Shown piece by piece: positions 1 through 42,463 of a stretch of 42,463 nt of DNA (position 1 is its first letter; each line of letters starts with the position of its first letter). This DNA comes from an uncultured Bacteroidia bacterium (GTDB taxonomy: Bacteria > Bacteroidota > Bacteroidia > Bacteroidales > Prolixibacteraceae), in NCBI GenBank assembly GCA_903927965.1, contig CAIYPA010000183.1, forward strand, positions 1-42,463, given 5' to 3'. The notes below the pieces were generated by a model. The model was not told the DNA's origin. It did not search any database and worked only from the letters and a program-made list of their open reading frames with translations. A program made the position numbers and the translations under genes.

Positions 1-120
1 AACCCATGCCGTTCCATCGGAAAATAGCGAAACTAAATATAGGGTAGCCGGAACATTATTTGTAGTCCCGCCGACGAACAGCAGCCTCGCTATATTCTGT
101 TTTTTAATAACTTACAAAAT

Positions 121-526
121 TTAAAATGCAACTTGGGTTAACATTTTGAACTTGCCGTCAATTCGCACAACCACCATTGGAAGAGTAGTGATAAATGGAT
201 CATCTTCGATAAAGGAAGAAAATTTGGGTTTCCGTGAAACTTTGCCTTTTACGGAAATAAATTTCACTGATCTGCCTTTCGTCGGTAACCCTGAAATTGC
301 TGTCATTTTCCCGGTCGTATATGGTACCAGCATGTTTGTGAACCAATGAACTGACCGGAACACGCACATACAAAAGGTTATGCGTGCCATATTTTGTATC
401 ACGAACAGGTAATGCATATGGTGGATTCATTACCTCCGGGTTATTCAATGCAGTTACAATATATTGTTTTAGGTGCATTAGGTTTGCATTTTCAAGTCCT
501 AAAACAACCCCGTCATCTGTGAGCAT
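121..526 (-). pseudogene. Broken AlbA_2 (Schlafen-type) domain fragment
   Basis: The minus-strand frame ending at 526 encodes about 108 residues that read like the middle of an AlbA_2 domain: a DGVVLGLEN stretch, a QYIVTALNNP helix, then VRVPVSS, HKHAGTIYDREND and a FTETQIF segment, in the order usual for this family. The frame stops at 200, but an overlapping frame stays open to 121 and ends in VVVRIDGKFKMLTQVAF. This suggests a frameshift near 200-240. The N-terminal part of the domain and the whole ATPase half are absent, and in-frame stops lie just upstream of 526. Family assignment is from remembered motifs, not a search. The 3' part after the frameshift is not recognised. An intact relative lies at 19168-20916. 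Confidence 0.45.
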
Positions 527-627
527 TGTTAAACGTATTAATAATATTTCGTTTAGTTATTTCTTTTTCTCCTGTTGAGTATATTTTACCGCTCGATACC
601 TGATTTTGTAAGATCCTTGCTCATTGA

Positions 628-654
628 TTGTTTCAAAATAATGCACTATATTTG
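628..654 (+). promoter_or_regulatory. Bacteroidota-type promoter
   Basis: TTG at 628-630 is followed after 16 bases by TATATTTG at 647-654, an exact match to the TAnnTTTG -7 element of Bacteroidota primary-sigma promoters. The spacing is a little shorter than the common 19. No plus-strand gene follows. The predicted start, near 660, leads straight into the hairpin at 667-700, so the transcript would be very short. The promoter match is seen; its activity is inferred. Confidence 0.45.
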
Positions 655-660
655 CCCCAT

Positions 661-711
661 CTTATTCCCGGTTGCCGCTGAAGAAATTCAAGCTTCCGGG
701 TTTCGTTTTTT
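661..711 (+). terminator. Hairpin plus T-run, possible end of a tiny RNA
   Basis: CCCGG (667-671) and GAAG (680-683) can pair with the contiguous CTTCCGGG (693-700), leaving an internal bulge. TTTCGTTTTTT follows at 701-711. This is the layout of an intrinsic terminator on the plus strand. It sits directly behind the promoter at 628-654 and within the gap between the RhuM gene and the AlbA_2 fragment, both on the other strand. It could end a transcript of about 50 bases, or be the remnant of a larger RNA gene. Confidence 0.35.
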
Positions 712-772
712 ACCACTTCCCATACAATTGCAAATAATCATCACTTTTACATAAAGCACGCAGGTTTTGGGC

Positions 773-1798
773 TTACTTCTTCAATTTCTTTATTTCCCTG
801 TCAAAATCCGATTCATATTCTTTGTCCTGAATTACACGGAATTTGTCGTATTCCATTTCGGCTTTTAGTCTGGCTTCGAGCATGGTTATTTTGCCTTTGT
901 CGGTTAAAATGGGCGAATCGGATAATTCTAAAAATTTCACCAGAAAAACTTCCCAATCTTTCATGTTCATCACATTCCTGTTCATAGCCCTGCTTTCGGC
1001 CAAATCCAAATAAGCACTGACGATTCGTTCCAAATTTTTGATATGCTCTTCGTTTAAATAATTTTTAGCAACAACAACGTCGCTTTTAAATATTTTCCCT
1101 TTTGGGGCATGTTTCCAGGATTTTAAACCCATATACAACTTTGTGGCATCGGCTTTTGTATAAATAATCTCGGCAGCAGTCTTGCCTGTTATTGCCCAAT
1201 GAAGTTTATTCTGAACGGAAGCGAAAAAGTGCTGTGTTATTTCTGCCAAACTATCATAATCGGCAGAGAGAGCATAAATGTCAGTAATTTTCTGATATAA
1301 GCGGCGTTCACTTAACCGGATTTCCCTAATCCGCTCGAGCATTTCGTTGAAGTAATCCTGCCCAAAGTGCTTCATTTGCTTCAGTCGCTCATCATCCATT
1401 GCAAAACCTTTGATGATGTACTCGTGCAATATTTCTGTTGCCCATTTTCTGAATTCAATGGCACGGTGCGAATTAACCCTATAGCCAACAGCCACAACAG
1501 CTTTCAGATTGTAATATCTAACATCCTTTTCCTGAGTTTTTCCTTCAATAGCACCATGCGGAGTGGTGTGTGCAAAATTTGCACATACCACTTCTTCCTG
1601 TAGCTCGCCCGATTCAAATATCTTTTTTAAATGTTTGGTTATTACACTTCTGTCTTTTTCGAAAAGCACAGATAGTGCCTTTTGTGTAACCCAAACTGTA
1701 TCGTCTTTGAAAAATACATCGATGTTAACCTTGCCATCGACAGTTTGAAAAATTACAAAGTTCGAAAATTGCTGTAAGCTCGTTTCCTTATTTTCCAT
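773..1798 (-). CDS. RhuM family protein
   Basis: The 341-residue product has the typical RhuM layout. It carries an N-terminal KilA/Bro-like DNA-contacting part (VWVTQKALSVLF, then RSVITKHLKKIFESGEL near residues 36-67) and the family hallmark VRYYNLKAVVAVGYRVNS near 94-111, with a HRAIEFRKWA continuation. The C-terminal half is helical and charged. RhuM proteins were named from a Salmonella pathogenicity island, have no settled biochemical role, and commonly sit inside restriction-modification and other defence loci. The start overlaps the methyltransferase stop by 11 bases, so this is the third gene of the helicase-methyltransferase operon and is probably translationally coupled. A role as regulator or accessory factor of that system is inferred from position only. 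The length is close to normal for the family and the gene looks intact. Confidence 0.85.
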   Translation of the reverse strand: MENKETSLQQFSNFVIFQTVDGKVNIDVFFKDDTVWVTQKALSVLFEKDRSVITKHLKKIFESGELQEEVVCANFAHTTPHGAIEGKTQEKDVRYYNLKAVVAVGYRVNSHRAIEFRKWATEILHEYIIKGFAMDDERLKQMKHFGQDYFNEMLERIREIRLSERRLYQKITDIYALSADYDSLAEITQHFFASVQNKLHWAITGKTAAEIIYTKADATKLYMGLKSWKHAPKGKIFKSDVVVAKNYLNEEHIKNLERIVSAYLDLAESRAMNRNVMNMKDWEVFLVKFLELSDSPILTDKGKITMLEARLKAEMEYDKFRVIQDKEYESDFDREIKKLKK

Positions 1799-4700
1799 GG
1801 CTGCCTCCTTCTATTATTGCTATCTCATCATCCGTTAATTCATACAGCTTGTAAACCATCTCATCCAATTGCTTCTCTAAAACACTGGTGTCGGCTTTGG
1901 AATTTGCTGCTTTTGATGAAAGGATCTTATCAACAATCGTAATGAAGGGTTCTTGGTAAGTTGAAACAATATTAGGGATTGGCAATTCTTTAGCGTCATC
2001 AGGATAAAAATGTAGTGACTCTGAAAGGAAATTTAAAAAATACCAATTAATAATATTTGAATTCAAAATGCCTAATAAGAATAAGTAATTAAATTCAATA
2101 GCTCTCTGAATTTTCTCCTTAGTAAGATTTCTTCTCACAGAAACATGTGTAGCTTTTTTTAGCAAATCCCATTTTACACAATTTATTACAGTATGACTGT
2201 TGTAAAAGTTTTGCTTATCGAATGCGAATCTCAAGCGATCTTTAACAACATTTATAAAAAATATTTTTTCATTTTCAAATAGTTCTGTAAACATTGAATT
2301 GTAGTGTTCATCGGGTTTGTAGTCTAACCAACCAAATTGAGTGTATGAATAGCGGTCGATATTTTTACCTTCGATAAATGGCTTGAATCCCTTATTGAAA
2401 TTTTGATGGATGTAATTCTCTTTGCCAATATTTTCAGTTTTATGATTTATTCTTGCTCCGTAAGCTATTAAACAAATCTCATCTAACCTAAGTGAATCCT
2501 TCCAAATTTTAGATTTTAAATTCAGTGAACTGGTAATATCCTTGGTTTCAAATCGATAATCTTTTAATCCTAAAAATAGGTTTTGATTAATATTTTTAAC
2601 TATGAATGAGTTGTCAAAAAAATTAGTTTCGGATTTTGCAATTCTAATCGATGTTGTTTCCTTGTTTTTACAATTAACAACGCTCAAAATAACATTTTTA
2701 ACAATGGCAGTTTCAAAAACATAATATTCGCTTGTATCTAAAATTTCTCTGACAAAGTATTTATCAATAAGCATTTTTCTTGATAATGAGCCATAGTTTT
2801 GATTTGTAAATGAATATGGAATAATATATGAGAAAACACCATTTTGTTTCAGAAGGTACATAGTTTTTTCGATAAAAGCTATATATATATCCGTTCTTCC
2901 TTTACAGGTTTCAAAGTGTTCAAAGAGATATTTTTTTGTACTTAATTCTAAATTTTCAACATTTACATACGGTGGATTTCCAATTACAATATCGAACCCT
3001 TTTTCCAACTCTTTCCCGAACATCCATTCGGGTTCAAACCAGTTGGCAAAATGGTTTTGGTCGTAGGGGTCGAAAGAGGCAATGTTTTCGGCTACGTGCA
3101 ACACCGCATCCTTGTTTAGACCATTTTGCTTGATCCTTAGGTTGTTTTCGAGTTGTTTAATAAACTCTTTTTGTGCCTTAATTTTCTCTTGCCTTTTGTC
3201 TATTCTCTTGTACTCTTTTTCGCCAAACAAGTTAATCGTTTCGTGGATCTCAATGTTTTCGGGTTGCTGCTCTATTTTTTGTAATTTAAGAATCGCTTCT
3301 TCAATATCTATCAGGATTTTAGCGATTTCCTCTTCATTTCTTTCAACCAATAAGGTCTTAATTTTTTCCGACATCTCTTTCCGCAACTGTTTGTCGCGGC
3401 TTTGATATTGGAGCTTTACTTTTCGTGTTTTGGCATTGAAATAAAGGTGACGTACTTCCTTTAACTCCTCTTGTAAATCTTTAATCGGATTGTTTTCTGA
3501 AAATAAATCGGTGGTCGGAATCTCCAGGCCAATCAAAGTATTGGCTGCCACAAATTTTGTCTCAAGGTTGGGCAGACTGCGTATGCCCATGTTTTCTTTG
3601 CCCTCCTGCTTGTTCTGGTCAATAATCAATGAAATAAAGAACCGCAATTTGCTTATTTGTACAGCTATGGGTTGAATATCAACACCATAAATGCAGTTTT
3701 CAATCAGGAAAAGTTTTCGTGAATAGTCGTCAAAATTATATTCCCTGTTAAATATTTCATCCACCTCCTTTAGCCTTTCGTCAACTGCCTGTTCAGCCTT
3801 TTCCCGAACAGCCTTGTCGCTAAGCCCTTTAATTGCAATCTTGTCCTTTTCAAGTTCCTTTATTTGCTCTCCAATAATTTTTTCTTTCTGCCGAGCTTTC
3901 CATTTGGTATTATCGGCGTCAAGCTTTGTAAGGAGATGCACCATTTTATGTAAAACCCCCATTGGGAATGCACCGCTACCACAGGCCGGATCGAGCAACT
4001 TGCAATTGTTGATGGCTTGGATCAATATTTTCGTTTCCTTTTCGTTAAATGGGTTCTCATTTTCTGAATATGAAAACAAATCCCTCAACCGGTTTTCAAG
4101 ATCGGGGAAATCGTTGCATTTTTGTTTCAGGTATTCCATCAGCGATTCGTCCACCATATAGTTCACAATTTCTCGTGGCGTATAAAAGCTGCCGGTTTGT
4201 TTACGTGCCGTGGTTTGTGTTTCGGGGTTATAGCTTGCCAATAAGTTCTCAAAAACTTTTCCCAAAAGTTCAGGGTCGAGGGCAATTTCTTCTTCTATCG
4301 GGGTGTTTTCAGCTACCGTAAATTTGTAACTTTCCAACAGCAACACAAGGCCTTTTACTTTCTTGATTATTAGTTTTTTAGCATCAGGATTATAGTATTT
4401 TGTCAAATCGACTTCCCGTTCTTCGCCAAAAAACAAAACGTCGGGTACGATGGCTTGTTTCTCTTTTCTTCTGGTGAAACCGTCAACGAAATAATCTTTT
4501 TTAGTTTCCTCGTCAGTTTTGTCGAGGCAATCAAATAAGCCACCGTTCAGAAAAGGTATTTCCTTGAACAGTTTTTCAATCTCCTTCACTTCAATTGAAA
4601 ACTTATCGGGGTACCGGTACAAATTTCTTACCCCCTGGTCTCCTTTTTTAAATCCGCCATGAATTTCTACAAAGCCCCTATCAGCCATACGTTGATTCAA

Positions 4701-5615
4701 TGTGCCGAAAAACAGGTTTTGTAAAATGGCATTGTAGTAATTTCCAGATTGTTCATCCCACGAAAAGTCCTTTAGAATCTTGACCAGAGAATCTTTCCGA
4801 AATAAATTTGCCGGCACTAATTTTTTCTCTTTGATAAACCAGATGAAGATCAACCTGGTAATTAACCGGATCAGGTTGGTGGCATTACGTAAATCTTTTT
4901 TCTTCTCAAGATCATCGGGGAACTGTACATTTTCCATTGCCCAGAAATACCAGTTTGCCAATTCCTGAAAGAATTTCTTGTTGAGGATGTTGACATCCAA
5001 TACCTGTAACCAATGTTGGTGAAGTTGGTCGTAATTGTTTATGCCGACCGGTTTTACCAAATCCAATAAAATGCGTTCGTGGCCAGCGTGTGTAGTATCG
5101 GTATGGATATCACGAAGGATGATTACTTTCCCAGCCTTTTCGCCCTGCCGCCAGTTTTGTTTGTATTTAAACCGTTCGCTAATGGCAATCGAAATAATTG
5201 CTTCGGGTGATAGGTAGGCATTGTATTTAAGCAACAGGGCTACAGGCATTTTGTGGCTGATCCGGTTGAAAGCCCTTGTAAGTTCCGAAATCTCGGCCCG
5301 TGTGGGTTGTTTGCTCAACTCCAGGGCAAAAAACATCAGTCCTTCATACGATTTGTCGGCCAACTGCAATGCGTTCTTGTAAGAATAACTTTCGTCGAAC
5401 AGCCCTGTTGCACGAAAAACACTATCATCAATAATACCAATGAAATAGGCTTTGGCGATGGCTGCAAAAATTTCGGTTTCCCTGAAAAAATCTCCCAACA
5501 AATCGCGAATAGGCAATTGTTCCCGGGTATTTGAATTAAGCTTTATTCCCAGTTGGTTGAACAAGTTGGTAGAAGCCTCAAAAAGTTGGGTCGAGTTAAA
5601 TATGGATAAATTCAT
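1788..5615 (-). CDS. Eco57I/TaqI-C-type adenine-specific DNA methyltransferase
   Basis: The 1275-residue protein has the N6-adenine methyltransferase core: GSFYTPREIV (475-484), SAM-binding motif I LDPACGSGAF (541-550), GVDIQP (644-649) and catalytic NPPY (880-883). A TaqI-C-like target-recognition region follows (about 1040-1210; FKPFIEGKNIDRY is a family hallmark). A charged, probably coiled-coil insert (about 705-830) separates the SAM and catalytic motifs. The 450-residue N-terminal region is helical and has no PD-(D/E)xK motif that I could identify with confidence. The protein may therefore be a modification enzyme like PglX rather than a fused type IIG nuclease. The gene starts 3 bases after the helicase stop and overlaps RhuM at its 3' end. 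It likely marks self DNA for a system in which the upstream PLD-helicase is the effector. The methyltransferase call is strong; the division of labour is inference. Confidence 0.9.
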   Translation of the reverse strand: MNLSIFNSTQLFEASTNLFNQLGIKLNSNTREQLPIRDLLGDFFRETEIFAAIAKAYFIGIIDDSVFRATGLFDESYSYKNALQLADKSYEGLMFFALELSKQPTRAEISELTRAFNRISHKMPVALLLKYNAYLSPEAIISIAISERFKYKQNWRQGEKAGKVIILRDIHTDTTHAGHERILLDLVKPVGINNYDQLHQHWLQVLDVNILNKKFFQELANWYFWAMENVQFPDDLEKKKDLRNATNLIRLITRLIFIWFIKEKKLVPANLFRKDSLVKILKDFSWDEQSGNYYNAILQNLFFGTLNQRMADRGFVEIHGGFKKGDQGVRNLYRYPDKFSIEVKEIEKLFKEIPFLNGGLFDCLDKTDEETKKDYFVDGFTRRKEKQAIVPDVLFFGEEREVDLTKYYNPDAKKLIIKKVKGLVLLLESYKFTVAENTPIEEEIALDPELLGKVFENLLASYNPETQTTARKQTGSFYTPREIVNYMVDESLMEYLKQKCNDFPDLENRLRDLFSYSENENPFNEKETKILIQAINNCKLLDPACGSGAFPMGVLHKMVHLLTKLDADNTKWKARQKEKIIGEQIKELEKDKIAIKGLSDKAVREKAEQAVDERLKEVDEIFNREYNFDDYSRKLFLIENCIYGVDIQPIAVQISKLRFFISLIIDQNKQEGKENMGIRSLPNLETKFVAANTLIGLEIPTTDLFSENNPIKDLQEELKEVRHLYFNAKTRKVKLQYQSRDKQLRKEMSEKIKTLLVERNEEEIAKILIDIEEAILKLQKIEQQPENIEIHETINLFGEKEYKRIDKRQEKIKAQKEFIKQLENNLRIKQNGLNKDAVLHVAENIASFDPYDQNHFANWFEPEWMFGKELEKGFDIVIGNPPYVNVENLELSTKKYLFEHFETCKGRTDIYIAFIEKTMYLLKQNGVFSYIIPYSFTNQNYGSLSRKMLIDKYFVREILDTSEYYVFETAIVKNVILSVVNCKNKETTSIRIAKSETNFFDNSFIVKNINQNLFLGLKDYRFETKDITSSLNLKSKIWKDSLRLDEICLIAYGARINHKTENIGKENYIHQNFNKGFKPFIEGKNIDRYSYTQFGWLDYKPDEHYNSMFTELFENEKIFFINVVKDRLRFAFDKQNFYNSHTVINCVKWDLLKKATHVSVRRNLTKEKIQRAIEFNYLFLLGILNSNIINWYFLNFLSESLHFYPDDAKELPIPNIVSTYQEPFITIVDKILSSKAANSKADTSVLEKQLDEMVYKLYELTDDEIAIIEGGSHGK

Positions 5616-5618
5616 GTT

Positions 5619-8600
5619 CTACTTGTTAGAGATAATGAACCAGTTAATCAAATCAAAATTCTCAATTTTAAATTTATCTTCCAGTTTCTTTCGCTCTGGA
5701 GATAATATCTGCGGGGCCACAAGACCTGAAAATAAATCCTGGATCTGCTTTATTGCAACAGGAGCAGTCTGTGCTTTCACCCAATTCTTTATTGATGCTG
5801 AAAGCTTTTCGAGAACCTGCTTGTCACCTTTCTCGATGTTTGGCGGGACAAGGCGATTTTCCATCTTATGGTTGCGTAAAAATGAAAGTATTTCCTGGTT
5901 GTTTTTCAATACCATAGCTGCGGCATTACTATCATCGCTAAACGGTTGATGCAATAGATAAATTTCATCATAAATATGGTTGGTACTCTCATCAGGCTTT
6001 CCCGGATAACCCAATACCGCTATAATGCTATCAGGCATTGTATTCCATTTTGTAGTTGGACGGAATTTAAAACCGGTAAAAACGCCGTTTGGCATCTTCT
6101 TAAAAAATTCCTCGTCCTGTTTAAAGAACTCAAATAATTCCTGACGAAACTGCTCAAGTGTTAAATCATTCAATCCAAGCGTTTTATCACTTGTTTCAAT
6201 ATCATCCCATGTAATCTGTAATTGACGGAGCATTTTTTCGGCCTGTTTTGGCAACAATGAATTTTCCTCCACCATCTTTTCAAATTCGGGCGTGAGTTTA
6301 TCATCCAACTCTGTGCCTACCACGCTCATTAAAGCCATCCGTTCTTCTACCCTTTTTTTGAGCCTCAGATAATCTTCGTAGTTTTTGCCGGGCCAAAAAT
6401 TTATTCCTTTGATTATTTTATTGATTGACCCCAACCGGTCGATCCGCCCCATGCGCTGGATCAAACGGACAGGATTCCAGTGTATATCGTAATTAACAAG
6501 ACAATCGCAATCCTGCAAATTTTGTCCTTCGCTTAAGCAGTCTGTTGCAATTAAAACGTCAACAGGGTTTGCAATCTTTTTTTGCGTCGTGGCGTCATAG
6601 TCTTTTATCAGTTGAAGCCATTTATCAAACGGAACCTTCCATTTCAGACCTTCACAATAATCATTTGTAAGATTGGCTTCGTACAGGTCGCTCCAATCCT
6701 TTTCGTTGTAGAGCTTTGTATATGGCGCAAAACGTTCCAGGATTTCTTCAAATTTTACTCCCGAATAACCATCATATGTTTGGCTGATTGAACCAGAAAT
6801 ATAGGCAAGATTTGCTATATTGCGTTTGCCCAATTCGCGATACAAATACTCAGAAGTGTCGCGGAATACGGTGAAAATCAGAACCTTTTTGTTGGGTGAA
6901 TTTTCCTGTTTGGACTTTATATGATAAATTAGCATGTTTAGTTTTTCATCCTCGGCGGTTCCTGCTGCAAAATCGGTTTCAAATTTTGATAAATTAGTTT
7001 GCAAGACTTTCAGTTTAGCAATATCAGCCTCCAAGTGCTTTTTGAAAATGTTAATGTTTGATATAGAGGATAATGGGATTGGATTTTTCTTTCCTAATGT
7101 AATTGGTGGTTCCTCAAGATTTGAATTGTCGTTTTCAGAAGCTGAATCCTCCAACTCATCCAATTGTTCTTCTGTCAGATCATCTTCTATTACTGTGTCT
7201 ATTTTATTGCCAATGAACAAATTAACCTTATTTAAAGCGTTGATATGATGGTTCAGGATATTTGAGACTGTACTCTTGAACGAAAACCAACTCGATTCGA
7301 GCCGTTTCATCAACAGGATATACATCATCTTAACCAAAAACTTTTCACGTTGTTTTGGGTTTTCCAGTACACTTTCAATCTTTAGGTCGGTAATGTATTC
7401 CGATGGCCTGTACGCGGTCAGGTTCACCCTTAGGGCTTTCAGTATATCGTCAAATGATTTAAGGTCTCCAAAATTCTCGGGTGTAATGTATTCGTTTACA
7501 GGTATGTCCTTTTTGGGAAAATTCATTGTACCGTATTCATCCTCAATCAGTTTACGGGTTCTGGCTACAATCAAGGCATCGGTTAGGTCAAAGAATTTTT
7601 GCGGTAGCATTGAAATGAAATCGGAAATCTTCTTGTTATCAAATTCACTCCAATCATTAAAATCCTTTTGAGCCGTTCTGAATATGTTCTCCAAACTAGG
7701 TATTTCCAATTCTGTTTCCACAAACCCACTGTCAACACCTTTGGTCATCAGTTTGAATTGGTTACGGATGTCGATTAATTTATTGTTGATGGGTGTTGCA
7801 GACAAATGAAGTACTTTCACTTCACGGTTTGTTCTGTTTGGCATTAGCACATTGTCAACCAGAAATTTGTAACGGGAGGATTTATCGTTTCTTAAATTAT
7901 GGCTCTCATCAATAACAAGTAGCAACTTTTGTTTCCGTTGCATTTTAATAAGCGGAAAGTCAGGATAACTCGATGTTAGCCTTTCATCCTGTAGATCGGT
8001 ATGATTTCGTACATAATATTCAATTTCGTCCCTCTCAAATCGTGAACCTCTACCACACTGATACTGTTCCCAGTTGTGCCGCAATTTCTTTGGACAGAAC
8101 AAAACAACTGTGTAGCCCTTGTTCTCAAAATATTTCATCACTGCCAAAGCGGTCCAGGTTTTACCCAAACCAACTGCATCGGCTAAGATTGCTCCGTTGT
8201 ACTTCTGGAGCATCTTAATTAAACTGAGCGCCCCTTTTTGCTGATAAGGGAAGAGTGTTCGGTAAATTGTTGTTTCCTCTAAATGTGCAATTTCCCTTTT
8301 GAATTCCGCATCACTTGTCAGGGAAAGCAAATCCTCTTTGAATAACTCATAAAGCACCTTGTAGTAAAGTTGATAAGGTGTATATTCTTTGAAAAGATTT
8401 TTAATCAGCTCAATGATGTGTTCTTTTACTCCAACTTTGGATTTATCGGGAAGTTCTACCTTGTCAATTGCAACATCATCCCATTGTTTTTTGAACCAAC
8501 TTTTTAATTCTTTGTAATCGTTGTCGTTACCGGTGTCGGCAGTGTTAAGTTCGACATTGCCACTTTCTTTAATTCCTAAACCTGCATCTGTCAGGTTGGA

Positions 8601-9005
8601 ACTTCCAATGATGTAGAAATTATTTCGTGCTTCTTTTTCATTATATATATACGCCTTCGCATGGCAAAAACTTCGTTGGATGTTTTTAACTGCCACTTTA
8701 TCCTGTTGCAAAAACAGGACTGCTTTTTGTGCTGACACGCTCAATGAAAGGGTGTTGTCAATGCCAGCGTTGCCGTTAAGCAAGTCAATAATTTTGTTCA
8801 CCTGCGAATCGTCTTGCAAAAGGTTTCCCAAGATCATCCTGAACTTTCCTGGGCCGTTTATTTCGTCATACATCAAGGCCAAAGCATTAACAGAAAAATA
8901 GCCGGTAACAAGGTCGAATTCACCTTGTCCTGTGTAGTTCTTTATAAAATCAAAAACCTTGTAGTAATCGTTATCCTCAGATTTTGTCTTATTGTCTAAA
9001 AGCAT
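5619..9005 (-). CDS. PLD-domain SNF2-type helicase, defence effector candidate
   Basis: The 1128-residue protein joins an N-terminal phospholipase-D-like nuclease domain to an SF2/SNF2 helicase. The PLD half shows H115-x-K117 and GSSN at 134-137, but the position usually holding the Asp of HKD is Asn122. The helicase has DAVGLGKT (276-283), DESH (366-369), LSATP (401-405), and, near 820-870, the motif V/VI pair ATDCLSEGQNL and QRMGRIDRLG. The C-terminal 250 residues are not recognised. It is the first gene of the operon with the methyltransferase and RhuM. PLD-SNF2 proteins beside large adenine methyltransferases occur in phage-defence loci, and DISARM uses separate helicase, PLD and methylase proteins, but no DUF1998 (DrmB) partner is present. 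The likely role is translocation on foreign DNA coupled to cleavage. No clear TAnnTTTG promoter was found upstream of 9005. Confidence 0.88.
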   Translation of the reverse strand: MLLDNKTKSEDNDYYKVFDFIKNYTGQGEFDLVTGYFSVNALALMYDEINGPGKFRMILGNLLQDDSQVNKIIDLLNGNAGIDNTLSLSVSAQKAVLFLQQDKVAVKNIQRSFCHAKAYIYNEKEARNNFYIIGSSNLTDAGLGIKESGNVELNTADTGNDNDYKELKSWFKKQWDDVAIDKVELPDKSKVGVKEHIIELIKNLFKEYTPYQLYYKVLYELFKEDLLSLTSDAEFKREIAHLEETTIYRTLFPYQQKGALSLIKMLQKYNGAILADAVGLGKTWTALAVMKYFENKGYTVVLFCPKKLRHNWEQYQCGRGSRFERDEIEYYVRNHTDLQDERLTSSYPDFPLIKMQRKQKLLLVIDESHNLRNDKSSRYKFLVDNVLMPNRTNREVKVLHLSATPINNKLIDIRNQFKLMTKGVDSGFVETELEIPSLENIFRTAQKDFNDWSEFDNKKISDFISMLPQKFFDLTDALIVARTRKLIEDEYGTMNFPKKDIPVNEYITPENFGDLKSFDDILKALRVNLTAYRPSEYITDLKIESVLENPKQREKFLVKMMYILLMKRLESSWFSFKSTVSNILNHHINALNKVNLFIGNKIDTVIEDDLTEEQLDELEDSASENDNSNLEEPPITLGKKNPIPLSSISNINIFKKHLEADIAKLKVLQTNLSKFETDFAAGTAEDEKLNMLIYHIKSKQENSPNKKVLIFTVFRDTSEYLYRELGKRNIANLAYISGSISQTYDGYSGVKFEEILERFAPYTKLYNEKDWSDLYEANLTNDYCEGLKWKVPFDKWLQLIKDYDATTQKKIANPVDVLIATDCLSEGQNLQDCDCLVNYDIHWNPVRLIQRMGRIDRLGSINKIIKGINFWPGKNYEDYLRLKKRVEERMALMSVVGTELDDKLTPEFEKMVEENSLLPKQAEKMLRQLQITWDDIETSDKTLGLNDLTLEQFRQELFEFFKQDEEFFKKMPNGVFTGFKFRPTTKWNTMPDSIIAVLGYPGKPDESTNHIYDEIYLLHQPFSDDSNAAAMVLKNNQEILSFLRNHKMENRLVPPNIEKGDKQVLEKLSASIKNWVKAQTAPVAIKQIQDLFSGLVAPQILSPERKKLEDKFKIENFDLINWFIISNK

Positions 9006-9171
9006 TTTTGGCGGTTAAAATATTAGGCTTTAAATATCGGTAAAAAAAGGATACGAAGAGACACTATAATGAAATCGTTGAATAGTGGTTTTACCAGTTC
9101 AAGTTGCACCGTTAATATATTCTCATATAAGTATCTGTAGGTATGTGCAATGTAGGAATTTGATACAATCT

Positions 9172-9179
9172 TTGGACAA
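9172..9179 (+). repeat. Single TTGGACAA octamer
   Basis: One isolated copy of the octamer that recurs nine more times at 19051-19167 and 21030-21135. It lies 6 bases from the stop codon of the hicB relic, much as other copies lie close to gene ends in the second defence patch. Confidence 0.5.
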
Positions 9180-9185
9180 TAAGAA

Positions 9186-9309
9186 TTAAACCACTGAGGT
9201 AAATCCATTTCCAAAATAGTGAAGGATAGCCTGTGTATTCATTTCAATTTCAATCTCATACAGCTCTTGCAATACAGCCGGGATTTCATCGCCGTTGGTT
9301 CGCATCGCG
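9186..9309 (-). pseudogene. Internally deleted hicB-like relic
   Basis: Reading the minus strand, this stretch translates to AMRTNGDEIP, then a YEIEIEMNTQAILHYF segment, then GNGFTSVV and stop. It matches the middle (AMRTDGDEIP, ELNTQALLHYF) and the last eight residues (GNEFTSVV) of the HicB-like protein at 18553-18951. About 43 codons containing the helix-turn-helix are missing, and the deletion keeps the frame. The first 48 codons are also gone. The other end runs into the PQQ-propeller gene, whose last codons read through this relic in a different frame. It is a recombination scar, not a working gene. Confidence 0.8.
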
Positions 9310-10564
9310 ATTTTACTAAGTCCGCAATATCGTAAACCATCAATGCACTTCCATGCCTGATCAGCAACATTTTATTGTAAATTGACGGGTGCGCCCAGTG
9401 TGGCCCTTCGCCACCTACTACCTGAAATGTGCTGATAATATTCAAGTCGCCAGTATCGGGTTTCACCAGGGCAACATGTCCGCCTTTTTCTTCATAAAAG
9501 TACAACATGCCATCGGCCGAAATAACAGATCCTTTGGTGAACCATTCTTTCTCCCAGTTAGTTGTACCAGTTTTCCAATCAACCGAAGCCCATTTTCCCC
9601 TGGTATTGTCAATCATTGTTGAGCCATAGATTGCCCCGTTAACCAGGACCAAACCACCATGGTGCGTATCGAGGACATCGTTTTTCCATTTCAGCGAAAT
9701 CGATTTTCCATCATCGGAAATATGAAAAAGCATGCCAGGTTGTTCGTTGCCATAGGTAATAAAAATGTCACCATTGCAGAAAAGGGGCGTGTTTGCCGCT
9801 TCGCCTATCCCATTCTTTTTTATAGTATGAAACTGAATGGTATTGTAACTCCAAAGGATATCTCCATTACTTGCATCTATCCCGATAAGATCGTTGGAAG
9901 TTTGTACCAGCACGATCTTCATTCCGGCCCATTCGACCAAAGAGGATGAAGCATACGATTTGCTGCCACCCATACTTTTGCTTTTCCAAAGCAATTCACC
10001 CGTTTTTTTGTGGTAAGCAACAAGGGTAGTTTTATCGCCACCGGTCACGTATAGAGCAGCCTCGTCGGTTAAAAGTACCGACTCCACATTTCCCCAGTAC
10101 ATATTTTTACCCTCAAATTCCTTTAACGGCTCTTTTCTCCAGATTTCTTCGCCCCCGTTTGTACTCAGGCAAACCAGGTCACCCATCCCACCAATCAGGT
10201 AAATCCGGTCATTTTCGATGGTTGGGGTTCCCCGCGATTCAGGATATGTTTTAATCCACGCGTGACTGTATGTTTTTTCCCAAAGCAACTTTCCCTCCAG
10301 ATCAAAGGCTGAAACAACATCCAGTGTATCGGATTTAAGACCTGTAATATAGATTACATTTTTATAGACTATGGGCTGTGACAATCCTTTCCCGATGGTT
10401 TCAATTTTCAATTTTAATGTGGGCCCTTCGGCTGGCCATATTTTCAGTAGCCCCGTTTCGGGATAAATGCCATCGTGGGCAGGGCCCATCCACTGCGAAA
10501 TTTTGTTGTCCGGACTCAACAGATATACCAGGAATGGGATTGAAAGAAGTATGGACAGCTTCAT
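9239..10564 (-). CDS. PQQ-binding-like beta-propeller protein, 3' end altered
   Basis: The 441-residue protein has an N-terminal hydrophobic segment (residues 1-16, signal or anchor). Repeated blades of the PQQ/BamB propeller type follow, for example GDLVCLSTNGGEEIW, TLVAYHKKTGELLW and NDLIGIDASNGDILW. Such exported proteins are usually propeller scaffolds, or dehydrogenase-like without proven cofactor; no cofactor residues are assigned here. The gene overlaps the upstream DUF1080 gene by 4 bases (ATGA), so the two are translationally coupled. The normal family-like end appears to be MVYDIADLVK. The last 23 or so residues (from SRCEPTAMKSR) are an out-of-frame reading of the hicB relic, so the original stop has been lost and a short foreign tail added. 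The propeller itself looks complete. Confidence 0.8.
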   Translation of the reverse strand: MKLSILLSIPFLVYLLSPDNKISQWMGPAHDGIYPETGLLKIWPAEGPTLKLKIETIGKGLSQPIVYKNVIYITGLKSDTLDVVSAFDLEGKLLWEKTYSHAWIKTYPESRGTPTIENDRIYLIGGMGDLVCLSTNGGEEIWRKEPLKEFEGKNMYWGNVESVLLTDEAALYVTGGDKTTLVAYHKKTGELLWKSKSMGGSKSYASSSLVEWAGMKIVLVQTSNDLIGIDASNGDILWSYNTIQFHTIKKNGIGEAANTPLFCNGDIFITYGNEQPGMLFHISDDGKSISLKWKNDVLDTHHGGLVLVNGAIYGSTMIDNTRGKWASVDWKTGTTNWEKEWFTKGSVISADGMLYFYEEKGGHVALVKPDTGDLNIISTFQVVGGEGPHWAHPSIYNKMLLIRHGSALMVYDIADLVKSRCEPTAMKSRLYCKSCMRLKLK

Positions 10565-11280
10565 TTCAATGCTTTGATGAGGATATTCCGATACTCCATT
10601 TTTCCGCGATCGGCTTCTAGTCCAATCGGACCGGTGACCGGAATTTTGAGCGCGTCTTCGAGTAATTCCCCGTTACAGGTGCAATGGGCGATGTTGTCCT
10701 TTACAACAACCTCAATTTTATTCCAATCCTGGGGTTTATAGTTCTTAAGGGATTTGTATGGACCTGCTACAAGGTAATCGCGGCATTGCAATTGTGTCCC
10801 CCGCAAGAAAATGCCACTATCAGCATTCACCCCTGCACGGAATTCTAAAGTAAAAGAGAAATCGCCCTTGTAGTCCATTGTTGTCCAAATAGTTGCAAAA
10901 TGCGGACCTTTAGCCGCGTCCCAAGGATTTACTGTAAGAACGCCATCACGCCCGGTAAAGCGACCATCTTTTGACTCATTTTTACCATCGAACTTCTCAA
11001 AAAGGGTTTCCTCCCCTTTCCTGGTGCGGTAACACCAACCTGTTAAATCTTTGCCATTGAACGGGCTCTTAAACCTGGTGGTCAGGCGAGCAATTTTTTT
11101 TCCTGCCAAAGGAAATAACGTAGTCTCTGTTTTACTAAGCAAATCCGCTGGTTTAGGAAAATCAACCGGATTAATTTCAATGGGCCCGAGATGTCCAAAT
11201 CCTACAGCCTTACATAGATTTTCTGTGGGGATCAACAGCAATATCAAAACCATGTATCGAAGATTGCGCAGGTATTTCAT
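10561..11280 (-). CDS. DUF1080 (3-keto-disaccharide hydrolase-type) protein
   Basis: The C-terminal 190 residues have the DUF1080 pattern: FNGKDLTGW, a DGVLTV segment, the DFSFTLEFRAGVNADSGIFLRG core, and the closing PIGLEADRGKMEYRNILIK. DUF1080 is a LamG-like lectin/hydrolase fold; characterised members act on 3-keto glycosides outside the cytoplasm. The start at 11280 is preferred because MKYLRNLRYMVLILLLIP gives a clean signal peptide. The longer frame to 11358 would also place its start upstream of the probable transcription start set by the promoter at 11338-11366. Its stop overlaps the propeller gene start. The enzyme activity is inferred from the family; substrate unknown. Confidence 0.8.
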   Translation of the reverse strand: MKYLRNLRYMVLILLLIPTENLCKAVGFGHLGPIEINPVDFPKPADLLSKTETTLFPLAGKKIARLTTRFKSPFNGKDLTGWCYRTRKGEETLFEKFDGKNESKDGRFTGRDGVLTVNPWDAAKGPHFATIWTTMDYKGDFSFTLEFRAGVNADSGIFLRGTQLQCRDYLVAGPYKSLKNYKPQDWNKIEVVVKDNIAHCTCNGELLEDALKIPVTGPIGLEADRGKMEYRNILIKALK

Positions 11281-11337
11281 TTCAAACTTGGGCATGTGAT
11301 TGAGCTTAAATTGTGAGTTAATGTGAAGTTTCCGGGA

Positions 11338-11366
11338 CAAAAATAGCGGAATATTCAAAGGGACAA
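11338..11366 (-). promoter_or_regulatory. Promoter of the DUF1080-PQQ operon
   Basis: On the minus strand TTG (complement of 11364-11366) is followed after 18 bases by TATTTTTG (complement of 11338-11345), an exact TAnnTTTG element with near-ideal spacing. Transcription would begin around 11330, downstream of 11358, which decides the start codon of the DUF1080 gene in favour of 11280. Confidence 0.55.
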
Positions 11367-11392
11367 CCGTTAATCAAATAAAAGTTTTTACT

Positions 11393-11770
11393 TCAGTTTC
11401 TGGATTTGATTCTTAAAATATGCACCAACAAACAAATCCAGCCAGCAACCAATGATAAACCTCCTATCGGGACAATCATCCCAAGTGCCTTTATTCCTGT
11501 GATCGCCAATAAATACAGAAACCCTGAAAAGATTGCAGTGCCGGCTATGAAAAGACAACCGGACCATTTTAGTAGCCTGGAGTGGTGTTGACTCCCCAGA
11601 ATTCCTACTGCCAATAGTGCAAACGTATGATAAAATTGATATTGAACAGCTGTTTTGAATACCTCAAGCATCTCAGGGGTAATCATATGTTTGAGCAGGT
11701 GAGCACCAAAGGCTCCAAGCAGTACAGCCAAGGCCCCACTTATGGCCGCTATAGCTAAAAATAATCTCAT
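11393..11770 (-). CDS. DUF423 family small membrane protein
   Basis: The 125-residue protein has four hydrophobic segments and the DUF423 hallmarks: GAFGAHLLK near residues 19-27 and TAVQYQFYHTFALL near 40-53. The family (YgdD in E. coli) sits in the inner membrane and has no established function. It lies downstream of the RND efflux operon on the same strand but is separated from it by a strong terminator, so it is probably transcribed on its own. Length is normal for the family. Confidence 0.85.
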   Translation of the reverse strand: MRLFLAIAAISGALAVLLGAFGAHLLKHMITPEMLEVFKTAVQYQFYHTFALLAVGILGSQHHSRLLKWSGCLFIAGTAIFSGFLYLLAITGIKALGMIVPIGGLSLVAGWICLLVHILRIKSRN

Positions 11771-11808
11771 ACTATTCGATTTTGATTCAATATGTAACTA
11801 CAAATAAA

Positions 11809-11836
11809 GGGGTAAGATGGTTGATCATCTTACCCC
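11809..11836 (-). terminator. Intrinsic terminator of the RND operon
   Basis: GGGGTAAGATG and CATCTTACCCC form a perfect 11-bp stem with a 6-base loop. On the minus strand it is followed by TTTATTTGT. It lies 59 bases past the stop of the outer membrane factor gene. A short A/T tract on the other side may make it partly bidirectional. Confidence 0.8.
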
Positions 11837-11895
11837 TTAAAAATCGGATTTGTTGCTAATGGAATTTCCGAGACCATTGATCTGCAGATTGAATC

Positions 11896-13329
11896 TTATT
11901 GCCAACCGCCCCCCAATGCTTTGTAAACATTGGTTACCGAATTGAACTGTTGTTTCTTAGCTTCGATCAACTCCAACTTGGCCCCTAAGGCATCGCGCTG
12001 AGCCATCAAAACCTCCAAATAGTTTGCCCTGGCAGATTTAAACAGGTCGATTGATACTTCAACGGCTTTGGCCAGTGCTGCGGCTTCTTTGGATTTCAAG
12101 TTGAAGGTCTGTTCCGAATGCCTGATGTTCGACAGCTCGTTTGACACTTCAACGAATCCATTTAGGATCGTTCTCTGGTAGCTAAACAATGCCTCCAGCT
12201 GGTAGGCATTTGCCGTATTAAACTCAGCTTTCACAGCACTTCTGTTAACCAATGGTACCGCCAGATCACCGATTACAGAATAGATGAGAGACTGTGGTGA
12301 TGTAAACAGATAGGAAGTTTTAAATGCCTGGAATCCAAGGGATCCGGTAAGGTTCAGCGAAGGATAAAACGCTGCCTGTGCAGCCTTTACATCACACTTG
12401 GTGGCCAATAACTCCTGTTCTGCCTGTTTGATATCGGGTCTGTTGTGCAACAGTTGAGCCGGAATGCCGATGTTGATTGAATTGGGTATCTGTGCTGTAA
12501 AAGTGGCCTGATCGCGAACAATCTTTTGTGGGAACCGGCCAAGAAGGGCATTCAACTTGTTTTCATTCTCGGCTATTTGCTGAAGCAAATCAAGCTCCTG
12601 GCTTTGCGAATGATAGAGCTGTGCCTCGAACTGTTTTACCGCCAATTCATTGGCTACTGCAGCTTCTTTCTGAATTTTGACGATTTCAAGGCCATTTTTC
12701 TGCAGTTGGATGGTCTGTCTGATGAGTTCCAACTCGCTATCCAGTGCCAATAATTCATAATAGGTATTGGCCACTTCCGCAACCAGATTGGTAATTACAA
12801 AGTTTTTCCCCTCGATACTCCCCAGGTATCTGGCAACAGCTGCTTTTTTGGAGTTGCGGAGTTTTCCCCAGATATCGGCTTCCCAACTCGTTTGCAAACC
12901 CAGCATATAATCATTGAGCGGACTGGGAACAAGTCTTCCGGGGGTAATGTCTGCAGAGGCATCACCGGCACCCTCCGAAGTATAATGGCCAACCTTGGTG
13001 GTTCCTGCAGATCCTACCCCGGCAAGGGTTGGGAGCATTTGTCCGTTCTTGAGCCGCACATTGTTTTTTGCCACCTCAATCTCCTGAAATGTCACCATCA
13101 GATCGAAGTTCTTGCTGATGGCTGTATCTATCAGGGAAATGAGGTTTTGATCCTTAAAAAAATCGCGCCACTTTACCTGTGCCGAATTTATGGTGTCCTT
13201 TTGGTCGGTATAAGACTGAGGGATAACCTGGCTATTTGTACCTTGCACCCCGGACGGGGTTTTACAACTGCTAAAAAAAATGCAGACTAATAAAATCCCC
13301 AGGGGGCTCCATGTTTTGATTCTCCTCAT
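11896..13329 (-). CDS. Efflux outer membrane factor, TolC/NodT type lipoprotein
   Basis: The 477-residue protein begins with a lipoprotein signal (SPLGILLVCIFFSSCKTP; acylated Cys near residue 22) and contains the two-fold repeated helical-hairpin and beta-barrel layout of NodT-type outer membrane factors. Family stretches seen are QTSWEADIWGKLRN near 145, LLHNRPDIKQAEQEL near 297 and a final VYKALGGGWQ, which is the usual end of this family. It forms the outer membrane exit duct for the RND pump encoded immediately upstream (4-base gap). It is the last gene of the adaptor-pump-duct operon. Nothing unusual is seen in it. Confidence 0.93.
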   Translation of the reverse strand: MRRIKTWSPLGILLVCIFFSSCKTPSGVQGTNSQVIPQSYTDQKDTINSAQVKWRDFFKDQNLISLIDTAISKNFDLMVTFQEIEVAKNNVRLKNGQMLPTLAGVGSAGTTKVGHYTSEGAGDASADITPGRLVPSPLNDYMLGLQTSWEADIWGKLRNSKKAAVARYLGSIEGKNFVITNLVAEVANTYYELLALDSELELIRQTIQLQKNGLEIVKIQKEAAVANELAVKQFEAQLYHSQSQELDLLQQIAENENKLNALLGRFPQKIVRDQATFTAQIPNSINIGIPAQLLHNRPDIKQAEQELLATKCDVKAAQAAFYPSLNLTGSLGFQAFKTSYLFTSPQSLIYSVIGDLAVPLVNRSAVKAEFNTANAYQLEALFSYQRTILNGFVEVSNELSNIRHSEQTFNLKSKEAAALAKAVEVSIDLFKSARANYLEVLMAQRDALGAKLELIEAKKQQFNSVTNVYKALGGGWQ

Positions 13330-13333
13330 TGTA

Positions 13334-16300
13334 TTATTTTTCTTCAGTTAAAGGGCTCTCGTCTTCGTCTTCAACAATCGGATGTTTCTCAGAAATAGTT
13401 CCGAATATGTAGTATAATCCAGGCACAATAAGTACCCCAAATACAGTTCCAAACAACATTCCACCGGCTGCTGCAGCTCCAATGGTCCTATTGCCAATCG
13501 AGCCGGGTCCTGTTGCAATGACCAAGGGTATTAACCCGGCAATAAAAGCAAAGGATGTCATTAAGATTGGCCGGAGCCTGACGGCACCTCCTGAAATTGC
13601 TGCTTCGAAGACCGATTGTCCTGCACTGTGTTTTTGTACGGCAAACTCGACAATCAAAACGGCATTTTTGCCCAAAAGTCCAATCAACATCACCATCGCC
13701 ACCTGCGCATAAATATTGTTTTCAAGACCCAGGATCGACAGAAAGAAAAATGCTCCAAAAATACCGGTGGGTAAAGAGAGGATGATTGGAAGTGGCAAGA
13801 TAAAACTTTCGTATTGTGCGGCTAAGAGCAGATACACGAAGGTCATACATATCAAGAAGATATAAATTGCCTCGTTTCCTCTGCCCACTTCATCTTTGGA
13901 TATTCCGGCCCAGTCGATGGCAAAACCACGGGGCAATTTCTCTTTGGCTACCGCAATAATCGCATCAATGGCACTTCCGCTACTGTAACCTGGAGCAGCA
14001 CCGCCACTGATCTCAGAGGAATTGTACAGGTTATGTCTGGTAATCTCTTCGAGACCATATACCTTCTCAACTGTCATAAAGGCAGAGTAAGGGACCATTT
14101 CACCCCGTTCGTTTTTCACATACAATTTCAGGATGTCTTGTGGTTGAGCCCTGTATTGGGGCAAAGCTTGCACCATCACCTTGTATTGATGATCAAATTT
14201 TATAAAGTTAGTGGCATATTCACTCCCGATGAGGGTCGAAAGGTTACTCATCGCATTGTCAATCGTTACCCCTTTCTGCATGGCTTTGTCGTTGTCAACA
14301 TGCAACATATATTGTGGAAAGCTGGCATCATAAAAGGTAAATGCGGAGGTCAGCTCCGGTCTCTTATTCAACTCATTGGTGAACTGCTTGCTCACCGTCT
14401 CCATTTTCTTGTAATCACCACTTCCCGTTACATCCAAAAGCCGTAGCTCAAAACCTCCTGCGGCCCCATAGCCCGGTACTGCCGGTGGTGGGAAGAATTC
14501 AATGGTTGCTCCTTTGATGTTTTTGGTCTTCTCACCCAACTCTTTCATCACCTCTTCAACCGAATGTTTCCGTTCTCCCCAACTCTTCAGGTTAATCAGG
14601 CAGGTTCCTGAACAGGCTTCTGTTCCTTCCGAAAGAATTTCAAATCCGGCTATTGTCGAAACGGACTGAATATCCTCTAACCCATTGGCCACTTTTTGAA
14701 TTTCTCCAAGGACAGCATCGGTTCGCTCTATGGTCGAGCCCGCAGGTGTCAGGATAATCGCATAAAATACCCCCTGATCCTCATTAGGTATAAACCCTGA
14801 AGGAATTTTGAAACTTAAACCCCAGGTGGCCAGGCAGAAGACCAACAAGGCAATCACGGTAAGTACTCTTCGGTTTACGATGGCAGACAACACCGATTTA
14901 TAGCTTCCTTGAAGCCGGTTAAACCGTTGGTTAAACCGCTCCAATTGCAACGTCAGCCAACTTTCATTTCCCTTAAAACTATGCTTGTCTTTTAGAATGG
15001 CTGCACACAAAGCCGGAGTCAAGGTTAAAGCGACAACTCCTGATAAAATGATGGAGGTCACCATTGTGATGGAGAACTGCCGATAGAAGACTCCAACCGG
15101 ACCCGACATAAAGGAAACCGGTATAAATACTGCCGCCATGACCAGTGTAATGGCGATAATCGCCCCGCTGATTTCTGACATCGCGACTTCAGTAGCGTGT
15201 TTAGGCCCGAGGTTTTTTTCTTCCATCTTGGCATGTACCGCCTCAACGACAACGATTGCGTTATCAACTACGATCCCGATGGCCAATACCAAGGCAAAAA
15301 GGGTGATCAAATTTAAAGTGATACCAAAAAACTGCATAAAGAAGAATGTTCCAATCAGGGATACCGGGACGGCAATAGCCGGAATGATTGTGGAACGCCA
15401 ATCGCCCAGGAACACAAACACTACCAGGCTTACCAGGATAAATGCTTCAATAAGGGTGTGAATAACCTTCTCCATGGATGCATCAAGGAATTTCGATACA
15501 TCATAACTGATCTCATAATCCATCCCCTTTGGAAAAGAGGCTTCCTTTATTTCGGACATCCTTTCCTTGATCTTGCTGATTACGGCACTTGCATTGCTTC
15601 CATAGGATTGTTTGATCATGATGGAAGCCGATGGTTTTCCATTCAATTTGGAATAAAGATCGTAATAGGTACTCCCAAATTCAACATCGGCCACATCCTT
15701 GATCCGAATGATTTGTCCATCAGGACTGGATCTCAGTATGATATTCTTGTACCCTTCTTCGTTGCTGAATTTTCCGGGATATTTAAAGACATATTCATAG
15801 GTCTGGGATTTCTTTCCGGAACTTTCGCCCGTCTTTCCAGGTGCCGCTTCAAGGTTTTGTTCATCCAGGGCCTTTAGGACCTCATCCGCTGAGATTGAAT
15901 AGGCCAACATCCGATCCGGTTTCAGCCAAATTCTCATGGCATATTCCCGGTCTCCAAGAATATCGGCAAAGCCCACACCATCAATTCGTTTGATATCTTC
16001 CAGAATATTAATATCGGCAAAATTGTAAAGGAATTTAATATCTAAATCAGGGTCTTTGCTGTAAACGTTAACATACATCAACATATTTGACTCTTCCCGC
16101 GTGATCTTGACCCCCTCTTTTACGACTTCCGGAGGCAACTTGTTGAGTACAGCGGCTACCCGATTTTGAACATTAACTGCAGCGATATTCGGATCTGTGC
16201 CCAATTCAAAAACGACCTGAATAGAGCAAACTCCATCGTTTCCGGCGTCCGAAGCAATGTATTTCATACCTGAAACCCCATTGATAGCCCGCTCCAGGGG

Positions 16301-16489
16301 AATGACAACCGCTTTGATCATAAGTTCACCATTTGCTCCGGGATATTCTGCAGCAACATTCACTTTAGGAGGGGAGATGGAGGGAAACTGAGTGACAGGC
16401 AACCTGGTAATTGCCAGTGCACCTAATAATGTAATGATCAATGAAATAACAATAGACAGTACCGGTCTATGAATGAATTTATCGAACAT
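13334..16489 (-). CDS. RND efflux pump, HAE-1/AcrB type
   Basis: The 1051-residue protein has the full AcrB architecture: N-terminal FIHRPVLSIVISL, 12 membrane segments in two groups of six, two large periplasmic loops, and the proton-relay pair in GIVVDNAIVVVEAVHAKME near residue 405. The second half carries the FGAFFFL, LIGLLGKNAVLIVEFA and GTVFGVLIVPGLYY signatures. It is a proton-driven inner membrane drug or solute exporter and works as a trimer with the adaptor and outer membrane factor of the same operon. The sequence points to the multidrug branch rather than the metal branch, but the substrate cannot be deduced. It is complete, with an acidic C-terminal tail. Confidence 0.95.
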   Translation of the reverse strand: MFDKFIHRPVLSIVISLIITLLGALAITRLPVTQFPSISPPKVNVAAEYPGANGELMIKAVVIPLERAINGVSGMKYIASDAGNDGVCSIQVVFELGTDPNIAAVNVQNRVAAVLNKLPPEVVKEGVKITREESNMLMYVNVYSKDPDLDIKFLYNFADINILEDIKRIDGVGFADILGDREYAMRIWLKPDRMLAYSISADEVLKALDEQNLEAAPGKTGESSGKKSQTYEYVFKYPGKFSNEEGYKNIILRSSPDGQIIRIKDVADVEFGSTYYDLYSKLNGKPSASIMIKQSYGSNASAVISKIKERMSEIKEASFPKGMDYEISYDVSKFLDASMEKVIHTLIEAFILVSLVVFVFLGDWRSTIIPAIAVPVSLIGTFFFMQFFGITLNLITLFALVLAIGIVVDNAIVVVEAVHAKMEEKNLGPKHATEVAMSEISGAIIAITLVMAAVFIPVSFMSGPVGVFYRQFSITMVTSIILSGVVALTLTPALCAAILKDKHSFKGNESWLTLQLERFNQRFNRLQGSYKSVLSAIVNRRVLTVIALLVFCLATWGLSFKIPSGFIPNEDQGVFYAIILTPAGSTIERTDAVLGEIQKVANGLEDIQSVSTIAGFEILSEGTEACSGTCLINLKSWGERKHSVEEVMKELGEKTKNIKGATIEFFPPPAVPGYGAAGGFELRLLDVTGSGDYKKMETVSKQFTNELNKRPELTSAFTFYDASFPQYMLHVDNDKAMQKGVTIDNAMSNLSTLIGSEYATNFIKFDHQYKVMVQALPQYRAQPQDILKLYVKNERGEMVPYSAFMTVEKVYGLEEITRHNLYNSSEISGGAAPGYSSGSAIDAIIAVAKEKLPRGFAIDWAGISKDEVGRGNEAIYIFLICMTFVYLLLAAQYESFILPLPIILSLPTGIFGAFFFLSILGLENNIYAQVAMVMLIGLLGKNAVLIVEFAVQKHSAGQSVFEAAISGGAVRLRPILMTSFAFIAGLIPLVIATGPGSIGNRTIGAAAAGGMLFGTVFGVLIVPGLYYIFGTISEKHPIVEDEDESPLTEEK

Positions 16490-16518
16490 ATGATTTACCT
16501 TGAATAATAGAATAACAA

Positions 16519-17592
16519 TTAATTAGCCGCTGATGCGATGGCCTGCTTTGCCGGGATAAGGACACTTTGTATCTTTTCATCCTCCTTTACATTTTGAATT
16601 CCTTCCAGAAGAAACGTATCGCTCTCCGAAAGTCCGCTTTCAATTACATAAAGATTCGAGATTTTCTGCCTGATCGAAATATTTCTGGCTTGAACCACAT
16701 TATTTTTATCCACCACATACACATAAATTCGATCCTGCACTTCAAAGGTTGATTTCTGCGGAATAATCAAGGCGTTTTTAAGGTCAGTTTTCAGTTGAAC
16801 TTTGCCCGTTTCACCTTGTTTTAAAAGCAGATTAGGGTTTGGGAACTTTGCCCTCAAAGCAATGCTTCCCGTGTTTTTATCAAATTCACCAGCTACAGTT
16901 TCGATAATCCCGGGATAAGGATGAAGTTGATTATTGGCCAATATCAGGGAGGCAATATTTTTCCCCTTATCGATTGTCCGGGATTGATAGTTCAGGTATT
17001 CTGTTTCAGAAAAGTTAAAGTATGCAAATACTTCTTTATTATCTGAAAGTGTAGTCAACAAGGTCCCCTCATCGATCAAGCTGCCCACTTTAAATTTCAG
17101 ACGATCGATTGTCCCGCTAAAGGGGGCTGTAACTTTGGTATAAGATACATATAACTCGGCCAGACCCTCCTCCGCTTTGGCTTCCTCCAATTTAGCCTCT
17201 GCTACATCGAGTTCCGTTTGGGAAACAATATTCTTTTCCGTTAGCTTTTTGACATTTTGCATCTCAAGTTCTGCCGTCTTTCGGTTTGCTTTGGTCTTCA
17301 ATAATTCAGCTTCATATTCTTTAGGCCGGATGGTAAAAAGGATCTGGCCTGCTTTTACGAGCTGCCCTTCATCGGCATGAATGGACTCAATGTATCCTTT
17401 TACCTTTGCGCGGATCTCGATATTCTGAAGTGATTGGATCTCAGCTACATATTCTTTTGTGAAAGAGGTATCAATAACCAGCGGTGTTGTGACGGGATAT
17501 TTTCCGGCCTCACTTTTTTGCTCCTGTTTGGAATGGCAAGCCGAGATGCTTACAAACATGATGAGGCATAACTGTAAAACTATTCGATTCAT
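16519..17592 (-). CDS. RND efflux periplasmic adaptor (MFP)
   Basis: The product is a 357-residue membrane fusion lipoprotein. The start at 17592 gives MNRIVLQLCLIMFVSISAC with a lipobox ending at Cys19; the longer frame to 17667 overlaps the promoter at 17655-17681 and is rejected. It has the lipoyl half-motifs (VKGYIESIHADEGQLVKAGQ and YTKVTAPFSGTIDRL), a helical hairpin between them (about residues 90-135), then beta-barrel and membrane-proximal domains. It links the pump to the outer membrane factor. It is first in the operon, 29 bases before the pump gene. No local regulator gene of the TetR or two-component type lies beside it. Confidence 0.93.
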   Translation of the reverse strand: MNRIVLQLCLIMFVSISACHSKQEQKSEAGKYPVTTPLVIDTSFTKEYVAEIQSLQNIEIRAKVKGYIESIHADEGQLVKAGQILFTIRPKEYEAELLKTKANRKTAELEMQNVKKLTEKNIVSQTELDVAEAKLEEAKAEEGLAELYVSYTKVTAPFSGTIDRLKFKVGSLIDEGTLLTTLSDNKEVFAYFNFSETEYLNYQSRTIDKGKNIASLILANNQLHPYPGIIETVAGEFDKNTGSIALRAKFPNPNLLLKQGETGKVQLKTDLKNALIIPQKSTFEVQDRIYVYVVDKNNVVQARNISIRQKISNLYVIESGLSESDTFLLEGIQNVKEDEKIQSVLIPAKQAIASAAN

Positions 17593-17654
17593 TTGATTAT
17601 AATTTGATTTAAAAGGCCAATGTAATGGAGAAAAGTACCTTTTTCCCTTGACGC

Positions 17655-17681
17655 CAAAGATATTCATATATTTAGATACAA
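17655..17681 (-). promoter_or_regulatory. Probable promoter of the RND operon
   Basis: TATCTTTG (complement of 17655-17662) matches TAnnTTTG exactly, with TTG (complement of 17679-17681) 16 bases upstream. It lies about 63 bases before the preferred adaptor start codon. The rest of 17682-17928 shows no gene and no clear operator. Confidence 0.45.
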
Positions 17682-17928
17682 GGAAATATTTAACATTTTT
17701 TCAATCCCATTTCAAATTATTAAGATCAACATAAACTTATAAAGTATTGATATATTTATGATTACAGTTGGCTTCAAGATTGTCAATGCAGATGGCCAAC
17801 ATTTAATTAAGACTGTATTACACGTATCCCATGGATTCCATCTATGGCTATTCAAATTCGATCCCATTGGAATCAATGGGCAAGAAGGTTTTAAACAAAA
17901 GATTTTTCTTTAACCTTATCTTCTACCG

Positions 17929-18123
17929 TTAAAATAATCTTTCCCCCAAAATGGCTTCAATTTTGGACAAAGTTTTTATGGTGAAGTTGTGAGTTCCTGT
18001 CATACATTTACTTATCTCGCTTTCGCCTTTAACTAATAATCTAGCCAGGTCTTTTTGCTCTTTGTTAATCGGATAATCGACGATCAAGGTTTCAAGTCCA
18101 TTTTCGTGCGTGTTGGTAGGCAT
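17929..18123 (-). pseudogene. Truncated XRE-type helix-turn-helix fragment
   Basis: The 64-residue frame ends in the recognition-helix part of an XRE-family DNA-binding domain: QKDLARLL, GESEISKCMTGTHNFTIKTL, SKIEAILGERLF. This pattern is common in antitoxin-like regulators, where the Cys shown here is usually Trp. Only the later HTH helices are present. The preceding 20 or so residues do not form the expected first helices, and nothing follows the HTH. It is either a decayed antitoxin gene or a very small regulator. Three 11-bp direct repeats lie 46-78 bases upstream. No toxin gene accompanies it. Confidence 0.5.
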
Positions 18124-18168
18124 GGTTTGTTATTTTAAAGGTATTCGAAATGTATTTTAAGGTTCAAA

Positions 18169-18201
18169 AAGTAACTAGCAAGTAACTAGCAAGTAACTAG
18201 G
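18169..18201. repeat. Three 11-bp direct repeats (AAGTAACTAGC)
   Basis: AAGTAACTAGC occurs at 18169-18179 and 18180-18190, and with one change (final G) at 18191-18201. A partial GAGTAACTTGC lies at 18213-18223. One repeat per helical turn beside a HTH gene start looks like an operator or iteron array. It could also be simple tandem duplication. Confidence 0.6.
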
Positions 18202-18230
18202 AAATAAAAAATGAGTAACTTGCAAATGGT

Positions 18231-18478
18231 TTATTCTTCGCTCGGTTCAATAATTTCCCTTCCTGATTTTGAGAGTACATATTGCTGACCTCGAACATCT
18301 GATTTCCAGGGCTTTGTAAAGATTATCCTTTTAGCTTCAATTAAAGGCTGAATATATTTGAAGCAGTTTTATGTTTGGTTGCTTTGGCCTAAAAATGTCA
18401 ATATTTCTTCACGACTTTTGGAAGTTTTAAAAAATTCCAGCGTAGCTATTTGCCTTTTTGATTTTAATTGAATATTCC
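18231..18478 (-). pseudogene. C-terminal relic of an AlbA_2/ATPase-type protein
   Basis: The minus strand reads RQIATLEFFKTSKSREEIL, FLGQSNQT, then an in-frame TAA, then NCFKYIQPLIEAKRIIF and QQYVLSKSGREIIEPSEE, stop at 18231. This is the winged-helix C-terminus typical of AlbA_2 plus ATPase proteins (and some Fic proteins), where a PRSREEI motif and an IQPLIE.G.L motif are conserved. The internal nonsense codon and the lack of any upstream part show it is dead. It does not match the C-terminus of the intact neighbour at 19168-20916, so it comes from a different family member. Confidence 0.6.
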
Positions 18479-18552
18479 GTTTAATTTCATTACAATTTCA
18501 TGCAGTAGTTGATTATCAATTATATAATTAAGAATTCAATTTAAATCTATAA

Positions 18553-18951
18553 TTAAACCACCGAGGTAAATTCATTTCCAATTTTAAGAATACCTTCGAT
18601 AATCTTTTGCCTTTGGGCAGGACGCAGGGTTCTATGTCCAGTGGCATAATGCCCCAACTGCCTCTCGTTTATTCCGGTAACACGTGAAAGGGTCGAACGC
18701 GTAAGGACTCCTTCAAAATAGTGAAGCAGAGCCTGCGTATTCAATTCAAATTTAAGCTCATAAGGCTCTTGTAATACCTCCGGGATTTCATCGCCGTCGG
18801 TTCGCATCGCATTCAGGTGCCACTCCAATGATTCAGTATATGCTTTTTTAACGCCATCCAATGTTTTATGAGTTGCCACACAACCCATAACCTCTTCACT
18901 GCAAGCCCCATAATTATCCATCCAACTTACCTGTACCTTAAGTTTTCTCAC
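18553..18951 (-). CDS. HicB-like antitoxin, no HicA partner seen
   Basis: The 132-residue protein has an N-terminal HicB-type alpha/beta part (VSWMDNYGACSEEVMGCVAT, then a KAYTESLEWHLNAMR helix). The C-terminal helix-turn-helix runs TLSRVTGINERQLGHYATG followed by RPAQRQKIIEGI. HicB antitoxins neutralise the HicA mRNA interferase and repress their own operon. The start codon is GTG at 18951. No small HicA-like gene lies on either side: upstream are TTGGACAA repeats and the AlbA_2 gene, downstream only relics. It may be an orphan left after loss of the toxin, or a stand-alone regulator. A deleted second copy lies at 9186-9309. Family call is good; antitoxin activity is uncertain. Confidence 0.75.
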   Translation of the reverse strand: MRKLKVQVSWMDNYGACSEEVMGCVATHKTLDGVKKAYTESLEWHLNAMRTDGDEIPEVLQEPYELKFELNTQALLHYFEGVLTRSTLSRVTGINERQLGHYATGHRTLRPAQRQKIIEGILKIGNEFTSVV

Positions 18952-19033
18952 TTTTGAAATTGTTTAACTATTAAAAGACAGTAGACATACTATCAATATT
19001 AGGGTTTTCCAAAATATTCCAAAGACCATTGTG

Positions 19034-19167
19034 TTGTTTTAAATGTTAATTTGGACAAATCTTGGACAAATCTTGGACAATTAATAAAATTATAACAATC
19101 TATATTTCAATTGTTTGAAAATTTTAAAAACTTCATTTGTGCCAAACTTGGACAAAAACTTGGACAA
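19034..19167 (+). repeat. TTGGACAA repeat cluster and left 40-bp direct repeat
   Basis: TTGGACAA occurs at 19051, 19062 and 19073 with an exact 11-base period, and again at 19148 and 19160; the last one abuts the stop codon of the AlbA_2 gene. The first part (about 19034-19083) is a direct repeat of 21013-21052: both begin TTGTTTTAAATGTTAATTTG and contain the octamers, this copy having one extra 11-base unit. The octamer is always in the same orientation. Confidence 0.7.
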
Positions 19168-20916
19168 TTAGATTATTTCACCTCTTTTCTTTAATTCTTC
19201 AAACCCAATTTTCATCGCTTTGTCGATAATTACCCGCCTTTCACGGTAATCATCACTAAGAAAGTAATGAGTGCCACTGCCAATACCTGTAGAGTTTAGC
19301 AATTTTGATTCCAGCATTTTTTCAATAAAATATTTAATTTTCCTTCGTGTGATATGACCTTCAAAAAGCTTAACGAAATCGCCCATTTTAGCTTTATGGT
19401 GTTTTTCCAAATACATCTGAATAATAGAAAACGCCTGATTTGCATCCCAGTCGGTAAGTTTTGAATATTCAACTTTCTTATCTGCGAACTCATAATAGTC
19501 CTTGCAAAGAATATAGGCCTGACCTTTTGTTTTTCCAATTGATTCAATAAGAAACCTTTCCTTAAGTTTCTCAACTATCGCCTTGTCAAGTCCATTCTTA
19601 TCATTACCTTTTCGTATCTTATTTAGTATTACGATCTCAAAAACGGAAAGTTTGTTTTCATCTGATAATGAGTCCTGTACCGTTTTAATAAACAGCGCGA
19701 ATGCCTTATCTTCAATCTCGGCTGATAAAGAGAGTGTTACGGTAAAATCATCACTTTTGGAATAATCAGGATCAGGTTTTCCTTCTGATAATGTATGCAA
19801 AAAAATCCTATCAATACCTTGACCCGATCTTTCAACCAAGCCGGTCTTAGACAATACATCGGCTAAAAGTCGGTTTCGTGGCGTACTGGGCACTGTAAGC
19901 AAATTTTGCAACGAAACACCATGCGGAAACCCCCCCATACTTGTTATGACCATTTTGAGCGGAAATTGTTTTATTACAGTTTCGCTCAGACGTTTATAGT
20001 CCCTATGTGCAACAGCATTGTTGAGTGACTCTCTTATTACTTCTTCATTAAACAAAGGAATCTCAAAAGTATTAAATATTCCCTCGCGCACAGGTATTGA
20101 ACCATTTCTTACATTAATTAAATCCCATAATTTTTCAATCATTACAAAGAATGGTTGCTGAAATTTAACTCTTTTATCAAAATGGATTTGAGATTCATTT
20201 GTACGATATTCATGCATTATGGCAGCTTGTGGTAACCTTTCTTTGATCACATGTTCTTTCCCCAAAAGAATTAAGGAGGCATTGGTAAGTTTACCATTTT
20301 TCATCAAGTCTAAGTCGGTAAGCACTTGCTCATTGGATAAAGCTTTAAAACCAGGATTCCTTTGTTTGATCGCATACTTATCCTTCATGATCTCGATAGC
20401 CATTTCATCAAGATCCTCAATTGACAATCCCGGACAAATTTGCTGAGAGAAATCCGGCTCCTGCTCTTGGATAATTTTCAGATAGACTTCTTCGGACATA
20501 GGTTTTAGTTCTTCGCCAATACGCATTAAAGCCACATCTTCGAATTTGAAAACTCTGCCGATAGGCCTGGCATCAACATCAATAACAAGAACGCGTTTAC
20601 CATCCTCATATAACTCATAAATATCAGTACGTATGCCAGTATCACTATAAATTTTCGCTGCCAAATCACCAATAGTACCCTCAGATTGTTTCGTGCCAAT
20701 CACCATATGCGGATAATTATCCTCCATGCCAATCACAAGCGAACCGCCATCTTCATTACATAAAGCCGTAATATAACCTAGGATACAACGCCTCCTATCT
20801 TTAGGCTCGGCCCTGCTTCCACCGTTATAGGCAATATTGCCACCTTCTCCTTTTTTGAATTCGACCTTGTCTTCCGACTCCTTCATTAACCTAAGTTGCT
20901 CAATTGTTTTTCTCAT
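19168..20916 (-). CDS. AlbA_2 (Schlafen-type) and GHKL-like ATPase protein
   Basis: The 582-residue protein starts with an AlbA_2 domain (VEFKKGEGG at 18-26, then CNEDGGSLVIGMEDNYPH near 53-70). The middle is a helicase-associated/HATPase_c_4-type region: EEVIRESLNNAVAHRDY (near 285-301) is the N-box and SGQGIDRIF (near 365-373) the G-box. The C-terminus carries winged-helix-like segments. Proteins of this build are described as ATP-dependent regulators or nuclease-like effectors in accessory and defence regions; the exact activity of this one is unknown. A TAGTTTTG element (complement of 20993-21000) may be its promoter, although a clear -33 box is missing. It is bracketed by ~40-bp direct repeats containing TTGGACAA and seems a discrete cassette. 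Fully open, no damage seen. Confidence 0.85.
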   Translation of the reverse strand: MRKTIEQLRLMKESEDKVEFKKGEGGNIAYNGGSRAEPKDRRRCILGYITALCNEDGGSLVIGMEDNYPHMVIGTKQSEGTIGDLAAKIYSDTGIRTDIYELYEDGKRVLVIDVDARPIGRVFKFEDVALMRIGEELKPMSEEVYLKIIQEQEPDFSQQICPGLSIEDLDEMAIEIMKDKYAIKQRNPGFKALSNEQVLTDLDLMKNGKLTNASLILLGKEHVIKERLPQAAIMHEYRTNESQIHFDKRVKFQQPFFVMIEKLWDLINVRNGSIPVREGIFNTFEIPLFNEEVIRESLNNAVAHRDYKRLSETVIKQFPLKMVITSMGGFPHGVSLQNLLTVPSTPRNRLLADVLSKTGLVERSGQGIDRIFLHTLSEGKPDPDYSKSDDFTVTLSLSAEIEDKAFALFIKTVQDSLSDENKLSVFEIVILNKIRKGNDKNGLDKAIVEKLKERFLIESIGKTKGQAYILCKDYYEFADKKVEYSKLTDWDANQAFSIIQMYLEKHHKAKMGDFVKLFEGHITRRKIKYFIEKMLESKLLNSTGIGSGTHYFLSDDYRERRVIIDKAMKIGFEELKKRGEII

Positions 20917-21012
20917 AGATATAACTTTCTACTTGGACCGATACCGATTCTGGAACAATCTTTCTTACTTTGAAATTCAATACAACAATACACAAAACTA
21001 ATCGTAATTTTA

Positions 21013-21135
21013 TTGTTTTAAATGTTAATTTGGACAAAATCTTGGACAATTAGATCGACTTTATATAGCTATATATTAATGTATTACATTTTGAAATATT
21101 GAATTTTGGACAAAAAGCCATAATTTTTTGGACAA
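21013..21135 (+). repeat. TTGGACAA repeat cluster and right 40-bp direct repeat
   Basis: TTGGACAA occurs at 21030, 21042, 21106 and 21128. The first 40 bases (21013-21052) repeat 19034-19083 almost exactly, apart from one 11-base unit and a single base. Together the two copies bracket the AlbA_2 gene in direct orientation. The stretch between 20917 and 21158 holds no gene. Confidence 0.7.
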
Positions 21136-21158
21136 TTTAATTTTACGCTAAGACAATC

Positions 21159-21434
21159 TTAAACCAATATTTCTTCAACCAAATCCTTCCAAATTACAAA
21201 CCCTTTCCGTTCGTCTGAATAGTCGTGCAAAATACGTGTAAAATTTTGTGGCAACGTTTCCAGAAATGCCTGTCTGCCAGCGTTCCTTATGATACTAATA
21301 TCGAGGTCGATTTCCTTTAGTTTATTACGCAATAAGCCAATGTCTTTGTCGGTATGCCAAATATAAGTGGCTTCTTCGGTATCAAGGGTTTCCATTACAA
21401 CATGAAACTGCTCTGGACCTGTCAAAAGGAACAC
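21159..21434 (-). other. Partial gene or downstream extension, unknown domain
   Basis: A coding-like 91-residue stretch, rich in charged and aromatic residues (HVVMETLDTEEATYIWH, GRQAFLETLPQNF, ILHDYSDERKGFVIWKDLVE), ends at 21159. Only a GTG is available as start at 21434, with no convincing ribosome site. The frame stays open upstream without another stop as far as the TAA of the primase-helicase gene, and is in phase with it. It reads like the C-terminal part of a larger protein whose beginning was lost, or a former extension of the primase-helicase cut off by its TAA. I do not recognise the domain. Confidence 0.4.
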
Positions 21435-21506
21435 AAACGAAAACGGACTTAATACAAAACGAAGTTTAAGAATACTATGTGCGTGTTTATTAGCTAGATA
21501 TCTAAT

Positions 21507-24173
21507 TTATCGGTAGTGACGCAATCCTTTATTTCTTAAAATGTTTTCAAGAAATTCATCCTCCGAATCAAAGAGCTGTCCACAACTGCTGTTCAGAGCT
21601 TGTAATTGATTGATGTCGAGCAGATTATTTTGGGATTTTAGAATGGGTCCTTTTCCTAAAAAAGTTTTTGTAACAAACTTAAATTTTACGCTCTCAATTA
21701 CTTCCCGATTTAATTTGCACAAATCAAGCGAATGAGCCATCTGCGAAATAAGTTGATCATTTGTGAATTCGGCAAACAAATCAATCTTAACCTGTTTTAA
21801 ATTAAGAACCTTTGAAAAATAGGGTTTCAAGACATCAAAATCAGGCCTGATAGTATCATTCTCAATCTCAAATTCAACCTCCTTGTTGATATCCTTGATT
21901 AAATATCGAAGGGCAAATGAACCATACCTGAATTCAATTTGATCCAAGGGCAGCTTTACTTGTTGCTCAAATGTATAAGCCTTTTCTATATTTGCATTTT
22001 CAAATTGTGGTTCATCAAACAATGTCGCCTCTTTTTCCAATTTCCGATAATAGGTGTTCCGCTTCAGGAACAACTTGTTCAGGTAATCTATTTTATAATC
22101 CCGGTAGTCATAAATTGTGGGCGATAATTCAGCCCGCTGTACACGTCCAATATATTGAATTAGTTTGCCTTCAAAAGAAAAAGGGTAAACCAGAAAAAGA
22201 CATTCTGCATTATGTAGATCAGTTCCTTCGCCAAAAAACTGCCCTGTTGTTATTAGCACCTGATAATTACCGGTTTTCAGAATCTTCCATTTTATATTTC
22301 GGGAGCTTTCAGAATCTTCCCCACTTAGCGTCACTGTCTCGTATTTTTGTTTGAGATATTGATTAAGGGTATCAATATGTTCCTTTCGCTCGGTGAGGAT
22401 AACAGCCTTTTTACCTGCCCTAAGCTCTATAATTAAATCATTTAGGATAAGCTTATTTCGAACTGAATCGTGTACCAATATCTTTGACAAGGTCTCAAAC
22501 CGATCTGTTTTAGAGTTAAATGGCACATCTAAATCAGTGTTCTGGATCTTGATGAGGGCTCTTTTATAAGTGGAAATTTCATTGACTTTCAATTCTGAAA
22601 TAACATCCCCCAAGTGAAAAAATATCAATTTTTCATCGTTATACTTTCTGAAAGGTGTGGCTGTAAATCCATACAAAAAGTAAGTATGGAGTTGGCTGAT
22701 TGTACTTTTGAATGTTTCGGCTGGGACATGATGGCACTCATCAATAACGATTGTTCCAAATGCTTTTTTCAGGGTATTGCCAGGCTTTTCAACCTCTTTT
22801 GTCAGACTTTGAATTAATGCAATCGTAATCTTCTTTCCTGGTTTACCTTTACCTTGTCCAATCCTTCCAATCTCATGCTTGGGAATACCCAGGAAGGTCT
22901 GTATCCTTTCTATCCATTGTTCAGCCAATTGTTTACGATGTACAATAATTAAAGTTGGCTGTTGTTTTTCGGATATTATTTGAAGGGCTACAACCGTTTT
23001 CCCTGTTCCTGGCGGTGCAACAATTACCCCAAAATCTTTTCTGGTTGCTGCCTCTATAGCCGACTTTTGGTAGTCACGTAATTGAATTTCGCTTTTAAAT
23101 GATACAATTTCTAACTTTTTTCTTTCATCCTGAAATTCATATTCAATTTTATTTTCCTTGAAATATCGAAGTAATTTACCAATGGATCCTCTTGGAATAA
23201 TTACATCTGATTCAGTCTCTTCAATGCACTTAAAATAGTGTTCAGTTCCCCATGTATTTTTCCCCATTTTCTTTTTTACGATAAATTCCTTATTCAAGAA
23301 ATTGAATTCATTTTTCAGAAAAGAAATAACCGATATGGGGATATTTGTCCGACTAATTAGAACACAATTAGTTAGCCGAATGACTAATTTGCCCGATAAA
23401 TTTTTCACACTTTCGTTTTGAGAAGGAACTTGTGTTGCAACACCTTCAATTTGATGATTTAACTCATCAAGATATTGTCCCGAAACCCTTTTTATGTTTT
23501 TTAGAAATTCCCATTGATTGGCAATTGGAAGCATCGTTTCTAACTCAAGAAAGCAGCTATTTCCCATCTCCCATGTTGGTTTGTATAAAGGTAAAGCAAT
23601 AAGATTGCCAAATCCTTTTCCTGACAATGAATCCTGATTTGGAAAAAGTCGGTCAAAACTTGAGCTTTTATCGAACACTGAAAATATTCTCAGTTTTTCA
23701 AAAATTGAGATGACAATCTTTCTACTTTTTACTGATGGATAGGGTTTATCGAAAAATATCCAGACATGACCCCCATTTCCGGAGCGGGAGCGTTCCAGAT
23801 AGGCAGGGATACCCATTTCCGCGCAAGATTTTATAAATGCCTTACATTCTTTCTCCCAACCGGTCTCATCAAAATCGGCAGCAATAAACCAGGAGGTATT
23901 ATCCATTAATAGTGGGTAAACGCCAATTAATTGATCTCCTTGAAGATGTTTTGCAATATGTTCGTCAGAATAGGGTAGGTGGGTTTTATCGTTAAAATTC
24001 TGAAAAGTACCGCCCTTCATTTGGTGCATACGATAACGATATGGATCATATTGATATGCAGGCATATAACCACTCTTACCACCTCTTTCCCAACGTACAG
24101 CGAAAACATCATCCCTACCTTTGAATAGCGATTTAAATATTTGTATCTGTTCTTTTAGAATCTCATCAATCAT
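21507..24173 (-). CDS. AEP-TOTE-type primase fused to SF2 helicase
   Basis: The 888-residue protein has an archaeo-eukaryotic primase domain of the kind found in TOTE conflict systems: FAVRWERGGKSGYMP near 24-38, the metal-binding AADFDE (D100 and D102), and SGNGGHVWIFF with the nucleotide-contacting H136. A superfamily 2 helicase follows: APPGTGKT (386-393), DECH (478-481), TATPF (504-508), and later GEGTDL and QYIGRVQR. The C-terminal 180 residues are unassigned. Known family members are predicted NTP-dependent conflict proteins that recognise, unwind and act on foreign nucleic acid. No separate nuclease gene adjoins it; the in-phase fragment at 21159-21434 is the only candidate partner. 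The domains and their order are clear; the defence role is inference from the family and from the neighbouring AlbA_2, HicB and relic genes. Confidence 0.85.
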   Translation of the reverse strand: MIDEILKEQIQIFKSLFKGRDDVFAVRWERGGKSGYMPAYQYDPYRYRMHQMKGGTFQNFNDKTHLPYSDEHIAKHLQGDQLIGVYPLLMDNTSWFIAADFDETGWEKECKAFIKSCAEMGIPAYLERSRSGNGGHVWIFFDKPYPSVKSRKIVISIFEKLRIFSVFDKSSSFDRLFPNQDSLSGKGFGNLIALPLYKPTWEMGNSCFLELETMLPIANQWEFLKNIKRVSGQYLDELNHQIEGVATQVPSQNESVKNLSGKLVIRLTNCVLISRTNIPISVISFLKNEFNFLNKEFIVKKKMGKNTWGTEHYFKCIEETESDVIIPRGSIGKLLRYFKENKIEYEFQDERKKLEIVSFKSEIQLRDYQKSAIEAATRKDFGVIVAPPGTGKTVVALQIISEKQQPTLIIVHRKQLAEQWIERIQTFLGIPKHEIGRIGQGKGKPGKKITIALIQSLTKEVEKPGNTLKKAFGTIVIDECHHVPAETFKSTISQLHTYFLYGFTATPFRKYNDEKLIFFHLGDVISELKVNEISTYKRALIKIQNTDLDVPFNSKTDRFETLSKILVHDSVRNKLILNDLIIELRAGKKAVILTERKEHIDTLNQYLKQKYETVTLSGEDSESSRNIKWKILKTGNYQVLITTGQFFGEGTDLHNAECLFLVYPFSFEGKLIQYIGRVQRAELSPTIYDYRDYKIDYLNKLFLKRNTYYRKLEKEATLFDEPQFENANIEKAYTFEQQVKLPLDQIEFRYGSFALRYLIKDINKEVEFEIENDTIRPDFDVLKPYFSKVLNLKQVKIDLFAEFTNDQLISQMAHSLDLCKLNREVIESVKFKFVTKTFLGKGPILKSQNNLLDINQLQALNSSCGQLFDSEDEFLENILRNKGLRHYR

Positions 24174-24241
24174 TTTTTAAGCGGTAAATGGGTAGAAAAA
24201 GACAAAATATAGATGTAAAAGACAATGCGGACTAGTTCTGA

Positions 24242-24322
24242 GCCACCAGTTGCCAGTAGCTAGACGCTAGTTGCCTGTTATGAAGCCAGTCGCCAGCCGC
24301 CAATTGCCAACCGCCAGCCGCA
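24242..24322. repeat. Degenerate GCCAGTT/CGCCAGCCGC repeat tract
   Basis: A short stretch made of loose repeats of GCCAGTTGCCAG, CGCCAGCCGC and CAATTGCCAACCGCCAG between the primase-helicase and URO-D genes. It also holds a small inverted pair CTAG...CTAG. No coding sense is seen in any frame. It is simple-sequence or REP-like filler at the border of the accessory patch. Confidence 0.5.
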
Positions 24323-24336
24323 AGAAGCATCTTCCT

Positions 24337-25626
24337 CTATCCCTCTTCCACCACCTTCATCGCAATATCGGCCCATTCCCAAAGCCGTTGTGGCTTATAG
24401 TTGACCGTTGAAATATCTTTCATTATAAACTCGAAATTGCACCCTTTTGCAGCCTCCTTAAATACAACCAATTGTCTTCGGGCCTCTTCGGCCTCCCATG
24501 ACACAAATACGGCAGGGGAGGGTTTTCGGCTAAGGACATATTTGTCGCCAAGGTTTCTCACAGCCTTTTCAACATCCACCCACCCACTGGCTGAGACCTT
24601 CCGAAGATTGGGAATCCTGGCAAGAATATCTGATTTGGTATCCAATGGTTCGCAACATCCATAATAGGTCAAACCAAACCTTTTCAGCCAACGCAGGTCG
24701 TGCTCAATGGCAAATTCCCAGTGCATTTCGGGTGAAACGGAGGTAAGAATCTGAGCATTGGAACAACCCCACATGTCGATTGGCCTGACATGATCGGGAT
24801 TAAAACCCTTTCCGGGCAATTGGCTTGTATATCCATACCCACCCGACCCAATGCGGGTATTGTTGCAATCGAGGCTCAACAGGTTTTGGCCATCAAACTG
24901 GTCGAGTTCATCCATCCATGCGTCCACCATCTTTTCGTAGGCGGCATGGACCATGTCGGGGCGTAGGCACAGGTCCATCATCGCCTCCTCAATGCCCCAC
25001 CACCTGATCAGAAAGTCCCATGGGGTGTACCAGATATGGGTCTGCCCAACTTTTTTGACAGTAATAATCCCTGAAAAAATGTCCTGCATGGCCTCGAAGC
25101 TAGTTTGGGTGGCCTTCGCCATATAGGTGATCTTTGGGTTTTTTATCTTTTCAATATCCTCAGGATCTTTGATTTGCACCTTAAAATGACGGGAATAGAT
25201 TTCATTGTTTTTATCGGTATGGACAGTGTCCACATCTTCGACGATCCCAAAATCGGTGGTTTTGTAAACAATGGGACAGTCGAGGTAGTCGTTCACGATC
25301 ATATCGCAGGGCATATGTTCCCATTGGTAGATCGTCCGGCGAAGGTTCGTCTCCAATTCCCTTGCCCACGGATGGCTCGTCCGCAGTGTCAGCTCATCGT
25401 TGACGTTCATCTCATGCCAGGGGATTTCATTGATCCACACCAATGGCCTTTCCTGCTTCAGGTCGTTCATCTTTCCCCAAAGAAGAGCCTTCTCTTTATG
25501 GATCGGCAAAGACCCTATTTCTGCAATTTTATTGCCGAGGCGTTGCAAAACAGATTTTTCATTCGAAGTCAGGACAATCTCCTTTTCCATTGGTATTTGC
25601 GGAATATGACTTGGGTCGTGAAGCAT
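24337..25626 (-). CDS. Uroporphyrinogen decarboxylase-like (URO-D fold) protein
   Basis: The 429-residue protein belongs to the broad URO-D/COG0407 superfamily. It shows a TIM-barrel run of segments such as DLCLRPDMVHAAYEKMVDAW, LSLDCNNTRIGSGGYGYTSQ, FGLTYYGCCEPLD and KVSASGWVDVEKAVRNLGDK. Members outside haem synthesis include corrinoid-protein methyltransferases and many uncharacterised proteins next to sugar-degradation genes. The YYGCCEPLD segment with paired Cys could bind a metal as in the methyltransferase branch. The gene follows the GH29 gene by 43 bases on the same strand, so the two are probably cotranscribed. It is not a haem enzyme by context; its substrate is unknown. Confidence 0.7.
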   Translation of the reverse strand: MLHDPSHIPQIPMEKEIVLTSNEKSVLQRLGNKIAEIGSLPIHKEKALLWGKMNDLKQERPLVWINEIPWHEMNVNDELTLRTSHPWARELETNLRRTIYQWEHMPCDMIVNDYLDCPIVYKTTDFGIVEDVDTVHTDKNNEIYSRHFKVQIKDPEDIEKIKNPKITYMAKATQTSFEAMQDIFSGIITVKKVGQTHIWYTPWDFLIRWWGIEEAMMDLCLRPDMVHAAYEKMVDAWMDELDQFDGQNLLSLDCNNTRIGSGGYGYTSQLPGKGFNPDHVRPIDMWGCSNAQILTSVSPEMHWEFAIEHDLRWLKRFGLTYYGCCEPLDTKSDILARIPNLRKVSASGWVDVEKAVRNLGDKYVLSRKPSPAVFVSWEAEEARRQLVVFKEAAKGCNFEFIMKDISTVNYKPQRLWEWADIAMKVVEEG

Positions 25627-25669
25627 GGCTATCTTTTTTGAAATTGTCTTTTTTTCATATAAGGGTCTT

Positions 25670-26668
25670 TTAGTTCCTGATCATTTTGCCAACTTTACGC
25701 AGTGTCTTAATATCGATCTTCCTCAGGTTTCCAGCATAATCTGGCCCGACATCGATGGAGAAAATATTCCCAAACTTAACTGCGCCAACATAGTCCTGAT
25801 AGATTTTTTCGGCAGGCAAGCACAATTGATCGTGTTGCGGCAGCGAATAAAACCACATTGCACCACCCTCATGTTTTGGCAGGATCGGATAGGTGAACTC
25901 GGCACCAATATAACCTTTGTAGTCAGCAACATGTTTGTTGTAACCGGCACCCGAAATATCATCCAATGCCGAAGGGCTTCCCATCTCTCCCAACCGGATA
26001 CGACCCGCAGGTGTACCATGATTGTACCCCGGAAGACAGTTAGGTTGCAATTGTGCCACCCATTTATCCGTCTCCTCATGGCTCAACCCACCTTCTCCCT
26101 GTGCATGATCAAACCAAATGTATTCAATTGAACCATAATTGGTTAAAAGCTCTTTAAGTTGTGCTTTCTTTATTTCGGGATTCTTCCCACCATCTTTGGA
26201 AAAAACAGCACCTGGAAATGTCCAGTCCCCTTCGGAGAAATAGAGGGCCAGTTTGATTCCATATTTATCGCAAGATTTACGGAGTTTTGCAAGTACATCG
26301 ATTTTCAACGGACTGTTGGTCACTTTTTTATCGGTGGTTTTTGTGTCCCACAGGCAAAACCCATCGTGATGTTTGGTCAGGAACAAAATATACCCCATCC
26401 CAGCATCTTTGGCCACTTTGCACCACTGGTCGGTATTGCAACCTGTCGCCTTGAAATAGGAAGCGTCTTTCCCTTCCGTGGGAGTCCACTCCTGTCCTGA
26501 AAAGGTACTGAACGACCAGCAAATAAACATTCCAAACTTCATCTCCCTGATTTGTTCCGCACGAACCTTGTCATCAATTTTTGAGGTGGAATCCTGAGCA
26601 TATCCGTTTACACAACAAATTAGAATAAAGACGATTAACACTATGGATTTGAAATTTACAGGCTTCAT
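25670..26668 (-). CDS. GH29 alpha-L-fucosidase-type glycoside hydrolase
   Basis: The 332-residue protein begins with a signal peptide (IVLIVFILICCVNGYAQ). GH29 signatures follow: MKFGMFICWSFSTF near 43-56, FLTKHHDGFCLWDT near 96-109, KYGIKLALYFSEGDW near 135-149 and YIWFDHAQGE with the candidate nucleophile D187. It is a retaining exo-hydrolase of alpha-L-fucosides by family. It lacks the extra C-terminal beta-sandwich of longer members, so it is a short form; the acid/base residue cannot be assigned by eye. It acts in the periplasm or on the outer surface. The gene lies 122 bases behind the toroid lipoprotein gene and precedes the URO-D-like gene. Confidence 0.85.
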   Translation of the reverse strand: MKPVNFKSIVLIVFILICCVNGYAQDSTSKIDDKVRAEQIREMKFGMFICWSFSTFSGQEWTPTEGKDASYFKATGCNTDQWCKVAKDAGMGYILFLTKHHDGFCLWDTKTTDKKVTNSPLKIDVLAKLRKSCDKYGIKLALYFSEGDWTFPGAVFSKDGGKNPEIKKAQLKELLTNYGSIEYIWFDHAQGEGGLSHEETDKWVAQLQPNCLPGYNHGTPAGRIRLGEMGSPSALDDISGAGYNKHVADYKGYIGAEFTYPILPKHEGGAMWFYSLPQHDQLCLPAEKIYQDYVGAVKFGNIFSIDVGPDYAGNLRKIDIKTLRKVGKMIRN

Positions 26669-26790
26669 GGATGATCACTTTATGGGTTAGGTTAAATTAA
26701 CCATTATAGCATGAGAATACCAAGCAAAACTGAAAAAATGTACAATACAAAAAAAATGATTTTTTTTTCAGAATTGTCTTTCAGGCAGCC

Positions 26791-27858
26791 TTACAGGTAA
26801 AATTCCAGCACCTTGTTTGCAGAATCATTGTACTCTTCCTTACCAGAATAATAGTACATATTCCACAATGCAACAGCCACGCTGCCATAGGCAACCTGCT
26901 TCTCCTTGCCCAGGAAGGTCTCACCACCTGCAAAGACCCTGGAATTCCCTTCGGTACTGATTTCGCCGGTTGGTTTTATACGCGTCATTTCCCACCTTGT
27001 GGCACAAGCAAGGTTGTCATAGAGAACCTGCCGGATTGGCTCATCACTTTTCAGAATGGACAACAACCGGAATCCAATGGCCATGCCAACACCCTGGTAA
27101 CTGCTGTCGTAACCGGTACCTTCGAGGAAATAGCCCTCTGGTTGTTTCTTTGCAAGTGCCAGGTTGGCAAAATCAATCCCGATTTTCATGGCATCCGTGT
27201 CGTTCAGGTATTTACCCATGGAATAGAATGCAAGGGCTTCGAAAAACAGACGGTTGGGGGCTTCGGCATCGATCTGTTTCAACAAGGTTGTCTTTGATTT
27301 TAGGTAGTTCAGCGAAAGTTGATATTGCGTTATAAGGATTTCAATCCTATGTTTGGATGCCGTCTGTGACTGATAACCTGAATTTTCCTGAAGTGCAAGC
27401 AATCCGGCTCCAAGCGCAGAATAGAAAAAAGCAATCCCGCTCACTTTGTCCCCTTCGGTTGCAACGGCAGTATTGATCAGGTCGGGCGGTATTACGAGCT
27501 GAAAATCCCCATCCGGCAATTGATATTTAAAGCTGTATTCGATGGCCCTGATAACCATCTCCAATGCTGTCGAATTTTGGGCATCCACTGCATAATCCGC
27601 AAGGGGCGAGATGCCCATCTGAAACCGGACATGAAAATAGGCCGTTTTGTTTCTATCCAAAGCGCCTGCAGCATCCGTCTGGTTGGATGTTGCCAGCTTT
27701 TCAATGATGTCATTTCTAAAAACCGCTGTCATTTCGTCCTGTGTGTAAAACCGCTGATTGGTGTCTACGATGCAGAGAGGTGATTCTATGACAGTTTTCT
27801 CCGGTTTTTTGCAGGAGAAAAATAAACAAAAAAGTAGGAGCAGAAAGACTGGCTTCAT
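26791..27858 (-). CDS. Lipoprotein with alpha/alpha-toroid-like body, unknown function
   Basis: The start at 27858 gives MKPVFLLLLFCLFFSCKKP, a classic lipoprotein signal with Cys16; the longer frame to 27921 overlaps the promoter and is rejected. The remaining 340 residues are alpha-helical with repeated bulky motifs (ALEMVIRAIEYSFKYQLPDG, LFFEALAFYSMGKYL, VGMAIGFRLLSILKS, AVALWNMYYYSG). These suggest a six- or seven-hairpin toroid as in several polysaccharide lyases and unsaturated glucuronyl hydrolases. No catalytic residues can be named. It heads the minus-strand group with GH29 and the URO-D-like protein and has its own strong promoter. Function not recognised. Confidence 0.65.
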   Translation of the reverse strand: MKPVFLLLLFCLFFSCKKPEKTVIESPLCIVDTNQRFYTQDEMTAVFRNDIIEKLATSNQTDAAGALDRNKTAYFHVRFQMGISPLADYAVDAQNSTALEMVIRAIEYSFKYQLPDGDFQLVIPPDLINTAVATEGDKVSGIAFFYSALGAGLLALQENSGYQSQTASKHRIEILITQYQLSLNYLKSKTTLLKQIDAEAPNRLFFEALAFYSMGKYLNDTDAMKIGIDFANLALAKKQPEGYFLEGTGYDSSYQGVGMAIGFRLLSILKSDEPIRQVLYDNLACATRWEMTRIKPTGEISTEGNSRVFAGGETFLGKEKQVAYGSVAVALWNMYYYSGKEEYNDSANKVLEFYL

Positions 27859-27918
27859 AAATATTGGGTAATTCAATCGACTCATAGAATCAAGCCATAA
27901 AAATAGTCGTATTTTAGT

Positions 27919-27949
27919 CAAAATTACGAATCACAGCAATAACTCCAAA
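27919..27949 (-). promoter_or_regulatory. Canonical Bacteroidota promoter
   Basis: On the minus strand TTTG (complement of 27946-27949), 19 bases, then TAATTTTG (complement of 27919-27926): both boxes and the spacing are ideal. It drives the lipoprotein gene at 27858 and probably the GH29 genes. It ends one base before the divergent gene start at 27951, so polymerases on the two strands may interfere. Confidence 0.7.
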
Positions 27950-27950
27950 A

Positions 27951-29210
27951 ATGAGAAGATTATTCACTTTGATTTTATTCCTCCTGGGTTCTGCTGTTTT
28001 GAAAGGAGAAGAAAAAGATTCGATCAAAAGCCATTCAATCAGTGAGAAAGCAGTTTATTCCTTTATCATCCAGGATTCCCCAGCCAAACTTTTTACAATG
28101 AGGCAATTCAACCTGGATTATCTGAGTGTTTACCGGCTTAGTCACCATATGACGGAAAACTTCTTTTCCCCCAAAATAAACTATCTGATCCAGGCAGCTA
28201 CAAACTTCTTTTTCTTTATACCGTTAACACATGAAGAGGGACACAGGGCTATTTTAAGTTCGTTGAATATTGGATCCATTTCACAACCCTTCTTTCTATC
28301 GAAAAGAGGTGGATATATCAACGGAGTAACCGACAATTCCTTAATCAACCTTCGGAACAAAGATTTTCCCAATTTTGCACGCTTATACACTTCAGGTCTT
28401 GAGTCCGACTATATGCTTACCCATCGCGAAGAAACCATGCTTGCATTTGGCAAGGAGAAATTCAAATATTTAGGGGTGGAATACCTTATGCGAAAGGTGA
28501 TGATGATGCAATACTATCTGATGGGTTTTGTAAAATTTGATACAGATGGTTTAGAGGAGTCAAATGAACTGAACCGTGATATCGTAGGAAATGATGTCTA
28601 TGGAATTGTCAGACAATTGCATAGACCGGCCATGACTTTCCAACGCTATACAAAATACTCAGACTTAACACAGGAAGAAATTGATTATGTAAGAAAGATG
28701 GGATACCGTTCCTTGTTCAACCTTGTTAACCTCAACATCCTTGGCATCCCTTATCTCCGTATTTCGGGGAACCTTATCGTTAATTTTGGAATGGGACATA
28801 CCATGAGCCCTTTTGGCGATTTTACCGATGAAAACCTTTGGGTCAAATACAAGAAAAAACTGATGATCGAAAGTTATTTCAGGCAATTTCAAAACAGGGA
28901 CAATACCTTTCTTGCCGGAGGAATTGGAATAAAGGAATATCCTCTGACAGATAGGTTCATCTCAACTGTGAATATCCATTTATGGAAACAGCCTGTTAAT
29001 CTTGGGTTTAACGATGTCAAAGGGAAATCAGGAGCTGCCATCGAATGGATTGGAAAGTATTTTGTCGTAACAAATCCCAAAGGGCAAATTAAGGGTATTT
29101 CTTTAGATCTGGGGTTTACTTACAAAACCGCGGGTTTCTTACCCGAAGAAAGCAAAATGCAACGGAATTTTGGGTTGCGATTTGGAACAAGCATCGCCCT
29201 GGACAAATAA
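27951..29210 (+). CDS. Envelope protein with HEEGH motif, putative metalloprotease-like
   Basis: The 419-residue protein has a signal peptide (LFTLILFLLGSAVLKG). A hydrophobic segment (ATNFFFFIPL, near residues 83-92) is directly followed by THEEGHRAIL, an HExxH zinc-peptidase-like motif at 94-98. The first half is helical; the second half has alternating beta-strand-like stretches (FLAGGIGIKEYPL, KGISLDLGFTYKTAG, NFGLRFGTSIALD) that resemble an outer membrane barrel end. The combination resembles membrane-embedded metalloproteases but I cannot place it in a named family, and a third metal ligand is not obvious. It is divergent from the lipoprotein gene and converges on the permease gene, 17 bases away. 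Confidence 0.7.
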   Translation: MRRLFTLILFLLGSAVLKGEEKDSIKSHSISEKAVYSFIIQDSPAKLFTMRQFNLDYLSVYRLSHHMTENFFSPKINYLIQAATNFFFFIPLTHEEGHRAILSSLNIGSISQPFFLSKRGGYINGVTDNSLINLRNKDFPNFARLYTSGLESDYMLTHREETMLAFGKEKFKYLGVEYLMRKVMMMQYYLMGFVKFDTDGLEESNELNRDIVGNDVYGIVRQLHRPAMTFQRYTKYSDLTQEEIDYVRKMGYRSLFNLVNLNILGIPYLRISGNLIVNFGMGHTMSPFGDFTDENLWVKYKKKLMIESYFRQFQNRDNTFLAGGIGIKEYPLTDRFISTVNIHLWKQPVNLGFNDVKGKSGAAIEWIGKYFVVTNPKGQIKGISLDLGFTYKTAGFLPEESKMQRNFGLRFGTSIALDK

Positions 29211-29227
29211 TTGTAAAATAGCAAATT

Positions 29228-31240
29228 CTATTCAACCTTAATCGGGAAAATAACAATCGGTATCCCAAATTTAAAGAACCTTTTCTGTATTGAAAAAATT
29301 GTATGGTTATGTAGCAATTGCGACAAGGCAAATGTTCTGGAAAAGACCATCTGGCCGCCAAAGAAAGTTGGATTTTGAAGCAATGGCATCATCTTTTTGA
29401 CCATCCTGTAAACCTCTTCCACGGGGTCCGTTCCTATTGTCCAGACACTTTTCCCATAAAAACCAAATTGATTGGCGATGTTGACATACTTCTTTCCATC
29501 CTCTTTGACAGAATCCTTGAAATGATCCAGTTCCTCTGAGCCCTTGTAGACTTTGGAGTTAACGATACCCACCCTTATGAAAATAAAGTTCTGATAGATC
29601 CCTTTAAAGCTCTCGTTGATTCGTAAAAATGTATGAAGGCCTGTTCCTCCAAATCCTTTGACCAAAACAATCGCGGTTTTTGCATTGGGGTTGAAACCAA
29701 CCGGGGATGTAACTTTACTTTGGTCATATGATGGCATTTGTTTCAAAGAGAAATGAAGATCGGAGATCGCCTTTTGCCGCACTTTCATAAAACGGACTGT
29801 GGTTTTGTAATAATGGCGCTTGATGTTAATGGCCAGAACAATAAATAATCCTGTAATTACCAGGGTAATCCAACCACCCTCCATGAATTTGATCACTGTA
29901 ACTGAAATCAGGATAAACGATGTCAGGATAAATCCAATACCGTTTACAGCAAGCTTTCTTCTCCAATGTTGAAGCCTGACCCTTTCAATCCACCAGTGCC
30001 TGACCATACCAAGTTGAGAAATGGAAAATGTAATGAATACGTTGATACTGTAAAGTACAATCAGGAAGGCTACGGAGCCCCTCGAAATGGCCATAAGGAC
30101 AATCGCGGAAATGCCCATAATAAGTACTCCGTTCATAGTGACCAAACGATCGCTAAGTGAGGCATATTTTTTTGGAAACCAGCGATCCAGGGCCATGTTT
30201 GCCATAATCCGTGGTCCGTCAATAAACCCGGTTTGTGCGGCCACGAATAACAATGCAGCCTCCGAAACAAGTGTAATGCCAATAAAACCCTTAGACCAGA
30301 AAGGCGCCCAACCGGAAGTGACTTTGTCAAACAAAACTGCATTCAATGTCTTTGTAGGACTGATTTGAACATTGTAGAGGGCATATGCAATCATCAGACC
30401 CATTACAAGAAAAGACAAGGAAATGGCCATGAGCACCATGGTATTCCTGGCAGTTTTCACTTTGGGTTCCCGAAGTATAGGCATACCGTTGCTGACAGCT
30501 TCAATTCCTGTGAAAGTACCGGCCCCCATACTGTAGGCTTTCAGAATTAAAAATAATGTTCCCAGTTTGCCCACCTCCATTACAGATGTATGTACCTGAT
30601 TTGAGGTTTCATTAATAACCACTTGAAAATTACCGGCTTGTAAAGCAATCCCATAAACAATGATAAAAACGTGTGCCAGAATAAAAACAACGAAAATTGG
30701 CGTTAGCGAAACAACTGATTCCTTAACACCACGGAGGTTTAACAATATCAGCAGGAAAACACTTCCTATGGCAAGACCCAGTTTATAAACCTGCATGTAT
30801 TCAGGAAGAAAACTGAATAGGGCATCCGTACCACTGGAAACAGAAATTGTAATCGTAAGGACATAATCAATAATCAGGGCGCAACCTGATATCATCCCGA
30901 CAGTTGGAGATAGAAGCTTACTTCCAACTATATATCCTCCTCCGCCATGAGGAAAAAGTTTAATGATCTGGCTGTAGCTTGAACTGATGATAAAAATTGT
31001 AAATACAGTTCCAAATGCAACAAAAATAGCGAGCATGGGATGACCTCCCAGGTTTCGAAAGGCCTCTTCCGGTCCATAACATGATGATGAAATACCATCA
31101 GCCCCAAGTCCGATCCAGGCAAAAAAGGCGATTAACGAGAGTTTATGAAATAACGATTTATCCTGAAGTGTTTTGGCCTTACCAATAAAAATATTCTTCA
31201 ATTTTCCCGCCAGTTGTGATCCGTCTAAATTTTCAGTCAT
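29228..31240 (-). CDS. KimA-like APC-superfamily permease (probable K+ importer)
   Basis: The 670-residue protein has about 12 membrane segments and a C-terminal cytoplasmic domain of about 180 residues. Near the N-terminus GADGISSSCYGPEEAF (46-61) follows the KimA pattern D-x2-SS-x2-YG-x-E, in which Asp and Tyr contact potassium. KimA transporters import K+ with protons and are controlled by c-di-AMP in Gram-positive bacteria; ligand control here is unknown. The soluble tail (AIVLVKGFGGTGLHTFLRI, VGIVNSKVYKGSEELDHF) fits the alpha/beta regulatory domain of the family. It stands alone, convergent with the HEEGH gene. An amino-acid permease is the alternative reading. Confidence 0.78.
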   Translation of the reverse strand: MTENLDGSQLAGKLKNIFIGKAKTLQDKSLFHKLSLIAFFAWIGLGADGISSSCYGPEEAFRNLGGHPMLAIFVAFGTVFTIFIISSSYSQIIKLFPHGGGGYIVGSKLLSPTVGMISGCALIIDYVLTITISVSSGTDALFSFLPEYMQVYKLGLAIGSVFLLILLNLRGVKESVVSLTPIFVVFILAHVFIIVYGIALQAGNFQVVINETSNQVHTSVMEVGKLGTLFLILKAYSMGAGTFTGIEAVSNGMPILREPKVKTARNTMVLMAISLSFLVMGLMIAYALYNVQISPTKTLNAVLFDKVTSGWAPFWSKGFIGITLVSEAALLFVAAQTGFIDGPRIMANMALDRWFPKKYASLSDRLVTMNGVLIMGISAIVLMAISRGSVAFLIVLYSINVFITFSISQLGMVRHWWIERVRLQHWRRKLAVNGIGFILTSFILISVTVIKFMEGGWITLVITGLFIVLAINIKRHYYKTTVRFMKVRQKAISDLHFSLKQMPSYDQSKVTSPVGFNPNAKTAIVLVKGFGGTGLHTFLRINESFKGIYQNFIFIRVGIVNSKVYKGSEELDHFKDSVKEDGKKYVNIANQFGFYGKSVWTIGTDPVEEVYRMVKKMMPLLQNPTFFGGQMVFSRTFALSQLLHNHTIFSIQKRFFKFGIPIVIFPIKVE

Positions 31241-31355
31241 GGAATACAGCTTAATAACTTATGAATGTCGAATCACCAAATCCTGATTGACAGGACAAAG
31301 GAACTCATCATTTTATAAGGGGATTATTAAACTATAACTGAATTGTATAAAGAAA

Positions 31356-33494
31356 TTATAAAGAAATGGTGATTTGCCAAACAGTGTGCTTTGTCAAGTT
31401 AATGCCAAGATTTCCGTTCACCATCCAGGATATCATCGATTTATTGCCGCTGTAACCCAGTGAGGAGGCATCGAGCTGATTGTAAAATGTGTTGTTTGAC
31501 AGGTTTAGTGTTGCAAATTTCCCGAATGAAGTTGACAGAATCAATTCAAGTCCAGATGATTCGTTCTTCGAAAGGTTTTCAAGCGTATTCTGTAAAACAC
31601 CATTCCCCAGATTTTTGGTAATGCTGGTTATACCATTGTAATGATATCTGTAATAGAGTGTTGAAATAAAGGTTGTTACATTATTCTTGATTTGATAGCC
31701 CAACTCAAACGAATGGATATCCTCTGGTTTCAAATAGGGATTCCCAACCCTCACATTCTGTAAATCCTGATATTCGGGGAAGGGGTTCAACTCCTCGTCT
31801 GCCGGTCGTTTGATCCTGTGACTGTAATTCAATTGCAATTCCTGCTTATCGGTCAGCCTATACGACAAATGCAACGACGGATAGAGCCTTGTGTATTGTT
31901 TGGGAATGATCGAATCGAGCTTGACAAGGTTCGCCTTTGTATTGGTTTACTCACCCCTTACTCCAGCCAGCAATCCGAACTTGCCAAATTCTTTCTCAAA
32001 CGTCGCATACAGAACATGGGTGTATTCAGTCCTGATAAATCGGTTGGAACGTCCCAAATCCCTGTTCCAAAGGTTTAATCCAACATCCAAAGTATCCCTT
32101 TTAAGGTCCATGTCATTGTTCATGTATTCGAGCAAATATCCTGACTCGAATTTTCCATTGCCTGCCAGTGGTTTTGTGTATTCAACTGTGAGTTCCGATC
32201 CTTTATTGATATGGTGATAAAACATATCATCGTACTTGACAATTGAATAGGGGACACGATAATTATTTGTATAGTAATTGTTTTCGTCTTCAGTTGAACG
32301 TGAAAAAATATAACTGACATTTAATTCTTGCCCCTTTTTGTCAAAGAGATGCTGATATGTTGAAGTTATTTCGAGGTCAGACTCTGCTTCCGGCAAGTAA
32401 CGCATTCTATCATAATCTGTTATACTTTTGCCCAGATTGTCGAGCAAGGTATAGGTCGAAACATCGTTCTGTCGCTGAAAACGGTAATTGTAGTTGGACG
32501 AAATACCAATCTTGTTTTTGTCGTTCAATTGATAATCTAGTCCTCCATTTACTAGATTAAAAACCGGACGTGCATTGCCAATAGCATATGTTTTTGACTG
32601 GTTGACCAATTGGGATGAGCTAAAGGTCTTGGTCGTGATATCGCTCAGCCTGGTCCGGTCATCCTGCCGGTATCCAAAGCTCCCGTAAATATTTAACTTT
32701 CCGGGATTGTAATTGGCCATCGCATTAAAATTGTAACGGCTGTCGGTCCCAATATTCGAAGTAACATTCCCGTTTAACCCCAACCCCTTGTCTTTCTTCA
32801 AAACAATATTGATGATGCCCGATGTGCCGTCTGGTTTATATTTTGCCGATGGATTTGTAATGATCTCAATCATGTCGATCGAATTGGCAGGTAGCTGCTG
32901 TAATGCCGCGGCTTGGTTCAGGTTCATCATGGTCGAAGTCCTGCCATTGATGAGGATGGTGACATTTTCAGACCCGCGTAAACTCACGTTTCCATCAACG
33001 TCCACCTGTACGGAAGGGATATTCTGCATCAGGTCGCTTACCGAACCTGATTTGCTCATCACATCCTGCCCTACATTGAAGGTCTTGCGATCGATGGAAT
33101 TGACGAAAGTTGATTTTTGACCCACCACCTCTACTTCATCAAGTGCTTTGGTCGTCTCGGCTATGTACAACCTGCCAAGGTCTATTTTGCTGTTCTTGGA
33201 ATCCAGGACGATAACCGAAGTTTTTGTCTCATCAAAACCGATGTAGCTATACGTAATTTTATATTCACCTGCATTTAAATCTTTGAATGTGAACATCCCA
33301 TTCTTATCGGTGATGGTTCCCTGAAAAAACAAACTGTCCCTGCTATTTTTCAAAACGACATTTGCAAATTCAAGGGGATTGTTGGTTGCCTTCTCAATAA
33401 TAAAACCCTTGACGCTACCAGTCTATTTATCAATGGCATAGCTAAAATACGCATTCGTCAGAAGGAAAAGGAGCACACCAATAAATTTTTTCAA
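31356..33494 (-). pseudogene. TonB-dependent receptor-like outer membrane protein, broken
   Basis: Reading from a TTG at 33494, the gene has a signal peptide (KKFIGVLLFLLTNAYFSYA), then an in-frame TAG (complement of 33423-33425). A carboxypeptidase-regulatory-like domain, a plug (DLMQNIPSVQVDVDGNVSLR, then ENVTILINGR) and a beta-barrel follow. A second in-frame stop, TAA (complement of 31947-31949), falls after LLAGVRGE. The frame continues intact to 31356, where the barrel ends early and lacks its usual last strands. Two nonsense codons, no normal start and a missing 3' end mark a recently inactivated gene. The coding sequence between the lesions is otherwise undamaged. Expected role when intact: outer membrane uptake. 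Confidence 0.8.
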
Positions 33495-33618
33495 TTGTTT
33501 TTTCGTTTTTTAATGATGATAAGATGTACTTATCCTGTAATGGTTTAATTGACCTTGTTTTTATTATTTGGAAACCTCATTTTTAGCGTCATTAAGCTAC
33601 TCATATATAATTAGATGC

Positions 33619-33645
33619 AAAAGCCAAAGATTACCTTTGGCTTTC
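33619..33645 (-). terminator. Intrinsic terminator behind the Spy/CpxP-like gene
   Basis: AAAGCCAAAG and CTTTGGCTTT form a perfect 10-bp stem around a 5-base loop. On the minus strand it lies 30 bases past the stop at 33675. The stem ends in TTT on each side, so it may work in both directions. Confidence 0.65.
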
Positions 33646-33674
33646 GTATTTAATTTGCTACGGATAATAATTCA

Positions 33675-34169
33675 CTAAATTTTAGAATCTGATCCATGTG
33701 CCTTACCAAAAAGCTGCCCTTGCCGGTCTCTGCCTCCCATCTCGAAACCATGTTTTTTGTCCATTTGGATGCGCTGCTTTTCAGTTAAAAGTTTTCTTAC
33801 TTCCATTTGTTGTGCGGTATCGGCTTTTTCAATGGAGATTTTTAGGGCTCCCATTTTTTCAATACTGGCATTGATTGCGGCCATGTCTGGCTTTTCTGCT
33901 GTTACGAGCGATCGGTGAAGTGCCATCAGTTCGGAAAGTTGGTCATGTAACGGTTTTGTTTCCTTTGCGGTCTTCTCCCTGATTTCCTTGATCGCCTCCT
34001 TTTGTTTGCTTGTCAGGGAATCTTTCATAAATCCATCATGTTTCTGACGTTGTCCCATCTCTCCCATTTCAGGGCTGCCCTTGAAATTTTTCTCCGGTTT
34101 TTGTGCCAAAATCGATCCGGATATCAGGATTCCGGCAACCAAAACGAACCCAAAAAATAGCTTTTTCAT
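33675..34169 (-). CDS. Spy/CpxP-like periplasmic protein
   Basis: The 164-residue protein starts at 34169 with a signal peptide (KKLFFGFVLVAGILISGSILAQ). An AAAGG-type ribosome site precedes it, and the promoter at 34211-34240 excludes the longer frame. The mature part is a charged, all-helical chaperone-like protein with two LTxxQ-type segments (SLTSKQKEAIKEIREK and LLTEKQRIQMDKK), the mark of the Spy/CpxP/CnrR family. Family members bind unfolded envelope proteins or metals. The C-terminus is Gly/His/Met-rich (KHGFEMGGRDRQG), which could bind metal. It is monocistronic with its own promoter and terminator. Confidence 0.75.
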   Translation of the reverse strand: MKKLFFGFVLVAGILISGSILAQKPEKNFKGSPEMGEMGQRQKHDGFMKDSLTSKQKEAIKEIREKTAKETKPLHDQLSELMALHRSLVTAEKPDMAAINASIEKMGALKISIEKADTAQQMEVRKLLTEKQRIQMDKKHGFEMGGRDRQGQLFGKAHGSDSKI

Positions 34170-34210
34170 GTTTTTACCTTTTAAAATTATTTGTGTTTTT
34201 ATTATCGTCC

Positions 34211-34240
34211 CAAACTTAGGATGCAAAATAGGGGTTGCAA
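34211..34240 (-). promoter_or_regulatory. Promoter of the Spy/CpxP-like gene
   Basis: On the minus strand TTG (complement of 34238-34240), 19 bases, TAAGTTTG (complement of 34211-34218). Both boxes and spacing fit the Bacteroidota consensus. A start codon at 34226 would fall inside it, so translation must begin at 34169. Confidence 0.65.
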
Positions 34241-34376
34241 TGAAAAACCAGAGTGAAACGGAAAAAATGAGTAGTCAGGATACCGGATTGCAGGTTGAAT
34301 ATTATTCAGAGAAGTTTCAAACACTCCTATATCAGGAAAGGAAGGTTTTTTTTATTTTATCGTCAATTCCCATACA

Positions 34377-34406
34377 TTGTAATAACAATATTAAATTGTA
34401 AATTTA
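34377..34406 (+). promoter_or_regulatory. Probable promoter of the sugar isomerase-like gene
   Basis: TTG at 34377-34379, 19 bases, then TAAATTTA at 34399-34406, seven of eight positions matching the -7 form including the fixed TA. It lies 36 bases before the start codon at 34442. Confidence 0.45.
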
Positions 34407-34441
34407 TCGCATTCAAATTTCACTGAATTTCTTAAAAACCA

Positions 34442-35431
34442 ATGAATATGAGAAACGAATCAATTTCAAGACGTCAATTTTTAGGAACTACAGCCGCAGC
34501 CACTGCAGCAGTCTCTATTGTTCCCTTTAATTCTTTGTTCGCAAATGGGATTAAAAAGCCCAACTCAAAAGTGAACGGTGTTCAATTGGGTATTACCACC
34601 TATTCTTACCGTGCAATTTCACACAAACTCGATGAGGTACTAGAGTATGTACTAAAGGCCGGTGTCAATGCATTGGAAATGAGGAGTGTCCTTGAGGAGG
34701 GTCTGGGCATTCCTGCATTACCGGGCCGTGGACGTGCCGGGGAGCAGTTATCCGACAAGGACAAAGCAGAACGTGCCAAAGCGGCCGATGCGGCAAGGGA
34801 GGAACAGCGCAAATGGCGTTTGTCTTTGCCAATGCAAAAATATGCCGATGTACGAAAGATGTACAATAATGCGGGGGTAGAACTTCACATTGCCAAATTT
34901 GTACCTTCGGCATGGTCGGATGAGGAGATTGACTATGCCTACAATGCAGCCAATACGCTGGGTGCATATGGAATAACCGACGAAGCAAGTGTGGTTGCCT
35001 GTAAACGTCTTGGCAAATTTGCCGAAAAGCACAACAGCCTTGCCATCTATCATACACACGGACAATTTGGGGAACCTGGTTTTGACATTGATACATTACT
35101 TTCCTACTCACCAGCCAACAGGCTCAATCTTGATGTCGGCCATTATTTCGGTGCCACAGGAAAGCATCCCAATGATGTGATCATCAAATACCACGACCGG
35201 ATCCCAATGATCCATGTGAAGGATAAGACAGGTCCAAATCACGCAACCCCGAATGCAAACAAACCTTTTGGACAGGGCGAAACACCTATAAAAGATGTCC
35301 TGCTTTTGCTAAAGAAGGAAAAATGGCCGATCGATGCTTTTGTGGAACTTGAATACGAAATCCCGGCTGATTCGGATCCGGTTAAAGAGGTCATCAAATG
35401 CATCGAGTACATGAGAAATATTCTTGAATAA
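34442..35431 (+). CDS. Tat-exported sugar phosphate isomerase/epimerase-like protein
   Basis: The 329-residue protein opens with a twin-arginine signal (SISRRQFLGTTAAATAAV), so it is exported folded. The body is a xylose-isomerase-like TIM barrel: LGITTYSYRAISHKLDEVLE near 40-60, ALEMRS, then metal-site-like segments AIYHTHGQFGEPGF, NRLNLDVGHYFGATG, MIHVKDKTG and AFVELEYEIP near the C-terminus. Exported members are common in Bacteroidota beside DUF1080 and oxidoreductase genes and are thought to act on keto-sugars; here the DUF1080 gene is 23 kb away. A second ATG lies 6 bases downstream of the chosen start. The gene is monocistronic, with a terminator at 35474. Confidence 0.85.
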   Translation: MNMRNESISRRQFLGTTAAATAAVSIVPFNSLFANGIKKPNSKVNGVQLGITTYSYRAISHKLDEVLEYVLKAGVNALEMRSVLEEGLGIPALPGRGRAGEQLSDKDKAERAKAADAAREEQRKWRLSLPMQKYADVRKMYNNAGVELHIAKFVPSAWSDEEIDYAYNAANTLGAYGITDEASVVACKRLGKFAEKHNSLAIYHTHGQFGEPGFDIDTLLSYSPANRLNLDVGHYFGATGKHPNDVIIKYHDRIPMIHVKDKTGPNHATPNANKPFGQGETPIKDVLLLLKKEKWPIDAFVELEYEIPADSDPVKEVIKCIEYMRNILE

Positions 35432-35473
35432 ATTAAAATCCCATTTTAATTTATTGCTTCCATAAATGAAACT

Positions 35474-35506
35474 GCCCTGTCAGCGATGCTGGCGGGGCTG
35501 TTTGTT
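35474..35506 (+). terminator. Intrinsic terminator of the isomerase-like gene
   Basis: GCCCTGTCAGC (35474-35484) pairs over 11 positions, including two G-T pairs, with GCTGGCGGGGC (35488-35498) around a GAT loop, then TGTTTGTT. It lies 43 bases past the stop of the isomerase-like gene. Confidence 0.6.
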
Positions 35507-35539
35507 ATGGAAGTTTAGAACACTTTTGTTGCCAGTCTG

Positions 35540-36523
35540 CTAATTTCGTTTATAAAAAGTCAGTGCTGCAACATCTCCCGGGTATTTCTTTATTTCAGAA
35601 ATGGTAAAAAATCCAGTTCCATCAGCGGCAAAGCAAATGGCTTCACCCTGATGTTCATTTCTGAAATAGGGGGCATCCAATGGTTTTCGAAGCAAGGTAT
35701 TTAGTACAGATTCATTTGGCTGTTTTTTCCAATACCAGATTTGCCCAGTGGTTCGTACGAGAATTTCGGAACCATCAGGTGAAATATCGGCTGATGTTAG
35801 AAGGTCGAATGGAAACGATGCCAATTGGATCAACATCGTAGTCGATAGTATAGATTGAGGATATTTTGCAACAAACAGATTGCTTTGGGCTACCTGTTTT
35901 GTCATGATGTACAAATCTTTTGTCAGCGGATCCAACATTAAAGATTCCGCATTGACTGCACCTTTGGGATAGGTGAATTTGAGCACCTCGGGAGTGATAT
36001 GCACAATTGTTTGAGGTGAACCGGTTTTTAGATCAGGTTCAGGAAAGCGATAAACAGTTATGAATGGATATGCACTGTTGTTATCACCGATATCTCCTAC
36101 ATAAAGATAGCTCTTTGTACTTTCCGGTCCTGGCCCACATGCCAGGTCTTCCCAGTCCCGGTTGGAAATGCCATCCAGGACAATCTTGCCCAAGTCATCC
36201 CCATTTGCATTTGTAATGTATATTTCGTTCGAGTTTCCGCTATCTTCATGAGTATATAACAAACCGGTATTTGTCCTGCTGCAAGCCAGGCCAGAAAGTT
36301 CAAGCAGATCCTGACGTTTTAGCTTGGTTACTGAAGGCAAATTGCCAAATACTGTTGTGCTTTCAAGCAACGATAAGTCATAATTTCCTTTTTTGACAGT
36401 ATCAACAGGCAATGACCCAGAAATGGGAGTTTCGGTCAAATCTGCTTTTAAATCTTTTGGTTTGGAACATTCATGGAACAGGATACTGGTAAACAACAGG
36501 AACAGAATGATTTTAAGGGTCAT
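35540..36523 (-). CDS. Exported beta-propeller-like protein, unknown function
   Basis: The 327-residue protein has an N-terminal hydrophobic signal (KIILFLLFTSILFHECSKP). A Cys at residue 19 could be acylated, although FHEC is a poor lipobox. Repeated strand motifs suggest a propeller: LLELSGLACSRTNTGLLYTH, NRDWEDLACGPGPE, YLYVGDIGDNN, TSADISPDGSEILVRT. The DWEDLACGPG and VGDIGDNN segments recur in a widespread uncharacterised Bacteroidota family. No active site is recognised. It is convergent with the isomerase-like gene, and a terminator for the upstream operon lies at 36577. Confidence 0.6.
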   Translation of the reverse strand: MTLKIILFLLFTSILFHECSKPKDLKADLTETPISGSLPVDTVKKGNYDLSLLESTTVFGNLPSVTKLKRQDLLELSGLACSRTNTGLLYTHEDSGNSNEIYITNANGDDLGKIVLDGISNRDWEDLACGPGPESTKSYLYVGDIGDNNSAYPFITVYRFPEPDLKTGSPQTIVHITPEVLKFTYPKGAVNAESLMLDPLTKDLYIMTKQVAQSNLFVAKYPQSILSTTMLIQLASFPFDLLTSADISPDGSEILVRTTGQIWYWKKQPNESVLNTLLRKPLDAPYFRNEHQGEAICFAADGTGFFTISEIKKYPGDVAALTFYKRN

Positions 36524-36567
36524 TGCTTAAAGTTTGAAGGAGAAGTTACAAAGTTCTGATTTCATTT

Positions 36568-36600
36568 TATAAAATAAAAAGGACGATTGCTCGTCCTTTT
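36568..36600 (-). terminator. Strong intrinsic terminator of the TonB-beta-helix operon
   Basis: AAAAGGACGA and TCGTCCTTTT (36577-36600) form a perfect 10-bp stem with a four-base loop (GCAA on the minus strand). On that strand TTTTTATTTTAT follows. It lies 20 bases past the beta-helix lipoprotein stop. Confidence 0.85.
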
Positions 36601-36620
36601 TAGAATTTCAAGGTCGTCAC

Positions 36621-38165
36621 TTAAAAAGTATGCTGATTGCCTGTCTTGTCAGTCGGAAAAGCCCCAAGGTCTTTGTTAGGAGGGGTAATGTTTGCTCCGT
36701 ATATTCCTCCTTTTTTTACAACGTTCATCGGCATTCCGTATTGGACAAGCATTGGTGCACTTGGTTTTGTTGGCATGGCGTTTTTGCCGGTGCCACCAGG
36801 GTACACACCTGCTCCAATTGCAGGAGAACCTGTTTGAAGGTTGAAATTAGCACCTGCCGGGATCTGACATATCCGGTAGTTTCTGCCAAGACTGTTTGTA
36901 GGGACGTTAAAATTGACAAACAATGGGTCATATTTCAGAGAGTCAGAGGCTGTGTTGCTACCCAAATTGGTGCCGTTTGTTGCATCGGTAAGACCGTTTA
37001 CATATCCATTAAAATCATAGGATTGTTTTTTGGTAAATTGGAAAGGCTCAATAAAAACCATGTATTGCTCTGTTCCACCCATTGGCTTGCCCCTGCCAAT
37101 GCAGGTCAGGTTGTTGTTATAGCAGGTATTCAGGGTATCGCTTGGTTTGCCTTTTTCTGATCCGTAAGTAATCCTTATTCCTTGTTTGCAATTTACCATG
37201 ATGTTGTTGAACAGAAAACCACCGGCATTGGTTTCAGTGTTGATTGAACCATTTCGTGTGGCTTTTGTCTGCCTGAAACCGCAATTGACCAATGTGTTGT
37301 TATAGAAATTCACATAAGTTGATTTTCCAACATCTCCTGAAGTTTTTAGTCCGTTAGTTGCGCCACCGAAACAAAAGTTATAGGCCATATCTCCGATGCA
37401 GCCATTCTTAAGATTAATTCCTTCCCCACCGATACCTCCGGTTTTTGTCAGGGTATTTCTCATGATGCTCACATAAATATTCTGGCATTTACCGATGCAA
37501 TCATCTTTGGAGCCATAGAACCATGAATCTTCAATGATCATAGTTGCCATTGGGGCACCAGCCGCACTTGCCATATACACCGCATTACGTACATCGCCTG
37601 CTTTAAATCCAAAATCAGGAGCATCAACTCCCCATGGTCCCCCTGTATATTCAATATGTGTCCATCTCAATACCAATAACTTAGCTGAAGGTGAACATTG
37701 AATACCACCCCAGTATCCTTTGAATGCCGGATCATTGACTGCGTCATCGGTAAAAGTCGCATTTGATTTTGGTGTGGCAGATGTTTCAAAAACAGTAAAC
37801 CAGTTTGGCTTTTCCTTGGAACCATCACTGACCAGGGTTCCTTTGACATAGATAGCCGGTGAGGTCACTGCGGATAGTCCGTCTCCATGAATGATAACCG
37901 AAGCTCCCGGTTGCAGGTACAAAGTGTCACCTGCATTGATGGTGACATCCGAATAGATATGATATCTTTTACCCGAAAGCATGGTCCCCTTCAATGGGAT
38001 AGAGTTCCCTGAAGCATCCTTTTTAGGTAAGATCGTGTCACTGATTGATTGACCCACAACAGTCAGTGGGACAGAAATGATGACATTCTCCTCAGAACTT
38101 TTCTTGTTGCAAGCAAAAAAAGAAAGCATTAACACTATTGCGAAACTAATTTTAAAATAATTCAT
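36621..38165 (-). CDS. Right-handed parallel beta-helix lipoprotein
   Basis: The product is a 514-residue protein. MNYFKISFAIVLMLSFFAC is a lipoprotein signal with Cys19; an alternative Met lies two codons earlier, at 38171. The body shows beta-helix rungs of the pectate-lyase/carbohydrate-binding type, with asparagine ladders (GEGINLKNGCIGDMAYNF, YVNFYNNTLVNCGF, NGSINTETNAGGFLFNNIMV). It begins with GTMLSGKRYHIYSDVTINAG, a repeat-cap stretch common in surface beta-helix proteins. It is probably surface-exposed or periplasmic and binds or cuts a polysaccharide; no catalytic Asp set can be named. It is cotranscribed behind the TonB receptor (57-base gap) and may be its surface partner, in the manner of SusD-like lipoproteins, though it is not a SusD homologue. 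Confidence 0.75.
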   Translation of the reverse strand: MNYFKISFAIVLMLSFFACNKKSSEENVIISVPLTVVGQSISDTILPKKDASGNSIPLKGTMLSGKRYHIYSDVTINAGDTLYLQPGASVIIHGDGLSAVTSPAIYVKGTLVSDGSKEKPNWFTVFETSATPKSNATFTDDAVNDPAFKGYWGGIQCSPSAKLLVLRWTHIEYTGGPWGVDAPDFGFKAGDVRNAVYMASAAGAPMATMIIEDSWFYGSKDDCIGKCQNIYVSIMRNTLTKTGGIGGEGINLKNGCIGDMAYNFCFGGATNGLKTSGDVGKSTYVNFYNNTLVNCGFRQTKATRNGSINTETNAGGFLFNNIMVNCKQGIRITYGSEKGKPSDTLNTCYNNNLTCIGRGKPMGGTEQYMVFIEPFQFTKKQSYDFNGYVNGLTDATNGTNLGSNTASDSLKYDPLFVNFNVPTNSLGRNYRICQIPAGANFNLQTGSPAIGAGVYPGGTGKNAMPTKPSAPMLVQYGMPMNVVKKGGIYGANITPPNKDLGAFPTDKTGNQHTF

Positions 38166-38222
38166 CAGCATAATTTTTTAAATGGAATTTGTGATTGTCT
38201 TTATTTATTTTGTGAATTTTGC

Positions 38223-40985
38223 CTAAAGCAGGTACCTGAACCCAATCTGATAATTCCGGCCATAATAATTTCGTTTTGACAGGGTTTCTGCATTGCCAGA
38301 AACCTCAAAGGGAACCGCATAGGTGTTGGAAACCGGTTTCTTTACGTAGAATTCATCAGGGGTATTGAGCAAATTTTGAACCTTGAGAAATAATCCAAAG
38401 TTCTTCTTGAATTTTTTCTCGGCCGAAAAATCAAACATATTCATGGCTTTCTGCCATTGGTCAAATCCATAGTAGGGGGAAACCAATGAGATCCGCTTGC
38501 CCGTGAACTGCCATGCCAGCTGCATATCAATCCCTTTCTTAATATTTTTGTACAATAGCGCGGCATTTGCGATGTGGGCCGATTGTCCTTGTAAGGGCCT
38601 TGTCTCTGAAGGGGCAGGTTCAATCATTAGGTTATTGAAGGTTTCAATTTTCGTGGTCGTGATGCTTGAATTGGTATAAGTATAGTTTAGTTTTAATCCA
38701 AATTGTTGTATATACTTTTCGTAAACAAATTCGAAACCATAATTTGTGGCATTGCCGAAATTGGATGGTTGGTACTGATCGGACTTGTCGCCAACAAAAC
38801 CAAATTCGATCGGATTCATTATGTTTTTATAAAATATACCGACAAGAATCTGTTCATTCGATTTTGGAAAATACTCATAACGAAAGTCGATGTTGTCAGC
38901 CTTTGCATGTTTCAACATTGGATTGCCCGTTTCGGTGTATTCGTCACCTTTTTTGTTGGTGGGAATAATCTCAAAATATCCCGGCCTGTTGATTGAATTA
39001 AAATAGGAGAGCCGAAGGTTTGTCTTGTTGTCGAGGTGGTATTTCAAATTAAAACTTGGCAACACATCGGTATAGGTAATCTGCCCCGATTTTCCCGCCA
39101 GAGTTTCGGGCAGGTCGGTGGTAAAACGCTGATCTGTATTTTCCATGCGAACGCCTGCCATGGTTTCAAGCTTTTTCCAGTTTATCTTCAGCATAGCATA
39201 TCCAGCCGAAATATTTTCATCGGCACGATAACTATTCGGATTTGCAGGAGACCCATTGGGATTGAAAACAGACCAGTTAAAATGATAAATATCTGTCCAA
39301 AGCTGAAAGTTGCCATCAGGATTTGGTATCGTTCTCAATTCGTAATCCTGGTATAAATTGTCGCGTTTCTTTGCCCTGTACATTCCACCAACAGATAAAG
39401 TATAAGGTATTGATTTAAAATTATCCGAATAGGCAAGGTTTGCATATCCTGCGATGTCCTTGTCGCTGGTTCTTTCCCAAATCCGGTGATAATCAACAAC
39501 TTTATTGGCATGTTGATATGGAACAGGGCTGGTTCCATCGGCAAAGTAACCATTGTCGTACTCATATTCGGCCATATCGGGAATGTTGTTCTTTGCTATG
39601 GAATAAGCTGTCGTCCAGTCGAATTTCAGCTTTGGGAAAAGCATATGGTTGCCTTGTAAAGTCGAATTGAAAATGGACTGATGCTGGTATTTTGAACGGC
39701 CAAAATTCCACACCTGACCTGTTCCGGGCCCTGTCCTCGGTGGGGGCTGCAATGTATCAGTGGTCATTCGGTTTTGTGCATCATTCAAAATGGCTTTAAA
39801 CACATAGAGGCTGATTTTATTTTTTTCATCAAAAGCATAGTCAAGCTTGGCATTAAGACCCATTCTTGTGAGTTGGTTCGAGTAGTCCCTGATATTTGAA
39901 TGTTTGATCCTTAAAGAGCCCTCTTTGTTCGTTTCGTCATAATACTCACTTGGATTGAAGATGCCACTATAGCTTCGGTAAGTATTCTGAAAGGAGCCAC
40001 CCAACATGATTCCCAATTTGTTATTGAAAAAACGGTTACCTATCGACAGGCTTGCGATCGCATTGGGTGTAAAGTTCTTGTTGGTATAGTTTAAATTGTC
40101 CCTTGTAAAATCGCCTGGTTTTGCCAGGTAGGAGGCTCCATTTGCCTCATAAGGTGACTTTAGGTTGATGCTTTTGACAGGAAAATAGTTATAACCCTTG
40201 TCGATCAGGTTCTGATTATACCCGGTCGAGAGACTGGCATTCACATACAAACCATTTGCGGCATTTTTCATGATCATGTTGACGGCTCCTCCAATGGCAT
40301 CACCCTCCATATCAGGCGTCAGGGCTTTGCTTACCTCAACGCGTTCAACTAAATCTGATGGGAATATATCCAAAGGAACATACCTGTTTTTATTGTCGGG
40401 ACTGGGGATTTTGATCCCGTTGATCAGCGTGTAATTGTACCTCTGATCCATTCCCCTGATAATGGCATATCTTCCTTCCCCACTGGAGCTTCTTTCGAGC
40501 GAGACACCGGAAACCCGCTGCAATACATTGGCAATGATGATATCAGGCGATAATTGAATGGATTTCGCCGAAACAATATTTGATACGATCAGCGAATTCT
40601 GCTCCACTCTTTTGGCAATTATCTCGCTCTCCGCATTCTTTTTACCCGATACAGTCACCAATGAAAGCTCTGAATAGGCATTTTTCAAATGGAAGTTCAG
40701 GACCATATTCTTTTTAATCGAAACTAATGTGTCTTTTTTTTGATAACCAATAAAACTACAGACTATTTTATGTTTGCCTTCCGACACATTCTGCAAGGTG
40801 TAGGTTCCATCCAACCCGGCTACAGTATTTAGCTTTAGATTTGATATTGAAATAGTTGCGCCAATCAAAAGCTCTTTTGAATCTTCATCAGTGATTGTCC
40901 CCTGTATTTTGAAATTGGCAGTTTGACCCGAAATATTGAATTGTAAAATGATTAAACAAGATAAAAGCAATGACAATCTTCTCAT
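38223..40985 (-). CDS. TonB-dependent outer membrane receptor
   Basis: The 920-residue receptor starts at 40985 (MRRLSLLLSCLIILQF signal peptide); the longer frame to 41036 is upstream of the promoter-like box at 41012-41019. A carboxypeptidase-D-regulatory-like domain (IQGTITDEDSKELLIGATI), a TonB plug (IIANVLQRVSGVSLER, IRGMDQRYNYTLINGIKIP) and a large beta-barrel follow, ending in the aromatic GRNYQIGFRYLL typical of outer membrane proteins. It takes up a bulky ligand powered by TonB. The barrel features place it with the FecA/CirA-like transporters, not with SusC. The partner gene downstream is a beta-helix lipoprotein, which suggests an oligosaccharide or metal-complex ligand, not identifiable here. 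Confidence 0.9.
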   Translation of the reverse strand: MRRLSLLLSCLIILQFNISGQTANFKIQGTITDEDSKELLIGATISISNLKLNTVAGLDGTYTLQNVSEGKHKIVCSFIGYQKKDTLVSIKKNMVLNFHLKNAYSELSLVTVSGKKNAESEIIAKRVEQNSLIVSNIVSAKSIQLSPDIIIANVLQRVSGVSLERSSSGEGRYAIIRGMDQRYNYTLINGIKIPSPDNKNRYVPLDIFPSDLVERVEVSKALTPDMEGDAIGGAVNMIMKNAANGLYVNASLSTGYNQNLIDKGYNYFPVKSINLKSPYEANGASYLAKPGDFTRDNLNYTNKNFTPNAIASLSIGNRFFNNKLGIMLGGSFQNTYRSYSGIFNPSEYYDETNKEGSLRIKHSNIRDYSNQLTRMGLNAKLDYAFDEKNKISLYVFKAILNDAQNRMTTDTLQPPPRTGPGTGQVWNFGRSKYQHQSIFNSTLQGNHMLFPKLKFDWTTAYSIAKNNIPDMAEYEYDNGYFADGTSPVPYQHANKVVDYHRIWERTSDKDIAGYANLAYSDNFKSIPYTLSVGGMYRAKKRDNLYQDYELRTIPNPDGNFQLWTDIYHFNWSVFNPNGSPANPNSYRADENISAGYAMLKINWKKLETMAGVRMENTDQRFTTDLPETLAGKSGQITYTDVLPSFNLKYHLDNKTNLRLSYFNSINRPGYFEIIPTNKKGDEYTETGNPMLKHAKADNIDFRYEYFPKSNEQILVGIFYKNIMNPIEFGFVGDKSDQYQPSNFGNATNYGFEFVYEKYIQQFGLKLNYTYTNSSITTTKIETFNNLMIEPAPSETRPLQGQSAHIANAALLYKNIKKGIDMQLAWQFTGKRISLVSPYYGFDQWQKAMNMFDFSAEKKFKKNFGLFLKVQNLLNTPDEFYVKKPVSNTYAVPFEVSGNAETLSKRNYYGRNYQIGFRYLL

Positions 40986-41011
40986 GAATACACAATTTTT
41001 AAATCTTTGTG

Positions 41012-41019
41012 CAAAAGTA
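41012..41019 (-). promoter_or_regulatory. Possible -7 element of the TonB receptor operon
   Basis: TACTTTTG (complement of 41012-41019) matches TAnnTTTG exactly, 27 bases before the start at 40985. No good -33 box is found 18-20 bases upstream, so it may need an activator or an ECF-type sigma factor. Confidence 0.35.
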
Positions 41020-41036
41020 GGTTCCCGATATTTCAT

Positions 41037-41330
41037 ATGGGTTACAGACTAAATACAATTCAATGATAATAATGTTACAAAACATTGCCATAGTGATCAG
41101 CAATACCTGATATATGCCTGATTGAATTTAACTTATGGAAGCGAAAAGGCCTACTGAACGGTTTTAGGGTAGGCAGTATTGGTTACATAACAAGGTTAAA
41201 CGAGCTTTGATTTCGTTCAGATCAGGGGAATTCGGATATCAAAAAAATATAGATGCAGCAATAGCCTGGAGCAATACAGGTTGGAATACAGTATAAAAGG
41301 TAAAAACAGATTTGTTATTTCGTCTCCAGC
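41037..41330. other. Intergenic region, no gene seen
   Basis: A stretch of 294 bases between the TonB receptor and the repeat array. The only structure noted is a weak hairpin with arms GCCTAC (41149-41154) and GTAGGC (41169-41174). No open frame looks coding. Confidence 0.4.
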
Positions 41331-41736
41331 CACTTAATTCGTCATTTCGACTCAAGTTCGGCTCCATCCTCTTAATTCGTCATTTCGACTCCGCTCAATG
41401 ACCGATCGTGCTCCCTTTCTCGATATTGACTGTACTATTATTCTGCACTTTCAAAGTTGGTCTTGCACAACCAGAGGTCCCTGAGCGTGGTCATCGAGCT
41501 GGTCATTGAGCGAAGCCGAAATGGAGTCGAGATTAGTCGAAGGTGGCCGGCTTTCGGATTTGTCATTTCGGCTACGCTCTTTCTAATTCGTCATTTCGAC
41601 TCCGCTCAATGACCGATCGTGCTCCCCTTTTCGATATTGACCATACTATTAATCAGCACTTTCAAAGTTGATCTTGCACAATCAAAGGTCCCTGAGCGGA
41701 GTCGAAGTCCCGGCTTATAGAGATCCCTGAGTATCT
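41331..41736. repeat. Repeat array, left part: two ~210-bp units plus a stub
   Basis: Unit 1 starts near 41371 and unit 2 near 41583, a period of about 212; a stub lies at 41331-41370. Each unit begins TTCGTCATTTCGACTCCGCT and continues with CAATGACCGATCGTGCTCC and an AATCAGCACTTTCAAAGTTG-like middle. It then has the inverted arm TGAGCGGAGTCGAA (altered in unit 1) and CCCGGCTTTCGG. The arms can pair across about 100 bases into a long hairpin. Unit 1 carries an extra segment (about 41472-41525) missing from unit 2. Unit 2 runs into the 3' end of the nuclease gene. Confidence 0.85.
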
Positions 41737-42071
41737 TCATCCAGATTGTCATCCAGAGAAGTTGAGATGGGCTTATTCTTAAAGTGTGTAATATTCTTAC
41801 ACTCAGCCAATTCATGCAATTTGTTTTTGTCACTTTTAATCAACGCATCCTTTTTTGCCTGGCTCCATCCCTGTACTTGCTTCTCCCTGTGAAATGCTTC
41901 ATCAATCCTGTCAAATTCTTCACAATAAACCAATTCAACCGGAGGATTTTTCTTTGTAAAGTTTGCACCTTCACCATTCAGGTGCTGCTGCATTCTTCTT
42001 GCCAGTTCATTTGTACTGCCTGTGTAGTATTGACCATTGGAACACAATAAGATGTACATCCAGCCTTTCAT
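41715..42071 (-). CDS. GIY-YIG nuclease family protein with repeat-derived tail
   Basis: The 118-residue protein has the small stand-alone GIY-YIG fold: GWMYILLCSNGQYYTGSTN at 3-21 (the MYI and YTG pair), ELARRMQQHLNGEGANFTKK with the catalytic-type Arg, then LVYCEEF and HREKQVQGWSQAKKDALI with the conserved Glu. UPF0213/YhbQ-like proteins of this type are predicted or weak DNA nucleases. The catalytic fold is complete by residue 85. The last 18 residues, PISTSLDDNLDEDTQGSL, correspond to the translation of the repeat segment 41472-41522 (PISASLNDQLDDHAQGPL), and the stop codon lies in repeat sequence. The gene is flanked on both sides by the repeats and has no other gene partners here. Confidence 0.88.
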   Translation of the reverse strand: MKGWMYILLCSNGQYYTGSTNELARRMQQHLNGEGANFTKKNPPVELVYCEEFDRIDEAFHREKQVQGWSQAKKDALIKSDKNKLHELAECKNITHFKNKPISTSLDDNLDEDTQGSL

Positions 42072-42159
42072 GATATTTTGTTTTATTAAGTAGTTGACTG
42101 ATTTACTTCAACTAAGGTTTTGATTCCATTTAGGTTTAACTCTTTTTAATTTGACCTTT

Positions 42160-42463
42160 CAATTCGTCATTTCGACTCCGCTCAATGACCGATCGTTCTC
42201 CCCTCCTCCATTTTGACCAAACTATTAATCAGCACTTTCAAAATAGTAGTTGTACAATCAAAGGTGACTGAGCGGAATCGAAGTCCCGGCTTTCGGATCA
42301 ATGACCGATCGTGCTAATCTCCTCGAATTTGACCATACTATTATTCAGCACGTTCAAACTCGCTCTTGCATAATCTAAGGTCCCTGAGCGGAGTCGAAGG
42401 GCCGACTTTCGGATTTGTAATTTCGGATATGCTCTTCTTAATTCGTCATTTCGACTCCGCTCA
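42160..42463. repeat. Repeat array, right part
   Basis: One unit covers 42160-42300, a second lacking the first arm begins at 42299 (AATGACCGATCGTGCTAATC) and runs to about 42435. The first arm of another unit (TTCGTCATTTCGACTCCGCT) starts at 42442 and leaves the window. Inverted arms TGAGCGGAATCGAA and TGAGCGGAGTCGAA are present. All units share orientation with those left of the nuclease gene. Confidence 0.85.

Follow-up and report, generated by a model that had tools for sequence, protein, structure and literature searches.

Small GIY-YIG nuclease genes set among class-matched, dispersed hairpins: candidate loop-specific nucleases of single-stranded DNA in Bacteroidota

The window considered here, the 42,463 nucleotides of contig CAIYPA010000183.1 (C183) from an uncultured Bacteroidia bacterium of the Prolixibacteraceae, ends in a repeat array that encloses a small GIY-YIG nuclease gene. 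Genes of this family are closely associated with short hairpins whose stems stay paired while their letters vary. The loop of the hairpin matches a segment near the C-terminus of the nuclease, genomes that carry the nuclease hold more copies of the matching hairpin, and some of these hairpins sit within the loops of others. On balance, these observations are probably best read as those of a loop-specific, single-strand GIY-YIG nuclease, akin to the Ssn nucleases, accompanied by mobile 23/24-nt hairpins of its own.

The source genome is a 7.57-Mb draft in 584 contigs, and because the window, a whole contig, ends within the array, the right side of the array is incomplete. As the first-pass annotation had proposed, repeat units with inverted arms flank the gene on both sides (Table 1). 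A repeat search of the window returned four copies of a 132-nt unit at 41374, 41585, 42161 and 42277, with start-to-start distances of 211, 576 and 116. The 14-nt arm TTCGACTCCGCTCA has eight matches in the window at no more than two mismatches, six of them exact and all within 41384-42463, against an expectation of 0.13, and this number was reached by none of 100 shuffles. The hairpin core TTCGRCTNCGCTCA occurs eight times around the nuclease gene, seven times exactly. The array unit at 41585-41716 has two arms of its own that are able to pair together (folding z -4.50).

Table 1. Positions of the nuclease gene, hairpin units and longer repeat units in the window
Feature	Coordinates	Strand	Basis or remark
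Two longer (132-nt) array units, downstream of gene	41374..41716	+	Repeat search
Hairpin unit (CAT-core-ATG-ACC)	41381..41403	+	Core 41384-41397; unit footprint
Hairpin unit, loop variant GCTTCG	41501..41523	-	Core 41507-41520; TTCGACTCCGCTCA probe with 2 mismatches, TTCGRCTNCGCTCA exact
Hairpin unit	41592..41614	+	Core 41595-41608
Hairpin unit directly past stop codon, stem poorly paired (1 bp)	41687..41709	-	Core 41693-41706
GIY-YIG nuclease gene (P0001), class A, 118 aa	41715..42071	-	ORF and Pfam PF01541
Gene 3' end made of decayed hairpin resembling the one in repeat unit 1	41719..41770	-	52-nt ungapped match
Codons of residues 86-100, hairpin-class-linked segment (C91, N93)	41772..41816	-	Column association
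Two longer array units, upstream of gene	42161..42408	+	Repeat search
Hairpin unit, closest one upstream of start codon	42168..42190	+	Core 42171-42184
Hairpin unit, 1 mismatch in core	42263..42285	-	Core 42269-42282
Hairpin unit	42379..42401	-	Core 42385-42398
Hairpin unit truncated by contig end	42447..42463	+	Core 42450-42463

The 118-residue window protein matches the Pfam profile PF01541 with 64 bits, and residues Y6, Y16, G18, R26, H30 and E63, which we take to be the catalytic residues of the GIY-YIG superfamily, are unchanged across 45 aligned nuclease sequences. An AlphaFold2 model of the protein averages a pLDDT of 90-98 in ten-residue blocks up to residue 90 and 51-57 thereafter, and a fold search with the nuclease returned 1zg2 and 1ywl at E values below 0.001. 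Judged by the profile match, the invariant residues and these fold matches, the protein is a member of the GIY-YIG superfamily, and its nearest solved relatives in both sequence and fold are UPF0213/YhbQ-like GIY-YIG proteins (PDB 1zg2, 1ywl). No split host gene is seen to the left of the nuclease gene, which sits in the repeat array, and the contig end truncates the right side. A second copy of the start of the gene, identical over 111 of 111 nt, lies at the end of contig C206 (L020, 3580-4148), where the upstream array has diverged from that of C183 and the left neighbour is a different one. The assembly being a draft, this could be a second gene copy or a strain variant.

Hairpins of this kind fall into three loop classes, RCTNCG (A), AGWRC and its variants (B1), and RCARG (B2). 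When the source genome was searched with the core TTCGRCTNCGCTCA, 84 copies were found against none for a reversed-core control, mostly on contigs other than that of the nuclease gene, in keeping with the dispersal that had been suspected. The 132-nt unit has 11 matches in the same genome, 8 of which lie at C183 and C206, with weaker or short ones at C270 and C12; the widely dispersed entity is the short hairpin rather than the long unit. Among 198 A cores from 50 loci, chosen without regard to pairing, stem positions 1-3 pair in 96, 92 and 92% of cases against 54, 34 and 40% expected, and the 5-nt flanks of these cores comprise 78 different ones. The three stem pairs are mostly followed by an ACC foot, whose letters are present in 83, 91 and 91% of 48 source-genome windows, in 95, 95 and 100% of 24 in genome G074, and beside nucleases in 70/60/80% (class A), 79/69/96% (B1) and 84/57/88% (B2). 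Three pairs, the loop core and ACC thus make a class A unit of 23 nt. On contig C304, five cores follow one another head-to-tail at a spacing of exactly 23 bp, an array period equal to the size of the hairpin unit, and other short arrays have spacings of 21, 24 or 25. A second dispersed family of palindromic repeats, with arms GCGGCGCAAT...ATTGCGCCGCC, adjoins A hairpins at L254 646-776 and 955-1062 (contig C222) and occurs also in G085.

The association extends well beyond the window. It was assessed at 87 loci, 30 from family genomes (the source genome included) and 57 named, and a hairpin was counted where the core TTCG-N3..8-CTCA was accompanied by at least three paired stem bases. Within 500 bp of the gene, 276 hairpins occur in 114,096 bp, as against 15 in 220,444 bp at a distance of at least 1 kb, which is a 36-fold higher density near the nuclease genes; the loci include near-copy rows (L057 and L100; L095 and L096; L069 to L071). 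At least one hairpin lies within 500 bp at 52 of the 57 named loci, the misses being L094, L117, L120, L139 and L142 (cut short). As a paralogue control, 37 GIY-YIG loci (L002-L008, L143-L172) were taken, of which L007, L150 and L151 belong to the close family, leaving 34. At these 34 other GIY-YIG loci of family genomes, no class loop lies closer than 500 bp to the GIY-YIG match, and L003 and L159 have one each at about 1.4 and 0.6 kb. The UPF0213/YhbQ-like proteins are relatives by sequence and fold; the other GIY-YIG genes of the family genomes, which may include UPF0213 proper, are without the hairpins. The nearest hairpin is oriented away from the gene at 32 of the 47 loci having one within 400 bp upstream (binomial p 0.019) and at 43 of 62 downstream (binomial p 0.003), with the kinship of rows uncorrected in both; outward orientation on both sides is as inverted ends would show.

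Records with these repeats come from many Bacteroidota, from Aggregatibacter and from a Sphingomonas plasmid, as well as from MAG records labelled Treponema, Chloroflexi and Melainabacteria, the labels being taken as given. In Aggregatibacter kilianii (L121, 2935-3339) the nuclease gene and the two 50-nt inverted arms around it make up a compact element some 405 bp long, and the arms are 84% complementary with a B2 loop in each. The plasmid of Sphingomonas parapaucimobilis (L290, 1366-1812) carries a GIY-YIG gene (44% identical) between class A hairpins, the last of which lies within the coding end of the gene, and its tail is without CxN. In Methylobacterium bullatum (L289, 1464-1935) a GIY-YIG relative (43%) is flanked by CCTCAGGATGAGG palindromes, possibly a further loop class. 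Carriage of close relatives by phages or plasmids was considered and set aside, there being no record of at least 60% identity among the 35 plasmid and 20 phage records matched.

The class of the loop follows the C-terminal part of the nuclease. For 76 of the 87 rows (at least 85 aa and at least 75 bits), each labelled by its commonest nearby loop class, tails with CxN are class A in all 42 labelled rows, with 4 further rows unlabelled, and those with AYRD (or AYKD) are B1 in 12 of 12. The remaining tails comprise 9 B2, 3 A, 2 B1 and 4 unlabelled rows, so that the exceptions are three A-labelled rows without CxN, two of them truncated, and two B1 rows without AYRD. Column by column, association with loop class reaches z 23.5 at C91 and z 20.7 at N93 across 62 rows (of the 76, 8 without a label, 2 that are truncated and 4 that are identical or near-identical were dropped), as judged by shuffles that ignore relatedness. 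The strongest class-linked columns all fall within residues 82-101, and the highest among residues 1-80 is residue 67 at z 4.6. At a single genomic site, Chryseobacterium taeanense (A, L108) and C. cheonjiense (B1, L115) differ in both tails and hairpins, although the flanks are homologous and a stretch of 77% identity over 315 columns ends near codon 80. This pair suggests, from comparison of the two sequences, that tail and hairpins were swapped as a set. On a tree of the first 84 residues the loop class changes 15 times among 76 of the 87 loci, where the minimum is 2 and shuffling gives a mean of 21.2. A single origin was not rejected for any class (A p 0.118, B1 0.161, B2 0.054), and repeated class swapping is thus suggested rather than proven.

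The first-pass annotation had placed its emphasis on a C-terminus made of the repeat itself. The 3' end of the gene is indeed of this origin, since it agrees with repeat unit 1 at 38 of 52 nt with a score of 48, where the top of 2000 shuffles is 32 and 100-nt pieces from elsewhere in the gene reach 14-32. The reported match of the tail to the repeat translation over 10 of 17 residues (ISTSLDDNLDEDTQGSL versus ISASLNDQLDDHAQGPL) is right by eye, and the stop codon, at 41715-41717, is at the edge of repeat unit 2, in which it was said to lie. At the 68 labelled loci, a first downstream hairpin occurs within 400 bp in 62 and in none of the other 6. The stop codon comes before it at 40 of these 62 loci, inside it at 2 and beyond it at 20, the window's own decayed hairpin being left out of the count. 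At loci with the stop ahead of the hairpin, the hairpin starts at a median of nt 335 counted from the start codon, and at nt 305 where it is read through, and the core holds no stop codon in its three forward frames. Because the hairpin starts at a similar place either way and the core is stop-free, incidental read-through suffices for a repeat-made tail. The tail accordingly looks like incidental read-through into the nearest hairpin, and a functional role for it was rejected. The repeat-made end is real and recurs (22 of 62 loci), but the part of the C-terminus tied to loop class in the alignment is residues 86-100, ahead of the repeat-made tail.

Copy numbers across 140 family genomes, partly drafts that may miss genes, give a further link. 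The 15 genomes with an A nuclease hold a median of 18 A copies (7 to 97), against a median of 1 in the 125 without (p 2.5e-9; genus-stratified, 1 in 20,001). The probability is about 2.5e-8 when copies at the nuclease locus are subtracted, and likewise at about 2.5e-8 when two nuclease genes with an inner stop (G042, G093) are scored as absent. For B2, 7 genomes with the nuclease have a median of 25 copies, against 1 in the 133 without (p 9e-6, stratified 3e-4). Three of the seven (G006, G008, G022) show no labelled hairpin at their own B2 gene, and the remaining 4 genomes give p 4e-4. In cross tests over the 140 genomes, no B2 excess was found in A-only genomes and no A excess in B2-only genomes. 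Cores of class B1 are rare, all 7 lying at the nuclease locus in G112 and G114 and none in G137. The expectation that nuclease-bearing genomes would be richer in repeats is thus borne out for the matching class, also within genera; together with the enrichment at the loci and the match of loop class to tail, it upholds the view that nuclease and repeats belong together. Repeats as abundant in genomes lacking the gene, which had been named as evidence to the contrary, were found in part: at least 10 copies without the matching nuclease occur in 15 of 125 genomes for A and in 16 of 133 for B2. Among these is G074, a single contig of 4.5 Mb with 83 B2 cores, many of them arrayed. Its one GIY-YIG match lies in a 608-aa frame taken as UvrC, alongside one weak Y1_Tnp match, and a tblastn search of 30 of its 83 repeat places with nine proteins returned nothing below E 0.098.

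The proposal of a mobile family gains new traces, namely hairpins inside the loops of other hairpins. For 541 distinct cores the unit window was excised, and the joined flanks were checked for a core and for a paired stem across the join. Ten units lie inside another loop at no more than one outer-core mismatch, four without a mismatch and six relying on one. Among the same 541 units the reversed-core control gave 0 and the opposite orientation 1, the latter being L387 (G074:C1:1462390-1462690). The nested inserts measure 21-24 nt and sit around loop nt 6-9. The inner stem is clearly distinct from the outer one in six independent cases (C12, C537, L060, L092, L106, L330), with a B2 unit in an A loop at L106 and L330, and at L367 the inner and outer loops differ. 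Stems are alike inside and out at L110 and L126, where tandem duplication could explain the arrangement, and two L060 cases within the ten are one duplicated stretch; about six clear independent nestings thus remain. An earlier run over 344 paired-stem units gave 3 cases, and excision at random places gave 5 of 1720. In a larger random run a core was formed at 8 of 20,000 places, all of them joins of adjacent hairpins in an array, whose halves do not enclose a complete unit as those of the nested cases do. In the source genome 2 mid-loop cases were observed (C12 with one mismatch), against 0.003 expected by uniform chance or 0.02 if the insert-accepting fraction is assumed to be only 12%. At C222, two conserved genes stand about 480-600 bp further apart than in all 8 relatives that aligned at both flanks (of 10 fetched), and the space between them holds three A hairpins and another repeat family; by this alignment it is a lineage-specific gain and not one clean insertion. 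An exact empty site of the nuclease gene was not found; in G143 a second copy of the neighbour gene is without nuclease and hairpins, and its match stops before the site.

From these patterns we infer binding, cutting, a single-stranded substrate and insertion by the nuclease. The one-domain GIY-YIG protein would recognise a short hairpin on single-stranded DNA, a 23/24-nt unit in which three freely varying pairs close a class-specific loop and ACC mostly follows on the 3' side. The loop would be read by a segment of 10-15 residues after the last helix, CxN answering to RCTNCG and AYRD to AGWRC, and would be cut around its middle. Copies of the unit may enter such loops and other sites, whereby the family would spread and arrays would grow, and the gene itself would travel between its own targets. 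A loop-reading nuclease acting on folded single strands would explain the kept pairing with free stem letters, the match of loop to segment and the mid-loop inserts. Against this reading weigh the repeats in genomes without the matching nuclease, the nested cases that rely on an outer-core mismatch or may be duplications, the B2 units in A loops, the tails that depart from the code (the Sphingomonas relative among them), the weak folding of single hairpins and the single-origin tests. A narrower version is put forward more tentatively: the hairpin would be a transposable unit of 23/24 nt with an ACC foot, inserting into loops by means of the one-domain nuclease, and the swappable tail of 10-15 residues would form a specificity cassette with the adjacent hairpin. 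If so, the catalytic domain could be re-addressed to a new loop by joint exchange of tail and hairpin.

The Ssn family appears to be the closest known system. These site-specific single-stranded nucleases of the GIY-YIG superfamily are reportedly found in Neisseria and others, where a small nuclease is said to accompany a matching short repeat in many copies of the same genome and to cut only single-stranded DNA at its cognate sequence. A multi-copy cognate repeat that tracks the nuclease class is found here too (84 copies against 0 for the control). The Ssn work may describe some of these features too, but the present system would differ in its 23/24-nt hairpin with a free stem and a class-specific loop that follows a short C-terminal segment, in the bracketing of the gene by its targets, and in the nesting of units in loops.

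A possible but somewhat doubtful alternative takes this likeness further and dispenses with mobility. By cutting single strands at the dispersed hairpins, whether during DNA entry or replication, an Ssn-like nuclease would tune DNA uptake or recombination, and the hairpins would have spread otherwise. It fits all the association data and has a published precedent in the Ssn of Neisseria. It also suits the A-type loci L069-L071 and L073-L078, nine in all from a single genus, which have both flanks in common and hence mark a conserved chromosomal place; RNA genes, including rRNA, were rejected as the reason for common flanks after an Rfam search of 6 loci gave 0 matches. The mid-loop nested units and the 23-nt head-to-tail array nevertheless point to insertion at the loop. 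Hairpins moreover bracket the gene, and the B1 cores of G112 and G114 are all at the locus as if they had arrived together with it, although this pattern is absent from the third B1 genome, G137.

The loop-reading nuclease with mobile hairpins also accounts for more than a gene that merely rides on recombining repeats without acting on them. Such a passenger would suit the genomes that keep repeats without the gene, but it is improbable, as it leaves unexplained both the match of loop class to residues 86-100 and the hairpin-free surroundings of the other GIY-YIG genes. Slightly less credible still is that a RAYT (Y1 transposase) moves these repeats as REP elements, with the GIY-YIG gene as a passenger. 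REP/RAYT systems, including REPINs, consist of dispersed short hairpins with a constant foot by the stem and a linked gene bracketed by the same hairpins. The present repeats resemble them in being dispersed hairpins tied to one bracketed gene, with a constant ACC foot beside the stem, and differ in that the bracketed gene is a GIY-YIG and not a Y1 (HUH) transposase gene. The likeness to REP/REPIN elements drawn by the first-pass annotation holds for the dispersed short hairpin but less so for the doublet form, since an inverted partner at 12 nt is found in a minority of source-genome windows (4 of 49). Units of that genome are mostly single or head-to-tail, and the nested units, like those in the 23-bp tandem, consist of one hairpin each, unlike REPINs. 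Y1_Tnp matches do occur in 128 of the 140 family genomes, with 11 in the source genome. No hairpin, however, was found in 95,013 bp at 30 Y1_Tnp loci, a biased part taken from among the best-scoring Y1_Tnp matches in general, one per genome. Two of the 11 source-genome matches lie on C198 and C51, contigs without an A core, and the loop class tracks the GIY-YIG tail. It is very improbable that the hairpins serve the nuclease gene as regulatory RNA structures or terminators, for although the nearest upstream hairpin lies 14-108 nt ahead of the start codon in 40 of the 47 loci having one within 400 bp, source-genome copies are mostly on contigs without the gene, the short stems with long loops fold weakly (best -2.7 kcal/mol with DNA parameters, shuffles being equally good), and in 40900-42463 Rfam gave no family at threshold and one sub-threshold microRNA match only.

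GIY-YIG homing endonucleases are selfish nuclease genes of the same superfamily and cut only sites free of the element (PMC1564403). They differ from the present case, in which the nuclease gene occupies an intergenic repeat array and has on its flanks the repeated hairpin that is its putative target. The available passages of that superfamily survey (PMC1564403) make no mention of such repeats, and among the titles and abstract openings listed no literature on repeats of this kind paired with a GIY-YIG gene was found.

If the loop-reading nuclease is the right interpretation, these repeats have a unit of defined extent and an enzyme to go with it, along with a specificity code that can be read. 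That code, of CxN, AYRD and other tails against the three loop classes, would be open to tests with oligonucleotides, and the nested copies indicate where the cut should fall. The family would then represent sequence-specific single-strand nucleases with exchangeable targets, as well as a very small form of mobile DNA.
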